NCBI RefSeq assembly: GCF_016862635.1
Contig: NZ_BONI01000034.1
Coordinates: 1 to 64,000, forward strand
Direction of reading: 5' to 3'
DNA length: 64,000 nt
From: Catellatospora coxensis
GTDB taxonomy: Bacteria > Actinomycetota > Actinomycetes > Mycobacteriales > Micromonosporaceae
This document shows, piece after piece, positions 1 to 64,000 of the stretch. A program made the translations under genes and the position numbers. Positions within the stretch are counted from its first letter, which is position 1. Each line of letters opens with the position of its first letter. The notes under the pieces were generated by a model. It searched no databases, had not been told where the DNA came from, and saw nothing but the letters and a program-made list of their open reading frames with translations.

Positions 1-1159
1 GGCCCGGGCCGAACGACGAACCGTTGGAAAGGCCCACGATCACGTCCGAGGCCGACGCCGGCCCCTGCGTGAACGTGATCAGGTCGTCCTTGCCGTCACC
101 GTCGACGTCGCCCAGCGCGGGGAACTCGTTGGCGGGCGAGAAGAACTCGTGCCACTTCACACCCGGTCCGAAGGAGCTGCCGTTGGACAGCGCGACATAG
201 ACATCGCCCGCGGCGTCGTGCGTGAACGTCACGATGTCGTCCTTGCCGTCGCCGTTGACGTCGCCGACCGCCGGGACCTCCGCGCCCGGCGCGAACCAGT
301 CGTGCCACTTCGCCCCGCCGAGGAACCCGGTGCCGGTCGACAGGGCCACATAGACGTCACCAGCCGCGGTGCCCGTGGTGCCGTGGGTGAACGCTACGAC
401 GTCATCCTTGCCGTCGCCGTTGAAGTCACCGGTCAGCGTCGTCTCCCCGGACAGGCCGAAGAAGTCGTTCCACTTCACCGACGTGCCCGCGAACGCCGAA
501 CCGGTCGACGTGGAGACGTACACGTCGGCCGGCGAGCCGTGCGTGAACGTCACGATGTCGTCCTTGCCGTCACCGCTGAAGTCGGTCGGCGAGCCGCCGA
601 AGTACTTCGCCCCGGCCGGGGCGCCGCCGCAGTTGTCGCTGGTCAGGTAGCGCTGGTTGTAGGAGCCGGGATAGGGGGCGAGCGACACGCCGTTGATGGA
701 GATGACCTGCCCGACGCCGTTGAGCAGCTGCTCGTAGTGGATGTGCGCGCCGGAGGAGTTGCCCGTGCTGCCGGTGATGCCGATCTGCTGGCCCTGCTGC
801 ACGACCGCGCCGTCGGGCACCGAATAGGAGGTGAGGTGGAAGTAGTAGGTCTTCCAGCCGCCGCCGTGCTCGATGGCGATGTAGTTGCCGGCCCCGCTGG
901 GCTGCGAGAACCGGTACGCCGTGCCGGCCGCGGACGCCACGACGGGGGTGCCGCCGGTGACGCCGCCGTCGGCGCGTACGAAGTCGAGGGCCTGGCGGAC
1001 CTCGGCGCTGTGGTGGCTGTAGGTCCAGCGCTGCCCGCATGGGAACGGGGCCTTGAAGTTGGGCGCGGCCCACGCCGCGGCGGGGGCGACGACGACCGAG
1101 GCCAGGGCGATCAGCCCGGCCAGGGCGCGGGCGAGCAGACGTGCCGATGGGGGGTGCAC
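1..1159 (-). CDS. Secreted M23-family peptidase with FG-GAP/VCBS repeats (3' end beyond window)
   Basis: A GTG start at 1159 follows a GAGGA ribosome site and opens a Sec signal (basic ARLLARA, hydrophobic core, AWAA near residue 32). Residues about 40-150 form a LytM/M23 zinc endopeptidase: His49/His50 and Asp59 in [13 protein letters not shown], His108 in YYFHLT, and the HxH motif AHIHYE (His139, His141). M23 enzymes cut peptidoglycan cross-bridges or extracellular peptides. Then come at least four FG-GAP/VCBS units with DGKDD-type calcium loops, encoded near 543, 387, 222 and 69 (period 51-55 residues), probably a beta-propeller for binding. The reading frame is still open at position 1, so the C-terminus is unseen. 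A second M23 protein without these repeats is at 33246-34217. Confidence 0.85.
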
Positions 1160-1259
1160 GATGACGTCCTCAGGGGTGTGGAGGGGTGCGACGCGTCGCC
1201 GCCGAGCGGCGGTCGATCAGGGTCACGGCGCGCACGTGATCCACACACGTCGATCAGGT

Positions 1260-1307
1260 GGGTTGAAACTATCAACCCGTGCAATCGATTTCAAGAAAGA
1301 ATTTCTT
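1260..1307. promoter_or_regulatory. Two dyads upstream of the M23/FG-GAP gene
   Basis: 1260-1278 is the perfect dyad GGGTTGAAACTATCAACCC (7-bp arms, 5-nt centre). 1293-1307 is AAGAAAGAATTTCTT (6-bp arms). Both lie in an AT-richer patch about 100-150 nt upstream of the GTG at 1159. The core TGAAACTAT-CAACC recurs upstream of the other M23 gene (34251-34266). This looks like a shared regulator site, but no binding protein is identified. Confidence 0.35.
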
Positions 1308-1375
1308 CATCCCCCGCCGGTCCACGCCCCTGGATGCGGAAGGCCGGGCAAGCAGATCGCTCGTCCGGCCCCGGT

Positions 1376-1837
1376 TCACTCCGTGATCGCGGCGGGTGGC
1401 GGCGGGTCCTCGTACCGGCTCGCGATTTGCGCCACGACGGACACGGGCAGAAACGCCAGGGCGTACAGCAGGGCTGCCTGTCCGGGGCCCGCATGGCCGG
1501 AGGTCGCGAGCAGCAGCGTGATGGCGAACGTCGCCAGCCACAGGACGTCGGCCACCGCGTCCACGAACCGCACCCAGCGCGGGGCGAAGCTCCGCCAGCC
1601 CGGCTCGTACCACATCGTGTCGCGCCGCTTGAGCCGCTGCGCCCAGCCGATCACGGCCGCGACCACCGCGGTCGCCAGCCACAGGATCCCGATGACCAGC
1701 CCGTCCCACCGGACCGGCGTGCCCTCGCCGAGCAGCGCGACGATACCTCTACCGACCAGGTGCATCACCGCCACCGCGGCGCAGACCTCTGCCGCCACGG
1801 ACCACCAGCCCATACGCTTGCGCAGACGGCTCAGCAC
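1376..1837 (-). CDS. Small four-helix membrane protein, unknown function
   Basis: 153 residues from a GTG at 1837 (no in-frame ATG lies near upstream). Four hydrophobic segments are visible at about residues 12-37, 43-64, 90-110 and 118-138, with basic residues after the first (RLKRRD near 70) and a charged tail ending PPPPAAITE. No catalytic motif or family signature is recognised. It stands alone between the M23 gene and the PLP enzyme gene, all on the minus strand but separated by more than 140 nt each, so it is probably its own transcript. Confidence 0.65.
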   Translation of the reverse strand: MLSRLRKRMGWWSVAAEVCAAVAVMHLVGRGIVALLGEGTPVRWDGLVIGILWLATAVVAAVIGWAQRLKRRDTMWYEPGWRSFAPRWVRFVDAVADVLWLATFAITLLLATSGHAGPGQAALLYALAFLPVSVVAQIASRYEDPPPPAAITE

Positions 1838-1980
1838 GGCATCACCACACGGGCGCCAAGAATGATCATGTGGCGGAGTGTAGGCACCGCACGCCGCCGG
1901 CGGCAGAGCCGTTCCGGCAGGACTTCGCCGGCCGGGCCCTACGCGGCCGGCCCCGCCGGAGATCCGGACCGGGCGCCGAA

Positions 1981-3042
1981 TCAGGTGTTGGCGCCGCGCG
2001 CGGCGACCGCCCAGCGGTCGACAGCCGTGCCACCGGAGACGACGACCAGCTCGTCGGCGAGGTTCACCGTGGCGCACACGTGGTTCGGCACCACCCGCAG
2101 GGTCGTGCCGCGTTCGGGCAGCTCCGCGCCCGGCGGCAGGGTCACCGTCGCGTGGTGCTCGGACAGGGCGGTGATCCGCGCGTCGGGCAGGTCGGGCAGC
2201 CGCCCGTGCCCGGTCGCCCACGCGGACCGGTCCGCGCCGAGCACCTTGCCGCCCGCGTCGAGGATCACGTGGTCGGCGGACCGGCTGACCACCGTCGCCA
2301 CCACGCTGAGCGCCACCTCGTCGAAGTCGCAGACACCGAGTTCGACCTGCTGGGCGTCGTTGAAGACGTACACGCCGGGGCGGATCTCGTTGAGCGCCGC
2401 GACGTTGCTCCACGCCGCGGTGGGCGTCGAGCCGCCGCTGACCACGTCGGGCTCGAACCCGGCCTTGCGCAGCGCGTCGGCGGCGTCCACCAGCGCCACC
2501 GCCTCCTCGGCGGCGACACCCTCGGCCAGCGACGGGCCGTAGCCGTGGCCCGGGAACGTGAACACGCCGCGTACCCGCAGGCCCGCCTTGTCCGCAGCCA
2601 ACGCGACCGCGCCCGCGGCGGCGGGTCGTACGCCGCTGCGGTGGTGGCCGCTGTCGACCTCCACCATCACCTCGACGTCGCGCCCGGCGTACCGGGCCAG
2701 GGCCTGCGCGCCCTCCGCCGAGTCCACGCCGACCCGCACCGCGGCCCGCGCGGCGACCGCCCGCAGCCGCGCCCCGCGGGCCTGGTCCACCCACAGCGGG
2801 TACGCGATGAACAGGTCCTCGCAGCCGGCCTCGACGAAGATCTCGGCCTCGGCGACCGTCGCCACGGTCAGTCCCGTCGCGCCCGCCGCGAGCTGCCGCC
2901 GCGCGATCTCCAGGCACTTGTGCGTCTTGGCGTGCGGGCGCAGGGCCAGGTCGCGCTCGCGGGTGAACGACGCCATCCGGGCGATGTTGCGGTCTAGCAC
3001 GGCGACATCGACCGACACGTAAGGGGTGGGCAGCTGCGTCAT
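1981..3042 (-). CDS. D-serine dehydratase / D-threonine aldolase-type PLP enzyme
   Basis: 353 residues, fold-type III PLP enzyme with an alanine-racemase-like N-terminal barrel. Lys39 in RPHAKTHK is the expected Schiff-base lysine of the D-threonine aldolase/D-serine dehydratase family. The C-terminal domain carries PNHVCATVN, whose His (about 321) and Cys (about 323) match the zinc ligands of eukaryotic-type D-serine dehydratase. That pair favours D-amino-acid dehydratase or aldolase activity over racemase. Such enzymes clear D-Ser, D-Thr or related 3-hydroxy-D-amino acids in the cytosol. Substrate is not decidable from sequence. The start ATG at 3042 gives the usual N-terminus (TPYVSVDVAVLDRNI). 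Confidence 0.85.
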   Translation of the reverse strand: MTQLPTPYVSVDVAVLDRNIARMASFTRERDLALRPHAKTHKCLEIARRQLAAGATGLTVATVAEAEIFVEAGCEDLFIAYPLWVDQARGARLRAVAARAAVRVGVDSAEGAQALARYAGRDVEVMVEVDSGHHRSGVRPAAAGAVALAADKAGLRVRGVFTFPGHGYGPSLAEGVAAEEAVALVDAADALRKAGFEPDVVSGGSTPTAAWSNVAALNEIRPGVYVFNDAQQVELGVCDFDEVALSVVATVVSRSADHVILDAGGKVLGADRSAWATGHGRLPDLPDARITALSEHHATVTLPPGAELPERGTTLRVVPNHVCATVNLADELVVVSGGTAVDRWAVAARGANT

Positions 3043-3145
3043 GCCATCATGCTGCCACTGCCCGGGGCCGTCGCGACACGACGCCGCCAAACGCGCGGGC
3101 GCGGCGAGCGGTGTAGTCCCGTCCGCGCCCGGGTATCGCCTGATC

Positions 3146-3856
3146 ATGAGAGCACGCACCGTCCTGGCCGGACTGACCCTGACCCTGCTGGCGACCGGGT
3201 GCGTCCCGTGGCACGACGGCGACGAGGGGCGCGACGGGCTCGGCCGGGAGCACGCCGTCTCCGCCGAGCGGGGCGACCTCGACGCGGCGGCGCTGACCGT
3301 CGTCAGCGGCGCGACCACGCTGGCCGTGCGCGCGGCCGACCTCGGCGGCGACCTGTACCGGATCAGCACCCCGGACGGCTCGCGCATCGCGCCCGACGTC
3401 GTGGAGTCCGGCGGCCGGCACCAGCTGCATCTGCGCGACACCGGCGAGCACGGCCCGGCCGCGGTGGAGATCCTGCTCGACCAGCGGGTGCGCTGGGACC
3501 TGCGTTTCTCCGGCGGCGCGAACGAGACGCTGGTGGACCTGGGCGGCGGGCGGGTGGCCGGCATGGACTTCACCGCCGGTTCGGCGCGGATCGAGGCGGT
3601 CCTGCCCCGGCCGGAAGGTCCGGTGACGGTGCGTATGGCCGGTGGGTCCAGCGATTTCGTGGTACGCGCCCCCGACGGCGTGCCGGTGCGGGTCACCGCG
3701 GGCGGTGGCGCGGCGAACGTGACCGTCGACGGCGCGCGCCGGTCGGGCATCGCCGGTGGCACGGTGTTCGCCCCGGCGGGCTGGGACGCCGCGGCCGACC
3801 GGTACGACGTGGACGCGGTGGCCGGGGTGGCCAGTCTGACGGTGTCCCGCCGCTGA
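3146..3856 (+). CDS. Putative lipoprotein, unknown function
   Basis: 236 residues beginning with a lipoprotein signal (MRARTVLAG, hydrophobic core, lipobox LATGC with Cys19). The mature part is rich in Gly, Asp and beta-prone alternation and has no Cys after residue 19. No family is recognised. It is followed by a 17-nt gap and another plus-strand gene, which has its own promoter-like hexamer. It could be a beta-helix or adhesin-like lipoprotein similar in look to DUF4097-type proteins, but that is only an impression. Confidence 0.7.
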   Translation: MRARTVLAGLTLTLLATGCVPWHDGDEGRDGLGREHAVSAERGDLDAAALTVVSGATTLAVRAADLGGDLYRISTPDGSRIAPDVVESGGRHQLHLRDTGEHGPAAVEILLDQRVRWDLRFSGGANETLVDLGGGRVAGMDFTAGSARIEAVLPRPEGPVTVRMAGGSSDFVVRAPDGVPVRVTAGGGAANVTVDGARRSGIAGGTVFAPAGWDAAADRYDVDAVAGVASLTVSRR

Positions 3857-3861
3857 CCGTC

Positions 3862-3867
3862 TACCAT
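3862..3867 (+). promoter_or_regulatory. -10 hexamer TACCAT, probable leaderless start
   Basis: TACCAT ends 6 nt before the ATG at 3874 and no Shine-Dalgarno sequence lies between. A -10 element so close to a start codon implies transcription begins at or near the ATG. Confidence 0.45.
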
Positions 3868-3873
3868 CCCCGC

Positions 3874-4494
3874 ATGCGCGAGGACGGGTCCCTTCGGTGG
3901 GATGAGGCGATGTCAGGCTGGCGGTCGGACTTCGCTGCCGCGTCGGTGCAGCTCGACCGTCAGCGGTCGCGGCTGCTCGACCTGGTAGGGCGGACGGTGG
4001 TGGCGGGCTGGACAGGCTGGGACCCGAATCGTGATCAGTGGGAGCCGCACATCCCGCTGGTGCTGGTGCTGGACGGCGGTCTGCAGCTCGAACTGCAATG
4101 GTCCAAGTGGGACGACCTGTCGATCACCTGGAACACCGTCGACCTGGCGGTCCCGCCGCAGCTGGTCGGGCGGCCCCACGAATGGCGCCGGTCAGCCCCC
4201 AAGGCGGTCGCGGCGATCGTGGGCCGCGCCCTGACCGGCTTCGCGGTGACCGAAGGTCCCTGCTTCAGCGGCGAAGGCGGCGACGACTTCTCCAACGGCC
4301 TGCCGATGCATGCCTTCGCGGGCTGGGTCACATCCGGTCTGTGGATTGCCGCCGGGGATGCCGGCCTGCACGTCTGCAACGGGACGGACTCGAACAGACT
4401 CTCGTCCGCGCCGGATGACCCGGCTAACGAGGGGGACGCCCGGGTGACGGCGCTGGCGTTTTTCGGGCTCGACGGCGGCCAGTCCTCGGCGTGA
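3874..4494 (+). CDS. Hypothetical cytosolic protein
   Basis: 206 residues without signal peptide or membrane segment. It is rich in Trp (for example WTGWDPNRDQWEPHI and LQLELQWSKWDD), with a charged N-terminus and no catalytic motif I recognise. Its Trp-rich acidic character resembles small immunity-type proteins found singly in actinomycetes, but no family assignment is safe. It is probably translated from a leaderless mRNA and is closed by the strong hairpin at 4503-4542. Confidence 0.7.
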   Translation: MREDGSLRWDEAMSGWRSDFAAASVQLDRQRSRLLDLVGRTVVAGWTGWDPNRDQWEPHIPLVLVLDGGLQLELQWSKWDDLSITWNTVDLAVPPQLVGRPHEWRRSAPKAVAAIVGRALTGFAVTEGPCFSGEGGDDFSNGLPMHAFAGWVTSGLWIAAGDAGLHVCNGTDSNRLSSAPDDPANEGDARVTALAFFGLDGGQSSA

Positions 4495-4502
4495 GCGCAT
4501 GC

Positions 4503-4542
4503 GGGGCTGTTCCGCATCGGTGATCCGGTGCGGAACAGCCCC
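4503..4542. terminator. Bidirectional hairpin terminator
   Basis: A perfect 14-bp stem (GGGGCTGTTCCGCA / TGCGGAACAGCCCC) with a 12-nt loop. It sits between the convergent genes ending at 4494 (plus) and 4549 (minus). There is no U-tract, which is normal for actinomycete terminators. Confidence 0.85.
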
Positions 4543-4548
4543 CGTACG

Positions 4549-6858
4549 TCACTCGGTACGCAGGCCCTCGGCGCGCATGAGGCGCCACAGCACCGGCAGG
4601 CTCAGTGCGGTGACCAGCAGGATCACTGCTCCGGCCAGTGCCGACACGATGCCGATGCCGGCCCAGTCGATCGCCACCGGCTCCCCGATGATCCGCAGCA
4701 GCACCGCGCCCAGGGCAAGACCCGCGGCGCAGGCGAGCACCAGGCCGAGCACCACCGGCACCGCGGTCTGCCACAGGATCGCCCAGCTCATGGTGCGCCG
4801 CCGGGTGCCGAACGCGACGAGGACCGCGAGCAGCCTGCGCCGGTCGCGCAGCTGTTCCAGCACCACCACGAGCAGGCTCGCGCCGATCAGCAGCAGCGTC
4901 ACCGCGGCCCCGGCGAACAGCCCTTTCCGGACCTGGGCGAACTTGTTGTCGACCATCGTCGGGTTGATCTCCCATGTCGCCCCGAGCTGGTCCAGCTCCC
5001 AGCGGGTGTTGGTGACATGGTCGGCGACGTCGACGGCGGCCGGGTCCACGGTCAGCAGCGCCTGCAGTTGCAGCCCCGGCCGGTCGCGGACGGCCGCGGG
5101 CAGCGCGGCGGGGGTCACCAGGACTCCGCTGGCCAGCCCGTAGTACGGGTCGGACAGCGGCGGGACGGTGCGTGCCCCGGCCGGAACGGTCCACGGGGTC
5201 TGCGCCTCGCCGTCCCGGATCGTGACCGCCGCGCCTGCGGCCGGGGTCGGCGCCTCGGGGTTGTCCACGAGGTAGGCGTCGCCGTCCGTGCAGGCGCCGA
5301 TCTCGGCGATCCTGCTCAGCGCGGCGCAGTCGCCGAGGAACAGCGCCGCCCCGGGCTGCTCGCCGTTGGGCAGTGCGGGCAGCTCCAGACCGAGCATGGC
5401 ACGGGGGTTGACCGAGGTGACACCCGTGGTCGCGGCGAGCTTGGCGACCACCCCGGCGGCGTCGGACCAGCCGTGGGGCATCGCGGTGGCTACGTAGAGC
5501 TGGGCGCGGGACGGGTCCTGGCCGGTGCGCTGCTGGTAGTTGGCCTCGACGGCGGCGAACATCATCTGCAGCCCGATCGCGCCGGCGACGGCGACCGCCA
5601 CGCCGGTGACGGCGCGGGCCGACATGCTGCCGTCGAGCTGCAGCCGCCGTACCGCGAGCTGCCAGGCGACCGGGCCGCCGTGCAGCCGCCGGACGACCGA
5701 CTGCACCAGCCAGGGCAGCAGGGTGGCCACGCCGAGCAGGATGAGGCAGACCCCGCCGATGACCTGCCACTCGCTGAAGCCCTCGCTCGACCTGCTGACG
5801 CTGCCGACCATCGGCAGCAGCAGGAGCACGCCGAGGACCGGCATGATCAGCCGCCACCAGAGGCGGCGGCGGGTGTCGCCACCGCGGCGCACCACGCCCA
5901 AGGGCTCGATCATGACGCGGCGCAGTGACAGCACGGTGACCACGACCGCGGCCGCGGGTACGGCGAGCACGATGAGGGCCGCGAGCACCGGGTCGGGCTG
6001 GACGTCGGACGGGAACACGGTGATGTCCATCAGCTCGACCGAGCCCACGAACGAGCGCCCGGCGAAGAACATGACCGCCCCGGCCGCGACGCCGAGCAGG
6101 GCGCTCAGCATCGCCTCGCCGGCGGCGATACGCCGGGCCATGCCGGTGTCCGCGCCGACCAGGCGCACCCCGGCCAGCCGCCGGTCGCGGCTGTCGCCGC
6201 CGAAGCGGATCGCCGAGGCGACGAACATGGCCACGGGCAGCAGCAGCACCACGAAGATGATGACGACCAGGAGCAGCAGCACCGGGTCCAGTCCTTCGCT
6301 GGTGTTCTCATCACCGAAGGCGTTGCGCCGGCCGACGCCGGGGGTGTCGGCGGTGAGCTTGTCCGAGCCGAGGTAGAAGGCCAGCTCACCGGGGCCTTGC
6401 AGGCCTTTGTCACCGATGATGGCGGTCGCCGGGTAGTGCAGCCGCTCGCGCAGCAGCGCTCCGTCCGGGGACAGCAGGAGCCGGGCCAGGGCCGGGGACA
6501 CGGCCATCTCGCCGGGTCGTGGCAGCGCGGTCAGACCGGGTGGCAGCGCGGGGTCGGCGCCTTCGGCCTGGAGCAGCCGCCCGCGGATGCCGTCGGTGCG
6601 GTATGCCATGTCGGTCTCGCCGACCAGGGTGCTCCGGTCGGTGCGTTCGACCTGCGTGCCGTAGTTCTGGTCGGCGCGGGAGGCGCCGCGGTCGCTGCGG
6701 GCCTGCATCATGTGCGGGATGCTGACGGCGGCGAGCAGCATCGCCACGCCGAGCCCCACGCCGACGGCGGTCAGCGCGGCGCGGGCCAGCCCGGAGCGGC
6801 CGCCGGCCAGCGCCATGCGCGCGCCGAGCAGCAGTTCACGCAGCCAGGACGGGCTCAC
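4549..6858 (-). CDS. ABC transporter permease, FtsX-like, with large extracytoplasmic domains
   Basis: 769 residues from GTG 6858, which overlaps the stop of the ATPase gene by 4 nt. One membrane helix lies near residues 25-47. A first FtsX block of three helices begins near residue 205 (LLLLVVIIFVVLLLPVAMF) and a second closes the protein (VTLLLIGASLLVVVLEQL onward). Between them are extracytoplasmic stretches. This is the 10-helix permease layout paired with MacB/LolD-type ATPases in actinobacteria, which export peptides or antibiotics or move envelope signals rather than import solutes. The direct neighbours are its ATPase and a PadR regulator, an arrangement typical of drug- or peptide-responsive exporters. 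Confidence 0.88.
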   Translation of the reverse strand: MSPSWLRELLLGARMALAGGRSGLARAALTAVGVGLGVAMLLAAVSIPHMMQARSDRGASRADQNYGTQVERTDRSTLVGETDMAYRTDGIRGRLLQAEGADPALPPGLTALPRPGEMAVSPALARLLLSPDGALLRERLHYPATAIIGDKGLQGPGELAFYLGSDKLTADTPGVGRRNAFGDENTSEGLDPVLLLLVVIIFVVLLLPVAMFVASAIRFGGDSRDRRLAGVRLVGADTGMARRIAAGEAMLSALLGVAAGAVMFFAGRSFVGSVELMDITVFPSDVQPDPVLAALIVLAVPAAAVVVTVLSLRRVMIEPLGVVRRGGDTRRRLWWRLIMPVLGVLLLLPMVGSVSRSSEGFSEWQVIGGVCLILLGVATLLPWLVQSVVRRLHGGPVAWQLAVRRLQLDGSMSARAVTGVAVAVAGAIGLQMMFAAVEANYQQRTGQDPSRAQLYVATAMPHGWSDAAGVVAKLAATTGVTSVNPRAMLGLELPALPNGEQPGAALFLGDCAALSRIAEIGACTDGDAYLVDNPEAPTPAAGAAVTIRDGEAQTPWTVPAGARTVPPLSDPYYGLASGVLVTPAALPAAVRDRPGLQLQALLTVDPAAVDVADHVTNTRWELDQLGATWEINPTMVDNKFAQVRKGLFAGAAVTLLLIGASLLVVVLEQLRDRRRLLAVLVAFGTRRRTMSWAILWQTAVPVVLGLVLACAAGLALGAVLLRIIGEPVAIDWAGIGIVSALAGAVILLVTALSLPVLWRLMRAEGLRTE

Positions 6859-7535
6859 GCGACACGCTCCAGGTCCAGCGAGGCACCGTCGCGGACCACG
6901 ACCTCCCGGTCGGCGTACGCCGCGACGCGGGGTTCGTGCGTGACGAGCACGACGGCCGCGCCGGTGTCGCGGGCGGCCTGGCCGAGCAGCTGCATGACCT
7001 TCTCGCCGTTGAGGGAGTCCAGGGCCCCGGTGGGCTCGTCGGCGAAGACCACTTTGGGCTCGGTGACCAGGGCACGGGCCACGGCCACGCGCTGGCCCTG
7101 GCCGCCGGAGATCTGGCCGGGCAGCTTCGCGGCGACGTCGCCGACCTCCAGCCGGTCGAGCCAGACCCGGGCGCGGCGTTCGGCCTCCTTGCGGCGGACC
7201 CCGTCCAGCCGCAGCGGCAGGGCGACGTTCTCGACGCAGGTCAGTTCGGGCACGAGCTGGCCGAACTGGAACACGAAGCCGAAGTCGCGGCGGCGCAGGG
7301 CGCTGCGCTCGACGTCGGACATCGCGGAGATCTCGCGGCCGGCGTACACGACGGTGCCGTCGTCGGGGCGCACGATGCCGGCCAGGCAGTGCAGCAGCGT
7401 CGACTTGCCGGAGCCGGAGGAGCCCATCACCGCGACGATCTCCCCGGCGCGGACGGTGAGGGAGGAGCCGCGCAGGGCGGGGGTGGTGCCGTACATCTTG
7501 TGCAGGTCGGTGCCGACCAGCAGGGGCTCGGTCAT
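6855..7535 (-). CDS. ABC transporter ATP-binding protein (MacB/LolD type)
   Basis: 226 residues with all ATPase motifs: Walker A GSSGSGKST (38-46, Lys44), Q-loop FQFGQLVPELT, signature ISGGQGQRVAVARAL (a slightly unusual SGGQG), Walker B VVFADEPTGALD and the H-loop VTHEP. It drives the FtsX-type permease encoded directly downstream with a GTGA overlap. The PadR gene lies 32 nt upstream on the same strand, so all three probably form one autoregulated operon read from the promoter around 8100-8150. Confidence 0.92.
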   Translation of the reverse strand: MTEPLLVGTDLHKMYGTTPALRGSSLTVRAGEIVAVMGSSGSGKSTLLHCLAGIVRPDDGTVVYAGREISAMSDVERSALRRRDFGFVFQFGQLVPELTCVENVALPLRLDGVRRKEAERRARVWLDRLEVGDVAAKLPGQISGGQGQRVAVARALVTEPKVVFADEPTGALDSLNGEKVMQLLGQAARDTGAAVVLVTHEPRVAAYADREVVVRDGASLDLERVA

Positions 7536-7567
7536 GGGGTGGTTCTCCTTGCGGGGGCGGTCCGGGG

Positions 7568-8092
7568 TCACGGGCGGACTCGGGCGGCGAGCTCGTTGAG
7601 CCGGGCCGCGGTCAGTTCGAGCCAGCGCAGGTCGGCTTCGAGGTGGAACAGCGCGTGGTCGCAGATGAGCTGCTCGGCGAGGTCGCCGCCGGTCTTGCGG
7701 CGGGTCACGTCGCGCATGAGGCGCAGGTGCTCGGTGCGCTGCACGTCGAGGATCTCGTCGGCGGGACGGCCGGTCATCAGCGCGAGGACGACCTTGGTGT
7801 ACAGGACGCTCTGCAGGTAGGGCTCGGGCTTCTCGGGCTGGCTGAGCCAGGCCTGCACGTCGGTGATGCCGGCGTCGGTGACCGCGTAGCGCTTGCGCTC
7901 GGGCCCCTCCCCCGGTTCGAGGCCGTCGACGACGACCAGGCCGTTCTTGAGCAGGCGGGACAGCGTGGCGTAGACCTGGCCGTGGTGCAGGGGGCGGCCG
8001 GGTGAGAAGCGCTCGTCGTAGGCGCGTTTGAGGTCGTACCCGTGTCGTGGCTTGCCTTCGAGCAGGCCGAGGAATGAGTGACCGATCGACAT
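7568..8092 (-). CDS. PadR-family transcriptional regulator
   Basis: 174 residues. The N-terminal winged helix has the PadR pattern: LGLLEGKPRHGYDLK, then GQVYATLSRLLKNGLV and the wing region ERKRYAVTDAG. The C-terminal helices form the usual dimer arm. The ATG at 8092 is chosen because the N-terminus MSIGHSFLGLLE matches PadR proteins; extending upstream would run into the operator. PadR proteins usually repress the exporter genes next to them until a drug or phenolic ligand binds. Here the downstream genes are an FtsX-type ABC exporter, and a perfect dyad sits 13 nt upstream of the start codon. Confidence 0.9.
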   Translation of the reverse strand: MSIGHSFLGLLEGKPRHGYDLKRAYDERFSPGRPLHHGQVYATLSRLLKNGLVVVDGLEPGEGPERKRYAVTDAGITDVQAWLSQPEKPEPYLQSVLYTKVVLALMTGRPADEILDVQRTEHLRLMRDVTRRKTGGDLAEQLICDHALFHLEADLRWLELTAARLNELAARVRP

Positions 8093-8104
8093 GCCGAGGA
8101 CTGT

Positions 8105-8141
8105 ACACCACACGTATACATCGTGTGTATACGTGTGGTGT
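8105..8141. promoter_or_regulatory. PadR operator: perfect 16-bp inverted repeat
   Basis: Arms 8105-8120 (ACACCACACGTATACA) and 8126-8141 are exact reverse complements around a 5-nt centre. Each arm contains GTATAC, itself palindromic. It begins 13 nt upstream of the PadR start, where a repressor would block the operon promoter. Confidence 0.75.
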
Positions 8142-8187
8142 CTACGGCAGTTTACGTCTCCGACAGAGCGTTTGCCGAGGTCAGCGC

Positions 8188-8511
8188 TTAGCGGCGCAGC
8201 GCGTGCTCCAGCTGGGCCTTGGTCATCGAGGAGCGGCCCTTGATGTTGCGCCGCCGCGCCTCCTCGTAGAGCTCGTCGCGGCTCATCTCACCGGACACCG
8301 GCGAGGGCGGCATGGACAGCATCCGGCCGGAGTTGATCTCCTTCTTCGCCCGGGCGCGGGCCCGCTTGGCCTCCATCGCCAGGATCTCCTCGGTGCCCGG
8401 CACCCGGGTGGCCTTCGCCTCCGCCTCGCCGATCCTGCGCTCGCGCTCGCGGACCGCCGAGGTCACGTGCTTGCGCCGACGGCTGCGTTTCTCGTCCGGG
8501 TCCTGCGGCAT
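8188..8511 (-). CDS. Small basic protein with SAP/Rho-N-like C-terminus
   Basis: 107 residues, very rich in Arg, Lys and Glu. The first 60 residues look like a charged coiled coil (EKRSRRRKH, RERERRIGEAEAKA). The last 30 (SRDELYEEARRRNIKG then MTKAQLEHALRR) have the helix-extended-helix pattern of SAP or Rho N-terminal domains, which bind nucleic acids. Similar actinobacterial proteins are often labelled plasmid stabilisation protein without experimental basis. The start ATG follows an AAGGGGAG ribosome site. Confidence 0.75.
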   Translation of the reverse strand: MPQDPDEKRSRRRKHVTSAVRERERRIGEAEAKATRVPGTEEILAMEAKRARARAKKEINSGRMLSMPPSPVSGEMSRDELYEEARRRNIKGRSSMTKAQLEHALRR

Positions 8512-8708
8512 GACGCTCCCCTTCCGCGAGGCCACCAGCGCGACGCCGGGGCCAGGGCACTCACCTCGACCATCGTCGCGCGAACCGCGCCCGCCGCGGA
8601 TTCGAACGGCCAACTCACCCCCGTACGCGGGTTCCGGCCGCCATCCTGTCGGGCTGAAGCCGCACACTGTGCGCGTGATCAGACTGCGGTTGTACAAGGC
8701 TCGCGGGT

Positions 8709-9134
8709 CTAAGGTTGCCGGCCCTCGCCGCTCGCGCACCATCCCGTCCAGTGCACGACGTCGACGGCGATCACCGGACCGGGTGGCGGCTGTGCGGCGT
8801 ACTGCGGGTAACGCTCGGTGAGCAGGGTGAGCGCGACCTTGGCCTCGGCATCGTCGAGGGTCAGCAGGCGGGCGGCGCCGTCGGCGCGGACCCACCACAG
8901 CGCCGACCAGTCGTCGTCGTAGTGGTCGGCGAGCAGGCACACCCGCGGGTCGGCGGCGATGTTCGCCAGCCGGCGCAGGGCCGGGGTGCGTTTGGGCTTG
9001 CGGTCCACGGCGCTGTACACGGTGTCCCCGGCCAGCGCGAACACCACCGGCACCAGGTGCGGCGCGCCGGACGGGCCGACCGTCGCGAGCCGGGCGACCC
9101 GCGCGGTCGCGAAACGCTCCCGGGCGGCGCTCAC
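8709..9134 (-). CDS. PPOX-class F420-dependent enzyme (TIGR03668-like)
   Basis: 141 residues with the split-barrel flavin/F420-binding fold of pyridoxamine 5'-phosphate oxidase relatives: ARLATVGPSGAPHLVPVVFAL, a KPKRTPALRRLANIAADPRV stretch and DYDDDWSALWWVR-like strand residues near YDDDWSALWWVRADG. These features match the Rv0121-type group of actinobacterial F420 proteins. The GTG at 9134 overlaps the stop of the luciferase-like gene by 4 nt (GTGA), so the two are cotranscribed. Substrate unknown. F420 use is inferred from the family. Confidence 0.8.
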   Translation of the reverse strand: MSAARERFATARVARLATVGPSGAPHLVPVVFALAGDTVYSAVDRKPKRTPALRRLANIAADPRVCLLADHYDDDWSALWWVRADGAARLLTLDDAEAKVALTLLTERYPQYAAQPPPGPVIAVDVVHWTGWCASGEGRQP

Positions 9135-9961
9135 CCCTTGGTGTACGTGCCGATCGCGTGCTCCCACTGCTCCAGCCCGCGCTGCACGACCGCCTCCGGG
9201 CCGGACGGCAGCCAGTGCATGGCCCGGTGGACCCCAGCCTCAGCCAGGCGCTCCAGCACGGCCGGGTCGGCGGGCACGGACATCAGCTGCACCTGGACCG
9301 GCCGCTCGGCGCGGGCGCGCAGCTCGGCGATGCGCTCCAGCACGCCGGCGTCCTCGCCCCAGTTCGGCATCCAGCCGTCGGCGAAGGCCAGCACCCGGTC
9401 GAGCACCGTCGGGCCGGTGCCGCCGACCAGGATCGGCGGGTGCGGCCACTGCGCGGGTTTCGGGTACGACCAGATCCGGTCGAAGTTCACGTACTCGCCG
9501 GAGTAGCTGGCCTCGTGCCGGGCCCAGATCTCCTTCATCGCCTCGACCCGCTCGGCCAGGATCGCCATGCGCACCTTCGGGTCGGTGCCGTGGTTGCGCA
9601 TCTCCTCGCGGTTCCAGCCCGCCCCGACCCCGAACTCGAACCGGCCGCCGGACAGATGGTCGACGCTGGCCACGGCCTTCGCCGTGTGGATCGGGTCGCG
9701 CTGGATGACCAGGCAGATGCCGCTGCCCACGCGCAGCCGGGAGGTCGCCGCGGCGGCCGCCGTCAGCGCCACGAACAGGTCGTAGCAGTGCCAGTACTTG
9801 GGCGGCATCTCACCGCCCGGGTAGGGGCTCTCCCGGCTGGCGGGGATGTGGCTGTGCTCGGCGAAGAACAGCGCGTTCTGGCCGCGGTCCTCGACGAGCC
9901 GGGCCACCTCGCCCGGGCTCATGCCGTCATGGGTCGGGAAATATCCGACACCGAACTCCAT
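9131..9961 (-). CDS. LLM-class F420-dependent oxidoreductase
   Basis: 276 residues of the bacterial luciferase-like TIM barrel. N-terminal MEFGVGYFPTHDGMSP, the RLRVGSGICLVIQRDP stretch, SGGRFEFGVGAGWNREE and the C-terminal HPPILVGGTGPTVLDRV are typical of the TIGR03619 F420 subgroup. These enzymes use reduced F420 to reduce or oxidise small molecules. It is translationally coupled to the PPOX-fold protein downstream; both probably use F420. It starts with ATG at 9961, with no strong ribosome site visible. Confidence 0.88.
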   Translation of the reverse strand: MEFGVGYFPTHDGMSPGEVARLVEDRGQNALFFAEHSHIPASRESPYPGGEMPPKYWHCYDLFVALTAAAAATSRLRVGSGICLVIQRDPIHTAKAVASVDHLSGGRFEFGVGAGWNREEMRNHGTDPKVRMAILAERVEAMKEIWARHEASYSGEYVNFDRIWSYPKPAQWPHPPILVGGTGPTVLDRVLAFADGWMPNWGEDAGVLERIAELRARAERPVQVQLMSVPADPAVLERLAEAGVHRAMHWLPSGPEAVVQRGLEQWEHAIGTYTKG

Positions 9962-10060
9962 ACCGTGCCCCCGTCCGTGCAGCCGCCGCCAGCATATGCA
10001 CTGATACCGGGTGTAATCCGGAATATCGACGGCGGCTCGCCCGGTGGCGCGCCGTCACGC

Positions 10061-11023
10061 CTACTCGAACAGCGTGGCCAGCCAGTCCACCGGGGTCAGC
10101 GACGCGGGGGCACGGCCCTCGCGGGCGAAGTGGTTCGCCCAGCGGCGCGCGTTCTCGTTGTACGGCGCGGCCAGCTTGTGCAGGCGTGCCAGCAGCACGA
10201 TCTCGCCGCTGAGGAAGTCGGCCTCGATGTGGCCGGTGCCCCGGGCCAGGCTCTGCCACGACGAACCGCCGCCGCGCGAGTCGGCGACCGCCGCCTTGAG
10301 GATGTCGGCCCGGCGCGCGTCGTCCTCGTCCTCCGGGGTGTACGCGATCCCGGCCGCGTCCAGCACCGCCGCCGCCTCGGCCCGGATCCGCCCCACGATC
10401 TCCCGGACCCCGGCGGCCCGCCCGCACACCGCGTCAACCGCGTTGCCGACGTTGCGCAGCAGCTTGCCGTACTTCCAGCGCATGATGTCCGGGCGCGGCA
10501 CGCTCTCGTATCCGGCCTTGCGGAAGGCCGCGGCGATCGCCTCTGCGGCCGAGTCGGCACCGGACGGGAAGCGGCCGATGTCGAGCAGCCCCGGGACGGG
10601 GTGGCAGTCGGCCCGGACGACGCCGGGCGTCAGGTGGGTCGTCGGCGACATGACGCAGACGCCGTACACGTGCTCGAAGGCGCGCAGCGCCTGGCGCTCG
10701 TTGTCGACGCCGTTCTGCAGGCAGACGACGGGCGTGGCGGCGGGCGCGCAGGCGGCCAGCTCGCGCAGCGCCGCCTCGGTGTCCTGGCCCTTCACGCCGA
10801 GCAGCACGACGTCGCCGTCCTGCCACTCGATCTCCCCCGGCCCCGCGACGGCCGGCACGGCCATGGTGCGCGAGCCGGTGGCGTCCTCCAGGGTCAGCCC
10901 GTGGTCGCGGATCGCGGCGAGGTGTGCGCCGCGGGCGATGAGGACCACCTGCTGCCCGGACAGGTGAAGGTAGGCGCCGAGCACGCCACCGACCGCGCCT
11001 GCCCCATAAACGATGAACCGCAT
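10061..11023 (-). CDS. 2-dehydropantoate 2-reductase-like protein (ApbA/PanE family)
   Basis: 320 residues. The Rossmann motif GAGAVGG sits at 7-13, QNGVDN at 103-108 and the KYGKLL segment with the catalytic-type lysine (Lys184 or Lys187) in the C-terminal helical domain. The family reduces ketopantoate to pantoate with NADPH in coenzyme A synthesis, but many actinobacterial paralogs act on other 2-keto acids. No pan genes are adjacent, so a true PanE role is not assured. TAGGTT lies 6 nt before the ATG, suggesting a leaderless message. Confidence 0.82.
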   Translation of the reverse strand: MRFIVYGAGAVGGVLGAYLHLSGQQVVLIARGAHLAAIRDHGLTLEDATGSRTMAVPAVAGPGEIEWQDGDVVLLGVKGQDTEAALRELAACAPAATPVVCLQNGVDNERQALRAFEHVYGVCVMSPTTHLTPGVVRADCHPVPGLLDIGRFPSGADSAAEAIAAAFRKAGYESVPRPDIMRWKYGKLLRNVGNAVDAVCGRAAGVREIVGRIRAEAAAVLDAAGIAYTPEDEDDARRADILKAAVADSRGGGSSWQSLARGTGHIEADFLSGEIVLLARLHKLAAPYNENARRWANHFAREGRAPASLTPVDWLATLFE

Positions 11024-11029
11024 CCAGCC

Positions 11030-11035
11030 AACCTA
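11030..11035 (-). promoter_or_regulatory. -10 hexamer TAGGTT, probable leaderless start
   Basis: On the minus strand TAGGTT is followed by 6 nt and the ATG at 11023, without a ribosome site. Confidence 0.4.
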
Positions 11036-11077
11036 CCCGCGGTCCGTTCGGGGCCGCGGCCTGGCAGATATACGTGT

Positions 11078-11133
11078 GCGCCGGTTTACAGCTTTTCTGA
11101 TGTGGCCACATCAGAAAAGCTGTAAACCGGCGC
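11078..11133. repeat. Perfect 56-bp palindrome
   Basis: Arms 11078-11105 and 11106-11133 are exact 28-nt reverse complements with no spacer. The left arm begins GCGCCGGTTTACAGC and ends TCTGATGTGG. The arms are near 50% GC in a genome above 70%. It lies downstream of the minus-strand calcium-loop gene and upstream of the PanE-like gene, so it may serve as a terminator. The AT-rich, foreign-looking composition also suits a mobile palindromic repeat. Confidence 0.85.
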
Positions 11134-11156
11134 GGACACACCCTTGTGAGCGGGGC

Positions 11157-11393
11157 TCATTCCGCCGGGTGGCCGCCGTCGCCTTCGACGATGATGTCCA
11201 TCTCGCCGTCCTGGGTGAGGTCGACCATGGTGACATCGGGCTGCCCGTCGCCGTTGGTGTCCGATTGGAACAGGTCGGCCTTGCCGTCGCCGTCGGTGTC
11301 GATCGCCCACAGGTCGGGCTGCCCGTCGCCGTTGGTGTCGAGCGCGAGGATCTCGTCGTGGCCGTCGCCGCGGGTCTGCACAGTCTCACTCAT
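11157..11393 (-). CDS. Small acidic protein of calcium-loop (DxDGD) repeats
   Basis: 78 residues with no signal peptide. It is built of tandem units: DTNGDGQPDLWAI, DTDGDGKADLFQS, DTNGDGQPDVTMV, then a degenerate DLTQDGEMDIIV. Each resembles the calcium loop of EF-hands, dockerins or thrombospondin type 3 repeats, with Asp/Asn at positions 1, 3, 5 and 9. Without flanking EF helices it may be a calcium-ordered chain. It starts at ATG 11393; the ribosome site is weak. It has a high density of Asp codons and ends 24 nt before the large palindrome. Function unknown. A cytosolic calcium buffer or sensor is a guess. Confidence 0.65.
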   Translation of the reverse strand: MSETVQTRGDGHDEILALDTNGDGQPDLWAIDTDGDGKADLFQSDTNGDGQPDVTMVDLTQDGEMDIIVEGDGGHPAE

Positions 11394-11556
11394 GCCGGCC
11401 CCGATACCCGGGCACCACCGGGTTATGCGTGGTGGTCCTGCGTTCGCGGGCTCGGGAAGGTTCCCGGCTGCCCGGCCCCACCTTCGCGGCGGGTAAGGCG
11501 TCAAAGTCTATGGGTGCCCGGTTCCGGGCACCCGGACCCGACGGCGGGGGGACGAC

Positions 11557-12471
11557 GTGACCACGGACCACAGGACCGTGCTGGTGATCGGGGCGACAGG
11601 GCAGCAGGGTGGCACGGCGGCCAGGGCTCTGCTGGCGCGCGGCTGGGACGTGCTGGCCTTCGTGCGTGATCCCGGCACTCCGGCGGCACGACGGCTGGCG
11701 GCGGCCGGGGCCGGGCTCGTCGTCGGCGATCTCGACGACCCGGTGTCGGTGGGCGCGGCGATGACCGGGGCGTACGGCGTCTTCCTCGCGCTGCCCATGA
11801 TGGACGGGCCGCTGGTCACCGCCGACGGGGTGGCCGCCGAGCGGCGGCGCGGCTGCTCGGCCGTCGAGCAGGCGGACCGGGCCGGGGTCGGGCACCTGGT
11901 GTACAGCTCGGTGTTCGGGGCCGACAGCGGCACCGACATCTCCTTCTACGACAGCAAGGCCGTGATCGAGGCGCGTATCCGCGAGGTGGGCGTGCCCGCG
12001 ACCGTGCTGCGGCCGGTGACCTTCATGGAGACGTTCACGACGCTGACCCGTCCGGCGATCGTGGCGGGCGAGGTGATCCTGCCGCTGGCCCTGCACCCGC
12101 AGACTCCCCTGCCGACGATCGCGGCGCGCGACGTCGGGGAGTTCGCGGCGATCGCGTTCGAGGACCCGTACCGGCTGCGCGGCGCCGTCTTGGAGATCGC
12201 CGGGGACGTGCGCACCGGGCCGGAGGCGGCGGCCGCGTTCGGTCGTGCCGCGGGACTGCCGGGCCGGTTCGCGCGGCTGCCGGCCGAGAACCTGCGCGCC
12301 TTCGACCCCGAGGTGGCCCGGATGTTCGCGTGGATCGACTCCCGGCCCGCGGCGCCCAAGCCTGCCGCCCTGTACGACCTGCACCCCGACCTGATGACCC
12401 TGGAGACGTGGATCGGCACGACCACCGCGTGGCGCGGCGGCCACCTGCCGTTCGGCGGCTGGGTGGCGTGA
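11557..12471 (+). CDS. NmrA-family NAD(P)-binding protein
   Basis: 304 residues. N-terminal VLVIGATGQQGGTAARAL is the NmrA-type GxxGxxG Rossmann motif; VVGDLDDPVSV follows as in HSCARG-like proteins; SSVFGADSGTDISFYDSKAVIE replaces the usual YxxxK of true SDR reductases. Such proteins sense the NADP(H) redox state or reduce quinones. The GTG start has a GGGGGGACGA purine run upstream. It is a single gene between divergent and convergent minus-strand neighbours. Confidence 0.85.
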   Translation: MTTDHRTVLVIGATGQQGGTAARALLARGWDVLAFVRDPGTPAARRLAAAGAGLVVGDLDDPVSVGAAMTGAYGVFLALPMMDGPLVTADGVAAERRRGCSAVEQADRAGVGHLVYSSVFGADSGTDISFYDSKAVIEARIREVGVPATVLRPVTFMETFTTLTRPAIVAGEVILPLALHPQTPLPTIAARDVGEFAAIAFEDPYRLRGAVLEIAGDVRTGPEAAAAFGRAAGLPGRFARLPAENLRAFDPEVARMFAWIDSRPAAPKPAALYDLHPDLMTLETWIGTTTAWRGGHLPFGGWVA

Positions 12472-12510
12472 CCGGCCGAGCGGCCTGCTGCGGCCCGAGA
12501 ACGTGGCAGG

Positions 12511-12759
12511 TCAGGGCCCGCTCACGCCGTCCGCGCCGTAGATGCTCGTGTCGCCGAAGTTGTCGCCGGAGCCCTTGCCCCGTTGGCCCGAGCGGCCGAG
12601 CCGGGCGCTCTCCCGCGACGCCGCACGCACCGCCCGGCGCGCGGCCTCCATCGGCGTTCGGGCCCGCCGCCGACGCGACACCACGACAGCGAGAACGACA
12701 CCCAAGGCGACGCACACCGGCACCGCGATGGCGATCAGCAGCAGAATCCCTCGGTCCAT
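12511..12759 (-). CDS. Small single-span membrane protein
   Basis: 82 residues. One hydrophobic N-terminal helix (residues 4-28, ILLLIAIAVPVCVALGVVL) is followed by a basic stop-transfer SRRRRAR and a polar cytosolic tail that ends in a Gly/Ser/Asp-rich segment (GSGDNFGDTSIYG). No known domain. Type and size are common among conserved actinobacterial hypothetical proteins. Start ATG at 12759. Confidence 0.6.
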   Translation of the reverse strand: MDRGILLLIAIAVPVCVALGVVLAVVVSRRRRARTPMEAARRAVRAASRESARLGRSGQRGKGSGDNFGDTSIYGADGVSGP

Positions 12760-12829
12760 GACGACACCGTAGGAACACGGCGCAAACTCGCGGCTTCCCC
12801 GCGAACGGCCTGAGCGTTGCGGTAGACGG

Positions 12830-13762
12830 CTACCAGTCGGCCGCGCCGGTGAACGACGTCGACTCGGGGCGGTAGCCGAGCACCGCGCGGGCGGCGGTGA
12901 TGTCCAGCGTCCGCTCGACGGCGAGATGGCTGATCGCGTACCGGGTCAGGCGTGGTGGGCGCGGGGAGCGGGCCAGTCGGTACAGCGCTTCCACGACCGT
13001 GGCCACCGGCCACACAGCGGCGAGCGGCAGGTAGACCGGCCGGGCGTGGACGCCGCGGGCGGCCAGGATGGCGCGCAGCGCGTCGTCGAGCACGACGGGT
13101 GCGGCGTCGGTGACGTTGAAGACGCCCCGGTCCACCGGTCCGCAGGCGGCAAGTGTGCACGCCTGCACGACGTTGCCGATCGAGGTGAGGCTGATCGGCT
13201 GCCGGCCGTCGCCGACCGCGGGCAGTCTTCGGCCGCGCACCGCGGCCAGGACCCGGGGCAGCAGCGTCGTGTCGCCAGGCCCGTAGACGGCATGGGGGCG
13301 TAGCACGATCGCGGAACGGTCCGCGGCGAGCACAACCCGTTCGGCCTCGGCCTTGGACTGGCCGTAGGCGTTGAGGTACCGGCCGGCCGGGGCCTCGTTC
13401 TCGGTGGCCATGACCGTCGGCCGCCGGGGGTCGTACACGCTGACGGTGCTGACGTGCACGAACCGCGCATCGGGCCAGGTGGCCAGCGCGTGCCTGGTCC
13501 CGTCGACGTTCACGGCGAAGAACTCCCGGCGCGGCCCCCAGTCGGAGACGGTCCCCGCGCAGTGCACCACCGCGTCGGCGTCGGGCGCGTCGGCGAGCGG
13601 CCCGCCGGTCAGGTCCCACCGCCGGTACGCGGCCGCGCCGACGTGGCCGGGTGCGGGTGTGGGGCGGCGGCCGAAGCCGACGACCTCATGCCCCGCGGCG
13701 GACAGCGCGCGGCACACCGCGCCGCCGACGAAGCCGGACGCGCCGGTCACGGCGACCCTCAC
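12830..13762 (-). CDS. OleD-like NAD(P)-dependent reductase (extended SDR, 3beta-HSD type)
   Basis: 310 residues. The Rossmann motif TGASGFVGG (6-14) and active-site Ser105 with Tyr133-xxx-Lys137 (YGQSK) mark an active extended SDR. Its closest functional analogue by context is OleD/LstD/NltD, which reduces the beta-keto acid made by OleA to a beta-hydroxy acid. This is the last gene of a minus-strand operon: its GTG at 13762 overlaps the OleC-like stop by 4 nt. SDR sequence alone would allow other ketone substrates. The role assignment rests on the OleA/OleC neighbours. Confidence 0.8.
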   Translation of the reverse strand: MRVAVTGASGFVGGAVCRALSAAGHEVVGFGRRPTPAPGHVGAAAYRRWDLTGGPLADAPDADAVVHCAGTVSDWGPRREFFAVNVDGTRHALATWPDARFVHVSTVSVYDPRRPTVMATENEAPAGRYLNAYGQSKAEAERVVLAADRSAIVLRPHAVYGPGDTTLLPRVLAAVRGRRLPAVGDGRQPISLTSIGNVVQACTLAACGPVDRGVFNVTDAAPVVLDDALRAILAARGVHARPVYLPLAAVWPVATVVEALYRLARSPRPPRLTRYAISHLAVERTLDITAARAVLGYRPESTSFTGAADW

Positions 13763-15297
13763 CGGGTCACCGGGTCCGGCGTCGTCACCAGGTCGCGCAG
13801 CGCCGCGCGGTCGATCTTGTGCCCGCGACCCGAGCGGGGCAGGCGCGGCAGCACCACGATGTCGTCGGGCAGCGCGTCGTGGTCGATGATCCCGGGCAGC
13901 TCACGCCGCAGCCGGGCGGGCAGCGCGGCGGCCGGTTCCGGCCCGTCGGCGACGATCGCGAGCACGACCCGCTCGTCACCGTGTCCGGGGTCGGGCACCC
14001 CGACATAGGCGGCGTCGGCCACTCCGGGCAGCGCGGTCACCGCGGGTTCGTAGAGTCCTGGATAGAGGTTGAACGAGCCGCGGATGAGCATGTCCTTCTT
14101 GCGGCCGAGCAGCACCAGGCGGCCCGAGGAGTCGAGGCGGGCCAGGTCGCCGGTCGGCAGCCAGGGTGACGGCGGCTCGCCGAGGTAGCCGGGGCTGCGG
14201 TTCGGCCCGGCGAGCAGCAGCTCGCCGTCGTCGGCCGGCCGGGTCCTGACTCCGGGCAGGGGCGCGCCGAGCAGGTCGCCGGTGTGTCCCTGCTCGACGT
14301 GGGCGATCTTGTCGGCGGCCGTGGCGATGGCGACGGGCAGCATCTCGGTCATCGCGTACACCGACAGCACTTCGGCGTGCGGGGCGGCCGCGACGGCCCG
14401 GCGCAGCACCCCGGCGGGTGCGGGCGCGGAGCCGAGCAGGATGTGCCGCAGGCTCGGCGACAGCGGGCCCGGGGCCGCGTCGAGGACCTCGGCCAGCCGC
14501 ACCGGCACGCAGTACGTGTGGGTCGCCTGCCGCTGCCGTAGGTGCTCGCGGAACAGGGCCGCCGAGCCGGTCAGCGGCGGCAGCGACCAGCGGGCCCCGG
14601 AGGCGAGCGTGGGCAGGCCGAGCATGAGCTGGTCGGTGTGCACGACGTCGCCGGGGCCGAGCGGCACGCGTTCGCGCAGCAGCCCGAGCGCCGCCGACAG
14701 CGACGCCCCGGTGTGCACCACGGCACGCGGGTGGGCGGTGGTGCCGGAGGTGAAGATGACCGCGGCGGGGGCGTCCGGGTCGGTCGCCGACTCCGGCTCG
14801 ACCGGCTGCGCGGTGAGCAGCTTGTTCAGCGCCAGCGCACCGGGCGGCACGCCGGGCAGCCATCGTCCGGTGTAGACGTGGCGGGCCACGTCGAGCGCGG
14901 ACAGGTTCGGCAGCAGCAGGCCGCGGCGACGGGCGTACGCGCGGACCGGGCCGAGCCGGCTCGCCGCGTACAGCAGGGCTTCGGCGGCCGACCAGCGCGG
15001 ACGGGCCAGCCGCATGCGGGCGGTGAACATCTCCGGTCCCGCGCCCGGGTCAGCGAAGATCACGCACCCGCCCGCGGCGACCACGGCGATGGCCAGCACC
15101 AGCGACTCCGGTGACGGGCGTACCGAGAACAGCACCCCGTCGCCGGGGCGCAGCCCGTGCTCGCGCAGCCCGTGGCGCACCGACAGCACCTGCCGGCGCA
15201 GCTCGCCGTAGCTCAGCTCCGCACCGTCCCCCGCGACCAGCGCCACCGCCGACGGGGTCCGCCCCGCCTGCCCCAGCACCTCCTCCACCAGGCTCAC
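13759..15297 (-). CDS. OleC-like AMP-dependent acid ligase (candidate beta-lactone synthetase)
   Basis: 512 residues of the ANL superfamily. Core motifs: A3 FTSGTTAHPR (182-191, with Ala where Gly is usual), A5 YAMTE (314-318) followed by MLPVAI as in OleC relatives, A7 TGDLARLD, A8 GRKKDMLIR and the C-terminal Lys494 in RGHKIDR. OleC adenylates a beta-hydroxy acid and closes it to a beta-lactone without CoA. No carrier-protein gene accompanies it, which agrees with OleC rather than a polyketide-loading ligase. The GTG start overlaps the upstream 19-codon gene by GTGA, and its stop overlaps the OleD-like start. A plain fatty-acyl ligase is the alternative. Confidence 0.78.
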   Translation of the reverse strand: MSLVEEVLGQAGRTPSAVALVAGDGAELSYGELRRQVLSVRHGLREHGLRPGDGVLFSVRPSPESLVLAIAVVAAGGCVIFADPGAGPEMFTARMRLARPRWSAAEALLYAASRLGPVRAYARRRGLLLPNLSALDVARHVYTGRWLPGVPPGALALNKLLTAQPVEPESATDPDAPAAVIFTSGTTAHPRAVVHTGASLSAALGLLRERVPLGPGDVVHTDQLMLGLPTLASGARWSLPPLTGSAALFREHLRQRQATHTYCVPVRLAEVLDAAPGPLSPSLRHILLGSAPAPAGVLRRAVAAAPHAEVLSVYAMTEMLPVAIATAADKIAHVEQGHTGDLLGAPLPGVRTRPADDGELLLAGPNRSPGYLGEPPSPWLPTGDLARLDSSGRLVLLGRKKDMLIRGSFNLYPGLYEPAVTALPGVADAAYVGVPDPGHGDERVVLAIVADGPEPAAALPARLRRELPGIIDHDALPDDIVVLPRLPRSGRGHKIDRAALRDLVTTPDPVTR

Positions 15298-15353
15298 CCG
15301 CCCACCTCCGGGGCCTGGGCGACCTGCATTTTCGGGGAGACTGACGGGCTCAT
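15294..15353 (-). CDS. 19-residue peptide gene bridging P450 and OleC-like genes
   Basis: A complete frame encoding MSPSVSPKMQVAQAPEVGG. Its ATG overlaps the P450 stop (ATGA at 15353-15350) and its TGA overlaps the GTG of the ligase gene (GTGA at 15297-15294). Such exact double overlap is the spacing used throughout this operon, so ribosomes ending the P450 would read this peptide and pass on to the ligase. It may serve only translational coupling, or be a small functional peptide. It lacks features of a RiPP core (no Cys, Ser/Thr only at the N-terminus). Confidence 0.5.
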   Translation of the reverse strand: MSPSVSPKMQVAQAPEVGG

Positions 15354-16501
15354 CGGGTCACCACCAGTTCGCGGTAGGTCGGGATCAGGACGCCGCGGGC
15401 TGCGCTGCGGCGCACGATGCGCAGGGGTGCGGCGGACAGGATGGTCGCGGCGACCGCGCGGATCTCGGCCATGGCCAGCGGGTAGCCGATGCAGAAGTGC
15501 GGGCCCGCGCCGAACCACAGCCGCCGCAGTTCCGGTGGGTGCGGACGGTCCAGGTCGAACGGTCCGTACGCCTGGCAGCAGTTGTGCGTCGCGAGCAGCA
15601 CCCGGTCCCCCGGCCGGACGGGGACGTCGCCGATCGCGGTCTCGGCGTGCACGCTGCGCAGCATCATCGGGGTGGGGGTGCTCACCCGCATGGCCTCGTC
15701 GATCGCGGGGTCGAGCAGCGCGGGGTCGGCGGCGACGCGGTCGAACTGCCCGGCGTCGTGCAGCAGGGCGATCAGGCGCGGGACCAGCGTCGCGACGGTC
15801 TCGGTGCCGGTGAGGAAGAACGCGCCCGCCGCGCCGCGCGCCTCGGCCTCGGAGATGCCGAGTTCGCGCATTCGGCCCATCACGGTGCTCTGGTCGCCAG
15901 CCAGGTAGGCGCGTGCCGCGATCTCGCCGACCGGTTCCAGGACCTCGCGGGCACGGCGGGCCTGCGCCGGGGGCAGCGTCCGGGTGCGCAGGGTCACCAT
16001 GGACACGATCTGCTCGCCCCGGTGGAACATCTGCCGGTGGTCGTCCTCCGAGCGCGACTCCAGCCCGACGACGGCGCAGATGACCGCGCCCGCCATCACC
16101 CGCATGGTGTCGACCAGGTCCACGGGTTCGCCGCGGCCGAGCCGCCCGGACAGTGCCGCCAGCGGCTCGGCCAGGACCTGCGCGCAGAGCCGGTCGGCGT
16201 AGCCGGGGGTGAACAGCTCGGCGAGTCTGGCGCGCAGTGCCCGGTGCGCCGGGCCCTCCATGTTGAGCAGCACCGACGGACCGAGGATCGGGGTCCACAG
16301 GTCGCCGGACGAGCCGGGGCCGTCCTTGCGGAACGTCTCCCCGTCGAGCAGGACCTGCCGGGCCAGGGCCGCGTCGTTGACGACGACGCCGAGGCCGGGC
16401 ACCCGCACGACCGGCCCGCGCCGGGCCAGCAGCCGCAGCAGCGGGTACGCGAACGGGTGCGCGCGCCGGTAGAGCCGGCGCTCCCAGGTGCCGGGGTTCA
16501 C
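15350..16501 (-). CDS. Cytochrome P450 (first of two in the ole-like cluster)
   Basis: 383 residues, soluble bacterial class. The heme loop is FGAGPHFCIG with Cys337, the I-helix has FFLTGTETVATL and the K-helix has EAMRVSTP. A C-helix EGPAHRALRARL is present. It hydroxylates or otherwise oxidises an unknown substrate with electrons from ferredoxin. The GTG start at 16501 overlaps the glycosyltransferase stop by GTGA. It is a paralog of the divergent P450 at 18332-19519: both begin with VxLPxLGxVVxDxxLARxVL-like sequence and end with VLxPTYxxL. Operon position suggests tailoring of the OleA/C/D product. Confidence 0.9.
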   Translation of the reverse strand: MNPGTWERRLYRRAHPFAYPLLRLLARRGPVVRVPGLGVVVNDAALARQVLLDGETFRKDGPGSSGDLWTPILGPSVLLNMEGPAHRALRARLAELFTPGYADRLCAQVLAEPLAALSGRLGRGEPVDLVDTMRVMAGAVICAVVGLESRSEDDHRQMFHRGEQIVSMVTLRTRTLPPAQARRAREVLEPVGEIAARAYLAGDQSTVMGRMRELGISEAEARGAAGAFFLTGTETVATLVPRLIALLHDAGQFDRVAADPALLDPAIDEAMRVSTPTPMMLRSVHAETAIGDVPVRPGDRVLLATHNCCQAYGPFDLDRPHPPELRRLWFGAGPHFCIGYPLAMAEIRAVAATILSAAPLRIVRRSAARGVLIPTYRELVVTR

Positions 16502-17247
16502 CGGATGTCCACCCGGTCCGGGGTGTAGCGGTGGTCGGCGTACCAGGCCAGGGTGCCGACTAGGCCGTACGCGCGCAGCCGCCGGACCGAGCCGTGCACC
16601 AGCACGTCGCGGCGCAGGCCGTAGTCGCGGGTGAGGCGGCGGACCCGGTTGACCAGTGCCCGGTCCTCGTGCACGTCCTCGATGCGGGTGCGGGGGAAGC
16701 CGCCCGCGGCCTCGTACAGCTCGGCGGTGATGGCGAGGTTGCAGCCCGGCATCATCACGTACGGGCCGAGGTACGCGGCGTCGCGGTTGCCGGGCCGGAA
16801 ACGGCCGAACGTCGCCGCGATCGACACCACGGCGGGCAGCAGCCGCCGTTCCCACCAGCGCAGCGGGAACTCGTCGGCACGGGGCCGCAGCGGGCCGCTG
16901 AGCATGCGCAGCCCGTCGGCGAAGCCGCGGCGCACCGCGGCGGTCCAGCCGGGCGCGGGCAGGCAGTCGGCGTCGGTGCGGGCCAGCAGCGTCGCACCGT
17001 GGGCGATGGCGTGCCGCATGCCGGTGTCGGCGGCCGCGCCGGTGCCCTTCACCGGTTCGGTGATCACGTGCAGGTCGAGGCGGTCGGCGAACCCGGCGGC
17101 GATCTCCGCGGTCGCGTCGGTGCTGCCGTTGTCGACCACGACCACCGTGAACGCGCCGTCGGTCTGCTCGGTCAGCCGCTGCAGCGTCGCCCCGATGGAG
17201 CGCTGCTCGTCGTACGCGGGGATGACGACCCAGAGGTGGTGGCCCAT
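16498..17247 (-). CDS. Family 2 glycosyltransferase
   Basis: 249 residues, GT-A fold. VVIPAYDEQRSIGATL opens the fold, VVVVDNGSTDATAEIA is the nucleotide site, ARTDADCLPAP carries the DxD motif, and EDVHEDRALVNRV has the ED acceptor-base region. There are no clear membrane helices, so it is cytosolic or peripheral. It sits between the OleA-like and P450 genes and overlaps both (1 nt and 4 nt). A glycosyltransferase is not part of known Ole, lipstatin or nocardiolactone pathways, so the end product here may be glycosylated. Alternatively it makes the acyl acceptor. Confidence 0.85.
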   Translation of the reverse strand: MGHHLWVVIPAYDEQRSIGATLQRLTEQTDGAFTVVVVDNGSTDATAEIAAGFADRLDLHVITEPVKGTGAAADTGMRHAIAHGATLLARTDADCLPAPGWTAAVRRGFADGLRMLSGPLRPRADEFPLRWWERRLLPAVVSIAATFGRFRPGNRDAAYLGPYVMMPGCNLAITAELYEAAGGFPRTRIEDVHEDRALVNRVRRLTRDYGLRRDVLVHGSVRRLRAYGLVGTLAWYADHRYTPDRVDIR

Positions 17248-18248
17248 CACAGCTCCGCGAACATGACGCCGAGGCTGACCCCGCCGGCCAGGCCGATCAG
17301 CGCGACCCGGTCGCCGGGGCCGCACCGCCCGTCCTGGATCGCGGTCGCCAGCTGCAGGGGCAGCGTGACGCTGGCCAGGTTGCCGTGCTCGGGCAGGGTG
17401 ACCACGAGCCGGTCCGCCGGGACGCCCAGGCCCGCCCGCAGCTGCTCCAGGTAGGGCAGCGCGACCTGGTGCACGGCCACGACGGCGAAGTCGTCCCAGG
17501 TCAGGCCGGTGTCGCCGAGCGCCTCCAGGAACAGCCGGGCGCCGTTGCGCACGAACACGTCACGCAGCCGCCGCCCGTCGCCGCTGAAGTACGTCGCGTC
17601 GGGGTCGCGCGGGCGCATGGTGCCGCCGGCGGGCAGGGTGCCCACGTCCCAGGCGGTGGAGTCGGCGGCGAAACGCCGGTGGAAGATCCCGCCCGAGGCG
17701 GCCGCTTCGAGCAGCATCGCCGCCCCGCCGTCGGACAGGGTGTAGCCGGCGAACGCGTCGATGAACTGGGCCCGGTCGCGCACCTGCCAGCGGATCGCCC
17801 GCGACGGCACCTCGCCGGAGCAGACCAGCACCCGCCGGTGCTGCCCGGTGACGATCAGGGCCTCGGCGAGCTGGATAGCGTTGAGGAAGCTGTTGCAGGC
17901 GTTCTTCACGTCGAAGACCGGGCAGCTCGCGCCGAGCTTGGCGGCCACGATGTGCGCGGTCGCGGGTTCGATCAGGTCCTGCGACGCCGACCCGAAGACG
18001 ATCAGGTCCACGTCGGCGGCGGCCAGGCCGTGCCCGGCGAGCAGCTTGTCCGCGGCGGCGACGGCCAGGTCGGAGGCCTGCACGTCGTCTGCGGCGTAGT
18101 GCCGGCGCCGGATGCCGGTCAGCCGCTCCACGATGGAGGCGTGCGGGACGAACCCGGGACTGTGCTCGGCGATACGGCGCTCCACCTGCGCACTGCTGAG
18201 CAGCGCGGGCGGCAGGTGCGCCTCCACCCCGACGATCCTGGCTCTCAT
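17247..18248 (-). CDS. OleA-like ketosynthase III (head-to-head acyl condensing enzyme)
   Basis: 333 residues, thiolase fold. The triad is Cys118 (VKNACNSF), His260 (VAVHQVAL) and Asn290 (EHGNLAS). Glu94 in LIEPATAH lies 24 residues before the Cys, close to where OleA carries its catalytic Glu117; housekeeping FabH has no Glu there. OleA joins two fatty acyl-CoAs to a beta-keto acid. It is the first gene of the operon; ATG 18248 has an AGGAGGTG ribosome site, the best in the cluster. A FabH-like priming synthase is the alternative, but absence of acyl carrier and other fatty-acid genes argues against it. Confidence 0.82.
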   Translation of the reverse strand: MRARIVGVEAHLPPALLSSAQVERRIAEHSPGFVPHASIVERLTGIRRRHYAADDVQASDLAVAAADKLLAGHGLAAADVDLIVFGSASQDLIEPATAHIVAAKLGASCPVFDVKNACNSFLNAIQLAEALIVTGQHRRVLVCSGEVPSRAIRWQVRDRAQFIDAFAGYTLSDGGAAMLLEAAASGGIFHRRFAADSTAWDVGTLPAGGTMRPRDPDATYFSGDGRRLRDVFVRNGARLFLEALGDTGLTWDDFAVVAVHQVALPYLEQLRAGLGVPADRLVVTLPEHGNLASVTLPLQLATAIQDGRCGPGDRVALIGLAGGVSLGVMFAEL

Positions 18249-18331
18249 CACACCTCCTGCACGGCCGGGACGCCCGGCTACGGGCGGTCCGGCATGGCCT
18301 ACCATCTGTGCACGGTAGTCGGAGGGCGAAA

Positions 18332-19519
18332 ATGCTTCACGGTCCGGTGACGGAGGACGCACAGGCCCGCAGGCACGAGGCGCGGCTGCTGCGGGCGGGC
18401 AACCCGGCGCTGTGGGCGCTGCTGACGGTCGGGCGGGTGCTCGGGCCGCTGGTGCGGCTGCCCCGGCTCGGCTGGGTGGTGACAGACCCGGTGCTGGCCC
18501 GGCGCGTCCTCAACGATCCCGCGTTCAGCATGGTCGGCGAGGGCGGCGTCGGCGACCTGTGGGGTCAGCTGTTCGGGGCCGAGTTCGCGTCGTTCTTCGC
18601 CGGGGCCCGCCACGCCGAGCTGCGCTCGCTGGCCCGGGACCTGTTCACCGAGGACAGCGCGCGGCGGCTGGTCGATCGGGTGCAGGGCCCGCATCACGCG
18701 CGGCTGCGCGCCCGGCTGGCGGCGGGCGAGGAGGTGGATCTGGCGGCGGTGGTCCGCATGACATCGGCGTACACCGTCGCCGACCTGCTCGGGGTGACCG
18801 TGTCCGATGACGAGGCGGCGCTGGCGCTGTTCGCCTCCGCGGAGCGGCTGGCGGCCCTCGCCCTGGGCACGCAGGCGTCGACGGCGCTCGCGCCCGAGGT
18901 GATCGCGAAGGCGGGCGGGCTGGTCGAGGCGATCACCGGCGACGTCGAGCGGGCCTACCGCACCGGTGGCCCGGACACCATCCTGGGCCGCAGCCGTGGG
19001 CTGGACCTGGGGCTCGACCTGGCGAGAGGGCTCACCACGCTGCTGGTGATCGCGGGCACGGAGACGGGCGCGTCGTCGCTGACCCGGACCGTGGCGCTGC
19101 TGCACGACACCGGCCAGCAGCACCGGCTGCTGGCCGACCCGGCGCTGACCGCCAACGCCGTGCGGGAGGGCCTGCGGGTGACCACGCCCGCGCCGGTGAT
19201 CGGGCGGCACATCGCCCGCGACACCGAGATCGACGGGCGGCGGCTGCGCCGCGACGGCCGGGTGATGATGCTGACCTACGTCGCGGACAACAAGGCCGGG
19301 CCGTTCGACATCACCCGCGAGTACGTGCCGGAGACGCGGCAGCTGTGGTTCGGCGCGGGTCGGCACCTGTGCCTGGGCGCGGCGGTGGCCCGGGTCCAGC
19401 TGACCCGGCTGCTGGAGACGCTGACCGCCGACGGGCGGCCGTGGCAGGTGGTGTCGCGCGCTCCGGCGCGGCGGGTGCTCGTGCCGACGTACGAGTCGCT
19501 GCGCATCCGTACGGCCTGA
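18332..19519 (+). CDS. Cytochrome P450 (second, divergent)
   Basis: 395 residues. The heme loop is FGAGRHLCLG (Cys347), the I-helix LLVIAGTETGASSL and the K-helix EGLRVTTPAP. The ATG at 18332 follows GGAGGGCG. It diverges from the OleA-like gene across an 83-nt shared promoter region and is a paralog of the operon P450. The pair may have arisen by duplication to oxidise successive positions of one molecule. No ferredoxin gene is nearby, so redox partners come from elsewhere. Confidence 0.9.
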   Translation: MLHGPVTEDAQARRHEARLLRAGNPALWALLTVGRVLGPLVRLPRLGWVVTDPVLARRVLNDPAFSMVGEGGVGDLWGQLFGAEFASFFAGARHAELRSLARDLFTEDSARRLVDRVQGPHHARLRARLAAGEEVDLAAVVRMTSAYTVADLLGVTVSDDEAALALFASAERLAALALGTQASTALAPEVIAKAGGLVEAITGDVERAYRTGGPDTILGRSRGLDLGLDLARGLTTLLVIAGTETGASSLTRTVALLHDTGQQHRLLADPALTANAVREGLRVTTPAPVIGRHIARDTEIDGRRLRRDGRVMMLTYVADNKAGPFDITREYVPETRQLWFGAGRHLCLGAAVARVQLTRLLETLTADGRPWQVVSRAPARRVLVPTYESLRIRTA

Positions 19520-19522
19520 TTT

Positions 19523-19570
19523 CGAAAGGTTTTCGCCCGGGGTGGCGTGCCGTTGCCGAAAAGGTTTTCG
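19523..19570. promoter_or_regulatory. Two LacI-type operator-like sites upstream of the GH43 gene
   Basis: 19523-19535 reads CGAAAGGTTTTCG and 19557-19570 reads CGAAAAGGTTTTCG. Both are imperfect palindromes with CGAAA/TTTCG arms, spaced about 34 bp centre to centre (roughly three helical turns). CGAAA-type palindromes are typical of LacI-family repressors of actinomycete glycosidase genes. No lacI gene is in the window. Confidence 0.5.
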
Positions 19571-19804
19571 TAGTCCATCGTGGCACCTGTCGATGCACCG
19601 GCATCCCCGGCGAGAGGAGTCCACGCCCCCAGACCGGCATCCCCACCGACACCCCCTGTACAGGTGAGGCACCGACCAGCCCTCGCGGTGACCGGGTAGG
19701 CACGGCTCCCCCGCGGCGCGTCCCGCCGTGCCGGGAGACGGCGTGCGCCGCGGCGGCCCATGGCGGCGTCTCGCCGAGCCCGCCCCTACCCGGAGGACGC
19801 GAAC

Positions 19805-21571
19805 ATGACACGCTCCCGACTACTGTCCCTGCTCACCGTGCCCGCCATCGTGGCCGCGACGCTGTTCGTCCCGCAGCCGGCCGCCGCGATCGTCACGTTC
19901 GGCTCCACCGCCGTCAATCAGAACGGCGGCAACTGCGCGGCCCTGCCCAACGGCGACACCGCCAACCTGGTGCAGCTCACCCAGCAGGTCTGCAACTCGG
20001 CCACGTACCAGCGGTTCACCTTCACGCCGGTGTCGGGCACCTCGGACACCTACACCATCGCGACGTCGACCTCGGGCAAGTGCGTGGACGTCAACGGCGC
20101 GTCCACGGCCGACAACGCCACGATCATCCAGTGGCCGTGCCACACCAACGCCAACCAGCGCTGGCGGCTGGCCGCGGTGACGGTCAGCGGCACCGACAAG
20201 ACGTTCAACGTGATCTCGGTCGGCTCGGGCAAGTGCCTGGTGCCCAGCGGCGGCTCGTCGGCGGCGAACACCGGCCTGGTGCAGCTGCCGTGCAGCACCG
20301 CGACGAGCCGGGTGTGGCGTCTGCCGTCGTACGTCACCGACAGCACCGGCGTCACGGTCACCAACCCGGGCAGCCGCTCCACCACGGTGAACACCGCCAC
20401 GTCGCTGGCCCTGCAGGCGTCGGGCGGCTCCGGCGGCTACACGTGGACGGCCAGCGGCCTGCCCGCCGGGCTGAGCATCAACGGCTCGACCGGTGTCATC
20501 AGCGGCACGCCGACGACCGTGGCGTCGTACTCCGTCACCGCCACCGCGACCAGCGGCGGCGTCAGCGGCAGCACCACGTTCAGCTGGACGATCACGTCGA
20601 GCGGCGGCACGAACACGTTCACCAACCCGATCAAGGCGCAGGGCCCGGACCCGTGGCTGCAGTACTACAACGGCTACTACTACCTGGCCACGACCACCTG
20701 GAACCGCACCATCACCATGCGCCGGGCGACCACCATGCGCGGCCTGGCCACGGCCACCGACCAGGTGCTGTTCAACCTGACCAACCCCAACGGCGCGGGC
20801 ACCATGTGGGCCCCGGAGTTCCACCTGCTCAACGGACCGAACGGGCTGCGGTGGTACTTCTACTACACCGCCGGGCAGGAGCCGTACAACCTGGGCACCC
20901 AGCGCATCCACGTGCTGGAGAGCGCGGGCACGGACCCGATGGGCCCGTACAGCTTCAAGGCCGACCTGCTCGACCCGACGCAGAACAACACCTGGGAGCT
21001 CGACCCGGGCATCCTGCAGCTCAACGGCCAGCTGTACCTGCTGGGCACGTTCTACAACGGCTCGCAGCCGCTGTTCATCCGGCCGCTGAGCAACCCGTGG
21101 ACCGCCAGCGGCACCCGCCGCATCCTGACCACCCCGACGCTGAGCTGGGAGACGGTCGGCGGGGCGGTCGCCGAGGGCGGTGAGGTCCTGCAGCGCAACG
21201 GCAAGACGTTCATCATCTACTCGGCCAGCCACTGCTCCACCCCGGACTACAAGCTGGGCATGCTCACCTACAACGGCACCGGCGACCCGCTGCTGTCGTC
21301 GTCGTGGACCAAGTCGCCGAACCCGGTCTTCCAGCGCTCCAACGCCAACGGCGTGTACGGGCCGGGCCACAACGGCTTCTTCAAGTCCCCCGACGGCACC
21401 GAGGACTGGATCGTGTACCACGCGAACAGCTCGACCAGCGGCGGCTGCGACATGAACCGCTCCACCCGGGTCCAGAAGATCACCTGGAACGCCGACGGCA
21501 CCCCTAACCTCGGCGTGCCGGTCGCGACCGGCGTCACCCTGACGGCGCCCTCGGGCGAGCCGACGTCGTGA
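19805..21571 (+). CDS. Secreted glycoside hydrolase family 43-like protein with ricin and Ig-type domains
   Basis: 588 residues. A signal peptide (about 1-28, ending PAAA) is followed by a ricin-type beta-trefoil (about 35-150, GKCVDVNGAS and GKCLVPSGG repeats with QRWR-type motifs). Next comes a putative-Ig He_PIG domain (about 180-265, GLPAGLSINGSTGVISGTP) and a five-bladed GH43 propeller. Propeller landmarks are GPDPWLQYYNGYYYLA, MWAPEFH, ELDPGILQLNG and VAEGGEVLQRNG, holding the two Asp and one Glu expected for catalysis. Likely an extracellular alpha-L-arabinofuranosidase or related arabinan/xylan side-chain enzyme. Regulation probably runs through the operators at 19523-19570. Confidence 0.88.
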   Translation: MTRSRLLSLLTVPAIVAATLFVPQPAAAIVTFGSTAVNQNGGNCAALPNGDTANLVQLTQQVCNSATYQRFTFTPVSGTSDTYTIATSTSGKCVDVNGASTADNATIIQWPCHTNANQRWRLAAVTVSGTDKTFNVISVGSGKCLVPSGGSSAANTGLVQLPCSTATSRVWRLPSYVTDSTGVTVTNPGSRSTTVNTATSLALQASGGSGGYTWTASGLPAGLSINGSTGVISGTPTTVASYSVTATATSGGVSGSTTFSWTITSSGGTNTFTNPIKAQGPDPWLQYYNGYYYLATTTWNRTITMRRATTMRGLATATDQVLFNLTNPNGAGTMWAPEFHLLNGPNGLRWYFYYTAGQEPYNLGTQRIHVLESAGTDPMGPYSFKADLLDPTQNNTWELDPGILQLNGQLYLLGTFYNGSQPLFIRPLSNPWTASGTRRILTTPTLSWETVGGAVAEGGEVLQRNGKTFIIYSASHCSTPDYKLGMLTYNGTGDPLLSSSWTKSPNPVFQRSNANGVYGPGHNGFFKSPDGTEDWIVYHANSSTSGGCDMNRSTRVQKITWNADGTPNLGVPVATGVTLTAPSGEPTS

Positions 21572-21576
21572 CCCGT

Positions 21577-21615
21577 GCCGCCCGCCGCCACCGGGCCACG
21601 GTGGCGGCGGGCGGC
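21577..21615 (+). terminator. Hairpin terminator after the GH43 gene
   Basis: A perfect 16-bp GC stem (GCCGCCCGCCGCCACC and its complement) with a 7-nt loop, starting 6 nt after the stop codon. Confidence 0.85.
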
Positions 21616-22108
21616 CGCGACCCCCTCCGGTACAGGAATGAATGTGCATTTCACCGGACGACCACCGGCACCAGCGCTAACCTCGCCGCATGTCGCCAAA
21701 CCGGTCATCGTGGCCCAGATCACCCACCGTGTGACGACGCGCCGATCTTCGGCGGGTCCGCGATCGAGGACCTAGATCACGGCTACACTCTCGCCCGCAC
21801 GCGGTGGTGGCCGCGGGCGCCGGCGGGAGCGGGGATCCAGCTCGTCTCCTCCGCCTGCCGCACCCCTGTCCGGGGGCCGCGGGACGCCGTGCACCGTTGC
21901 CACCACGCCGTTCTCGGAGCCGTCGAGGCGATCCGTGAGGGCCGAAAAGAAGACCCTCGCAATCGCGAACCGAAACGACGGCCCCGGCGTTGAACCTGCA
22001 ACACCCCGCCGCTGCCGAGATGTGACGCGGAACAACATCGGCGGGACTGGAATAGGCACCACAGTGACGGTGTTCCAACGGTGCGTCACGAGGGGGGAGA
22101 GAAAGACC
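21616..22108. other. Intergenic region without a convincing gene
   Basis: About 490 nt between the GH43 terminator and the DUF4193 gene. The open frames on both strands lack starts with ribosome sites and resemble no protein family. It presumably contains the DUF4193 promoter. Confidence 0.6.
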
Positions 22109-22387
22109 ATGGCAATCACCGACTACGACACGCCCCGCACGCCCGCCGTCGAGGAGGACAGCCTCGAGGAGCTGCGTGCTCGGCGTGATGCGCCCAACGC
22201 TTCGGCGGTGGACGTCGAGGAGAGCGAGTCCTACGACCTGCCCGGCGGCGAGCAGCTCGACGAAGAGCTGACCGTGCCGGTCGTGGCCCAGCAGGCGGAC
22301 GAGTTCCGCTGCACGAAGTGCTTCCTGGTCCGCCACCGCAATCAGCGGGCGGCGGCCGGCAAGGACGTGTGCCTCGAGTGCTCGTGA
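22109..22387 (+). CDS. DUF4193-family protein with C-terminal zinc-ribbon-like cysteines
   Basis: 92 residues. Acidic N-terminal part (EEDSLEELRARRD, then SESYDLPGGEQLDEEL) and a C-terminal pair of CxxC motifs (RCTKCFLV and VCLECS) that probably bind zinc. This is the DUF4193 pattern conserved in actinobacteria (mycobacterial Rv2699c group). Elsewhere it lies near dut; here it is alone. A GGGGGGAGAG ribosome site precedes ATG 22109. Molecular role unknown. Confidence 0.88.
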   Translation: MAITDYDTPRTPAVEEDSLEELRARRDAPNASAVDVEESESYDLPGGEQLDEELTVPVVAQQADEFRCTKCFLVRHRNQRAAAGKDVCLECS

Positions 22388-22401
22388 CCTGACGCGGGCC
22401 G

Positions 22402-22458
22402 GTGGCGGGGCCCGGGTGCGCGAGCGTCAGCTCCGCGCGACCCGGGTGGTCCCGCCAC
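22402..22458 (+). terminator. Long imperfect hairpin after DUF4193
   Basis: GTGGCGGG at 22402 pairs with CCCGCCAC at 22451-22458, and inside it CCCGGGT pairs with ACCCGGG; the loop is 22420-22432 or so. It follows the stop codon by 15 nt. Confidence 0.65.
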
Positions 22459-22513
22459 TGCGGGCTGGTGGCCCGCCGGCGTCCCCATGGGGGGCAGGGA
22501 CGCCGGGCGGCTG

Positions 22514-22814
22514 TCACAGCGTGATCGACCAGCCGTTGAGTGAGCCGAAGTTCCACGATCGGGTGTCGCTGGCGCGCAGCAGCCAGGTGCCCGCGGCTGG
22601 CGAGGACACCCCGGCCGCCGTGTACGAACCACCCTGGTAGCTGGTGCACGCACCGGTGGTCGCCGTGACCGGCGCGCTCGCCGCCGACGTGTTGCCCGCG
22701 GTCCGCGCCCGCACGGTGAACGTGTACGACGTGGCCGCCGACAGCTTGGACACCGTGGCCGAGGTGCCGCGACCGACATGGCCAGCGACGACCCCTGGTA
22801 CACGTCGTAGCCGC
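22514..22814 (-). pseudogene. Remnant: C-terminus of a secreted protein (Fn3 plus P-domain-like tail), frameshifted
   Basis: On the minus strand GYDVYQGSSLAMSV (one frame) continues as GTSATVSKLSAATSYTFTVRA (another frame), together a typical fibronectin type III domain. This is followed by a short linker and GTWLLRASDT then LNGWSITL, the end of a proprotein-convertase P-domain or similar jelly roll, and a stop. There is no start codon or N-terminal part. A frameshift lies near 22770. Homology stops near 22814, exactly where a glutaminase remnant begins on the other strand. Confidence 0.7.
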
Positions 22815-23271
22815 AGTCGCGCAGGACGAACACGGCCGCGCCGAGCGCAACCTCGCCACCGCGCACCTGGTGGCCGCGTACGGCGACCTGCACCAGCCGG
22901 TCGACACGGTGCCGGCCCACTACGTGTGGCAGTGCGCGATCGCGGCGAGCTGCCGGGACCTGGCCCTGGCGGGGCTGCTGCTGGCCCGGGGCGGGGTGCG
23001 GGCCGACGGGCGGCGGCTGCTGAGCGCGCAGGACACCCGGCGGGTGAACGCGACGATGCTGACCTCCGGCGCGTACGACGCCAGCCCCGACCTGGCGGAC
23101 CGGATCGGGCTGCCGCTGAGGTCAGGGGTCGGGGGCGGGATCCTGGCCGTGGCCCCCCGCCTGGGCGCTGTCTGCGCGTGGGGGCCCGGCCTGGACTCCT
23201 CCGGCAACTCGATCGCCGGTCAGCTGGCGCTGGAGCACTTCGCCGCGCTGACCGGCTGGTCGGTGTTCTGA
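22815..23271 (+). pseudogene. Remnant: C-terminal half of a glutaminase
   Basis: The frame reads AERNLATAHLVAAYG, DLALAGLLLARGGVRADG, IGLPLRSGVGGGILAV, GPGLDSSGNSIAG and ends LALEHFAALTGWSVF. These are landmarks of the second half of GlsA-type glutaminases (glutamine to glutamate plus ammonia). The catalytic SxxK Ser/Lys and other N-terminal parts are missing. A GTG at 22870 could start translation, but the product would be inactive. The 5' boundary abuts the Fn3 remnant, indicating a deletion between two formerly divergent genes. Confidence 0.75.
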
Positions 23272-23281
23272 GCCGCCGGGG

Positions 23282-24271
23282 TCAGCTCACCGGCCGCGAA
23301 GGCCCGGTGATCTTGTCGATGCCCCAGCCGACGCCGACCCCGACCAGCAGCGCGATCCCGGCGGTCAGCCCGTAGGTCAGCCAGCTGGGCGCGTCGGCCA
23401 GGCGCAGCGCGGTGTCACCCAGCACCAGCAGCGCGGTGGCCAGCAGCGTGCCCGCCACGCCACCGCGGTAGGTGAAGACGCTGACACCGCCGAGCAGCAC
23501 CGCGGCGACGGCGACCAGCTGACGGTCACCGGTGACGGCGAACGCCCCGCCGAGGTAGCCGACCAGGGCGATGCCGCTCAGCGCGGCCAGCAGCCCCGAG
23601 CCGGCGAATCCGAGCACCGCGCCGGCCAGCCGCTTGCCCTGGAAACGCGGGACCTCGCCGTCAGTCCGGGCGGCGACGAGCATGCGGTGCAGCGCCGTGC
23701 CCTGGAAGGCGGCTCCGCCGACGAGTGATCCGATCACGAACAGCCCCGCCCAGGCCCAGATGGCCCACTCGCTGGTCGGTCCGTCGCGCAGCGGGACGCC
23801 CTGCGCTTCGGACAGGCCCAGCGCGACGCTCTGCGCCACGGCCAGGCCGCCGAGCGACACCGCCCAGGCGGGAGCCGAGGTGAGCCCGGTGATCACGCCG
23901 AGGACGAGGCAGAACAGCAGGATCACGACTACGGCGGTCGCCGCGGCGAGCACGCCGGGCCAGTCGGCTTCGACGAGTTTGGCGTAGACGACCCCGGCGA
24001 GCGCGGCCAGTGCCCCGACCGCGAGGTTCGGGTTGCCGGTGCGCAGCGAGAACGCGAACGCGCTGGCGAGCAGGCCGAGCGAGGCCAGGCTCAGCCATAG
24101 GCCGCGGCCGAACGCGTCGCCGTCGCTCTGCACGGCCACCACGATCGCGGCGACGACGACCAGCAGGAACAGGATCGCCTCCCAGCCGATGCGGGCCAGC
24201 AGGCCGGCGGTGCGGCGGGGCCGGGGCGGGAGCGCGTCCACGGCCGTCGTGGGCGGCGCGATGATCACCAT
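23282..24271 (-). CDS. Multi-pass membrane protein resembling a sugar-type ABC permease (RbsC/XylH-like)
   Basis: 329 residues with about 9-10 hydrophobic segments, starting after a basic Pro-rich N-terminus (LPPRPRRTAGLLARIG). The GLTSAPAWAVSLGGLAVAQS and GVPLRDGPTSEWAIW regions and the FQGKRLAGAVLGFAGSGLLAALSG loop match the BPD_transp_2 permeases of monosaccharide importers. No ATPase or binding protein is adjacent, so it may be an orphan permease or a degenerate homolog. The ATG at 24271 has a GGAGG site 9 nt upstream. It faces the CBS gene divergently. Confidence 0.7.
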   Translation of the reverse strand: MVIIAPPTTAVDALPPRPRRTAGLLARIGWEAILFLLVVVAAIVVAVQSDGDAFGRGLWLSLASLGLLASAFAFSLRTGNPNLAVGALAALAGVVYAKLVEADWPGVLAAATAVVVILLFCLVLGVITGLTSAPAWAVSLGGLAVAQSVALGLSEAQGVPLRDGPTSEWAIWAWAGLFVIGSLVGGAAFQGTALHRMLVAARTDGEVPRFQGKRLAGAVLGFAGSGLLAALSGIALVGYLGGAFAVTGDRQLVAVAAVLLGGVSVFTYRGGVAGTLLATALLVLGDTALRLADAPSWLTYGLTAGIALLVGVGVGWGIDKITGPSRPVS

Positions 24272-24459
24272 GGCTGGACCTCCACAGACCGTCGTGAATG
24301 GACGAAAGCCCACTATAGAACGGGTCCGCACGGCTGTCACCGGCGTCGCGCGCCGAGCGCGGTGCGGTCGGCCGGGAGATCGGCTAGGCTGTCCCCTGGA
24401 GCGCCGGGAAGTCTGGTCGGCAACGGTATCCGTCGACGACCGGAACAGGAGTCCCGCCC

Positions 24460-24903
24460 GTGCGCGCTTCCGATCTCGTGGTCCCCTGGCCCACCGTCAC
24501 CATGTCCACGCCCGCGCTGGACACCACCCGCATCCTGGCCGACGCCGACCTGCCCGGCCTGATCGTGGTCGACGAGGCGGGTGCGCCGTTCGCGGTGCTG
24601 CCCGGCACGCAGGTGCTGCGCCTGGCGGTGCCGTCGTACTACCAGGACGACCCGAACCTGACCCACCTGGTCGACGAGGCCGCGGCCGACGTGTTCATGC
24701 GCGAGCTGGGCGGGCGTACGGTGCGCGAGCTGTTGCCCCCGCAGCCGCACGAGCTGCCCGTGGTCGGGCCGGAGGCGACCGCGCTGGAGCTCGCCGCGCT
24801 GATGGCGCGCACCCGCAGCCCGCTGGTCGCGGTGGTCGACGGCGGCAGGCTGCTGGGCGCGGTGACCCTGCACGGGTTGCTGGACCGGGTGGTGCCGGCA
24901 TGA
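24460..24903 (+). CDS. CBS-domain protein paired with an ion permease
   Basis: 147 residues containing two CBS motifs: the first spans about residues 1-60 (TRILADADLPGLIVVDEAGAPFAVLPGTQV), the second about 80-145 (ALELAALMARTRSPLVAVVDGGRLLGAVTLHGLL). CBS pairs bind adenine nucleotides. The stop overlaps the ATG of the permease (ATGA at 24900), implying that it senses energy or nucleotide state to gate the transporter. The GTG at 24460 has AGGAG 8 nt upstream. Confidence 0.85.
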   Translation: MRASDLVVPWPTVTMSTPALDTTRILADADLPGLIVVDEAGAPFAVLPGTQVLRLAVPSYYQDDPNLTHLVDEAAADVFMRELGGRTVRELLPPQPHELPVVGPEATALELAALMARTRSPLVAVVDGGRLLGAVTLHGLLDRVVPA

Positions 24904-26186
24904 GCACGCAGGCCTGGCTGGCGGTGGCGGTGTTCGCGGTCGCGTACGTGTTCATCGCGACGGAGTGGGTGCACCGGGTCGCGGCGGCGCTGGGCGGTGC
25001 GGTGGTGATGCTGCTGATCGGCGCGACCGACGCCGAGCACGCGTTCTTCTCCCCGGAGTCGGGCATCGACTGGAACGTGATCATGCTGCTGATCGGCATG
25101 ATGCTGATCGTGGCGGTGCTGCGGCGCACGGGGCTGTTCGAGTTCGTCGCGATCTGGGCGGTCAAACGCGCCCGCGGTCGGCCGTACCCGGTGATGGTCC
25201 TGCTCGTGGTGCTGACCGCGGTGGCGTCGGCGGGGCTGGACAACGTGACGACGGTGCTGCTGGTCGCGCCGGTGACGCTGTTCGTCTGCGACCGGCTCGG
25301 CCTGCCCGCCGCGCCGTTCCTGATCGCGGAGGTGATGGCGTCGAACATCGGCGGCACCGCGACGCTGATCGGCGACCCGCCCAACATCATCATCGCCAGC
25401 CGGTCCGGCCTGACGTTCAACGACTTCCTGAACGTGCTGGCCCCGGTAGTGGTGATCCTGCTGGTGGTGTTCCTGGGGCTGTGCCGGTGGCTGTTCCGCG
25501 ACGCGTTCCGCTCCGACAGCGCCAAGGTCGCCGCGGTGATGGCGATGCGCGAGCGCGACGCGATCCGCAACCCGCGCCTGCTCGCGGTGAGCCTGGTCTT
25601 CCTGGCCGCGGTGCTGGCCGCGTTCATGCTGCACACGATCCTGCACCTGGAGCCGGCGGTGGTCGCGATCGTGGGCGGGCTGCTGCTGCTGGCGGCGTCG
25701 CGGCTCGACCCGGACGAGATCGCCCGCGACGTCGAGTGGCACACGCTGATCTTCTTCGCCGGGCTGTTCGTCATGGTCGGCGCGCTGGTCAACACCGGCG
25801 TCATCGACACGGTGTCGGCGGCGGCCGTCGACGCGGTCGAGGGCCGGCTGTGGGGTGCGACGATGCTGCTGCTGTGGGCGTCGGCGGCGCTGTCGGCGAT
25901 CGTGGACAACATCCCGTACGTCGCCACGATGAGCCCGATCGTCGCCGACCTGGTCGAAGCCGACGGCACGCCGCAGGGCAACGTGCTGTGGTGGGCCCTG
26001 GCGCTGGGCGCCGACCTGGGCGGCAACGCCACCGCGATCGGCGCGTCGGCAAACGTCGTGGTGCTCGGCATCGCCGAGCGCGCGGGCAAGCCGATCTCGT
26101 TCTGGCAGTTCACGAAGTACGGCCTGATCGTCACCGTGATCACCGTGGCGATCTGCGTGCCGTACCTGTATCTGCGGTTCTTCTAG
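24900..26186 (+). CDS. ArsB/NhaD-type (SLC13 superfamily) anion or cation permease
   Basis: 428 residues with 11-12 membrane segments. The IT superfamily signatures are present twice: NIGGTATLIGDPPNIIIA (about 151-168) in the first half and NATAIGASANVVVLG in the second, plus GLDNVTTVLL and DNIPYVATM. These hairpins form the substrate site in ArsB, NhaD and CitM relatives. Arsenite, sodium/proton exchange or dicarboxylate transport are all possible; no ars genes are nearby. Cotranslated with the CBS protein. It ends one base before the convergent membrane-protein gene. Confidence 0.85.
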   Translation: MSTQAWLAVAVFAVAYVFIATEWVHRVAAALGGAVVMLLIGATDAEHAFFSPESGIDWNVIMLLIGMMLIVAVLRRTGLFEFVAIWAVKRARGRPYPVMVLLVVLTAVASAGLDNVTTVLLVAPVTLFVCDRLGLPAAPFLIAEVMASNIGGTATLIGDPPNIIIASRSGLTFNDFLNVLAPVVVILLVVFLGLCRWLFRDAFRSDSAKVAAVMAMRERDAIRNPRLLAVSLVFLAAVLAAFMLHTILHLEPAVVAIVGGLLLLAASRLDPDEIARDVEWHTLIFFAGLFVMVGALVNTGVIDTVSAAAVDAVEGRLWGATMLLLWASAALSAIVDNIPYVATMSPIVADLVEADGTPQGNVLWWALALGADLGGNATAIGASANVVVLGIAERAGKPISFWQFTKYGLIVTVITVAICVPYLYLRFF

Positions 26187-26187
26187 C

Positions 26188-27666
26188 TCACCACACGGTC
26201 AACACGACGTGGTTGACGACCAGGGCGGTCGCCGCGCCCGCTGCCAGCCAGCCGCGCCTGGCAGCGGGCGGCAGCAGGGCCGCCCCGGCCGGCAGCCACA
26301 CGGCGAAGGGCAGCCAGATCCGTTCCACCTCGGCCTTGCTCAGCCCGGACAGGTCGGCGGCGGCGATCGACAGCGCCGCCGCAGCGGGTAGCAGCACGTA
26401 GGCGGCCCGGTCCCGGGGCAGGGCGACCAGGACCCGCCGCAGGATGACCGCGGCGGCGGGCCCGGCCGCCAGCAGCAGCGCGGCGAGATTGGCGAAGGCC
26501 CAGTAGCCGTAACTGCGCTCGGACGCGATGCCCTGGTAGTAGCGCTGCACCACGAGGTGGTAGCCGTCGAGCCACCAGAACCCCGCCGCCGTGAACGCCG
26601 CCACCACCAGCCCGCCGCCGAGCATCACCGCCACGAGCACGGGCCCGACGGCCCGGATGCGCGCGCCGGTGGGATCCGCACCAGCCGCCGCCGCGAGCCG
26701 CGCAGAATTCGCGGCTTGCCCGGTCGGCATGGTTCGTGGCGGCGTCGCCCGCCAGGTCGGTGTGGATTGTCTGGAGGCGGCGGCAACCACCACCGTGGCG
26801 AGCGCGATCGGGGCGAGCAGCACCAGGCCGTAGGAGAGGTGGCAGCCGAAGGCGAGCAGCCCGCCCGCGGCGAGGCCGCACAGCAGCGCCTCCGCTCGCC
26901 GCGCGGTGGTGAGCGCAAGCGCCAGCAGCGCGACGGCCGCGCTGGTCAGGCCCGCGAACAGGCCGTCGGCGGAGGCCCCGACCCAGACCGCGCCCGGCAG
27001 CAGCACCAGGAACGGCAGGGCGGTGCGGGCGGCGGCCTCCTGGCCCAGCGCGTGCAGGGTCGCCGGCACCGCCACCGCGGCCAGCGCACCGAACAGGACG
27101 CAGGTCAGCGCGGCCGCGCCGCCGCCGCCGAGCCCGATGCGGTCGAGCCAGACGAACACGAGCAGCGCCCCCGGCGGGTGGCCGGAGACATGCGTGGTCC
27201 AGGAGTCGGGCTGGTAGTCCAGGATCCGGCCGGTGAACTCGCGCAGCATGGCCGGGATGTCGGTGACGCCCCGCACCTCGGTGAGGTATTCGGCCTGTTC
27301 GGTGAGCCGCCCGGCGAGCCCGCGCCGCCAGCCGTCGATCATGGCGAGCGTGAGCGTCCAGCCCACGGCGGTGGTATAGGACGCCGCAAGCAGCCGCCGC
27401 CACGACAGCGCCATAGCCAGGCGCGGCCCGTGCAGGACGACCACGGCGGCGAGCGCGAACGCGAACGGCGTGCCGGGGCCGAGGTGCGGCTTCCAGTTCC
27501 CGTACAGCGGCGCGGTGGCGGCCTGGACCGGTGAGCCGGTCAGGTTGAGCACGAGTCCGGTGACGATCGAGCCGGCGACGAGCACGCCCGCCACCGCCGT
27601 CGTGACCTGGTCGGCGCGCGGGAACGCCGCGGTGTCCGGCCGGGTGCCGGCCTGCGTGGCGAGCAT
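26188..27666 (-). CDS. Multi-pass membrane protein, possible lipid-linked glycosyltransferase (GT-C-like)
   Basis: 492 residues with about 11 hydrophobic helices. The large loop after the second helix contains DYQPDSWTTHVSGHPPGALL; an Asp/His-rich first loop is common to GT-C enzymes that use polyprenyl-phosphate sugars, but a classic DxD or ED pair is not obvious. A Thr/Pro-rich low-complexity segment (about 325-350) interrupts the second half. Its start is 1 nt from the stop of the NAD-epimerase gene, so the two are coupled. Function is inferred only from topology and from glycosyltransferases across the divergent promoter. Confidence 0.65.
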   Translation of the reverse strand: MLATQAGTRPDTAAFPRADQVTTAVAGVLVAGSIVTGLVLNLTGSPVQAATAPLYGNWKPHLGPGTPFAFALAAVVVLHGPRLAMALSWRRLLAASYTTAVGWTLTLAMIDGWRRGLAGRLTEQAEYLTEVRGVTDIPAMLREFTGRILDYQPDSWTTHVSGHPPGALLVFVWLDRIGLGGGGAAALTCVLFGALAAVAVPATLHALGQEAAARTALPFLVLLPGAVWVGASADGLFAGLTSAAVALLALALTTARRAEALLCGLAAGGLLAFGCHLSYGLVLLAPIALATVVVAAASRQSTPTWRATPPRTMPTGQAANSARLAAAAGADPTGARIRAVGPVLVAVMLGGGLVVAAFTAAGFWWLDGYHLVVQRYYQGIASERSYGYWAFANLAALLLAAGPAAAVILRRVLVALPRDRAAYVLLPAAAALSIAAADLSGLSKAEVERIWLPFAVWLPAGAALLPPAARRGWLAAGAATALVVNHVVLTVW

Positions 27667-27667
27667 G

Positions 27668-28720
27668 TCAGGCCCGCAGCGGGGCGGTGGCGAACTCGGC
27701 CAGCCCGGCCGCGAACGGCACCTGGGCGGTGAAGCCGAGCTCGTCGCGGGCACGCCGTGGGCAGGCGACGACATGGCGTACGTCGCCGGCCCGGAACGCC
27801 CCGGTGACGACGGGCGCGAGCCCGTCCATGGCGGCGGCGAGCGTGGCGGCCATGTCGGCGACGGTGCGCGGTTCGCCGGAGGCGACGTTGTACGCGCGCA
27901 GTCCCGGCGGCCGGGCGTCGAGCGAGGCCAGCGCGGCGACGTTGGCCGCGGCGACGTCGGTGACGTGCACGAAGTCGCGGCGCTGGCGGCCGTCCTCGTA
28001 GACCTGCGGGGCCTCGCCGCGCTCCAGTGCCGACCGGAAGATCGCGGCGACGCCGGAGTACGGGGTGTCGCGAGGCATGCCTGGTCCGTACACGTTGTGG
28101 TAGCGCAGCGCGACGGCTGCGCTGCCCGACTCGCGGGCCCAGGCCGCGGTGAGGTGCTCCTGGGCCAGTTTGGTCGCCGCGTACACGCTGCGCGGGTCGA
28201 GACGGGCGTCCTCGTCGACGGTCCCGGGATCCAACAGCGACGCGCAGTGCGGGCAGCGCGGCTCGAACTGCCCGACGGCGAGGTCGGCGAGCTCGCGCGG
28301 GGCCGGGCGGACCGGGCCGTGGTCGGCGCAGGCGTAGGCGCCCTCCCCGTACACCACCATGGAGCCGGCCAGCACCAGCCGCGGCACCCGCAGGCGGGCC
28401 ATCCCCGCGAGCAGCACGGCCGTGGCCAGGTCATTGTTGCCGACGTATGCGGGCAGGTCGGCGAGGTCGACGCCCATGCCGACCATGGCGGCCTGGTGCA
28501 CGACGGCGTCCACCCCGGCGAGTGCGGACTCGACGGTGTCGCGGTCGCGCAGGTCGCCGCGGCGGACCGGGACGCCGTGGACCTCGCGGACGTCGCTTCC
28601 GGGCTGGTGCGCGGCAGGGTGCAGGCAGTCCAGCACGGACACGTCGTGCCCGGCGGCGGCGAGCGCACGGGTCACATGGGAGCCGATGAAGCCCGCGCCG
28701 CCGGTGATGAGTACACGCAT
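27668..28720 (-). CDS. NAD-dependent epimerase/dehydratase with a Cys/His insertion
   Basis: 350 residues, extended SDR fold: TGGAGFIGSH (6-15), AGSMVVYGEG, YAATK as the YxxxK pair, and RYHNVYGPGMP. A segment between the SxxxY and YxxxK parts carries CADHG and CPHCASLL, a possible zinc knuckle not found in GalE-type enzymes. It likely acts on a nucleotide-sugar or other polyol. It heads a two-gene minus-strand unit with the membrane protein and diverges from the glycosyltransferase operon, so both probably serve one pathway. CTAGGTT upstream suggests a -10 near the start. Confidence 0.85.
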   Translation of the reverse strand: MRVLITGGAGFIGSHVTRALAAAGHDVSVLDCLHPAAHQPGSDVREVHGVPVRRGDLRDRDTVESALAGVDAVVHQAAMVGMGVDLADLPAYVGNNDLATAVLLAGMARLRVPRLVLAGSMVVYGEGAYACADHGPVRPAPRELADLAVGQFEPRCPHCASLLDPGTVDEDARLDPRSVYAATKLAQEHLTAAWARESGSAAVALRYHNVYGPGMPRDTPYSGVAAIFRSALERGEAPQVYEDGRQRRDFVHVTDVAAANVAALASLDARPPGLRAYNVASGEPRTVADMAATLAAAMDGLAPVVTGAFRAGDVRHVVACPRRARDELGFTAQVPFAAGLAEFATAPLRA

Positions 28721-28728
28721 GCCTTCAC

Positions 28729-28734
28729 AACCTA
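28729..28734 (-). promoter_or_regulatory. -10 hexamer TAGGTT upstream of the epimerase gene
   Basis: Minus-strand TAGGTT ends 8 nt before the ATG at 28720; a GAAGG purine run lies between, so the message may be leaderless or carry a very short leader. Confidence 0.35.
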
Positions 28735-28773
28735 GGCGGGCGGCAGGCCGTCACGGTGCGACGTTTCCACTTC

Positions 28774-28800
28774 GTAAGGTCTTATCTGCGTTTGGTAAGA
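28774..28800. promoter_or_regulatory. AT-rich divergent promoter region with GTAAG repeats
   Basis: GTAAG occurs at 28774 and again at 28795, and TCTTA (28780-28784) pairs with TAAGA (28796-28800) over an 11-nt spacer. It is the only AT-rich stretch between the epimerase and glycosyltransferase starts and may bind a regulator of both units. Confidence 0.3.
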
Positions 28801-28822
28801 ATTAGGACCGGGTGTCACCACT

Positions 28823-29488
28823 ATGGTCGAGATCATGATTGATGTGGTGTTGCCGTGCCTGAACGAGGCGGCCGCCCTGCCCGGTGTGCTGTCCGGCCTA
28901 CCCGGAGGGTATCGCGCGATCGTCGCCGACAACGGGTCCACCGACGACTCGGCCCGCATCGCCCGGGAGCACGGCGCGATCGTCGTGAGCGTGCCGCAGC
29001 GGGGCTTCGGCGCAGCCGCCCATGCCGGCCTGCTGGCCGCCACCTCCGAGCTGGTGTGTTTCGCCGACGCCGACGGCTCGTTCGACCTCGGGCAGCTGCC
29101 GCGCGTCACCGGGCCCGTGCTGGCGGGTGACGCCGACCTGATCCTGGGCCGGCGCCGCCCGGCCACCCGCGACGCCTGGCCGGCACACGCCCGGCTGGCC
29201 AATGCCGTGCTGGCCTGGCGGATGCGCAGCAGCCTGCGGGTGCCCATCCACGACCTGGGCCCGATGCGGGCCGCGCGGCGGGAACGGCTGCTCGCGCTCG
29301 GGCTGCGCGACCGGCGCTTCGGCTACCCCCTGGAGATGATCGTCGCGGCGGCCCGGACCGGCTGGCGGGTCGCCGAGGTCGACGTCGACTACGCGCCCCG
29401 GGCCGAGGGCACGCGCTCGAAGGTCACCGGCACGGTGCTCGGCACCGCCCGCGCGGTGCGCGACATGTCGAAGGTGCTGGCCCGGTGA
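28823..29488 (+). CDS. Family 2 glycosyltransferase
   Basis: 221 residues. VVLPCLNEAAALPGVL, IVADNGSTDDSARIA and VCFADADGSFDL (metal site) define a GT2 of the DPM/WcaA type; QRGFGAAAHAGLLAA matches polyprenyl-phosphate sugar transferases. A second ATG at 28835 (MIDVVLPCLNE) is equally plausible as the start. It is first gene of a six-gene operon in which every junction overlaps. The sugar donor and acceptor are unknown. Confidence 0.85.
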   Translation: MVEIMIDVVLPCLNEAAALPGVLSGLPGGYRAIVADNGSTDDSARIAREHGAIVVSVPQRGFGAAAHAGLLAATSELVCFADADGSFDLGQLPRVTGPVLAGDADLILGRRRPATRDAWPAHARLANAVLAWRMRSSLRVPIHDLGPMRAARRERLLALGLRDRRFGYPLEMIVAAARTGWRVAEVDVDYAPRAEGTRSKVTGTVLGTARAVRDMSKVLAR

Positions 29489-30129
29489 ACGCGCAGCTCG
29501 TGGTCATCGCGAAGGCCCCGGTGCCGGGCCGGGTCAAGACCCGGCTGTGCCCGCCGTGCACCCCGCGGCAGGCCGCCGCCATCGCCGCCGCCGCGCTGGC
29601 CGACACCCTCGCCACCGTCAGCGCGGCGCCGGCCCGGCGGCGGACCCTCGTCGTCGACGGCGACCACCCCGCCCCGCCCGGCTGGACCTCGGTCGGCCAG
29701 CGCGGCGACGGCCTCGGCGAGCGCCTGGCTCACGCGTTCGCCGACACCGCGCTGCCCGGCGTGCCGACGGTGCTCGTCGGCATGGACACTCCGCAGCTGA
29801 CCGCGTCGCTGCTGGCGTCGGCCGTGGACGCCCTGGACGCCGCCGACGCGGCGCTCGGCCCGGCCGAGGACGGCGGCTGGTGGATCCTCGCGCTGCGCGA
29901 CCCGGCGCACGCCGCCGCATTGACCGCGGTGCCGATGTCCACGGCCGACACCGGCGCGCTGACCCTGGCCGCGCTGCACGGACTCGGCCTGCGCACCGCC
30001 CGGCTGGCGGCGCTGCGCGACGTCGACACCGCCGCCGACGCGCGGACCGTCGCCGCCGAGCACCCGCACGGCCGCTTCGCCGCAGCCGTACGCGAGCACT
30101 TGACCGCACCGCACGGAGCACTGCGATGA
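29485..30129 (+). CDS. DUF2064/TIGR04282-family nucleotidyl- or glycosyltransferase-like protein
   Basis: 214 residues with a GT-A-like fold: VIAKAPVPGRVKTRLCPPCTP is the family's N-terminal phosphate loop, QRGDGLGERLAHAF and VLVGMDTPQLTASLL follow, and GPAEDGGWWILALR supplies an acidic metal-site motif. Database labels call this family arsenosugar biosynthesis glycosyltransferase, but no ArsM or radical-SAM ArsS is present here, so that name should not be taken literally. GTG 29485 overlaps the GT2 stop by 4 nt. Confidence 0.8.
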   Translation: MNAQLVVIAKAPVPGRVKTRLCPPCTPRQAAAIAAAALADTLATVSAAPARRRTLVVDGDHPAPPGWTSVGQRGDGLGERLAHAFADTALPGVPTVLVGMDTPQLTASLLASAVDALDAADAALGPAEDGGWWILALRDPAHAAALTAVPMSTADTGALTLAALHGLGLRTARLAALRDVDTAADARTVAAEHPHGRFAAAVREHLTAPHGALR

Positions 30130-30770
30130 CCAGCGCGCTGACCGTGTACGCGGGTGCGCTGCACCGGGCCGCACGCGGCGGCGACGGCGCGCTGCGGCTG
30201 GTCGACCCGGCCGGAACGCTGCTGCGCCACGTCGACACCGGCGCCTGGCACGGCGATCCCACGTCCGGCGACAGCGGGATGCTGGCCCGCTGCACCGGGC
30301 CGACCCTCGACGTCGGCTGCGGCCCCGGGCGGCTCGCCGCGGCCCTGGCCCGCAGCGGCGTGCCCGCGCTGGGCATCGACGTCAGCCCTGCCGCCGTGCG
30401 CCTGGCCCGCGCCCGCGGCGCGCATGCGATGGTCCAGGACGTGTTCGCGCCGCTGCCCGACGACCGCCGCTGGCAGCACGCCCTGCTGGCCGACGGCAAC
30501 ATCGGCATCGGCGGCGACCCGGCCCGGCTGCTGGCCCGCTGCCGGGAACTGCTGGGCCCGGGCGGCACCGTGCTCGCCGAGGTCGAACCGCCCGGCCGGC
30601 CCGGCTGGCGCGGCCGGGTCGCGCTGACCGACACCCGCCGCACCAGCGACCCGTTCCCATGGGCCGTGGTCGGCCTCGACGACCTCGGGCAGCTGGCCGA
30701 GCAGGCCGGACTGTGCCCGGCCGAGCACTGGACGGAGGAGGACCGGTGGTTCGTGTCCCTGAGCCGCTGA
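30126..30770 (+). CDS. Class I SAM-dependent methyltransferase
   Basis: 214 residues. Motif I LDVGCGPGRLAAAL and motif II LGIDVSPAAVRLA are clear; LLADGNIGIGGDP replaces the usual motif IV and LLGPGGTVLAEVEPPG is motif V/VI. The ATG overlaps the DUF2064 stop by 4 nt and the 3' end overlaps the next gene by 25 nt. Substrate unknown; probably a small metabolite in the same pathway. Confidence 0.85.
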   Translation: MTSALTVYAGALHRAARGGDGALRLVDPAGTLLRHVDTGAWHGDPTSGDSGMLARCTGPTLDVGCGPGRLAAALARSGVPALGIDVSPAAVRLARARGAHAMVQDVFAPLPDDRRWQHALLADGNIGIGGDPARLLARCRELLGPGGTVLAEVEPPGRPGWRGRVALTDTRRTSDPFPWAVVGLDDLGQLAEQAGLCPAEHWTEEDRWFVSLSR

Positions 30771-31906
30771 CGCGGCTCCACCCGTCGCGGCTGTCCCGCC
30801 TGTTCACGTCCCGGCTGCGGTCACCGCAGCTGACCAGCCGGATCGGCCGGCTGCTCGGCATCGCCGTCGCGGTCTGCTTCGTGACCGGCTACCTCAGCCA
30901 CGCGATCCAGCACCCGCCGGGATGGTTCTACTGGCCGTCGCGGCCGGTCTACCTGTACCGGGTCACGCAGGGCCTGCACGTCGCGACCGGCCTGGCGATC
31001 GTGCCGCTGCTGGCGGCGAAGCTGTGGTCGGTGTACCCGAAGCTGTTCCGCTGGCCGCCGTTTCGCGACCCCGTACACGCGATCGAGCGGCTCAGCGTGT
31101 TCGTGCTGGTCGCCGCGGCGCTGTTCCAGGTGTCCACCGGCATCCTCAACATCGCGCTGTGGTACTCGCCGATGAGTTTCTTCTTCACCACCGCCCACTA
31201 CTGGACGGCATGGATCTTCATCGGTGCGCTGCTGGTCCACATCGGGGTCAAGCTCCCGATCATCCGCCGCGCACTGGGCGCACCCGGACATCCCGTGCCG
31301 ACCGGCGGGCTGAGCAGGCGTGGGCTGCTCACCGCCGTGGGCGCGGCGATCGGGGTGATCACCGTCGCCACGATCGGGCAGACGCTGCGGCCGCTGGCCG
31401 GACTGTCGGTGCTGGGGCCCCGCGATCCACGGGTCGGGCCGCAGGGGCTGCCGGTCAACCGGTCCGCAGACGCCGCCGGGGTGACCGCGGCCGCCACCGA
31501 CCCGGCGTACCGGCTGGAGGTCGTCGGGCCCGGCGGCACCCTGCGACTGAGCCTGGCCGAGCTGGGCGCGCTCGCGCAGCACACCGCGCAACTGCCGATC
31601 ACCTGCGTGGAGGGCTGGAGCGCCACCGCGACCTGGGGCGGCGTACGCGTCAGCGACCTGGTCGCGGCTGTCGGCGGCGCACCGGGCGCGAGCGTGCGCG
31701 TCGAGTCCCTCGAACAGAACAGCCTGTACCGGATCTCCACGCTCGCCCCGCCGCACGCCGCCGACCCGCTCACCCTGCTCGCACTGCGTGTCGGCGGGCA
31801 GACCCTCGACCTCGACCACGGCTACCCGGTCCGGCTCATCGCACCCAACCGCCCCGGCGTCCTGCAGACCAAATGGGTCACCCGGATCGAGGTGCTCCAG
31901 CCGTGA
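30746..31906 (+). CDS. Fused cytochrome b-type membrane domain and molybdopterin oxidoreductase (SUOX fold)
   Basis: 386 residues. The first 200 form four or five helices with His in several of them (YLSHAIQH, GLHVATGLAI, TAHYWTAW, LVHIGVKL), a cytochrome b561-like heme module. Then SRRGLLTAVGAAIGVIT, a twin-arginine-like stretch within the chain, leads to a sulfite-oxidase-type domain with ITCVEGW, whose Cys is the expected molybdenum ligand. It probably passes electrons between a periplasmic Mo enzyme and the quinone pool. GTG 30746 is preceded by GGAGGAGG. The C-terminal dimer domain of sulfite oxidase is absent, as in YedY/MsrP-like enzymes. Confidence 0.85.
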   Translation: MVRVPEPLTRLHPSRLSRLFTSRLRSPQLTSRIGRLLGIAVAVCFVTGYLSHAIQHPPGWFYWPSRPVYLYRVTQGLHVATGLAIVPLLAAKLWSVYPKLFRWPPFRDPVHAIERLSVFVLVAAALFQVSTGILNIALWYSPMSFFFTTAHYWTAWIFIGALLVHIGVKLPIIRRALGAPGHPVPTGGLSRRGLLTAVGAAIGVITVATIGQTLRPLAGLSVLGPRDPRVGPQGLPVNRSADAAGVTAAATDPAYRLEVVGPGGTLRLSLAELGALAQHTAQLPITCVEGWSATATWGGVRVSDLVAAVGGAPGASVRVESLEQNSLYRISTLAPPHAADPLTLLALRVGGQTLDLDHGYPVRLIAPNRPGVLQTKWVTRIEVLQP

Positions 31907-32376
31907 CCGCGACCCGCCGCCCGGCCGACCGGGCCACACCGTGGATCAGGCGGCTGCTCGTCGCCGCCGGGACGCTGGCCGCCGCGTACGGGATCGTCGG
32001 CGTGCTCACCGACCCGAGCGTGTCGCTGCCGAACTACGCCCGGTACGCGGTCACCGTGCTGTTCGGGCACGACCTGCTGGTGCTGCCGCTGGCCATCATC
32101 GTCGGCGCGGTGCTGACCCGGTGGCTGCCCGGCTGGGCGCGTCCGGTCGTGCAGGGCGCCCTGTTCGTCACCGTCGTGCTGACCGTCGTCGCGCTCCCGC
32201 TGGTGCTCGGCTACGGTCGCCGCCCCGACGACCCGTCGGCACTGCCCCGCGACTACACCCGCGGGTTCCTGCTCTGCCTGGCCGCGATCTGGCTGGTCAC
32301 CGCCGGTCTGCTCGCCGCCCGCGCGCTGCGCCGCGCACCGTCCACACCCGGACCCGACACCCAGGAGCGATCATGA
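31903..32376 (+). CDS. Four-helix membrane protein of the molybdopterin operon
   Basis: 157 residues. Hydrophobic segments at about 18-36, 48-72, 82-104 and 123-143; LFGHDLLVLP and an extracytoplasmic YARYAV stretch are the only distinctive parts. The GTG start overlaps the Mo-enzyme stop (GTGA), so it may be a subunit or assembly partner of that enzyme. No family recognised. Confidence 0.7.
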   Translation: MTATRRPADRATPWIRRLLVAAGTLAAAYGIVGVLTDPSVSLPNYARYAVTVLFGHDLLVLPLAIIVGAVLTRWLPGWARPVVQGALFVTVVLTVVALPLVLGYGRRPDDPSALPRDYTRGFLLCLAAIWLVTAGLLAARALRRAPSTPGPDTQERS

Positions 32377-33176
32377 CCAGCACAGCCGACGTCGCCGTCA
32401 TCGGCGGCTCGGGCCTCTACAGCCTGCTCGACGGGGCACGCGAGGTGCGCGTCGAAACCCCGTACGGGCCGCCGTCGGACGCGGTCACCGTCGGGCAGGT
32501 CGCCGGGCGGCGGGTCGCGTTCCTGCCCCGGCACGGCCGCGACCACCGCCACCCGCCGCACCTGATCCCCTACCGGGCCAACCTGTGGGCGCTGCGCTCG
32601 CTGGGCGTACGCCGGATCCTCGCCCCGTGCGCCGTCGGCGGCCTGCGCGCCGACCTCGGGCCGGGCACCTTCGTGCTGCCCGACCAGCTCGTCGACCGCA
32701 CCAGCGGGCGCGAGCGCTCCTTCGTCGAGTCGGGCGCGGTGCACGTCAACTTCGCCGACCCGTACTGCCCCGCCGTGCGCCGGGCCGTGCACGAGACAGC
32801 CGACACCATCGGCATACCGCTCACCGGCACCGGAACCGTCGTCGTCATCGACGGCCCGCGCTTCTCCACCCGCGCCGAGTCACGCTGGTACGCCGCCGCG
32901 GGCGGCACCGTGATCAACATGACGGGGGCCCCGGAGGCCGCGCTCGCCCGCGAGCTCGCCCTCTGCTACGCCGCCATCGCCCTGGTCACCGACCTGGACG
33001 CGGGCGTCGACGGCGAGCACGGCGTGACCCAGGAGGAGGTGTTCCGGGTGTTCAAGGACAACACCGAGCGTATGCGTGGCCTGCTGCTGGCCACGATCGC
33101 CAACCTGCCCGCCGAGCGCACCTGCCCCTGCCCCGACACCCTCGACGGCATGCAGCCCGCATACCTGATTCCGTGA
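32373..33176 (+). CDS. S-methyl-5'-thioadenosine phosphorylase-like protein
   Basis: 267 residues, nucleoside phosphorylase fold of the PNP/MTAP type. VIGGSGLYSLL opens the phosphate site, PRHGRDHRHPPHLIPYRAN is the phosphate/ribose loop, CAVGGLRADLGPG follows, and INMTGAPEAALARE with VTDLDAG make the base site; Thr in NMTG favours methylthioadenosine over guanosine/inosine. It cleaves MTA to adenine and methylthioribose-1-phosphate. Being last in an operon of a SAM methyltransferase and glycosyltransferases, it may supply a (methylthio)ribose phosphate or act in salvage. The ATG overlaps the upstream stop by 4 nt. Confidence 0.88.
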   Translation: MTSTADVAVIGGSGLYSLLDGAREVRVETPYGPPSDAVTVGQVAGRRVAFLPRHGRDHRHPPHLIPYRANLWALRSLGVRRILAPCAVGGLRADLGPGTFVLPDQLVDRTSGRERSFVESGAVHVNFADPYCPAVRRAVHETADTIGIPLTGTGTVVVIDGPRFSTRAESRWYAAAGGTVINMTGAPEAALARELALCYAAIALVTDLDAGVDGEHGVTQEEVFRVFKDNTERMRGLLLATIANLPAERTCPCPDTLDGMQPAYLIP

Positions 33177-33201
33177 GCGCCGGCTTCGACAGCGGTCGAC
33201 C

Positions 33202-33239
33202 GGCCGGCGGAGCGCCCTCGCACGAGCGCTCCGCCGGCC
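33202..33239. terminator. Bidirectional hairpin terminator
   Basis: A perfect 14-bp stem (GGCCGGCGGAGCGC and complement) with a 10-nt loop between convergent genes ending at 33176 and 33246. Confidence 0.85.
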
Positions 33240-33245
33240 CGATGT

Positions 33246-34217
33246 TCAGCCGAGCGGCTGAACGGTGGCCGAGGTCAGGCTGGTGTAGAAGCAGCCGGTG
33301 GTCGGCAGGCTGGTCGCGGCGGGCGGCGTGACGCCGTCGTAGAGCGCCAGCAGGAAGTTCTGCGGGCACCGGCGGGTGGTGCCGGTGCGGATGCCGAAGT
33401 GCAGGTGCGGGCCGGTCGAGTTGCCGGTGTTGCCGGTCAGGCCGATCTGCTGGCCCGCCACGACGGTCGCCCCGTTGGCCACCGACCACGAGGAGAAGTG
33501 GCAGTAGGTGTACACGTTGCCGTCCGCGCCGGTCAGGTTGACTCCGCGGCCGCACGAGCTGTCGTCGATGATCACGACGGTGCCGCCGCGGACCGCGTAC
33601 GCCGGGGTGCCGGTGCCGACGGGCAGGTCGATGGCCGGGTAGTCGTGGTGCGGGTCGTCGTACTCGCTGCGCGGCAGGGCGCTCTTGGCCAGCGGCAGCG
33701 AGAACGCCGGGCTGCCGGTGGTGGACGTCAGCCGGATCGCGTCGGCGACGACGTAGCCGGTGCCGTTGGTCCACCGGCTCACCCCGACCACGCTGTGCGT
33801 GCCCGCGGCCAGGTTGAACGTGCCGAGGCTGACCCATCGTCCGCCGTTGGACCGCTGGTCGACCACGACGGTCTGGTTGCCGCCGCTGGTCGCCACGACG
33901 AACGGGGTGGCGTTGTTGTAGCCGGCGTCGGCCGGGTACCAGACCTCTACCGTGTGCGGGCCGGCCGCGGCGATCGTGGCGGTGAACCAGGCGGCGTCGC
34001 TGGCCGTGGTGTTCGGGGTGGCGAAGCGGTAGTCGGCGCCGTAGCGCTGCGCGGACCAGGTCGAGGTGCCCCAGTTGGCGCTGGCCGTGAACCCGCCGGC
34101 GGTGGCGTTGTCCACGATGGTCGTCGCCGCCGACGCGGGCGCGGCGGGGCCGAGCACGACGAGGGTGACGGTGGCGAGCCCGGCGACAGCGGAGCGCAGG
34201 GCGAGGGGAAGTCTCAC
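33246..34217 (-). CDS. Secreted M23-family peptidase with golvesin-like N-terminal domain
   Basis: 323 residues. Signal peptide about 1-30 (ending ASAA). Residues about 33-165 form a golvesin C-like beta-sandwich (TASANWGTSTWSAQRYG, HTVEVWYPAD, LAAGTHSVVGVSRW). The peptidase domain follows: DDPHHDYPAIDLP (first His/Asp ligands), TYCHFSSW and GPHLHFGI (HxH). A disulfide-type Cys pair near the C-terminus (RCPQN, TGCFY) may stabilise it. The GTG at 34217 has GGAGGG upstream. It is an extracellular cell-wall or peptide hydrolase, possibly co-regulated with the M23 gene at 1-1159 through a common upstream motif. Confidence 0.88.
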   Translation of the reverse strand: MRLPLALRSAVAGLATVTLVVLGPAAPASAATTIVDNATAGGFTASANWGTSTWSAQRYGADYRFATPNTTASDAAWFTATIAAAGPHTVEVWYPADAGYNNATPFVVATSGGNQTVVVDQRSNGGRWVSLGTFNLAAGTHSVVGVSRWTNGTGYVVADAIRLTSTTGSPAFSLPLAKSALPRSEYDDPHHDYPAIDLPVGTGTPAYAVRGGTVVIIDDSSCGRGVNLTGADGNVYTYCHFSSWSVANGATVVAGQQIGLTGNTGNSTGPHLHFGIRTGTTRRCPQNFLLALYDGVTPPAATSLPTTGCFYTSLTSATVQPLG

Positions 34218-34250
34218 TATCCCTCCGTCAGGGGGTGTCGAGGAATGAGA

Positions 34251-34266
34251 GTGAAACTATTCAACC
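34251..34266. promoter_or_regulatory. Motif shared with the other M23 gene promoter
   Basis: GTGAAACTATTCAACC, matching the core of the dyad at 1260-1278 apart from one inserted T. It lies 34 nt upstream of the GTG start at 34217. Confidence 0.35.
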
Positions 34267-34310
34267 AACATCACTGTGTATGCGAAAGACTTCTACATCG
34301 ATCGTCTTGA

Positions 34311-34360
34311 GCGCCCTGCCCCGCCGTCGCCCGGATGGCGGCGACGGCAGGGCAGGGCGC
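34311..34360 (-). terminator. Terminator of the gcvT-gcvH-glyA operon
   Basis: GCGCCCTGCCC pairs with its complement and, after one C/A mismatch, a further 9 bp close the stem; 21 positions in all and an 8-nt loop. It begins 7 nt after the glyA stop codon on the minus strand. Confidence 0.85.
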
Positions 34361-34366
34361 GGCCCC

Positions 34367-35638
34367 TCACAACGCCGGATACAGCGGGAACGCGGCGGTC
34401 AGCGCGGCCACCCGGCCCCGCAGGCCGTCCGCCGCGGCCTCGTCGAAGGACGGCAGCAGCGCCTGCGCGACGATGTCGGCGACCTCGGCGAAGTCCGCGT
34501 CGGCGAACCCGCGGGCGGCCAGCGCGGCGGTGCCGATCCGCAGCCCGGAGGTGACCATCGGCGGGCGAGGGTCGCCCGGCACGGCGTTGCGGTTGACCGT
34601 GATGCCGACGCCGTGCAGCCGGTCCTCGGCCTGCCGCCCGTCCAGCTCGGACGCCCGCAGGTCCACCAGCACCAGGTGCACGTCCGTGCCGCCGGTCAGC
34701 ACCGACACCCCGGCCGCGGCGACGTCGGGCTCGGACAGCCGCCGCGCCAGCAGGCGGGCGCCGTCGAGCGTGCGCTGCTGCCGCCGCGCGAACTCCGCGC
34801 TCGCCGCCATCCTGAAGCCGACCGCCTTCGCGGCGATGACGTGCTCCAGCGGGCCGCCCTGCTGGCCGGGGAACACCGCGCTGTTCACCTTGCGGGCGAC
34901 GTCCTCGTCGTTGGTGAGCACCACTCCCCCGCGCGGACCGCCCAGCGTCTTGTGCGTCGTCGTGGTGACGACGTCGGCGAACGGCACCGGGTTCGGGTGC
35001 AGGCCCGCCGCGACCAGCCCGGCGAAGTGCGCCATGTCCACCATCAGCCGCGCGCCCACCAGGTCGGCGATCTTGCGGAAGGCGGCGAAGTCCAGCTGCC
35101 GGGGGTACGCCGACCAGCCGGCGATGATCAGCGCGGGCCGGTGTTCGAGCGCCAGCCGCTCCACCTCGGCGAGGTCGACCCGCCCGTCCTCGGCCGACAC
35201 GTGATAGGCCACCGCGTGGTACAGCCGGCCGGAGAAGTTGATCCGCATGCCGTGGGTGAGGTGCCCGCCGTGGGCCAGGTCCAGGCCGAGGATGGTGTCG
35301 CCGGGCTGGATCAGCGCCATCATCGCCGCCGCGTTGGCCTGCGCGCCCGAGTGCGGCTGCACGTTGGCGAAGCCCGCCCCGAACAGCGCCTTCACCCGGT
35401 CGATCGCCAGCTGCTCCACCACGTCGACGTGCTCGCAGCCGCCGTAGTAGCGCCGCCCCGGGTAGCCCTCGGCGTACTTGTTGGTCAGCACCGAGCCCTG
35501 CGCCTGCAGCACGGCCAGCGGCGCGAAGTTCTCGCTGGCGATCATCTCCAGGGTGTCGCGCTGGCGGCCCAGCTCGGCGCGCAGCGCCGCGTGCACCTCG
35601 GGGTCGAACTCCGCCAGCGGTGCGTTCAGCGCGGTCAC
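34367..35638 (-). CDS. glyA: Serine hydroxymethyltransferase
   Basis: 423 residues, full length. The PLP motif [16 protein letters not shown] has the Schiff-base Lys; [19 protein letters not shown]-like [12 protein letters not shown] and [17 protein letters not shown] are SHMT landmarks. It interconverts serine and glycine with tetrahydrofolate. It is the last gene of a gcvT-gcvH-glyA operon, where it captures the methylene-THF made by glycine cleavage. GTG 35638 overlaps gcvH by 4 nt. A second, constitutive glyA probably exists elsewhere, since this copy is under the glycine riboswitch. Confidence 0.97.
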
Positions 35639-36018
35639 CGGCTGCCCTCCGCCCCGATCAGCGCGGCGTACTCGGCCGCGTCGAGCAGCTCCGGCGCCCC
35701 CGTCAGGCGCAGCCGGAACAACCAGCCCTGGCCGTACGGGTCGGAGTTGACCAGCGACGGGTCGTCGGCGACGGCCGGGTTGACCTCGACGATCTCGCCG
35801 TCGGCCGGGGCGTACAGCTCGCTGACCGACTTCGTGGACTCGACCTCACCGCACGGGTCGCCCGCCGTGACGGACGTGCCGACGGCGGGCAGCTCCAGGT
35901 AGACGATGTCGCCGAGCGCGTCGCCCGCGAACGCGGTGATGCCGACCGCGGGCACGTCCTCGTCGGACAGCCACTCGTGGTCGCGGGTGTAGCGCAGGTT
36001 CTCGGGGACGGTGTTCAC
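35635..36018 (-). CDS. gcvH: Glycine cleavage system H protein
   Basis: 127 residues. [11 protein letters not shown] opens the barrel and [15 protein letters not shown] holds the lipoyl-carrying Lys. It shuttles the aminomethyl group between P and T proteins. The GTG at 36018 overlaps the gcvT stop by 4 nt. Confidence 0.96.
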
Positions 36019-37193
36019 GCGTGGCCTCCAGCGGGGCGGCGGTAGAAGGGCAGCTCGACGACGGTGACCGTGTCGCGGCTGCCGCGGATGTCGACGGCGA
36101 GCACGGTGCCGACGGCGGCGCGGTCGGCGGGCACGTACGCCATGGCGATCGGGCGGCCCAGGGTCGGCGACGGCGCGCCGCTGGTCACGGTGCCGATGCG
36201 GTCCCCGGTGTCCGGGTCGAGCACGGCGTAGCCGGCCCGGGGCGCGCGCCGCCCGGCGGGCAGCAGGCCCACGAGCAGTTCGGCCGGGCCCGATGCGGCG
36301 CGGGCGTGCAGCGCGTCGCGGCCGACGAACGGCTTGTCGAGCACGGCGACGCGGCCCAGCCCCGCCTCGAACGGGGTGCGCCCGGCGGTCAGCTCGTGGC
36401 CGTACAGCGGCATGCCCGCCTCCAGCCGCAGCGTGTCCCGGCACGCCAACCCCGCCGGGACCAGGCCGTGCCCGGCTCCGGCCGCGCTGATCGCCGCCCA
36501 GACGGCGGTTGCGTCGCCGGGCGCGCAGTAGACCTCGAAGCCGTCCTCGCCGGTGTAGCCGGTCCGGGCCAGCAGCACCGGAGTTCCGGCCAGCACCGCC
36601 GGGTCGATGGCGTAGTAGCGCAGCGCGTCCACGTCGGACCCGGTCACGGCGCGGAGGATGTCGGCCGAGCGCGGACCCTGCACGGCGAGCAGCGCCCAGT
36701 CGGCGGACACGTCGCGGACCATCGCCTGGAACCCGGCGGCGCGTTCGGCCAGCGCGGCCGACACCACCGAGGTGTTGGCCGCGTTCGCGACGACCAGGTA
36801 GCGCTGCTCTTCCAGGCGGTACACGATGAGGTCGTCGAGCACGCCGCCGTCCGGGGCGCACAGCATCGTGTAGCGGGCGCGGCCGACGCCGACGGCGGAC
36901 AGGCGGCCGACCAGGGCGCGGTCGAGCATCGCCGCCGCGCCGGGGCCGGTCACCTCGATCTCGCCCATGTGGCTCAGGTCGAACAGCGCGGCCGCTCGGC
37001 GTACGGCGTGGTGCTCGGCGGTCTCGCTGCCGTAGCGCAGCGGCATGGTCCAGCCGGCGAACTCGGTCAGCACGGCGCCGAGCCCGCGGTGCACGCCGTG
37101 CAGCGGGGTCTGTCTTGCGGAAGGTTGGTCGTGCCCGGCCGTGTCCCGTTCGGGACAGGGGTGGGCAGCGGTCGGCGACGCGACGGCGCTCAC
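36015..37193 (-). CDS. gcvT: Glycine cleavage system T protein (aminomethyltransferase)
   Basis: 392 residues. HRGLGAVLTEFAGWTMPLRYG, FDLSHMGEIEVTG, RTGYTGEDGFEVYC and CRDTLRLEAGMPLYGHEL are T-protein landmarks; the C-terminal barrel includes VTSGAPSPTLGRPIAMAYV. It moves the methylene group from H protein to tetrahydrofolate. GTG 37193 is chosen because longer starts would lie inside the riboswitch. gcvP is not in this window and must be elsewhere. Confidence 0.95.
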   Translation of the reverse strand: MSAVASPTAAHPCPERDTAGHDQPSARQTPLHGVHRGLGAVLTEFAGWTMPLRYGSETAEHHAVRRAAALFDLSHMGEIEVTGPGAAAMLDRALVGRLSAVGVGRARYTMLCAPDGGVLDDLIVYRLEEQRYLVVANAANTSVVSAALAERAAGFQAMVRDVSADWALLAVQGPRSADILRAVTGSDVDALRYYAIDPAVLAGTPVLLARTGYTGEDGFEVYCAPGDATAVWAAISAAGAGHGLVPAGLACRDTLRLEAGMPLYGHELTAGRTPFEAGLGRVAVLDKPFVGRDALHARAASGPAELLVGLLPAGRRAPRAGYAVLDPDTGDRIGTVTSGAPSPTLGRPIAMAYVPADRAAVGTVLAVDIRGSRDTVTVVELPFYRRPAGGHA

Positions 37194-37243
37194 GGGAGGC
37201 TCCCTGGTCCGGGTGCCGCGTCGGCGGCACCGGTGGTGGTTGG

Positions 37244-37428
37244 CCTCCCCCTCTGTCATCGGAGCCTGAGAGCTTCACCGCGTACGCGGCTTGCACCGTG
37301 GGCGCAGGACTGTTGCGTCCTGACTTTCCAGAGTTCGCCTCGCCACGGCGGTACGTGGGCCTGAGAGATTCCGGGGAGAAGTTGCTCCTTCGGCGGCCCG
37401 GTCGCGCCGGGCCTCTCCCGCCGTGGTT
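37244..37428 (-). ncRNA. Tandem glycine riboswitch upstream of gcvT
   Basis: Read on the minus strand from 37428: GGCGGGAGAG, then GCCGAAGGAGCAA and CTCTCAGG make aptamer 1. After a short linker, CTCTGGAAAG, GTGCAAGCC, GGTGAAGCTCTCAGG and the closing GATGACAGAGG make aptamer 2. The motifs and order are those of Rfam glycine riboswitches, and the gene behind it is gcvT. It switches the glycine-cleavage operon on when glycine is plentiful. Confidence 0.93.
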
Positions 37429-37504
37429 CTGTCGGCGAGGTATTCAGTTGTCCGCCGTACCGTAGACGCCGCCCCGGAACGCCGTCAACCGCGACCGCCG
37501 CGGG

Positions 37505-38221
37505 TCAGCGCCGCTTGGCGAGGTAGACGGTGTTCGTGGACTCGCGATTCTGCAGCGGGTTCGGGAAGCTGACGACCTCGGCGCGTACGTCGGTGAACAC
37601 CTCGGCCAGGCGGGCGGTGAACTGCTCTTCGGGCGGGTCGTTGGACCACAGGGTGAACACGCCGCCCGGGTGCAGGTGCTGGGCCAGGCGGCGCAGGCCG
37701 GCGGGCTCGTAGAAGCCGGCGTGGCTCGGGTGGAGCAGGTGGCTGGGCGAGTGGTCGATGTCGACGACGATCGCGTGGAAGCGCCGGCCGGGGCGGTGCG
37801 GGTCGAGGCCGTCCGGCGAGGCGCAGCGGGCGAAGAAGTCGCCTTCGGACAGGCGGCAGCGCGGGTCTGCGGACAAGGTGACCCCCGCCGGGATGAGGCC
37901 CTGCTCGTGCCAGGCGATGACGTCGGGCAGCGCGTCGATGACCAGCAGGGACGCGACACGCTCGTCGGCGAGCACGGTCAGTGCGGTGTAGCCGAGGCCG
38001 AGGCCGCCGACGGCCACGTCGAAGCCGGTGCCGTCGAGTTCGGCGAGCGCCAGTGCGGCGACGGCCTCCTCGGCGACGGTGAACAGGCTGGACATGAGGA
38101 AGTCGTCGTCGAGTTTGACCTCGTAGACGTCGGTCTTGAACATGGGATCCCAGCGGCGGCGCAGGCTGATCACGCCCATCGGCGTCTGCCGCCAGCCGAG
38201 TTCCTGCAGCCGTGCGCCCAT
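37505..38221 (-). CDS. Spermidine synthase-like methyltransferase-fold protein
   Basis: 238 residues. VYEVKLDDDFLMSS, then VGGLGLGYTALTVL as the SAM/dcSAM-type motif I, VVDIDHSPSHLLHP with an acidic motif IV, and TLWSNDPPEEQF. These fit the spermidine-synthase-like group (COG0421 type), but the aminopropyl gate residues cannot be confirmed. The ATG has GGAGGCGGC upstream. It stands alone beside the riboswitch operon. Confidence 0.75.
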   Translation of the reverse strand: MGARLQELGWRQTPMGVISLRRRWDPMFKTDVYEVKLDDDFLMSSLFTVAEEAVAALALAELDGTGFDVAVGGLGLGYTALTVLADERVASLLVIDALPDVIAWHEQGLIPAGVTLSADPRCRLSEGDFFARCASPDGLDPHRPGRRFHAIVVDIDHSPSHLLHPSHAGFYEPAGLRRLAQHLHPGGVFTLWSNDPPEEQFTARLAEVFTDVRAEVVSFPNPLQNRESTNTVYLAKRR

Positions 38222-38403
38222 GCCGCCTCCGTCTTGGCGGTGCCCGCAGATGGGTCCAGCCGAACTGCCAGGCTAGCCGACCCGCTGACGGGCGAAGGCA
38301 ACGACACGTCGTACGTCGAGGTGACCGCGTGGTCGGCGCGCACTACCGTGGCCATCCGCGCCGCCGGTACGGCTCGGTCGGATGATGGTCTTCGGAGGTG
38401 GCG

Positions 38404-38712
38404 ATGTTCGCCCTGGTAGTGCGGTTCGACATCCGTGACGAGGAGTCAGCGGTCAGGTTCGACGAGCTGACGGCGCAGGCGGTGGAGCAGATCCGGGCGA
38501 AGGAGCCGGGAACGCTGGTGTACGCGACACATCAGGTGGCCGGTGAACCACTGGCGAGGGTGTTTTACGAGGTGTACGCCGACGACGCGGCATTTCAGGC
38601 GCACGAGGCCGCCGAGCATGTGACCGCGTTCCACGCGGCGAAGGACCCGTTACTGGTGTCGCATCGGGTGGAGTTCCTGTCCCTGGCCGCGGCCAAGGGT
38701 CTGTCCGCGTGA
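38404..38712 (+). CDS. ABM-domain (antibiotic biosynthesis monooxygenase-like) protein
   Basis: 102 residues. A dimeric alpha-beta barrel: ALVVRFDIRDEESAVRFDEL, PGTLVYATHQVAGEPLARVFYEVYADDAAFQAHE and a C-terminal LLVSHRVEFL strand. Members are small oxygenases or quinol oxidases without cofactor, and also stress proteins (YgiN-like). The ATG at 38404 follows GGAGGTG. Confidence 0.82.
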   Translation: MFALVVRFDIRDEESAVRFDELTAQAVEQIRAKEPGTLVYATHQVAGEPLARVFYEVYADDAAFQAHEAAEHVTAFHAAKDPLLVSHRVEFLSLAAAKGLSA

Positions 38713-38981
38713 GCATCCATCACTGCCATTGCCGTAGTCGGGTTCGTCCGACACCGGCCCGGTAGGCCAGGCACGGGAAAGAACACGACCTGGACGTAGA
38801 CCGTGCCGTTGTCAGCACCCACGAAGAAGATCAGGTGACCACCCGGCTCGCCAGGAAGGTAAGCGATCGTGGCGCTCGATCCCAACTTCAGGTCCAACGC
38901 CGCCCGAAGGACCGAGCTCAACCCGTCACCCACGTACGACGAGCCGAGAATGCAGACATCATCATCAATGGTCCAGGTCAG
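38713..38981 (-). pseudogene. Possible remnant of a small protein gene
   Basis: The minus-strand frame reads LTWTIDDDVCILGSSYVG, then ALDLKLGSSATIAYLPGEP and HLIFFVGADNGTVYVQVVFF. It has protein-like strand alternation and lower GC than neighbours, but no usable start (only an internal GTG at 38933), and its 3' part runs antisense into the ABM gene. It may be a decayed immunity-type gene. Family not recognised. Confidence 0.3.
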
Positions 38982-39099
38982 CCGAGCAGGCGCACAGGCC
39001 GATCAGGTCCTCGTGGTGGCGGTCGAGGATGTCCAGGGCGACGGTGATCTGCCGCCGTGCGTACGCCTCGAACTGCCCCGCTGTCAGCGCCTTGCCCAT
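38965..39099 (-). CDS. 44-residue conserved-looking small protein
   Basis: MGKALTAGQFEAYARRQ leads into TVALDILDRHHEDLIGLC and ACSADLDH: a charged helix followed by Cys-Ala-Cys. The ATG at 39099 has AGGGGAGGGG 6-8 nt upstream, a strong ribosome site. It faces the TPR regulator gene divergently; a tiny partner next to such a regulator is common in actinomycetes. Function unknown. Confidence 0.6.
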   Translation of the reverse strand: MGKALTAGQFEAYARRQITVALDILDRHHEDLIGLCACSADLDH

Positions 39100-39306
39100 T
39101 ACCGTGCCCCTCCCCTGGCTGGTGACGGGGGCGCGGCGGCCGAGTGCCATGGGATGCGTCCGGCCGCCGCGCCGTTCGGGGCGGGTGCGAATCACCCCAC
39201 CGACAGTCAACCGGCGGCCATGGCCCGACTGTAGGCTTCCGGGCAGGTGCGAACGTTTCACAGGTTTAACCATGTTGATGAACCACGCTCACGAGAGGGC
39301 GGGCAC

Positions 39307-40674
39307 GTGCGCGCCAGCACCGCACCCAACGACCGGCTGCAACTGCTGATCTCCCAAGCCGGGATCTCCTACGAGGCCCTCGCCCGGTCGGTGTGCCACA
39401 TCGCCGCCGAGAACGGCGACAACAGGCTGCCGGCCAACAAGTCATCGGTGGCGCACTGGATCGCCGGAACACGCCCCCACCCGCCCACCGCCGGCTACCT
39501 CGCCGAAGCCCTGTCACGACGCCTGGCACGTCCACTCACACCAGCCGACCTCGGGCTAGGCTCAGACGATGAACCCATCTACGACCCGGTATCCCTGCCA
39601 CCCGACGCCGTGGCCGCCGTCGCACACCTGGGACGAGCCGACGTGGACCGCCGCACCCTGATCTCCGGCGCCGCCTATTCGGTCGCCGCCCTCCTGCTGC
39701 CCTTGCAACAGCCCGAGATCATCGCCCGCGCACACAACACCCGCACCCGGCCCACGACCACCGTCGGCCAAGGTGAAATCGACGCCGTCCGGCAGATGAC
39801 CACAGCGTTCAACGCCGCCGACGAACGCCTCGGCGGCGGCCACGCCCGCACCGCCGTCGTCGAATACCTCACCACCGACGTCACCGCATACCTGCGCGCC
39901 TCCTTCACCGCCGAGACGCTTCGCCGCTCGATGTTCGCCGCAGCCGCCCAACTGTCATACCTGGCGGGATGGAAGGCCCACGACCTCGGCCTGCCCGGGC
40001 TGGCACAGCGCTACTACCTGCACTCCTACCAGCTCGCCACCGAGGCCGACCCTCGCGCGCATGCCGCGTACGGGCTACGCATCCTCGCGCACCAGGCCAT
40101 GGACCTCGGACGCCGCGAACACTGCGTCGACCTGGCCGACGCCGCGCTCGACCGGGTGAAAGGCCGCGTCGACCCCGACACCGAAAGCCTGTTCTGGCTC
40201 ACCGCCGCCCGCGCCCACGCCACCGACGGCAACAACCACCAGGCACGCTCGGCCCTGGCCACCGCAGAACGGCTGCTCGACCGCAGCCGCGGTGACGCGG
40301 CTCCTGAATGGGCCGCGTCGGGCGGACCCGCCGAAGCGCGGCTCGCCAACCAGTCCGGCAAAGCCCTGCAGGCCATGGGCGACCTCAACGCCGCCGAGGA
40401 CCAGCTACGACGCTCGGCACGCTGTTGGGACCCGGCCACGCACCCGCGCATCCACGCCCTCACCCTGGCCGACCTCGCCGAGATCCAATGCACCCGAGGC
40501 AACGTCGAAGCAGCCTGCCGCACCTGGAACACCGCGCTCGACGGCATGGCCGGCATCCGTTCCGCCCGCACCCGCGATGCCATCACCAGCATGCGAGCCA
40601 GCCTCGCCGCTTACCGTCGACGCGGACTCACCACAGCCCAACGCCTCGACACCCGCGCCGCCAGCCTTATCTGA
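39307..40674 (+). CDS. Actinobacterial HTH/TPR transcriptional regulator
   Basis: 455 residues from GTG 39307. N-terminal DNA-binding part (about 8-80: LQLLISQAGISYEALARSV, KSSVAHWIAGTRP) is the Xre-like domain used by spo-type actinobacterial regulators. A linker with VDRRTLISGAAYSVAALLLP, resembling a Tat-like helix, leads to several TPR helices (AAAQLSYLAGWKAHDLGLPG, LANQSGKALQAMGDLNAAEDQ). Such proteins answer unknown peptide or intracellular cues. An earlier GTG at 39247 would add 20 residues but has no ribosome site. Confidence 0.8.
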   Translation: MRASTAPNDRLQLLISQAGISYEALARSVCHIAAENGDNRLPANKSSVAHWIAGTRPHPPTAGYLAEALSRRLARPLTPADLGLGSDDEPIYDPVSLPPDAVAAVAHLGRADVDRRTLISGAAYSVAALLLPLQQPEIIARAHNTRTRPTTTVGQGEIDAVRQMTTAFNAADERLGGGHARTAVVEYLTTDVTAYLRASFTAETLRRSMFAAAAQLSYLAGWKAHDLGLPGLAQRYYLHSYQLATEADPRAHAAYGLRILAHQAMDLGRREHCVDLADAALDRVKGRVDPDTESLFWLTAARAHATDGNNHQARSALATAERLLDRSRGDAAPEWAASGGPAEARLANQSGKALQAMGDLNAAEDQLRRSARCWDPATHPRIHALTLADLAEIQCTRGNVEAACRTWNTALDGMAGIRSARTRDAITSMRASLAAYRRRGLTTAQRLDTRAASLI

Positions 40675-40738
40675 GCTCCACCGACCACGCTGGAGTCCGC
40701 TCTGCACGCGCCGGCGACAGCGGCGCTGTGGCGGGTCG

Positions 40739-40744
40739 TATCCT
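40739..40744 (+). promoter_or_regulatory. -10 hexamer TATCCT, probable leaderless start
   Basis: TATCCT ends 6 nt before the GTG at 40751; no ribosome site lies between. Confidence 0.45.
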
Positions 40745-40750
40745 CGGCGG

Positions 40751-41209
40751 GTGACGGACGAGGAGACTGCGGAGCGTGTCATCGATCGCCTTCTCCTGGC
40801 GTTGGCGGCGCAGCTCGACACGTCGGGAGGTCCTGCCCTCGCGGCTGGTGCGGTCGAGGCACTCGCCGATTTGAGCAGAGCCGAGGTCGATTTGATCTTC
40901 GGCCAGGCGGGCCATCTGGTTCACTACGGCGCGGGCACCGCACCGCTGGAGACGCTCATCCACTTGATCACAGCCGTCCAACGCGGCGAGACTTCGGGAG
41001 ATTCCCCGGTCAGGCCGGGTGATGAAGTGCGACTCGTGGGTGAATTGCCAGAGAGTCTTGCCGGATACGACGAGACGCGGCTCCGCGAGACCGTATTCGT
41101 CGTCCGCTACGTCGGCAAGGACGCGACGGTCGACGTGCAGTCGGATCTGACCGAGGATTACGTGATCGTGACGGTGCCGACCACCATCGTGAAGCCCTTG
41201 CGGAGATAA
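40751..41209 (+). CDS. Hypothetical protein
   Basis: 152 residues, acidic and soluble. The N-terminal half is helical (ERVIDRLLLALAAQLDTSG, ALADLSRAEVDLIFGQAGH); the C-terminal half is beta-rich (RPGDEVRLVGELP, VFVVRYVGKDATVDVQSDL). No family recognised. Likely leaderless. Confidence 0.65.
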   Translation: MTDEETAERVIDRLLLALAAQLDTSGGPALAAGAVEALADLSRAEVDLIFGQAGHLVHYGAGTAPLETLIHLITAVQRGETSGDSPVRPGDEVRLVGELPESLAGYDETRLRETVFVVRYVGKDATVDVQSDLTEDYVIVTVPTTIVKPLRR

Positions 41210-41396
41210 AGCACCCTCAGCGCCGCCGTCTCCGCTCGGTACGACAGCCGCCGCCAGAGCTGGTCAATGAGCACACGGTCGGACACGACCGCAGTCTCCT
41301 CGGCACGCTCCGCTCATTCCGAACTGATCTTCAAGGCCATCACGGTGCCTTGTGGCGGATCAACGACGGTCACACTGACCGTACCGTGAGGCAACC

Positions 41397-42251
41397 GTGA
41401 CGTCCGTGCCGACCCTGGCTCACATGAGAACTAAACTCGCCGCGCTACTCACCATCGCGGCAACTGCCGCGATGGTGCAGATAGCGACTCCAGCACAGGC
41501 CTTCATCGGCCTGTACCAGGTAAACGCCGTGAGCCCGGCCAACGCCAACTCACCGAAGAACATCTCCGCGGCATGCGCCCCCGGCGACGACATCGTCAGC
41601 GTCATGGGGCAGGTCAACAACGGCGGCGGTGACGTCCTGCTGACCCGCTCCTACATCGACGCCGCCGGCGGCGGCACCGCTTCCGCCATCGAAGCCATCG
41701 CGACAGGCGTGGCCTGGACCGTCGAGGTCACCCTCGTCTGCGCCCCAGCCGGCGCGCTCGTCAACCGTTCCGTGGTGCAGACGGTGTCCGCCTCCAACAT
41801 GAACGACAAGTTCCAGACCGCGGCCTGCCCCGCGGGCGACAACATCGTCGGCGGCGGCTACTTCCTGACAGACGCCTTCGGCAACGTGTCCATCGACGAG
41901 GTCAGCTACGACGCCGCGATGACGCAGCTGTCCGTCACGGCCTACGACAACGCGGCCGTCGGCAACTACACGCTGACCACGCAGGCGGTCTGCGCCGACC
42001 CCCTGCCCATCAGCAACTACTGGAACGCCACCTCCGTGTTCGACCCCAGTTCGCCGAAAGGCACCAACGGAAATCCCTGCCCCGTCGGCTCGCAGGTGTC
42101 CGCAGTCGGTGGAGTGATCACCGGCGCGCTCGGCGACGCGTCGATCGCAACGCTCACTCCACTGCCCGTGGGCGGCGGCATCGTGGCACGCGAGGTCGGC
42201 CCGTTCGCCGGCAACTGGAGTCTGCAGATGCAGCGCATCTGCATCGGATAG
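41397..42251 (+). CDS. Secreted protein of three Cys-paired beta repeats
   Basis: 284 residues with a Sec signal (cleavage near ATPAQA-FIG, residue 35). The mature part is three tandem units of about 70 residues, each starting with C-(A/P)-x-G-(D/S) (CAPGDDIVSVMG, CPAGDNIVGGGY, CPVGSQVSAVGG) and ending with a second Cys (LVCAP, AVCAD, RICIG). Each unit probably closes with one disulfide. No enzymatic motif. GTG 41397 has TGAGG 5 nt upstream; an internal ATG at 41424 is the alternative. Confidence 0.75.
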   Translation: MTSVPTLAHMRTKLAALLTIAATAAMVQIATPAQAFIGLYQVNAVSPANANSPKNISAACAPGDDIVSVMGQVNNGGGDVLLTRSYIDAAGGGTASAIEAIATGVAWTVEVTLVCAPAGALVNRSVVQTVSASNMNDKFQTAACPAGDNIVGGGYFLTDAFGNVSIDEVSYDAAMTQLSVTAYDNAAVGNYTLTTQAVCADPLPISNYWNATSVFDPSSPKGTNGNPCPVGSQVSAVGGVITGALGDASIATLTPLPVGGGIVAREVGPFAGNWSLQMQRICIG

Positions 42252-42273
42252 CGGTCCGCCTCAGACACACACG

Positions 42274-42302
42274 CCCGGTTCTCCAAGGAGGAGGACCGGG
42301 CA
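42274..42302 (+). terminator. Hairpin terminator after the triple-repeat gene
   Basis: GCCCGGTTCTCC pairs with GGAGGACCGGGC (12 bp including one G-U pair) over a 5-nt loop, 22 nt after the stop. Confidence 0.75.
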
Positions 42303-42742
42303 CATCTGCGCCCACTGGCCGGCCGCACTCCACGTCCGCATGGATGTCAGGCAGTCGGCAGTGATCTCGTGTTCGGTGTGGTGTGGTTCGATGCCTACCG
42401 AGCTGACTTGACGCGGTCGCCGCACGAGATCGGTGCCAGAGGAACGGTGGTCGCCGAGACAGCTCCAACTCTGCGGATCTCCGGAGCAGTTCTCAGCCGA
42501 AGAACGCCGCAATTCGGCGCTGCCAGGCCTGCATGAACCGGGGAGGCCGGGCGGGCGAGTGATTCCACCTGCGGTTCAGCTGAGTGTGAGGCGCGCCGCC
42601 GGGGCGACTCGGGTGGGTGTGGGTCACCGCACCCTGGTGTCCGGCCGGCCGCTCGGCATGCGCGGGAACTCCAGGAATGCGATGTGTCGCCCGGTGCAGC
42701 AGGCCGCGCGACGAGTTCTCGTCTGTCATCCTCATCCGCTCT
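42303..42742. other. Region without a convincing gene, left of the tetO-like sites
   Basis: About 440 nt. A divergent gene under the tetO-like operators would be expected here. A minus-strand frame from ATG 42735 (80 codons, MRMTDENSSRGLLHRATHR...) lies in the right place but resembles no transporter or enzyme, and other frames are broken. It may be a decayed target gene. Confidence 0.5.
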
Positions 42743-42779
42743 CTCTATCGGTGATAGAGGGACTCTAGCACTGATAGAG
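42743..42779. promoter_or_regulatory. Tandem tetO-like operators beside a TetR gene
   Basis: Site 1 (42743-42759) is CTCTATCGGTGATAGAG; site 2 (42763-42779) is CTCTAGCACTGATAGAG. Both have CTCTA/TAGAG arms and a GTGATAG or CTGATAG core as in the classic tetO of Tn10 (CTATCAGTGATAG). They lie 20 bp apart, directly upstream of the TetR-family gene. Confidence 0.8.
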
Positions 42780-42799
42780 TGCCAGCGGGAGGCACCGAA

Positions 42800-43432
42800 T
42801 TGGCACTGGACCGACAGCGGATCGTCACCGAGGCCGTAGCCCTGCTCGACGCCGACGGTCTCGACGGCGTGACGACCCGCAAACTCGCCGCGCGGCTGGG
42901 TGTGCAGTCGCCGACCCTCTACTGGCATCTGCCCAACAAGGCCGCCCTGGTCACCGCGATCGCCGATGCGATCCTCGACCAGGAGTTCGGCGACATGTCA
43001 CCACCCGATACCGACCAACCCTGGCAGGTCTGGTTGTGCGGCCTGGCCGAGCGGCTGCGCCGAGCGCTGCTCGCCCACAAGGACGGGGCCCGGGTCATCT
43101 CGGCCGCCCAGCTCTCCCGCAACATGGCAGCGGTCTCCGAGCTGGCGATGAGCACCCTGGTCGCGCGAGGCATCCCGCTGCGACAGGCCCGCGTGATCGT
43201 CCTGACCGTCGAGCGCTTCACGGTCGGCCACGTCCTCGAAGAGCAGGCCCCCCGCCCGGACGCGGACACGCTGAAGGATTTCGACATGCACACGTTCACC
43301 CGGCAGTACCCGACCGTGGTCGCCGCGGTCACCGAATACTTCCAACCGGGCCGCACGGTTGACGACCTGTTCCGCGAATGCCTGGAGGTGGTCATCGAGG
43401 GCGCTGCGATCAAGGCCGGGGCCGCCGCCTGA
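42800..43432 (+). CDS. TetR-family regulator, tetracycline-repressor subclass
   Basis: 210 residues from TTG 42800, which has GGGAGG 8 nt upstream; a GTG at 42779 is possible but overlaps an operator. The HTH reads TTRKLAARLGVQSPTLYWHL, as in TetR(B) and relatives. The C-terminal part (VERFTVGHVLEEQAP, then YFQPGRTVDDLF) fits the TetR_C ligand domain. Binding tetO-like DNA is strongly supported by the adjacent sites. It is likely autoregulated. Ligand may be a polyketide or tetracycline-like molecule. No adjacent efflux pump is seen. Confidence 0.88.
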   Translation: MALDRQRIVTEAVALLDADGLDGVTTRKLAARLGVQSPTLYWHLPNKAALVTAIADAILDQEFGDMSPPDTDQPWQVWLCGLAERLRRALLAHKDGARVISAAQLSRNMAAVSELAMSTLVARGIPLRQARVIVLTVERFTVGHVLEEQAPRPDADTLKDFDMHTFTRQYPTVVAAVTEYFQPGRTVDDLFRECLEVVIEGAAIKAGAAA

Positions 43433-43505
43433 CCGCTCCGCTCGAAGACCTTCTCCTGGCCTGCCGGCCACTCTCCGTTCGGCGAGTCCGCCGGGTCCGG
43501 GTCGG

Positions 43506-43844
43506 CTACCTCGGCAGCCTCTGCAACAGTTCGACCAGGTCCGCAGGGAACTCGAGGAGATACCTTTGCGCGGTGTACCGGACGACGCCTGAGGCTGCGA
43601 CCAGGTCGACCGCCGAGTAGCCTCCCCTGCGCAGCATGACGTTCGCCATCTGCAACGGCACGATGAAACCGGCAACGGCGTCATCGGACAGCGAGTCGAC
43701 GAACAACTCGTCCTCCGCCAACACCATCGCCGCGATCGCCTCCAATGTCCGAAGAAGGTCTGCGACATCCTCGGACTCGGCAGCGACAACCTGGTCCGCA
43801 TAGACGCCGAAACCAAACTTGTTGATCTCCAGAAAGTCCATCAT
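43506..43844 (-). CDS. Hypothetical protein
   Basis: 112 residues from ATG 43844 (a second ATG follows at once). Mostly helical: FGFGVYADQVVAAESEDVADL, LEAIAAMVLAEDELFVDSL and a C-terminal YLLEFPADLVELLQRL. Lower GC than neighbours. No family recognised. A weak ribosome site. Convergent with the tetR gene. Confidence 0.55.
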   Translation of the reverse strand: MMDFLEINKFGFGVYADQVVAAESEDVADLLRTLEAIAAMVLAEDELFVDSLSDDAVAGFIVPLQMANVMLRRGGYSAVDLVAASGVVRYTAQRYLLEFPADLVELLQRLPR

Positions 43845-43951
43845 CGTGCCGAACCCTAGTACCTGATCAGCGCGCACGATTCCCACATCGGGTCCGCGGA
43901 CGGACGCAGGCGCGCTTTGCCGCGACGCCCGCGTCGTCCCCAGCCTGCGGG

Positions 43952-44776
43952 TCAGCCCGCCCGACGAGCGGTGTAGAGCAGGTACTCCCAGTCCATCGCG
44001 CCCCAGCCGAGGTCGTTGCGGCGGCCGAGTTCGGCCAGCTCCTCGTCCAGGGCGGCGACCTTGTCCGGCTGGTCGGCGATGTTGCGGTACACCGCGATCG
44101 TCGGGCCGTAGCACGCCTTGAAGAAGTCGCGGAACTCCTCGGCGCTGGCGAACCGGTCCACCCGGACCGTGCGGCGCTCGGCGACGACCTCGGTGACCCG
44201 GTCGCCGAACAGCGCGGCGACGTGCTCCTCGCTGCCCCACAGCGGCGGCGGCTGCGCCCCGGGCGGCGGCGGTGCGGCGTACGGCTTCATCACGGCGAAC
44301 ATCTGCCCGATGAAGCCCTGCGGCGTCCAGTTGGCCAGCGCGATCGTCCCGCCGGGGCGGCAGACCCGGACCAGCTCGTCGGCGGCCTCCTGGTGGTGCG
44401 GGGCGAACATGACGCCGACGCTGGACATGACGACGTCGAACTCGCCGTCGGCGTACGGCAGCGCTTCGGCGTCGGCCTGCTCCCAGGTCAGCTTCGCGCC
44501 GCGCTGCTCGGCGACCTGGCGGCCGGCGTCGAACAACTCCGGGGTCAGGTCGCTGGCGACGACGTCGGCCCCGGCCAGGGCCGCGGGGATCGCCGCGTTG
44601 CCGGAGCCGGCGCCGACGTCGAGCACGCGCACGCCGGGTCCGGCGCCGCACGCCTGCGCCAGCACGGTGCCGAGTTCGGGGATGACCTCGGCGGCGACCG
44701 CCGGGTAGTCACCCAGCGCCCACATCGCGCGGTGCTTGGACTTGAGCGCGCGGTCGGCGTCGCTCGGTGCGGTCAT
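43952..44776 (-). CDS. SAM-dependent methyltransferase (Methyltransf_11/25 type)
   Basis: 274 residues. RVLDVGAGSGNAAIPAA (motif I), VVASDLTPELFDAG, ADAEALPYADGEFDVVMSS and CRPGGTIALANWTPQGF are canonical. The segment PPPPGAQPPPLWG is a common insertion in this subgroup. ATG 44776 has AGGAG 9 nt upstream. It diverges from the HxlR gene across 108 nt and is probably regulated by it. Substrate unknown (often small phenols or ubiquinone-like quinones). Confidence 0.88.
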   Translation of the reverse strand: MTAPSDADRALKSKHRAMWALGDYPAVAAEVIPELGTVLAQACGAGPGVRVLDVGAGSGNAAIPAALAGADVVASDLTPELFDAGRQVAEQRGAKLTWEQADAEALPYADGEFDVVMSSVGVMFAPHHQEAADELVRVCRPGGTIALANWTPQGFIGQMFAVMKPYAAPPPPGAQPPPLWGSEEHVAALFGDRVTEVVAERRTVRVDRFASAEEFRDFFKACYGPTIAVYRNIADQPDKVAALDEELAELGRRNDLGWGAMDWEYLLYTARRAG

Positions 44777-44838
44777 GGTGGAGCTCCTGTTCGTGTGTTG
44801 GTGACTTCACGCTAGGAAGGGTGACCGATGTCCGACCA

Positions 44839-44853
44839 GTACAGGATCTGTAC
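44839..44853. promoter_or_regulatory. HxlR operator candidate
   Basis: GTACAGGATCTGTAC is a perfect 6-3-6 dyad in the space between the methyltransferase and HxlR genes. Confidence 0.5.
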
Positions 44854-44870
44854 CGGGCACGGTCCACGCC

Positions 44871-44876
44871 CTACGG
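44871..44876 (+). promoter_or_regulatory. -10 hexamer TACGGT upstream of HxlR
   Basis: TACGGT ends 8 nt before the ATG at 44885, suggesting a leaderless message whose promoter overlaps the dyad's downstream flank. Confidence 0.35.
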
Positions 44877-44884
44877 TGGCGGGC

Positions 44885-45592
44885 ATGGGAGCCTCGTATC
44901 GCCAGTTCTGCCCGGTGGCCAAGGCCATGGAGCTGCTCGACGAGCGCTGGACGCTGCTGGTCGTCCGGGAGCTCGTGGCGGGTAGCCGCCACTTCAACGA
45001 GCTGCGCCGGGGCTTGCCGCGCATGTCGCCGACGCTGCTGTCCAAGCGGCTGCAGCAGCTGGTCGCGGCCGGGGTGGTGGAGCGGCGGCCGACGGACAGC
45101 GAGGTGCAGTATCTGCTGACTCCGGCCGGGCGGGAGCTGGAGCCGATCGTGGTGGCGCTGGGCGCGTGGGGTGTGCGGTGGATCGGCGAGCTGGGCGATC
45201 AGGATCTCGACCCGAAGCTGCTGCTGTGGGACATGCGCCGGCACGTCGACCGGGCGACGGCGCCGGGTGGCCGTACGGTGCTGCGGTTCGCGTTCCATGA
45301 CGTGGCCCGGCCGCTGCGGGACTGGTGGCTGGTGATCACGCCGGAGGATGTCGACGTCTGCGACGACGATCCGGGGCATGAGGTCGCGGTGACGGTGACG
45401 GCGAGCCTGCGCGGGCTGATCCGGGTGTGGCTGGGCGAGCAGTCGTGGGCTGACGGGCTGCGCCGGGGCGAGCTGGCGATCGAGGGGCCGCAGGCGTTGC
45501 GGCGGGCGCTGCCGTCGTGGTTCCGGACGAACGTGTTCGCCACCGTGCCGCGCCCGGAACCGGTTCCGGAGCCGGTGGGTGCGCGGGTCTGA
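44885..45592 (+). CDS. HxlR-family regulator with C-terminal SCP2-like domain
   Basis: 235 residues. Winged helix about 6-100: QFCPVAKAMELLDERWTLL, VVRELVAGSRHFNELRR, MSPTLLSKRLQQLVAAGVV. The C-terminal half (about 120-225) resembles an SCP2/sterol-carrier fold (EVAVTVTASLRGLIRVWLGE, WADGLRRGELAIEGPQAL), a ligand pocket seen in this HxlR subgroup. ATG 44885 is chosen over an upstream ATG at 44828 because the latter would place the operator inside the gene. It likely controls itself and the divergent methyltransferase. Confidence 0.85.
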   Translation: MGASYRQFCPVAKAMELLDERWTLLVVRELVAGSRHFNELRRGLPRMSPTLLSKRLQQLVAAGVVERRPTDSEVQYLLTPAGRELEPIVVALGAWGVRWIGELGDQDLDPKLLLWDMRRHVDRATAPGGRTVLRFAFHDVARPLRDWWLVITPEDVDVCDDDPGHEVAVTVTASLRGLIRVWLGEQSWADGLRRGELAIEGPQALRRALPSWFRTNVFATVPRPEPVPEPVGARV

Positions 45593-45749
45593 CTCCGGGC
45601 GCCGGGTCATCTGACGTATCCTCAGGTCAGCACGGCTTCGTGGGTGTCGAGCGGGCGGCTCGGCACACGCCGGTGGCCGGTGAACCTGCGCAGCCATGAT
45701 CACACACTACCCTTAAGTCCGGCATAGCGGGCAAAAGGGCGGGGCGGTC

Positions 45750-46970
45750 ATGGTACGAGCGGGGCTGCGCGCCTTGGCCGTCGTGTGCCTGCTCGCGCTG
45801 GCCGCGTGCGGGCCGCCGCCCGGGCCGGTCCCCCAGCGCACCGGACCCGCCGACCTGCAGATCCTCATCGGCTCCTCCGGTGCCGCCGAGACGAAGGCCG
45901 TCACCGACGCCGCCGCGGCGTGGGCGGCGGCCAGCGGGAACGCGGTGACCGTGATCCCCGCCCAGGACCTGGACCAGCAGCTCGGGCAGGCGTTCGCCGG
46001 CTCGTCGCCGCCGGACGTGTTCTACGTCGACGCGGCCCGTTTCGCCGACTTCGCCAGCGTCGGCGCGCTCGAACCGTACGCCGACGCGCTGGCGGCGGCG
46101 GGCGACTTCTACCCCACGCTGCGGCAGGCCTTCACCTACCAGGGGCGCTTCTACTGCGCGCCGAAGGACTTCGCGACGCTGGCCCTGCAGATCAACGAGG
46201 ACCTGTGGGCGCGGGCCGGGCTGAGCGCCGCCGACGTGCCCCGCGACTGGGCGCAACTGACCGCGGTCGCCGAGCGCATCGCGGCCCGGGGCATCACCCC
46301 GCTGGCCCTCGGCGACACCGTGGAGCGCATCGGCGCGTTCCTGGTCCAGGCCGGCGGCTGGCTGATCAGCCCCGACGGGACCAAGGCCACCGCCGACAGC
46401 CCACAGAACGCCGCCGCGCTGACGTACGTGCAGCGGTTGCTGCGGGCCGGGCTCGCCCGCTACCCGAGCGCGCTGGACACGGGCTGGGCCGGGGAGGCGT
46501 TCGGGCGGGGCCTGGCCGCGATGACGATCGAGGGCAACTGGATCAAGGGTGCGCTGGCCGGGGACTACCCGGACGTGCGGTACACCGTGCACGCGCTGCC
46601 GGCCGGGCCCGCGGGCGAGGGCACCCTGTCGTTCACCACGTGCTGGGGCATCTCCGCACGGACGCCGTACCGCAGCCAGGCCGTCGCGTTCGTCCAGGCG
46701 ATGACGGCCGTGGACCAGCAGCTCGCCTTCGCCTCCGCGTACGGTGTGATGCCCTCGGTCGTCACCGCCCGCGACCGCTACCTGCAGGCCTTCCCTGCCG
46801 ACCGGGCGTTCCTGGACGGCGCGGGCCACGCGCAGGGGCCGGTCAACGCGCCGAAGATGGGCAACGTCCTGTCCGACTTCGACACCCAGCTGCAGCGCCT
46901 GGCCGTGGCCGACCCGCAGGCGATCCTGCGGCGGCTGCAGCGCAACATGACGGCGGCGCTGCGTGGCTGA
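45750..46970 (+). CDS. ABC transporter sugar-binding lipoprotein
   Basis: 406 residues. Lipoprotein signal with lipobox ALAAC (Cys20). The family 1 solute-binding fold is shown by PPDVFYVDAARFADFASVGALEPYA, APKDFATLALQINEDLW, GITPLALGD and the AAMTIEGNWIKGAL region. It captures an oligosaccharide or polyol outside the cell and delivers it to the two permeases encoded next. Its 3' end overlaps the first permease by 8 nt. Confidence 0.93.
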   Translation: MVRAGLRALAVVCLLALAACGPPPGPVPQRTGPADLQILIGSSGAAETKAVTDAAAAWAAASGNAVTVIPAQDLDQQLGQAFAGSSPPDVFYVDAARFADFASVGALEPYADALAAAGDFYPTLRQAFTYQGRFYCAPKDFATLALQINEDLWARAGLSAADVPRDWAQLTAVAERIAARGITPLALGDTVERIGAFLVQAGGWLISPDGTKATADSPQNAAALTYVQRLLRAGLARYPSALDTGWAGEAFGRGLAAMTIEGNWIKGALAGDYPDVRYTVHALPAGPAGEGTLSFTTCWGISARTPYRSQAVAFVQAMTAVDQQLAFASAYGVMPSVVTARDRYLQAFPADRAFLDGAGHAQGPVNAPKMGNVLSDFDTQLQRLAVADPQAILRRLQRNMTAALRG

Positions 46971-48048
46971 GGCGCACCGCCGCAGCGGCATCCGGGGCGA
47001 CGAGGCGGCCGCCGGGTGGCTGTTCGTCGCCCCGGCGGTGCTGATCCTGGGCCTGTTCCTGGTGCTGCCGATCGGCATGGCGCTGTGGGTCAGCGTGAGC
47101 GGCTGGAACGGCCAGGGCAGCCCGTTCGCGCCCGGGGTGCCGTACGTCGGCGCGCAGAACTACGCGAGCCTGTTCGTGGAGGACGGGCTGACCCGCGAGA
47201 ACTTCATGATCAGTATCCGGAACAATCTGTACTACGTCGCCGTCGCCGTGCCCGCGCAGACCCTGCTCGCGCTGGCCCTGGCCCTGGTCGTCAACCAGCG
47301 CTTCCTCAAGGGCACGTCGTTCTTCCGCACCGCGTTCTACTTCCCGTCGGTCACCAGCTCGGTGGCGATCAGCGTGGTGTTCCTGTTCCTGTTCGCCAAC
47401 TCCGGCGCGGTCAACGCGCTGCTGGCCGCGTTCGGCATCAGCGGCCCGGCCTGGTTCGCCGACCCACGCGGGCTGCTGCACCTGCTGCTCGGCGGGCTCG
47501 GGCTGGTCGACGTGGCCAACCCACCGGCCGCGCTCACCGGCGGCGGCCCGTTCGGGCTGTCCTGGTGGGAGTGGCTGGCCGGGCCCAGCGTCGCCATGTC
47601 CACGATCATCATGCTGGTCGTCTGGACCACCAGCGGCACCTTCATGCTGATCTTCCTCGCCGCGCTGCAGGACGTGCCCGTGCAGGTCGAGGAGGCCAGC
47701 CTGATCGACGGCGCGAACGCCTGGCAGCGGCTGCGCCACGTCACCCTGCCGATGCTCAAACCGGCCCTGTTCCTGGTGGTCACCCTCGGGCTGATCGGCA
47801 CCTGGCAGGTCTTCGACCAGATCTACGTGATGAGCCAGGGCAAACCCGCCAACACCACGCTCACCCCCGCCTACCTGTCCTACCGCACCGCGTTCAGCGA
47901 TTTCGAGTACGGCGTCGGCGCGGCGATCTCCTTCGTGCTGTTCCTGATCATCGTGGTGATGACGCTGCTCCAGCGCTGGATCATGCGCGACCGCGACGAG
48001 CCCCGGCCGCGCCGCCGGTGGTGGCCGCGCCGCGGGAGCACGTCGTGA
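46963..48048 (+). CDS. ABC sugar permease, MalF/UgpA type
   Basis: 361 residues, six or seven helices. The EAA loop EEASLIDGANAWQRLRHVTLP couples to the ATPase. FRTAFYFPSVTSSVAISVVF is the usual periplasmic entry. A long loop (about 165-200, with FGLSWWEWLAGPS) is present. GTG 46963 and the 4-nt overlap with the next gene show cotranslation. No ATPase gene follows, as in actinomycete importers served by a shared MsiK. Confidence 0.93.
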   Translation: MAEAHRRSGIRGDEAAAGWLFVAPAVLILGLFLVLPIGMALWVSVSGWNGQGSPFAPGVPYVGAQNYASLFVEDGLTRENFMISIRNNLYYVAVAVPAQTLLALALALVVNQRFLKGTSFFRTAFYFPSVTSSVAISVVFLFLFANSGAVNALLAAFGISGPAWFADPRGLLHLLLGGLGLVDVANPPAALTGGGPFGLSWWEWLAGPSVAMSTIIMLVVWTTSGTFMLIFLAALQDVPVQVEEASLIDGANAWQRLRHVTLPMLKPALFLVVTLGLIGTWQVFDQIYVMSQGKPANTTLTPAYLSYRTAFSDFEYGVGAAISFVLFLIIVVMTLLQRWIMRDRDEPRPRRRWWPRRGSTS

Positions 48049-48902
48049 CCCCGCCGGGCCGGGCCCGGGGCTTCCGCGCGCTGCTGGGCACCTTCCTCGG
48101 GTACGCCGTGCTCGTGTTCTTTGCGCTGGTGTTCCTGTACCCGTTCGTCATCCAGACCGCGAACTCGTTCAAGACCGAGGCCGACGCCGCCGCCCACCCG
48201 CTGTCGCCGGTGCCCGACCCGTTCACCACCGCGGCGTTCACGAAGATCTTCGACAGCACCGCGTTCCCGCTGTGGATCGGCAACTCGATCCTGGTGACCC
48301 TGCTCATCACCGTCGGGCGGGTGTTCCTGGACTCGCTGGCCGGATACGCCCTGGCCCGGCTCAGCTTCCGGGGCCGCGGCGCGATCACCGCGATGATCGT
48401 GGCCGTGATGGCGGTGCCCGGCGTGGTGCTGCTGATCCCGAAGTTCCTGGTGCTCAACCAGCTCGGCATCTACAACACGTACACCGCGCTGGTGCTGCCG
48501 CTGCTCGTCGACGCCGCCGGGGTGTTCATCATGCGGCAGTTCTTCCTGTCCGTGCCGCCCAGCCTGGAGGAGGCCGCCCGGATGGACGGGGCGGGCGTGT
48601 TCCGGACCTACTGGTCGATCATCCTGCCGATGGCGCGGCCCGCGCTGATCACGCTGACCATCCTGTCGTTCCAGGCGTCCTGGAACGAGTTCCCGCACAC
48701 CGTCGTCGCGGTGCAGAGCCCCGAACTGTTCACCCTGCCCCGCGGCATCGCGAACCTGGTCAGCGGCTCGCTCGGCGCGGGCACCCAGTATCCGCTGAAG
48801 CTGGGCGCGGCCCTGCTCGCCACCATCCCCGTCGCGATCATCTTCGTGATCTTCCAGCGCTACTTCGTCCGCGGCGCGGCCGAGGGCGCCAGCAAGGAAT
48901 GA
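48045..48902 (+). CDS. ABC sugar permease, MalG/UgpE type
   Basis: 285 residues, six helices. SLEEAARMDGAGVFRTYWSI is the EAA motif; LAGYALARLSFRGRG and PGVVLLIPKFLVLNQLG are conserved MalG regions. It partners the MalF-type protein. GTG 48045 overlaps its stop (GTGA). Confidence 0.93.
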   Translation: MTPPGRARGFRALLGTFLGYAVLVFFALVFLYPFVIQTANSFKTEADAAAHPLSPVPDPFTTAAFTKIFDSTAFPLWIGNSILVTLLITVGRVFLDSLAGYALARLSFRGRGAITAMIVAVMAVPGVVLLIPKFLVLNQLGIYNTYTALVLPLLVDAAGVFIMRQFFLSVPPSLEEAARMDGAGVFRTYWSIILPMARPALITLTILSFQASWNEFPHTVVAVQSPELFTLPRGIANLVSGSLGAGTQYPLKLGAALLATIPVAIIFVIFQRYFVRGAAEGASKE

Positions 48903-49018
48903 ACCCGCCGGTCAAACGGATCCTTCGACGTCCGTCGGGTCCGCCGACCGCACCGGACTCATCGCCCTCGCCAGGGCGGCCGAGCTGTGACGGGACCACA
49001 CCGATCCGGCCGCGCCGC

Positions 49019-49024
49019 TACAGT
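49019..49024 (+). promoter_or_regulatory. -10 hexamer TACAGT, paralog set 1
   Basis: GCTACAGT ends 8 nt before ATG 49033. The same GCTACAGT lies 7 nt and 6 nt before the starts of the two full-length paralogs. Confidence 0.5.
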
Positions 49025-49032
49025 CACCCGCG

Positions 49033-49473
49033 ATGGTCACCTTCCCTGTCGACGACGTCACGCCCGCCGCCGAACCGCTGCCCACCCAGCCGATGCGCGA
49101 GCTGTTCCCCGAGGCTCTGGCCTTCGGCGGCGACCCCGACCAGGCCGTGCTGCGACCCGACGACGTGCACCCGCTGCTCAGCGTCGTCAGCCGGGCGTTT
49201 CGCGAGCACCGGCCGCTGGTCCTCCCCTGGGTAGCCGGGCGGATTCAACCGAGGGAGGACCAACCGCACATGATCGCGCTGCTCGACGACCCCGCCGACG
49301 TGCCGGTGTACGGAACGTCGCTGACCAGAATTCTGGAAGCGGCGCTGGACAACGGCGGCGGCATCGCCCACCTCGAAGTCGGCCGCCTGAACGAACTGGG
49401 CGACTCACGCCGATCACGGCACCGACCGCCCTTGGAAGCCACCCGCGCGGTCTGGCCCCCGACTGCCGACTAA
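49033..49473 (+). pseudogene. DUF4419 paralog with a large internal deletion
   Basis: 146 codons. The first 64 residues (FPVDDVTPAAEPLPTQP ... HPLLS ... REHRPLVL) match the start of the DUF4419 proteins at 50715 and 52293. About 17 unrelated residues follow. The last part, ALLDDPADVPVYGTSLT and ALDNGGGIAHLEVGRL, matches their ends. Roughly 390 residues are missing in frame, so the product lacks the core. It keeps its own promoter and start, so it may be expressed, but the core enzyme-like region is gone. Confidence 0.75.
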
Positions 49474-49513
49474 ACCATTCGGCTGTCCGACTCGCGTCAG
49501 GCATGATCGACTC

Positions 49514-50077
49514 GTGGACACCTACCTGGAGACCGAGCGCCTGGCCCTGCGCCGTTTCACCGCCGATGACGCTGACCTGCTGATCGAGCTGGACAGCGAC
49601 CCGGCGGTGATGCGCTACCTGACCGGCGGCAGGCCGACCGCGCCGGAGATCGTCCGCGAGCGCCACATCCCGAACATCCTCGCCGGCTACGAGAAGTGGG
49701 GCGGCGACCTGGGGCTGTTCGCCGCGCACGAGAAGGACGGCGGCGCGTTCATCGGCTGGTTCATCCTGCGTCCCAGGGCGGAGGGCCCGCTGGACGAAGT
49801 CGAACTCGGCTACCGCCTGCGGCAGGCGGCATGGGGCAACGGTTACGCCACCGAGGGCTCACGGGCCTTGCTGGGCAAGGCGTTCACGGAACTCGGTGTG
49901 CGCATGGTCTGGGCTCAGACGATGTCCGTGAACCACGGTTCGCGCAACATCATGGAGAAGCTAGACATGACGCTCGTGGGCACCACCCCCACTCCCGCCG
50001 ACATGGAGGCGATCGAGGGCTCCGTGCATGGCGGCGTACGGTACGAGATCACCAAGGAGCGATGGACGCGGCAGTAG
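49514..50077 (+). CDS. GNAT acetyltransferase (RimJ/RimL type)
   Basis: 187 residues. LETERLALRRFTADDADLL and LGYRLRQAAWGNGYATEGSRALL (acetyl-CoA loop, RxxxxGNGYAxE) then VWAQTMSVNHGSRNIMEKLDM mark the RimJ-like group. It acetylates a protein N-terminus, antibiotic or small amine. GTG 49514; no strong ribosome site. Confidence 0.88.
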   Translation: MDTYLETERLALRRFTADDADLLIELDSDPAVMRYLTGGRPTAPEIVRERHIPNILAGYEKWGGDLGLFAAHEKDGGAFIGWFILRPRAEGPLDEVELGYRLRQAAWGNGYATEGSRALLGKAFTELGVRMVWAQTMSVNHGSRNIMEKLDMTLVGTTPTPADMEAIEGSVHGGVRYEITKERWTRQ

Positions 50078-50120
50078 CCGGCACCGGCGTCGCAGTAGCG
50101 GTTCGACCATTGGCCGGCGG

Positions 50121-50612
50121 CTAGGCCAGTGCGAGCCAGGCGTCGCTCACGCAACCCTCCTCGTACGCCCACCACCCAGCGTCCTGGCCGTCCACCAGGC
50201 ACCGTTTGATCGCCGCGACATCAGCCGTGGGCGGCACATCGAGCGCCACCATGCCGAACTGTGCGATTCCCTCACCGGTGGCCCCCAGCGTGCTGAAGCG
50301 GTCGAGCACGTCGCGCAAAGATCCGGCCGATGGCCCGTCACCGAGCGGGGCGACACGGATGGTGCAGTGGCCGGACCACTGCAACCGCTCGCCCGCCCAC
50401 CACTGCCCTCGGTGGTCCCGCTCGACCGAGAACAAGTCACCACAGGCGACATTGCGAACGAACCACGGCGTGTTGTCCAGCCGCACGACCTCCGGCGACA
50501 ACCGAACAGCCCACAGTCCCTCGCTTCCGGCCGGCGGCCAGCCGCTGTCGTCCTGGTCCAGCGCGAACCAGACCTTCACATAGTCGTTCGGGAGGGACTC
50601 GGACCGGCGCAC
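50121..50612 (-). CDS. DUF4265-family protein
   Basis: About 163 residues; the exact start is uncertain (GTG 50612, GTG 50579 or TTG 50648). VWFALDQDDSGWPPAGSEGLWAV, VVRLDNTPWFVRNVACGDLF and VAPLGDGPSAGSLRDVLDRF match the DUF4265 pattern seen beside toxin/immunity or regulatory genes. It lies on the opposite strand inside the DUF4419 paralog array. Function unknown. Confidence 0.75.
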   Translation of the reverse strand: MRRSESLPNDYVKVWFALDQDDSGWPPAGSEGLWAVRLSPEVVRLDNTPWFVRNVACGDLFSVERDHRGQWWAGERLQWSGHCTIRVAPLGDGPSAGSLRDVLDRFSTLGATGEGIAQFGMVALDVPPTADVAAIKRCLVDGQDAGWWAYEEGCVSDAWLALA

Positions 50613-50701
50613 GGTTCGTATGCTCGACCGGGCTAGATCATCTGTCAAGCGGCCACCGGACGTGACCGCAACGGCGGCCTGCACGTGCTGCAGCGTGGCG
50701 C

Positions 50702-50707
50702 TACAGT
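50702..50707 (+). promoter_or_regulatory. -10 hexamer TACAGT, paralog set 2
   Basis: TACAGT ends 7 nt before GTG 50715. Confidence 0.5.
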
Positions 50708-50714
50708 CCCCCGC

Positions 50715-52235
50715 GTGATCACGTTTCCCGTCGACGACGTCGCGCCCGCCACCGAGCCGCTGCCGACCGAGCCGGTGAGCGGGCTGTTCCCGGACGCGCT
50801 CGCCTTCGGTGGCGACCCCTCCCGGCCGATGTTGGCATCTGACGGAGTGCACCCGCTGCTCAGCGCGGTCGCCCACGCGTTCATCGACCACCGGCCGCTG
50901 GTGCTGTCCCCCGACGCGGTCTGGTTGACCATCGCCGCAGGTGTCGCCCAGCACCTGCGGCTCCACGCCGACGAGCTGCGCCCGCAGCTGGTCCGCCACG
51001 CCGGACGCAAGCTCATGAACGTCGACCACGACGGGCCGATGCCCATCGACGCGCAATCCTGGCAGCAGATCGTGGAGCAGTGGACCAAGCTGCTCGACGG
51101 CGAGGTCGCCGACGCCGCGCTGTTCGCGTGCGACTTCTCCACCAGCACCGAGGTCGAGCGCACCGCCGCGCGGGTCGTGCTGCTCGACGCGTACTCCCCG
51201 TACTTCGTCTACTGGCTGACCTGCGTCTGCGGCATCCCGTCGATCACGCTGACCGGCACCGTCGAGGACTGGCGGCGCATCCGGGCGCGGGTCGACGTGA
51301 TCGCCGGGTACGGGCTGGAGAGGTGGTGCCGCTCGCTGCGCCCGATCCTCGACCAGTTCACCCGCGCGGCGGCGGGCGACGTCGACACGGCGTTCTGGCA
51401 GGCCGTCTACAACCCGGTCTACGCGTACGGCGGCGACGTCATCACCGGCTGGGTCACGCGCTTCTACCCGTATCTGGCGGGCAACGCGCCGAACCCGATG
51501 CTGGACCTGGCGATCGACGAGCCGCGCGGCCGCCCCGGGGACGGTTATGACGGCCCCGGCATCACCAGCCGCACCGTGCCGGCGGCGATGTCGCGCGTGA
51601 CCGTGCGGGTCAACGACCGGGTCACCGGTGACAACCGGGCGGTCGCCCTGCACGCCGGGCTGGTCGGGGTCGCCCAGGAGGCCGACGGCGCGCTGAGCCC
51701 GGTCGCCGGCTGGTGTCTCACCCCCGCGACCATCGAGATCGACGACGTCGTCGACCGCATCGTCCGCGACCACGAGACGACCCCGCCTGCGGAGATCAAC
51801 CGGGAGGCCACCGACCCGGAGATCCTCGCGCTCTACAGCCGGATCGGCTCCGCGTCGCTGTTCGGCGGCGCGTGGCGGCTGCTCCCGGCGGTGGACACCT
51901 GGTGGCGGCTGAACGTGAGCGAGATGGCCTGGGTGGCGGGCGGCGAGGTGTACCTGCTGCGGGTGATCGACCTGGCCGACGGCCGTTGCATCGCCGCGGC
52001 GCTGGACCTCGGGCGCAGCGCGGCCGTGGCCTGGGTGTGCTGCCGGGTCACCGCGCCGCCGGACGGCGCGGGCCTGGCGGCCCCGGCCCGTGCCCTGCTC
52101 GACGACCCCGCCGACGTCCCGGTGTACGGCACCTCGCTGGCCATCCTGCTGGAGGCCGCGCTGGACAACGGCGGCGACATCTCGCACCTGGAGGTCGGCC
52201 GGCTCAGCGACCTGCCGGCGCGGCGAGGCCGCTGA
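50715..52235 (+). CDS. DUF4419 protein, paralog 2
   Basis: 506 residues, no signal or membrane segment. Conserved blocks shared with paralog 3: VAQHLRLHADELRPQLV, ALFACDFSTSTEVER, CGIPSITLTGTVEDWRRIRARV, WITRFYPY-like VTRFYPYL and VPVYGTSLAILLEAA. The DUF4419 family occurs in bacteria and fungi and has no established activity. Full length. It is separated from paralog 3 by 57 nt and probably arose by tandem duplication. Confidence 0.88.
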   Translation: MITFPVDDVAPATEPLPTEPVSGLFPDALAFGGDPSRPMLASDGVHPLLSAVAHAFIDHRPLVLSPDAVWLTIAAGVAQHLRLHADELRPQLVRHAGRKLMNVDHDGPMPIDAQSWQQIVEQWTKLLDGEVADAALFACDFSTSTEVERTAARVVLLDAYSPYFVYWLTCVCGIPSITLTGTVEDWRRIRARVDVIAGYGLERWCRSLRPILDQFTRAAAGDVDTAFWQAVYNPVYAYGGDVITGWVTRFYPYLAGNAPNPMLDLAIDEPRGRPGDGYDGPGITSRTVPAAMSRVTVRVNDRVTGDNRAVALHAGLVGVAQEADGALSPVAGWCLTPATIEIDDVVDRIVRDHETTPPAEINREATDPEILALYSRIGSASLFGGAWRLLPAVDTWWRLNVSEMAWVAGGEVYLLRVIDLADGRCIAAALDLGRSAAVAWVCCRVTAPPDGAGLAAPARALLDDPADVPVYGTSLAILLEAALDNGGDISHLEVGRLSDLPARRGR

Positions 52236-52280
52236 ACGGCGCCTCTGTCCTGAAGGGACCCCGAAACGGCGTGCCGGCGC

Positions 52281-52286
52281 TACAGT
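52281..52286 (+). promoter_or_regulatory. -10 hexamer TACAGT, paralog set 3
   Basis: TACAGT ends 6 nt before GTG 52293. Confidence 0.5.
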
Positions 52287-52292
52287 GCCGGG

Positions 52293-53837
52293 GTGTTCAC
52301 GTTCCCGGTCGATGACGTCACGCCCGCCGCCGAGCCGCTGCCCACCCGGCCGCTCAGGGAGCTGTATCCCGACGCTCTGGCGATCGGCGGCGACCCTGAA
52401 CTGCAGGTGCTCGTCGACAACAGCGGCAGCGGGAAAACGGTCGAGCTCAACGGCGTGCACCCGTTGCTCGGCGCGATCGGCCGCGCGTTCGTCGATCACC
52501 GGCCGCTGGTGCTGTCCCCCGACGCGGTGTGGATCACCATCGCGCAGGGCGTCGCGCAGCACATCCGGCTGAACGCCGAGGAGCTGCGATCCCGGCTGGT
52601 CGCCCACTCCGACCGGAAGATTCTCGCGGTGTACGTCGACGGGGCCATGCCCACCGACGCGGAGTCCTGGCGCGACGTCGTCGACCAGCTCGCCAAGCAG
52701 CTCGAAGCCGAGGCCAGCGGGACGGACCTGTTCGAGTGCGACTTCTCCACCAGCACCGACGTGGAGCGCATGGTGGGCCGGGTCATCATGCTCGACGCGT
52801 ACTCGCAGTACTTCGCGTACTGGATGATCTGCATCTGCGGCATCCCGTCGATCACCCTGACCGGCACCGTCGAGGACTGGCGGCGCATCCGCGCCCGGGT
52901 CGACGCGGTCGCCGGGTTCGGGCTGGAGAACTGGTGCCGCTCGCTGCGGCCCATTCTCGACCAGTTCGCGCGGGCGGCGAGCGGCGACGTCGACACGGCG
53001 TTCTGGCAGCGCATCTACAACCCGGCCGACACCTACGGCGTGGAGGTCGTCACGGGCTGGGCGACGCGCTTCTACCCGTACCTGGACGCCGCCGGCGTGA
53101 TCGACCGCCCGAACCCGATGCTCGAACTGCCGATCGACGAGCCGCGCGGGCGGCCGGTGGCCGGCGACGACCCGTTTGCGACCTACGACGGGCCGGGCAT
53201 CGCCAGCAGCGGTGTGCCGGCCACACTCGCCAAAGCGATCATCAATGTCAACGACCGGGCCACCGGCAAGAATCAGGCGATGGCCCTGCATGCGGGGCTC
53301 GTGGGCGTCGCCCAGGACGCCGACGGCGCGCTGCGCCCGGTCGCCGGCTGGCATCTCACTCATACGAGCGTCCCGGTCGACGTCGTCATCGACCGCATCG
53401 TCCGCGACCACGAGACGACCCCGCCGGTGCCGGTCCGGTTCGAAGAGGCCACCGAGGAGCTGGTCGGGTTGTACAGCCGGGTCGGTTCGGCGTCGCTGTG
53501 CGGCGGCGCCCTGCGGCTGCTGCCGCGCAACGAGCATGTGGAGGTGTACGGGCTGATCGGCGGGTACCTGCTCAAGGTCGGTGAGCTGGCCGACGGCCGG
53601 AGCCTCGCCGCGGTCGTCTCGGACATGATCATGCACTGGACGGTGTGCCGCATCGAGGCGAACGAGCGGACGGACCCCAGACACCCGGCGCAGGGACGCC
53701 TGCTCGACGCGCCCGCCGACGCGCCCGTGTACGGCACCAGCCTGGCGATGCTGCTGGAGGCCGCGATGGACTCCGGTGGCGACATCTCGCACCTGGAAGT
53801 CGGCCGGCTCAGCGGATTGATCCGCGCCGACGGTTAA
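52293..53837 (+). CDS. DUF4419 protein, paralog 3
   Basis: 514 residues. Same blocks as paralog 2 (VAQHIRLNAEELRSRLV, LFECDFSTSTDVERM, CGIPSITLTGTVEDWRRIRARV, TRFYPYLDAAGV), with a short insertion after HPLL-type N-terminus (LVDNSGSGKTVELNG; GSGKT is coincidental here, no Walker B follows). DUF4419 of unknown function. Stop is 10 nt before the CDF gene. Confidence 0.88.
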   Translation: MFTFPVDDVTPAAEPLPTRPLRELYPDALAIGGDPELQVLVDNSGSGKTVELNGVHPLLGAIGRAFVDHRPLVLSPDAVWITIAQGVAQHIRLNAEELRSRLVAHSDRKILAVYVDGAMPTDAESWRDVVDQLAKQLEAEASGTDLFECDFSTSTDVERMVGRVIMLDAYSQYFAYWMICICGIPSITLTGTVEDWRRIRARVDAVAGFGLENWCRSLRPILDQFARAASGDVDTAFWQRIYNPADTYGVEVVTGWATRFYPYLDAAGVIDRPNPMLELPIDEPRGRPVAGDDPFATYDGPGIASSGVPATLAKAIINVNDRATGKNQAMALHAGLVGVAQDADGALRPVAGWHLTHTSVPVDVVIDRIVRDHETTPPVPVRFEEATEELVGLYSRVGSASLCGGALRLLPRNEHVEVYGLIGGYLLKVGELADGRSLAAVVSDMIMHWTVCRIEANERTDPRHPAQGRLLDAPADAPVYGTSLAMLLEAAMDSGGDISHLEVGRLSGLIRADG

Positions 53838-53847
53838 CGTGTGAGCC

Positions 53848-54774
53848 ATGGGCTCGGGACACGGCCACGGGCACAGCCACGCGGTCACCGCGACCGGGCG
53901 GCACCGCCGGGCGCTCGCCGCCGTGCTGGCCATCTCCCTGGTCATCTTCGTGATCGAGGTCGTCGGCGCGGTGGTCACCGGCAGCCTCGCGCTGCTGGCC
54001 GACGCCGGGCACGTGCTGGCCGACGCGGGCGGGGTCGCGCTGGCGCTGGGCGCGGCCGTGCTGGCGGCCCGCCCGCCGACCGAGCGGCGCACCTGGGGCT
54101 GGGCCCGCGCGGAGGTGCTCGCGGCGGCCGTCAACGGCCTGGTGCTGGCGGGCATGGGCGTGTACGTGCTCATCGAGGGCGTGCGGCGGCTGTTCGTGCC
54201 CGCCGAGGTGCACCCGGGCGGGATGGCGCTGTTCGCGGTGATCGGCCTGGTCGGCAACGCGATCGGCATCGCGATCCTGTACCGGGTCCGCGACGCGAGC
54301 CTCAACATGCGCGGCGCGTTCCTGGAGGTCGCCACCGACACCGCGACGTCGGTCGGGGTCCTCGTCGCCGCGGCGGTCATCGCGTGGACCGGATACACCC
54401 AGGCCGACGCGATCGTGTCCATCGTGATCGGGCTGGTGATCGTGCCGCGCGCGCTGAAGCTGCTGCGCGCGGCCGCCGACGTGCTGCTGCAGGCCGTGCC
54501 GGCGGGCATCGACGTGAACGAGATCCGCGCCCACATCACCGGCCTGGACCACGTCGTGGGCGTGCACGACCTGCACGTCTACACGGTCACCTCGGGCCTG
54601 CCGGTGCTGACCGCGCACGTCGTGGTCGAGGCCGGGTGCTTCTCCGACGGCCACGCCCCGCAGCTGCTCGACGCGCTGCAGCTGTGCATCAGCGGGCACT
54701 TCGACGTCGTGCACTCCACGTTCCAGCTCGAACCACCCGGCCACGTCGGCCACGAGCACGAGACCCACGCCTGA
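53848..54774 (+). CDS. Cation diffusion facilitator (zinc/cobalt exporter type)
   Basis: 308 residues, six helices. GSGHGHGHSH N-terminal His tail, LADAGHVLADAGG (His/Asp site of TM2), GAFLEVATDTATS (TM5, Glu where many members have His, as in other actinobacterial CDFs), and a C-terminal cytosolic domain with HDLHVYTV and HEHETHA. It exports Zn2+ or similar metals by proton exchange. Confidence 0.92.
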   Translation: MGSGHGHGHSHAVTATGRHRRALAAVLAISLVIFVIEVVGAVVTGSLALLADAGHVLADAGGVALALGAAVLAARPPTERRTWGWARAEVLAAAVNGLVLAGMGVYVLIEGVRRLFVPAEVHPGGMALFAVIGLVGNAIGIAILYRVRDASLNMRGAFLEVATDTATSVGVLVAAAVIAWTGYTQADAIVSIVIGLVIVPRALKLLRAAADVLLQAVPAGIDVNEIRAHITGLDHVVGVHDLHVYTVTSGLPVLTAHVVVEAGCFSDGHAPQLLDALQLCISGHFDVVHSTFQLEPPGHVGHEHETHA

Positions 54775-54808
54775 ACCGGCCGTCTCGGGCCGGAGCACGA
54801 CCGCGTCT

Positions 54809-54837
54809 GCGCAGGCCGCTGGCATGCGGCCGCGCGC
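54809..54837. terminator. Possible bidirectional terminator
   Basis: GGCCGC pairs with GCGGCC over a 6-nt loop, and after a small bulge GCGC pairs with GCGC; located between convergent genes at 54774 and 54838. Confidence 0.5.
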
Positions 54838-56358
54838 TCAGGACACCCGGACCAGCATCTGATCGACCGGCGCGTAGTCGTCGGTGAGCACCGCGGCGTC
54901 GCCGGTGAACGCGGCCAGGTCGGCCCCGCTGAGCACGGCGACCGGCTCCTGCAGCATCGCGAGCCGGCCCGCGAGCGCCTGCGCGGGCAGCGTCCGGGCC
55001 GACGCGACGATGACGAAGTTGGCGCCCTCGCGGCCGTCGAGCGCGGCGCGCGGGGCGATGAGGGCCACGTGCGGGAAGACCGCCGCGACCGTGGCGACCT
55101 CGGCGCGGATGAAGCGGGTCGGCGGGCCGTCGATGACGTTCTGCGCGTACACCCCGTCCGGGCCGGTCACCCGGCGGACCTGCGCCATCATCTCGCGGGT
55201 GGTGAGGTGCCACGGCACCGCGAGGTCGCCGAACGCGTCGCCGACGATCAGGTCGGCGGAGGCGTCGGGCAGGTCGCCGAGCAGCATGCGCGCGTCGCCG
55301 ACCACGGCCCGCAGGTCGGGTCCGGGGCGCAGGCCGAGGCGCTGCTCGGCCAGGTCGACCAGGCCGCCGTCGATCTCGAAGACGGTGCTGCGGCTGCCGG
55401 GCCGGGTCGCGGCCAGGTAGCGGGGCACGGTGAAGCCGCCGCCGCCCAGGTGGACCGCGTCGACCGCCTCCCCGCGGGGCGCGGCCAGGTCGGCGACGAC
55501 GCCGATCCACTGGGTGTACGCGTACTCCAGGCGTTTCGGGTCGTTGAGGTCCACGTAGGAGTGCTCGGCGGCGTTGAGGTGCAGGACCCGGCCGCCGGGG
55601 CGCAGCGGGTCCACGGTGACCTGAGCGCAGTGGTACGCCGTCTCGACGTCGCACGGGTCGGGCGCGAGCACCGACAGTCCGGTGCCGGTGGCCAGCAGCG
55701 CCGCCGCGACGACCCGGGCGGGTGTGGCGGACGCCTTGGCGGCACGGTCGCGGCCGCGGTGCAGGTAGGCGCCGAGTGCGAGCGCGGCGAGCGCGAGCAG
55801 CGCCGCGGCCCCGATCATGATGGCGCTGGTGGGCAGGGCCGCGACCAGGATGAAGCCGGTGACCAGGGTCGCCGTCACCGCGCCGAGGGTGCCCACACTG
55901 GACAGCCTGCCCACCACTCGCCCGGTCTGTTCCAGGTCGCCGAGCTGGAGCTTGACGACCATGGGCGGGACCGCGGACAGCAGCATGATCGGCACGAACA
56001 CGGTCGCGGCGGTGAGCGCGAGGACCACGCCGACCGAGGTGCCGCGCAGCGCCTCGCCGAGCCAGCGGACGACGGGCAGGGTTCCCGCCACGGCCAGCGC
56101 CGACAGGCCGAGCAGCGGGGCCAGCAGGCGGCGCGGGTCGCGGCGGTCGGCGTGCCAGCCGCCCAGCCACGCGCCGTAGGCGATCGCGCCGAGCGAGACG
56201 CCGATGACGGCGCTGGTGACCTGCAGGCTGAGCCCGAGGTAGGGCGCGACCAGGCGCAGCGACACCGTCTCCAGCACGAGCACGACGCCGCTGGCGAAGA
56301 AGACCAGGACCAAGGCGAGCCGGCCGGGCAGCCGGGCAGGTGTCACATCATCCGTCAC
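54838..56358 (-). CDS. Membrane-bound spermidine synthase-like protein (MFS/SpeE fusion type)
   Basis: 506 residues. The first 215 contain about seven helices (LALVLVFFASGVVLVLETVS onward), then a soluble spermidine-synthase fold: VHLGGGGFTVPRYLAA (motif I), VFEIDGGLVDLAEQ, DARMLLGDL, LIVGDAFGDLAVPWHL and DYAPVDQML at the end. It belongs to the fused MFS/spermidine synthase group whose product is uncertain. A GTG at 56358 lies 7 nt after TAACAT. A different, soluble relative is at 37505-38221. Confidence 0.88.
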   Translation of the reverse strand: MTDDVTPARLPGRLALVLVFFASGVVLVLETVSLRLVAPYLGLSLQVTSAVIGVSLGAIAYGAWLGGWHADRRDPRRLLAPLLGLSALAVAGTLPVVRWLGEALRGTSVGVVLALTAATVFVPIMLLSAVPPMVVKLQLGDLEQTGRVVGRLSSVGTLGAVTATLVTGFILVAALPTSAIMIGAAALLALAALALGAYLHRGRDRAAKASATPARVVAAALLATGTGLSVLAPDPCDVETAYHCAQVTVDPLRPGGRVLHLNAAEHSYVDLNDPKRLEYAYTQWIGVVADLAAPRGEAVDAVHLGGGGFTVPRYLAATRPGSRSTVFEIDGGLVDLAEQRLGLRPGPDLRAVVGDARMLLGDLPDASADLIVGDAFGDLAVPWHLTTREMMAQVRRVTGPDGVYAQNVIDGPPTRFIRAEVATVAAVFPHVALIAPRAALDGREGANFVIVASARTLPAQALAGRLAMLQEPVAVLSGADLAAFTGDAAVLTDDYAPVDQMLVRVS

Positions 56359-56365
56359 CGTCGCG

Positions 56366-56371
56366 ATGTTA
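56366..56371 (-). promoter_or_regulatory. -10 hexamer TAACAT, probable leaderless start
   Basis: Minus-strand TAACAT ends 7 nt before GTG 56358. Confidence 0.45.
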
Positions 56372-56467
56372 CGGGCTGCTCGCGGGTGCGCCGGTGAGTC
56401 GGCCGCCCCGCGTCGGCAAAGCGGCCCCGGGCGGAGGTCTTGACGTCCACATTGGCCGCGCAGGCGG

Positions 56468-56473
56468 TATCCT
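56468..56473 (+). promoter_or_regulatory. -10 hexamer TATCCT, probable leaderless start
   Basis: TATCCT ends 6 nt before ATG 56480. Confidence 0.45.
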
Positions 56474-56479
56474 GCCCGG

Positions 56480-58072
56480 ATGCCGGAGGCCCTGACATAC
56501 AAGATCGCCGATTCTGTGGCGGAGGAGCGGGGCATCCACCGGCTCAACCACCGCACCTTCGCCGGGGAGATCCCCCAGCATGCGGCGAACCCGCAGGGGC
56601 TGCTGGTCGACCGTTTCCACGCGGAGAACACCTACGCCGTGTGCCTCGACGGCGACGAGGTGGTCGGCATGGTCTGCGGGCGCACCGCGCGGCCGTTCTC
56701 CCTGGACGGCAAGCTCGCCGGGCTGGACGGGCACCTGCCACCCGGGCGCAAGCCGGTGGAGGTGCGGCTGCTGGCCGTCGACCCGCGCTACCGGCGGGGC
56801 ACAATCCTGCCCCGGCTGCTCGCCATGATCGCCGAGCATTTCGCCGCCCGCGGCTGCGACCTGGCGGTGCTGTCGGGCACCACCCGGGCGCTGGAGATGT
56901 ACCGGCGCATGGGCTGCGTCCCGTTCGGCCCGCTCACCGGCGAACCGGGCGCCCAGTTCCAGCCGATGTACCTGACCATCGAGGACGGCCGCCGCCAATC
57001 CTGGACCGGGTTGTCCGGTGCCGCCGGGCAGGCGGAGAACCTGCTGCCCGGCCCGGTGTCGGTCGCGCCCGAGGTCGCCGCCGCGTTCGCCCGGCCGCCC
57101 GCCTACCACCGCTCACCCGAGCACCAGGCGGTCGTGGACGCGCTGCACCGCCGCCTGGCGGAGTTCGTGCACGCCCGCCACGCGCAGCTGCTGCTCGGCT
57201 CGGGCACCGTCGCCAACGACGCCGTCGCCGCCCAGCTGCGGCTGCTCGACCGGCCCGGGGTCGTGCTGGCGTACGGCGAGTTCGGCGAGCGGCTGGCCGA
57301 CCACGCCGCCCGGGCCGGCCTCGACCACGAGGTGCTCGCCGGGCCGTGGGGCGCGCCGCTGGACTGGCCCGCGATCGAGCGCGCCGTCTCCGCGCTGCCC
57401 GCGGGCGGCTGGCTGTGGACGGTGCACTGCGAGACCTCGACCGGGCAGCTGCTCGACCTGGCCCGGCTGACCGGGCTGTGCGCGGCCGCCGGGGTGCGGC
57501 TGTGCGTGGACGCGATCAGCTCCGTCGGCACGGTCCCGGTGGACCTGTCGGGGGCGTACCTGGCCACCGGCGCCAGCGGCAAGGCGCTCGGCGGATACCC
57601 CGGGCTGTCGATGGTGTTCCTGCGGGAGCTGCCCCGGCCGTCGCCCGGGTCGATCCCCCGTTACCTCGACCTGGGCTGCTACGCCGAGGCGGGCGGGATC
57701 GCGTACACCCAGTCCTCGAACCTGGTCGCCGCGCTGGACACGGCGATGACGGTCACCGACTGGCCCGACCGGTACGCGCGCCTGGCCCGCGCCGCGGCGT
57801 GGCTCGACGCGCGGCTGCGCCGCCTCGGGCTGGCCGTCGTCGCCGCCCGCGAGGAGGCCGCCCCGGGCGTCGTCACGATCGCTCTGCCCGGCTCGCTGCC
57901 GGCCGCCGAGGTCGGCGTGCGGCTGGAGCGGGCGGGATACCTGCTCGCCTACCAGAGCGGCTACCTGCGCGAACGCAACTGGCTGCAGATCAGCCTGATG
58001 GGCCGCTGGACCTGGCCCGCCCTGCGCGGACTGGTGGCAGCGCTGGCCGGCGCGACCGGCCGGACCTTCTGA
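56480..58072 (+). CDS. GNAT acyltransferase fused to a class V aminotransferase
   Basis: 530 residues. Residues about 1-170 are a GNAT-like fold (TYAVCLDGDEVVGMVCGRTA, EVRLLAVDPRYRRGTILPRLL, LSGTTRALEMYRRMGCVPFG). Residues about 195-530 are a class V aminotransferase: SGTVANDAVAA (PLP phosphate loop), HCETSTGQL, VDAISSVGTVPVDL, and TGASGKALGGYPGLSMVF with the PLP Lys. One enzyme may transaminate a substrate and acylate the amine made. A free single-start leaderless gene. Confidence 0.85.
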   Translation: MPEALTYKIADSVAEERGIHRLNHRTFAGEIPQHAANPQGLLVDRFHAENTYAVCLDGDEVVGMVCGRTARPFSLDGKLAGLDGHLPPGRKPVEVRLLAVDPRYRRGTILPRLLAMIAEHFAARGCDLAVLSGTTRALEMYRRMGCVPFGPLTGEPGAQFQPMYLTIEDGRRQSWTGLSGAAGQAENLLPGPVSVAPEVAAAFARPPAYHRSPEHQAVVDALHRRLAEFVHARHAQLLLGSGTVANDAVAAQLRLLDRPGVVLAYGEFGERLADHAARAGLDHEVLAGPWGAPLDWPAIERAVSALPAGGWLWTVHCETSTGQLLDLARLTGLCAAAGVRLCVDAISSVGTVPVDLSGAYLATGASGKALGGYPGLSMVFLRELPRPSPGSIPRYLDLGCYAEAGGIAYTQSSNLVAALDTAMTVTDWPDRYARLARAAAWLDARLRRLGLAVVAAREEAAPGVVTIALPGSLPAAEVGVRLERAGYLLAYQSGYLRERNWLQISLMGRWTWPALRGLVAALAGATGRTF

Positions 58073-58145
58073 CCGTCGACGCGGGGCGATCAGGGTTGTT
58101 GCTACGATCCGGGCCGGTCATGTCGCCGGACGGAGGCCTTCGCTG

Positions 58146-58685
58146 ATGGGTGTCGGCCCGATCCACGTTCCGGTGGGAGCTGAGGCGCATCGGTGGCTGC
58201 AATGCGTCGGCGAGGCGGACTACGACGCGTTGAAGTCGGCCGACCTGCAGTCGCGGGTGTCTTCGTCGTGGCGGCTGCGAGTGCGGCTGATCGCGGAGAA
58301 CGAGCGTGGCGCTCCGCTGCGCGATTCGGGCCTGCTGTGGCTGTCGTCGCACGTCCTGACGATGACCGCCGAGGTGCGGGACGCGGTACTGCCCGTGCTG
58401 GCGGGCCAGGGCGTGTTCGCCCCGCTCCGGTCCGACGACGGGGACTTCTGGATGTTCGTGCCGGACCTCTGCGACGCGCTGAACGAGGCACGTTCCTGCG
58501 TCACGCGGTTCTCCAGCGGGCGGGTGATGTACGTCCGCAGGTATGACTTCCACCCGGACCGGCTCGTGAACCGGGCGGCGTTCCGCATCCCGCAGGAGCG
58601 TTACCTGTTCTGCGATCAGCGCGTCGTCGACGCGTTGAGCGGTGAGAGCGGGGTCGGATTCCGGCAGGTCTGGCCGGCTCCCTGA
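58146..58685 (+). CDS. Imm11-like (DUF1629 type) immunity-related protein
   Basis: 179 residues, soluble. DGDFWMFVPDLCDALNEARS, RRYDFHPDRLVNRAAFRIPQ, RYLFCDQRVVDAL and GVGFRQVWPAP match the Imm11 layout of proteins that neutralise polymorphic toxins. No toxin gene is adjacent, so it would be an orphan immunity gene. Confidence 0.65.
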   Translation: MGVGPIHVPVGAEAHRWLQCVGEADYDALKSADLQSRVSSSWRLRVRLIAENERGAPLRDSGLLWLSSHVLTMTAEVRDAVLPVLAGQGVFAPLRSDDGDFWMFVPDLCDALNEARSCVTRFSSGRVMYVRRYDFHPDRLVNRAAFRIPQERYLFCDQRVVDALSGESGVGFRQVWPAP

Positions 58686-58882
58686 CGCACCGGGTGGCGC
58701 GACCGCAGCAGCGTGCTCGCCTCCCTCGGAAGCTGCGCCGCGGGGCCAGGCTCGCGAAGCAGCGCGGCCATCGCCCGCCGCCTATGCCGAGAAGTCGGGC
58801 ACACCCGGGAACCGGACGCCACCGAGCGCCGACCAACGCTGACCGAGCCGCGCCACCGGCCACGCTCGGCGACGGTGCGGTG

Positions 58883-61426
58883 ATGGGGAGGATTGTGGAC
58901 ATCTCGGTGAAAGCGCGGCTGACGCGCCGGCTGCTCGCGGTGATCGTCGGGCTGGCGGCGGCGCTGCTGCCCGCCGGTGCGGCCTCGGCACACGAGGTCG
59001 GCGGGGTCGGCGCGACCAACTTCGCCACCACGCTGTCCGCGCTGTCACCCGCCGTGCCCGGGGTCAGCCTGGCCGTGGTCGAGAACGGCTCCCGCCTCGA
59101 ACTGCGCAACAGCACCGGCCGCGAGGTCGTCGTACGCGGCTACAGCGACGAGCCGTACGCCCGGATCGGCCCCGACGGCGTCTGGCTCAACGACGGCTCC
59201 CCCGCCACCTACCTCAACGCCGACCGGTTCGCGAGCACGACCGTGCCCGCCGACGCCGACCCGGCCGCCCCGCCGCGCTGGCGCAAGATCTCCGACGAGA
59301 CCGTGCACCGCTGGCACGACCACCGCATCCACTGGATGCTCACCACCCTGCCCACCGCCGTCGCCGCCGCGCCGACCGCGGCACACCGGATCTCCGACTG
59401 GCACGTCGACCTCGACCACGACGGCACGGTCCTGTCCGCGACCGGCTCCCTCGACTGGGTCCCCGGCCCCTCCCCCACCCCCTGGTACCTGCTCACCGCG
59501 GTGTCGGCGCTGGTGGTCGTCGGCGCGGTGTACACCCGCCGGGCGCACGCGCTGGTCGCGGCCGCGCTCGGCGCGCTGATCGCCACGGACGTGCTGCACG
59601 CCGCGGGCATCGCGCTGGTCACCACGGGCAACGTGCCCGAACGGCTCAGCGCGTTCCTCGGCGACGGCCTGACCGGCCTGCTCATCTGGCCGTTCGGCCT
59701 GGTCGCGGCCGTACTGATCGCCCGGAAGGCGACGTTCCTCGGGTTCGTCGCGATGGGCGTCGGCGGGCTGCTGTCGTCGATGATGGCGCTCGACGACGCG
59801 CCGGTGTGGTGGCGCTCGTCGGCCCCGTCAGCGCTGCCGGCCGACCTGAACCGTGCGGGTGTCGCCCTGGTCGTCGGCCTGGGCGCGGGCCTGCTCGTGG
59901 CAGGCCCACTGCTGTGGCGGCGGTTCAAGCCCGCACCGCACCGCACCGCTTCCACCGTGGCATCGACCGACGCACCGCCGGTTTCCCCGCCTACCGAACC
60001 GGTTGAAGGTGTCGAGGCCGACCACGCCACGGAGTCCGTCGCATCGGCCGAGCCCGAAGGCAGGGCAGGTCACCACGAGGCAGCCCCGGTGGTGCTCGGA
60101 GCCCGCGCCGCTCGGGCCGCGGCCGCCGCCGCGCCCGGTGACGCCCCTGCGCGCGGTGACGCCACCGAGACCGGGCAGGCCGAGGCCGCCACCGTGGGCC
60201 GACGCGGTTTCGCGGGCACGCTGGCCGCGGGCGGCGTCGGCGCGATCCTCGGCGCGGCCGGCGGCATCGTGGCGGGCGCGCCGGGCGAACCTGCCGCGCC
60301 GCAGGCCGGGCCCCCGGCCGAGCCGCTGTCCGGCGTGGGGACGACCCGGATCGCGTTCCACGGCGAGCGCCAGGCGGGCATCACCACCCCGGCCCGCCCG
60401 CAGGCCCGGTTGCGGATCGTCGCGTTCGACCTGGCCGACGGCGTCGACCGGGCCGGGCTGCAGGGCCTGCTGCGGCGCTGGACCCAGGCCGCCGCGCAGC
60501 TGAGCCAGGGCCTGCCGCTGGGTGACAGTGGCGACGACATCGTGACCGGCGCCGGCCCGTCGTCGCTGACCGTCACGGTCGGGTTCGGGCCGAGCCTGTT
60601 CGGCAAGGCGGCCCTGCCTGCTGCCGCGCGGCCCGCGGAGCTCACGCCGCTGCCCGCGTTCCCCGGCGAGCAGCTGGACGCCGCGCACAGCGACGGCGAC
60701 CTGTGTCTGCTGGTACACGCCGACGACGCGCTCGTGGCGTTCCGCGCCGCCCGTGCGCTGACCCGCCTGGCCGCCCCGCAAGCCCGGGTCCGCTGGCAGC
60801 TGGACGGGTTCAACAACAGCCCGGGCGTCACCCCGACGGCCGCGACCGGCCGCAACCTGATGGGCCAGCTCGACGGCACCAACAACCCGCAGCCCACCGA
60901 CGAGGACTTCGCCGCGAAGGTGTACGTCACCGACCCGGCCGCACCCGGCTGGCTGCGCGGCGGCTCGGTGCTGGTGGTGCGGCGGATCCGGATGCTGCTC
61001 GACGACTGGGACGCCCAGCCTCGCGAGGCGCAGGAGCGGGTCATCGGCCGGCGCAAGGACACCGGCGCGCCGCTGAGCGGCGGTGTGGAGCGCACCCCGG
61101 CCAACTTCGGCACGACCACCGCCGACGGGGCGCTGGCGATCCCCGCCGACGCGCACATCCGCCTGGCCACGCCCGCGTTCAACAACGGAGCGGCGATGCT
61201 GCGGCGCGGCTACTCGTACAGCGACGGCGACGCGGCAGGGCTGATCTTCCTGGCCTGGCAGGCCGACCCGCGGCGCGGTTTCGTCCCGGTGCAGCAGCGC
61301 CTGGCCGGCACCGACGCTCTCAACCGCTTCATCAGGCACGAGACCAGTGCCCTGTTCGCGATGCCGCACGGCGTCGCCCCCGGCGGCCACCTCGGCCAGG
61401 ACCTTTTCGGAGATGATCCGGCATGA
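58883..61426 (+). CDS. Fusion: secreted/membrane module and DyP-type (EfeB-like) peroxidase
   Basis: About 847 residues. Signal peptide to residue 33 (PAGAASA), an extracytoplasmic beta domain (about 34-180, LNDGSPATYLNADRF, HRWHDHRIHWML), five helices (about 200-350), a low-complexity Ala/Pro/Glu linker, an internal Tat-like GRRGFAGTLAAGG near 435, then a DyP peroxidase. DyP heme residues are present: GQLDGTNNP (GxxDG), DAHIRLA (proximal His) and MLRRGYSY (Arg). The two halves are known separately (a copper-type membrane protein and EfeB). The ATG overlaps no upstream gene; the next gene overlaps its stop. Confidence 0.82.
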   Translation: MGRIVDISVKARLTRRLLAVIVGLAAALLPAGAASAHEVGGVGATNFATTLSALSPAVPGVSLAVVENGSRLELRNSTGREVVVRGYSDEPYARIGPDGVWLNDGSPATYLNADRFASTTVPADADPAAPPRWRKISDETVHRWHDHRIHWMLTTLPTAVAAAPTAAHRISDWHVDLDHDGTVLSATGSLDWVPGPSPTPWYLLTAVSALVVVGAVYTRRAHALVAAALGALIATDVLHAAGIALVTTGNVPERLSAFLGDGLTGLLIWPFGLVAAVLIARKATFLGFVAMGVGGLLSSMMALDDAPVWWRSSAPSALPADLNRAGVALVVGLGAGLLVAGPLLWRRFKPAPHRTASTVASTDAPPVSPPTEPVEGVEADHATESVASAEPEGRAGHHEAAPVVLGARAARAAAAAAPGDAPARGDATETGQAEAATVGRRGFAGTLAAGGVGAILGAAGGIVAGAPGEPAAPQAGPPAEPLSGVGTTRIAFHGERQAGITTPARPQARLRIVAFDLADGVDRAGLQGLLRRWTQAAAQLSQGLPLGDSGDDIVTGAGPSSLTVTVGFGPSLFGKAALPAAARPAELTPLPAFPGEQLDAAHSDGDLCLLVHADDALVAFRAARALTRLAAPQARVRWQLDGFNNSPGVTPTAATGRNLMGQLDGTNNPQPTDEDFAAKVYVTDPAAPGWLRGGSVLVVRRIRMLLDDWDAQPREAQERVIGRRKDTGAPLSGGVERTPANFGTTTADGALAIPADAHIRLATPAFNNGAAMLRRGYSYSDGDAAGLIFLAWQADPRRGFVPVQQRLAGTDALNRFIRHETSALFAMPHGVAPGGHLGQDLFGDDPA

Positions 61427-61908
61427 CCCGTCCCCTCCCGACCGCGCGGCCCCGCCCCGCGAGGCGCGCACCCTCCCGCCTGCTGGCGGTGACCGGCACG
61501 GTCGCCGTGACGTTCGCCGTGTCGGGGTGTGCGCTGTGGGGCCTGGAAGGCGGACCTGATGCCGAGGGCGCGGCCACGCCGCCCGCCGCGGCCACCGCCG
61601 CACCCGCGGTGGCCGCGACCGAGGGGCCTGACGGCGTGCAGCGCATCGAGATCACCGTGGACGACGAGCTGCGGCTCACCCCGCAGGTGGTTTCGGCGCG
61701 GCCGGGCCGGATCGAGCTGACGTTCCGCAACGTCGGCCTGACCCCGCACGACATCGCGCTGCGCATCCCCGCCGCCACGGCCACCGGCAACATCAACGGC
61801 TCCGCCACCGACACCGTCACCGTCGACATCACCCAGCCCGGCACCTACCCCATGCCCTGCCTGTACCACGGCACCTCCGGCATGCGCGGCACCCTCCAGA
61901 TCCGCTAG
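61423..61908 (+). CDS. Cupredoxin-fold lipoprotein
   Basis: 161 residues. Lipobox FAVSGC (Cys36) after an Arg-rich start. The C-terminal domain has type-1 copper ligands in order: His in TPHDIAL, then Cys, His and Met in YPMPCLYHGTSGMRG. It may donate electrons to, or receive copper/iron with, the DyP fusion encoded upstream, with which it overlaps by 4 nt. This pair resembles EfeO (cupredoxin) plus EfeB (DyP) without the EfeU permease. Confidence 0.85.
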   Translation: MTRPLPTARPRPARRAPSRLLAVTGTVAVTFAVSGCALWGLEGGPDAEGAATPPAAATAAPAVAATEGPDGVQRIEITVDDELRLTPQVVSARPGRIELTFRNVGLTPHDIALRIPAATATGNINGSATDTVTVDITQPGTYPMPCLYHGTSGMRGTLQIR

Positions 61909-61911
61909 CGC

Positions 61912-61987
61912 GACGATCTTGCGCGAGTGCACCCCATGACACATCCCTATCGGGCAGCGGCAGGGCGGCCACTCGCGCAAGGTCGTC
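61912..61987. repeat. Inverted repeat overlapping the 3' end of the EamA gene
   Basis: GACGATCTTGCGCGAGTG (61912-61929) and its near-exact complement (61970-61987) differ at one position; the loop is 40 nt. The right arm encodes the last residues of the convergent EamA protein. It may be a bidirectional terminator or a dispersed palindromic element. Confidence 0.6.
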
Positions 61988-62882
61988 TTGGTGCGACGCG
62001 ATGTTGAGCAGGTGAGGTCGTCGCGCCGAGGATGAGGCCGCCCGCGACGACGAGCACGCCCAGGACCTGGGTGACGTCGGGAAGTGCCTGGTCCTGCAGG
62101 GAGGCGGCGAGCAGGGTGGCTGCGGGCACGACGCCGGTGAACATGCCCGCGCGTTCGACGCCGAGTCTGCGCAGGCCGGTGAACCAGGCCAGGAACGCGA
62201 CGACGGTCATCATCACGGCCAGGTAGAGCAGGGTGAGCGTCTCGGTCGAGGTCGGCGGGCGCAGCCGGCCCGCCTCGCCGAGGACCAGGGCCGCCACCGC
62301 CAGCATCGGCACGGCCAGGGCGCAGCTCCACGCCGACACCCGCACCGCGCCGAGCCGGGGCAGGACGACGGCGGCGAGCAGCGAGAACAGGACCTCGCAG
62401 ACGAGGGTGCCCAGGGCCGCGAGCGTGCCGGCGGTGTCGGCCGCGCCGGTGCCGTGGACCAGCGCGGTGCCGGCGACGACAAACAGCGCGGCGACGACGA
62501 GGCGGGTGGCGGGGCGTTCGCGGCGCAGCAGCGGGCCGGTGAGGGCGAGGCCGAGCGGCGCTGCCCCGACGACGGTGCCGACGACGGCCGCGTCGGCGTG
62601 TTCGAGCGCGATGAGCAACAGCGTGTTGAACAGCGCGAGGCCGAACAGGGCGACCCCGGCCAGCACCAGCAGGTCGCGGCGGCCGGGCCGGACGGGCACG
62701 CCGCGCAGGCGCGGGGACAGCCGCAGCAGTGCGGCCAGCAGGGCGGCGGCCAGCGCGTACCGCATGGTCTGGCCGGTGAGCATCGGGTAGCCGAGCAGGA
62801 GGCGGCTGAGGCTGAACGAGCCGCCAAGGATGATCATGCCGAAGGTGCACAGGGCCGCTCCGGTGAGACTGTCACGGTTCAC
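61947..62882 (-). CDS. EamA/DMT-family transporter
   Basis: 311 residues, about ten helices in two EamA repeats (FGMIILGGSFSLSRLLLG; LLLIALEHADAAVVGTVVGAAPL in the first, FLAWFTGLRRLGVERAGMFTG in the second). It exports metabolites or drugs. The basic C-terminal tail (RVAPRRPCASGRPAAAR) is coded by the inverted repeat and may be a later extension. GTG 62882 lies 7 nt after TAACGT. Confidence 0.88.
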   Translation of the reverse strand: MNRDSLTGAALCTFGMIILGGSFSLSRLLLGYPMLTGQTMRYALAAALLAALLRLSPRLRGVPVRPGRRDLLVLAGVALFGLALFNTLLLIALEHADAAVVGTVVGAAPLGLALTGPLLRRERPATRLVVAALFVVAGTALVHGTGAADTAGTLAALGTLVCEVLFSLLAAVVLPRLGAVRVSAWSCALAVPMLAVAALVLGEAGRLRPPTSTETLTLLYLAVMMTVVAFLAWFTGLRRLGVERAGMFTGVVPAATLLAASLQDQALPDVTQVLGVLVVAGGLILGATTSPAQHRVAPRRPCASGRPAAAR

Positions 62883-62889
62883 GCACCTG

Positions 62890-62895
62890 ACGTTA
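62890..62895 (-). promoter_or_regulatory. -10 hexamer TAACGT, probable leaderless start
   Basis: Minus-strand TAACGT ends 7 nt before GTG 62882, within the 67-nt space shared with the MocR gene. Confidence 0.4.
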
Positions 62896-62949
62896 TGGTT
62901 CCATTGGTATGCCCGACAGAGCCACTTGCGGCACCGGATCGAGGACCAA

Positions 62950-64000
62950 TTGGCGGTACGCGAAGCGCTGGTCGACCTGGACCGGACCCGCCCCGGTGTC
63001 GGCGACCGGCTGACCGGGGCGCTGCGCGAGGCCATCGCCGGACGGCGCATCCCGCCGGGCACCCGGCTGCCCTCCAGCCGTGACCTAGCCGTCGACCTCG
63101 GCGTGTCCCGGGGGCTGGTGGTGAGCGCGTACGAGCAGCTGGTCGCCGAAGGGCGGCTGACGAGCCGCCGCGGCTCCGGCACCGTCGTCGCGGCATCCGC
63201 CGAGGTCGCCGCGCCCGGGCACACCCCGCCCGCGCCCACCGCGGCCGGGGTCGCGCCGCTGCGGCCGGGGGTGCCGGACCTGGGCATGTTCCCGCGGGCC
63301 GCGTGGCGGCGGGCGTACGAGCGGGCGCTGTCCACGGCCCTGGACAGCGACCTGGACTACACCGACCCGGCCGGTGTGCCGCGGCTGCGCGCGGAACTGG
63401 CGGGCTATCTCGGCCGGGTCCGCGCCGCCCGGGTGGACCCGGCCGCGATCGTGGTCACCACCGGCGCCGCCCAGGCGCTGAGCCTGCTCGGCCGGGTGCT
63501 GGCGGCGCGCGGCATGCACGAGGTCGGGGTCGAGGATCCGGGCAGCTCGGGTATCCGCGACCACCTGCTCGCGCACGGGCTGCGCCTGCGGCCGGTGCCC
63601 GTGGACGAGCGCGGGCTGGTGACGTCCGCGCTGGGAGAGGTGCGGGCGGTGTTCGTGACGCCCGCGCACCAGTTCCCGGTCGGCGTGGTGCTGGCTCCGG
63701 ACCGCCGGGCCGAGCTGATCGCCTGGGCGCGGCGTACCGGCGGCCTGGTCATCGAGGACGACTACGACGCCGAGTTCCGCTACGACCGCGAACCGGTCGG
63801 CTGCCTGCAGGGGCTCGCCCCGGACGTGGTGGCGCTGGTCGGCTCGGCCAGCAAGGCGCTCGCGCCGGGCCTGCGGCGTGGCTGGCTCGCGCCGCCGCCG
63901 GGCTGGCTGGCCGCGGTGCGCCAGGCCAAGTGCGACGCCGACATGGGCGGCTCGGCCCTGGAGCAGCTCGCCTTCGCGGAACTGCTCGCGAGCGGCGGCT
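62950..64000 (+). CDS. MocR-type GntR/aminotransferase regulator (3' end beyond window)
   Basis: At least 350 residues. The TTG at 62950 has GAGG 5 nt upstream. The GntR winged helix covers about 8-75 (GVGDRLTGALREAIAGRRIP, RLPSSRDLAVDLGVSRG, AYEQLVAEGRLTSRRGSGT). The fold-type I aminotransferase-like domain follows (VVTTGAAQALSLLGRV, EDDYDAEFRYDREP and SASKALAPGLRRGW with the PLP Lys). MocR regulators sense PLP or amino compounds; this one diverges from the EamA exporter and probably controls it. Confidence 0.9.
   Translation, partial: MAVREALVDLDRTRPGVGDRLTGALREAIAGRRIPPGTRLPSSRDLAVDLGVSRGLVVSAYEQLVAEGRLTSRRGSGTVVAASAEVAAPGHTPPAPTAAGVAPLRPGVPDLGMFPRAAWRRAYERALSTALDSDLDYTDPAGVPRLRAELAGYLGRVRAARVDPAAIVVTTGAAQALSLLGRVLAARGMHEVGVEDPGSSGIRDHLLAHGLRLRPVPVDERGLVTSALGEVRAVFVTPAHQFPVGVVLAPDRRAELIAWARRTGGLVIEDDYDAEFRYDREPVGCLQGLAPDVVALVGSASKALAPGLRRGWLAPPPGWLAAVRQAKCDADMGGSALEQLAFAELLASGG

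Follow-up and report, generated by a model that had tools for sequence, protein, structure and literature searches.

The closest account of a gene set like the one studied here concerns a region of Actinoplanes atraurantiacus encoding OleA, a glycosyltransferase (GT), OleC, a cytochrome P450 and OleD. According to that report, the genome holds no OleB, and a hydroxylated, glycosylated beta-lactone was predicted as the product (PMC7064751, mBio 2020). The report also describes activity of the Actinoplanes OleA on pNP-hexanoate in E. coli cells and, for the purified protein, which was scarce, no reaction with C8-C16 acyl-CoAs (PMC7064751). Our literature searches by title or start of the abstract yielded no isolated product of the gene set, and this report was the only account found. 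The original prediction for the present locus, that its product is of a kind not yet described, does not hold at the level of prediction, since PMC7064751 already predicts this class of product for the same gene set. Further parallels are found in the OleABCD pathway and in the lipstatin (lst) and nocardiolactone (nlt) systems. With the OleABCD pathway the locus shares an OleA-type KAS with its Glu, an OleD-like SDR and an ANL enzyme in the role of OleC; it differs in lacking a clear OleB, in a ligase that belongs to a sister family of OleC and in the addition of a GT2 and P450s. Lipstatin and nocardiolactone synthesis resembles the locus in head-to-head condensation, reduction and an ANL enzyme without OleB; however, the operon studied here has no NRPS gene. 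In the heterodimer LstAB two KAS proteins are combined, both of which are required, and LstB has an essential Glu (PMC12141560). In lipstatin synthesis Cys and Glu are split over two proteins, whereas the present operon encodes a single KAS with both. New in this study are the recognition that the ligase (LIG) forms a separate family, sister to OleC, the finding that LIG and OleC exclude each other, the wide spread of the gene set and the link of its KAS family to OleBCD loci.

The window, i.e. the whole stretch of 64,000 nucleotides of which region 12,830-19,519 was analysed, comes from the soil bacterium Catellatospora coxensis (GCF_016862635.1, contig NZ_BONI01000034.1, positions 1-64,000). 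On the minus strand it carries a five-gene operon that reads, from 5' to 3', KAS III (17247..18251), GT2 (16498..17250), P450a (15350..16501), the ANL adenylate-forming ligase LIG (13759..15297) and an extended SDR (12830..13762). A second cytochrome P450, P450b (18347..19519, plus strand), diverges from the KAS gene across an intergenic stretch of 95 nt (18252..18346), presumed to hold divergent promoters. Coordinates and protein classes of all six genes agree with the original prediction, and Pfam backs each class. The stop/start overlaps claimed for all junctions, of 1-4 nt, measure 4 nt at three of the four (KAS/GT2, GT2/P450a and LIG/SDR); P450a and LIG are separated by a gap of 52 nt. 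As listed in the Actinoplanes report, the gene order there equals that of several Micromonosporaceae loci (e.g. L163, L165 and L168); compared with it, ligase and P450a have exchanged places in the window, which also carries the second, divergent P450. The window KAS is 43-50% identical to the KAS of the Micromonosporaceae group with this Actinoplanes-like order. From gene order and taxonomy, we infer that the published Actinoplanes ligase belongs to the LIG family.

For comparison, 120 loci were assembled from the best 80 of 218 relatives, 20 loci from Micromonosporaceae and 20 from the class; L181 repeats L030, so that 119 are distinct. The Micromonosporaceae loci were drawn from 102 matching genomes and the class loci from 34 matches in 33 genomes, our own genome being counted in both totals; both samples were chosen by hand, mostly from among the more distant matches. 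All five genes are collinear in 73 of the best 80 relatives, which excludes a chance grouping, and P450b is divergent in 39 of these 73 full loci. The gene set was found in Micromonosporaceae, Thermomonosporaceae, Streptosporangiaceae, Pseudonocardiaceae and a genus taken to be Streptomyces.

The KAS III contains Cys118, His260, Asn290 and Glu94, all as predicted, in a numbering that starts at the ATG at 18248 (counting from the preceding GTG adds one). Asn-Ala-Cys, His and Asn are invariant across the aligned KAS rows, as in OleA. The equivalent of OleA Glu117 occurs in the window KAS, in 80/80 relatives (best 80 of 218) and in 20/20 KAS of each of the two samples; it is present in 14/14 OleA vs 0/7 FabH and other KAS-III-like proteins. 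Within its own genome the window KAS is the top match of the OleA profile, with 163 bits vs at most 77 for any other protein. Its 162 bits on the OleA-type model PRK09258 lie below the cut-off of 285 (a reference OleA, L113_4, reaches 408), and the best NCBIfam match is the generic KAS III model PRK09352 with 177 bits, slightly above PRK09258. Identity to X. campestris OleA is 27%. In a tree that included 18 of the 80 relatives, and which is unrooted and in effect has three groups, the window clade is separate from the classical OleA clade and does not group with FabH. The KAS of L236 and L239-L242, which adjoin OleB-, OleC- and OleD-like genes, nest within the window clade (98/96, 100/100). 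The KAS of L177, whose neighbours include OleC- and OleD-like genes as well as a P450 and an A-PCP protein, nests in the other branch of the family. The case for an OleA-type enzyme is built on the motif residues and on the neighbour genes. An ordinary FabH was rejected on tree placement, the Glu column and the rank on the OleA profile.

The SDR carries TGASGFVG and Tyr133-x-x-x-Lys137, which correspond to the extended-SDR motifs TGxxGxxG and YxxxK and bear out the prediction of an active-type enzyme. It is the top OleD match of its genome (154 bits vs at most 98 for any other protein); on the OleD profile NF042422 this lies below the cut-off of 580. In an unrooted three-group tree with 10 of the 80 relatives (L078_10 was dropped as too short), it forms a sister clade of OleD, apart from the six other extended SDRs in the tree (100/99). 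This supports an OleD-like protein of the 2-alkyl-3-oxoacid reductase type. A search of the whole genome revealed no clear OleB homologue, in line with the predicted absence of OleB. The best match in the genome, with 31-34% identity in the search, is L187, which reads FDFGG instead of HDWGG. It shares 25-31% identity with eight OleB domains, whereas OleB_L113, one of the eight, shares 37-58% with the other seven; L187 was rejected as an OleB encoded elsewhere in the genome.

The ligase had been predicted to be OleC-like, and here the analysis leads elsewhere. On the OleC model NF045786 LIG scores 75.6 bits against a cut-off of 900; the reference OleC of L113 reaches 538.6, which makes the cut-off strict, yet the gap to LIG is real. 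On PRK09274 (cut-off 478) the values are 132 and 566.8 bits, and within its own genome LIG is only the ninth-best OleC match. The LIG of L180 has PRK09274 as its best model, as does the reference OleC. At A8 LIG shows the CoA-ligase-like motif GRKKDM..R..N.YPGLYEP, where OleC rows have no RxKD; at A10 it lacks the PVDxRHNAK found in most OleC rows, and the A3 Lys is replaced by Arg. The YAMTE-MLP motif of the original prediction is indeed present, but most ligases of the second group of loci read VYALTE-FPA, so that it is no firm mark of OleC. A first ligase tree with 14 of the 80 relatives, in effect of three groups, could not place LIG nearer to OleC or to plain ligases; wider ANL trees, between which 11 rows (six of them duplicates) were dropped, settled its placement beside OleC. 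A separate alignment, A2, took in 23 of the 25 listed LIG stretches. LIG and OleC group together at 100/99 against 20 other ANL proteins, with LIG sister to OleC and not inside it, on long stems and with 16 of the 20 other proteins from one genome. Grouping with FadD-type ligases, named as a group after the tree had been seen, was rejected by the AU test (p 0.0038), as the original prediction required of a ligase that is no plain CoA ligase. Thus LIG was rejected as OleC proper on profile scores, genome rank, tree and the A8/A10 motifs, and as a FadD-type CoA ligase on the post hoc AU test; judged by sequence, it makes up a family of its own beside OleC. In the ANL tree the ligase of L115, a locus read as nlt-like, falls on the OleC side, apart from LIG.

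The two ligase families exclude each other beside the KAS. Within 7.5 kb of the KAS, 105 of the 120 loci have LIG, six have OleC, nine have neither and none has both. Within the same distance OleB occurs in 5/6 OleC loci and 0/105 LIG loci, and GT2 in 103/105 LIG loci. The nine loci with neither ligase are L012, L029 (contig end), three from Nonomuraea, and L235, L237, L238 and L243, the last four among the 20 class loci. The three Nonomuraea genomes carry LIG elsewhere (best matches 58-63%).

Taken together, the operon probably links two fatty acids head to head, with oxidation, glycosylation and either closure or coupling of the product to follow. The KAS III would carry out a non-decarboxylative head-to-head condensation of two fatty acyl thioesters, yielding a 2-alkyl-3-oxoacid; such an OleA-type condensation is, to judge from the protein sequence, very probable. 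The SDR would reduce this to a 2-alkyl-3-hydroxyacid, and we are equally confident of an OleD-type reduction. LIG may then adenylate the carboxyl group, upon which the neighbouring 3-hydroxyl would most likely close to a beta-lactone, as with OleC. In either order, one or two P450s might hydroxylate the acyl chain and the GT2 might add a sugar from a nucleotide donor to a hydroxyl; glycosylation of the product is likely. By analogy with OleC, a beta-lactone has about an even chance of being what the operon makes. Since there is no OleB, the lactone or a derivative would be kept. The Ole-type pathway originally predicted is thus plausible; it retains its OleA-type KAS, its OleD-like SDR and the missing OleB, but not an OleC, and its key step, beta-lactone closure, is an inference. 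An Ole-like lipid operon without OleB, whose product is kept as lactone or derivative, is the best explanation, in which we place about half our confidence. Its stronger form, in which LIG is a second beta-lactone synthetase family that, with a distinct OleA lineage, gives the oxidised, glycosylated beta-lactone of a widespread gene set, is put forward only tentatively.

The main alternative, itself a possibility to be taken seriously though somewhat doubtful, keeps the OleA/OleD-like pathway and has LIG turn the 2-alkyl-3-hydroxyacid into a CoA thioester, an ester or an amide, or supply activated acyl precursors, with no lactone closure. The product would be a glycosylated, hydroxylated, alpha-branched beta-hydroxy fatty acid or ester, mycolic-acid-like in outline. 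The CoA-ligase-like A8, the Lys-to-Arg exchange at A3, the position outside the OleC clade and the low score on the OleC profile all speak for it, and the absence of OleB from the 105 LIG loci examined is what one would expect if there were no beta-lactone to destroy. However, OleC is the nearest relative of LIG among the sampled ANL proteins, LIG is not of the FadD type, and it stands in the place of OleC beside the same KAS family. That the KAS III is instead FabH-like, polyketide-priming or pyrone-making, its likeness to OleA being superficial, is very improbable. The higher score on PRK09352 and the clade apart from classical OleA agree with such an enzyme, as do the KAS of L235, which adjoins ACP-like and KAS-II-like genes, and of L237 and L243, which adjoin large PKS genes, all without an Ole partner; the four class loci with neither ligase indicate that the KAS family also occurs outside Ole settings (the locus L243 is truncated by a contig end). 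PpyS-type pyrone synthases also carry the Glu, which counts in the same direction. Yet FabH and the other KAS-III-like proteins compared lack it, the operon includes an OleD-like SDR, and the KAS of clade member L241, which lies beside OleBCD-like genes and likewise reaches only 148 bits on PRK09258, has the same mixed profile (148 vs 143 bits).

The P450s raise a further question. P450a (heme motif FGAGPHFCIG, ExxR as EAMR) and P450b (FGAGRHLCLG) are paralogous as predicted, with 36% identity over 376 columns. Both match TIGR04515, the model of a P450-derived glycosyltransferase activator, though well under its cut-off of 343 (73.6 and 49 bits), and L245 encodes a GT2-P450 fusion; one of them might accordingly be a glycosyltransferase helper and not an oxygenase. 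We regard this as quite unlikely, as the heme Cys motif is kept in all 95 P450a-class rows, in 74 P450b-class rows and in 16/16 rows of the Micromonosporaceae sample. Known P450-derived activators have lost the heme motif and serve another GT family. Four additional P450-like proteins comprise three with the heme motif and L173_10 with none, though the stretch of the latter consists in part of N and extends into the SDR. The GT2 itself is soluble; its motifs RTDAD and HED are invariant in 28 aligned rows (28 stretches listed, 27 of which entered alignment A1). Its structure model has a GT-A fold near the WrtF fucosyltransferase only, a likeness that does not reveal sugar or acceptor. Likewise, the LIG structure model compared with the PDB is nearest to the amide-bond synthetase McbA and to aryl-adenylating enzymes, with top matches scoring alike; this comparison does not tell ANL functions apart.

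Beta-lactones inhibit lipases and proteases covalently, and drug leads are among them. Should the Ole-like operon make one, common actinomycetes would hold a large unstudied group of them, which OleC-based searches would miss because LIG is a separate family. If LIG does otherwise, its tree shows at which point beta-lactone closure was acquired or lost on the branch of OleC. If the stronger form of the explanation holds, the spread of the gene set, too wide for a rare antibiotic, would suggest a general actinomycete lipid or signal. Either way, the KAS family is a second OleA lineage which pairs with two kinds of ligase and offers a natural comparison for the choice of product.

The operon claimed in the original prediction is real and widely conserved, and we regard it as an OleACD variant that has a ligase family of its own. 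On the minus strand it encodes a KAS III (17247-18251), a GT2 glycosyltransferase (16498-17250), a P450 (P450a, 15350-16501), an ANL ligase (LIG, 13759-15297) and an extended SDR (12830-13762), with 4-nt overlaps at three junctions and a 52-nt gap at one. A second P450 gene (P450b, 18347-19519, plus strand) diverges from the operon, 95 nt from the KAS gene. The host genome comprises 9.35 Mb, and among named genomes those of Catellatospora come closest to it. When named genomes were scanned with the window KAS, 218 relatives were obtained, and of the best 80, which were fetched, 73 have KAS-GT2-P450a-LIG-SDR in collinear order; P450b is also found in 41 of these 73 (39 divergent, 2 after the SDR). 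Of the other seven, three (Nonomuraea) retain just KAS-P450a-SDR, one has LIG in the opposite orientation, two are truncated at a contig end, and one, of metagenomic origin, has KAS and P450b alone. All three Nonomuraea genomes carry LIG at another place (best matches 58-63%), so the ligase is not lost from the pathway where the operon has broken up; no family GT2 was seen beside these LIG genes in the fetched stretches (L247, L248, L249). Among Micromonosporaceae the KAS occurs in 102 of 300 genomes, own included (E <= 1e-40), with 60-100% identity to that of the window in 11 and 43-50% in 91; class-wide it occurs in 33 of 394 genomes, own included. A 78-aa protein of repeated, FG-GAP-like DTNGDGxPD-like motifs is encoded at 11157-11393, and such a protein also adjoins the operon in Catellatospora methionotrophica (L006).

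Judged by its sequence, the window KAS III is OleA-type. In the alignment the column of OleA Glu117 holds Glu in the window protein, in 80/80 relatives, in all 20 KAS of the Micromonosporaceae family sample and in 14/14 OleA rows, as against none of seven other rows (FabH from three PDB entries and four further KAS-III-like proteins encoded by the host genome); the Asn of Asn-Ala-Cys shows the same split. Glu, Cys, His and Asn are all present in 20/20 KAS of the class sample. The window KAS is the best match of the host genome to the OleA profile (163 bits vs at most 77 for the rest), though under the cut-off of 285 and with a slightly higher score on the generic KAS III model, and shares 27% identity with X. 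campestris OleA over 329 columns. In the KAS tree the window clade is separate from classical OleA and from FabH. Nested within it (98/96; 100/100) are the KAS of L236 and L239-L242, which adjoin OleB-, OleC- and OleD-like genes; the L177 KAS, whose neighbours are OleC- and OleD-like, nests in the family's other branch. This nesting is the strongest evidence that the window KAS may catalyse head-to-head condensation. The L241 KAS has mixed profile scores like those of the window KAS (148 vs 143 bits). A uniform role of the family is spoken against by four loci of the class sample of 20 (L235, L237, L238, L243), where neither LIG nor OleC lies near the KAS; that of L235 adjoins an ACP-like and a KAS-II-like gene, those of L237 and L243 large PKS genes.

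Several of these loci have further features. In L236 and L240-L242 a protein of 2490-2675 aa also adjoins the KAS; that of L241, the one scanned for domains, is a KS-AT-DH-MT-ER-KR-ACP polyketide synthase, and L236 and L239-L242 look like a PKS-fed hydrocarbon pathway. In L177 (8139-16013) the KAS is accompanied by a P450, the OleC- and OleD-like genes and an A- and PCP-domain protein of 1005 aa, with neither OleB nor GT2 nearby; this set resembles that for lipstatin, but has a single KAS. In the putatively nlt-like locus L115 a KAS-like protein (10078-11007) beside OleC- and OleD-type genes keeps the Glu but has its catalytic Cys replaced by Ala, as would be expected of an LstB-like partner subunit.

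An OleA-OleC-OleD-type operon had been proposed, and for KAS and SDR this assignment was supported. The SDR is OleD-like, being the best OleD match of the host genome (154 bits vs at most 98 for the rest) and grouping with OleD to the exclusion of six further extended SDRs. For the ligase it did not hold. On the Xanthomonas-type OleC model LIG reached 75.6 bits against a cut-off of 900, and on PRK09274 it reached 132 against 478; the OleC of a reference oleABCD locus reaches 538.6 and 566.8. LIG is only ninth among the OleC matches of its genome, its A8 motif resembles that of CoA ligases, and the PVDxRHNAK of most OleC rows is missing from its A10 region. Low scores, motifs and rank together rule out OleC proper. 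A FadD-type ligase is ruled out by a topology test (p 0.0038), the group having been named after the tree was seen. LIG and OleC form one group (100/99) in a tree with 20 other ANL proteins, likewise in a second tree, and LIG is best placed as a sister family of OleC. Among 120 loci (119 distinct), LIG was present within 7.5 kb of the KAS in 105, OleC in six, neither in nine and both in none; never together, LIG occupies the place of OleC beside the same KAS family. OleB lies near the KAS in five of the six OleC loci and none of the 105 LIG loci, GT2 in 103 of the LIG loci and none of the OleC loci. The A3 motif of LIG is TSGTTxxPR, with Arg replacing Lys. PRK09274 is the best model for the L180 LIG; for the LIG of L165 and of the window it is outscored by PRK06187, a model of long-chain ligases.

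Taken together, the OleA-type active site of the KAS, the OleD-like reductase, the OleC-sister ligase with its A10 Lys, the P450s with their heme motifs intact and the GT2 suggest a pathway in which the KAS would condense two acyl thioesters, the SDR would reduce the product, and LIG would adenylate it and most likely close it to a beta-lactone, with hydroxylation by the P450s and glycosylation by the GT2. The main rival is the same pathway in all but the lactone, and the predicted beta-lactone, although our best guess, has about an even chance of being right. A search of the host genome revealed no clear OleB. The original prediction held such a product to be of an undescribed kind; the same idea is already in print as a prediction. 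An mBio paper of 2020 (PMC7064751) describes a region of Actinoplanes atraurantiacus with OleA, glycosyltransferase, OleC, P450 and OleD, notes that oleB is missing from the genome, and predicts that the product is a beta-lactone bearing hydroxyl and sugar groups; the gene order is that of Micromonosporaceae loci such as L163, L165 and L168. According to the same paper, this OleA acted on pNP-hexanoate in cells, but the scant purified protein gave no reaction with C8-C16 acyl-CoAs. A literature search, mostly at title level and with thin coverage of subscription papers, recognised no second account of the gene set.

The heme motif is kept in 95/95 P450a-class and 74/74 P450b-class rows that are 330 residues or longer, the classes being assigned by best BLAST match and including some adjacent unrelated P450s. 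The family sample has it in 16/16 P450s and in three of four further P450-like proteins, the fourth (L173_10) spanning an N stretch. By a rough pattern search the [AG]GxxT I-helix motif is absent, with the heme Cys kept, from 12 of the 16 family-sample P450s (L163-L182) and 70 of the 95 P450a-class rows; window P450a has LTGTET there. The GT2 has RTDAD and HED motifs in 28/28 aligned rows and a predicted GT-A fold. In L245 (9631-11586), whose operon is of the window type, GT2 and P450 are fused in frame into one protein, suggesting consecutive steps. In three loci a second operon GT2 carries a fused membrane domain of the BrkB type, PF03631 (L167, 4985-6424; L179, 11408-13003; L244, 4394-5947), and part of the glycosylation may thus take place at the membrane.
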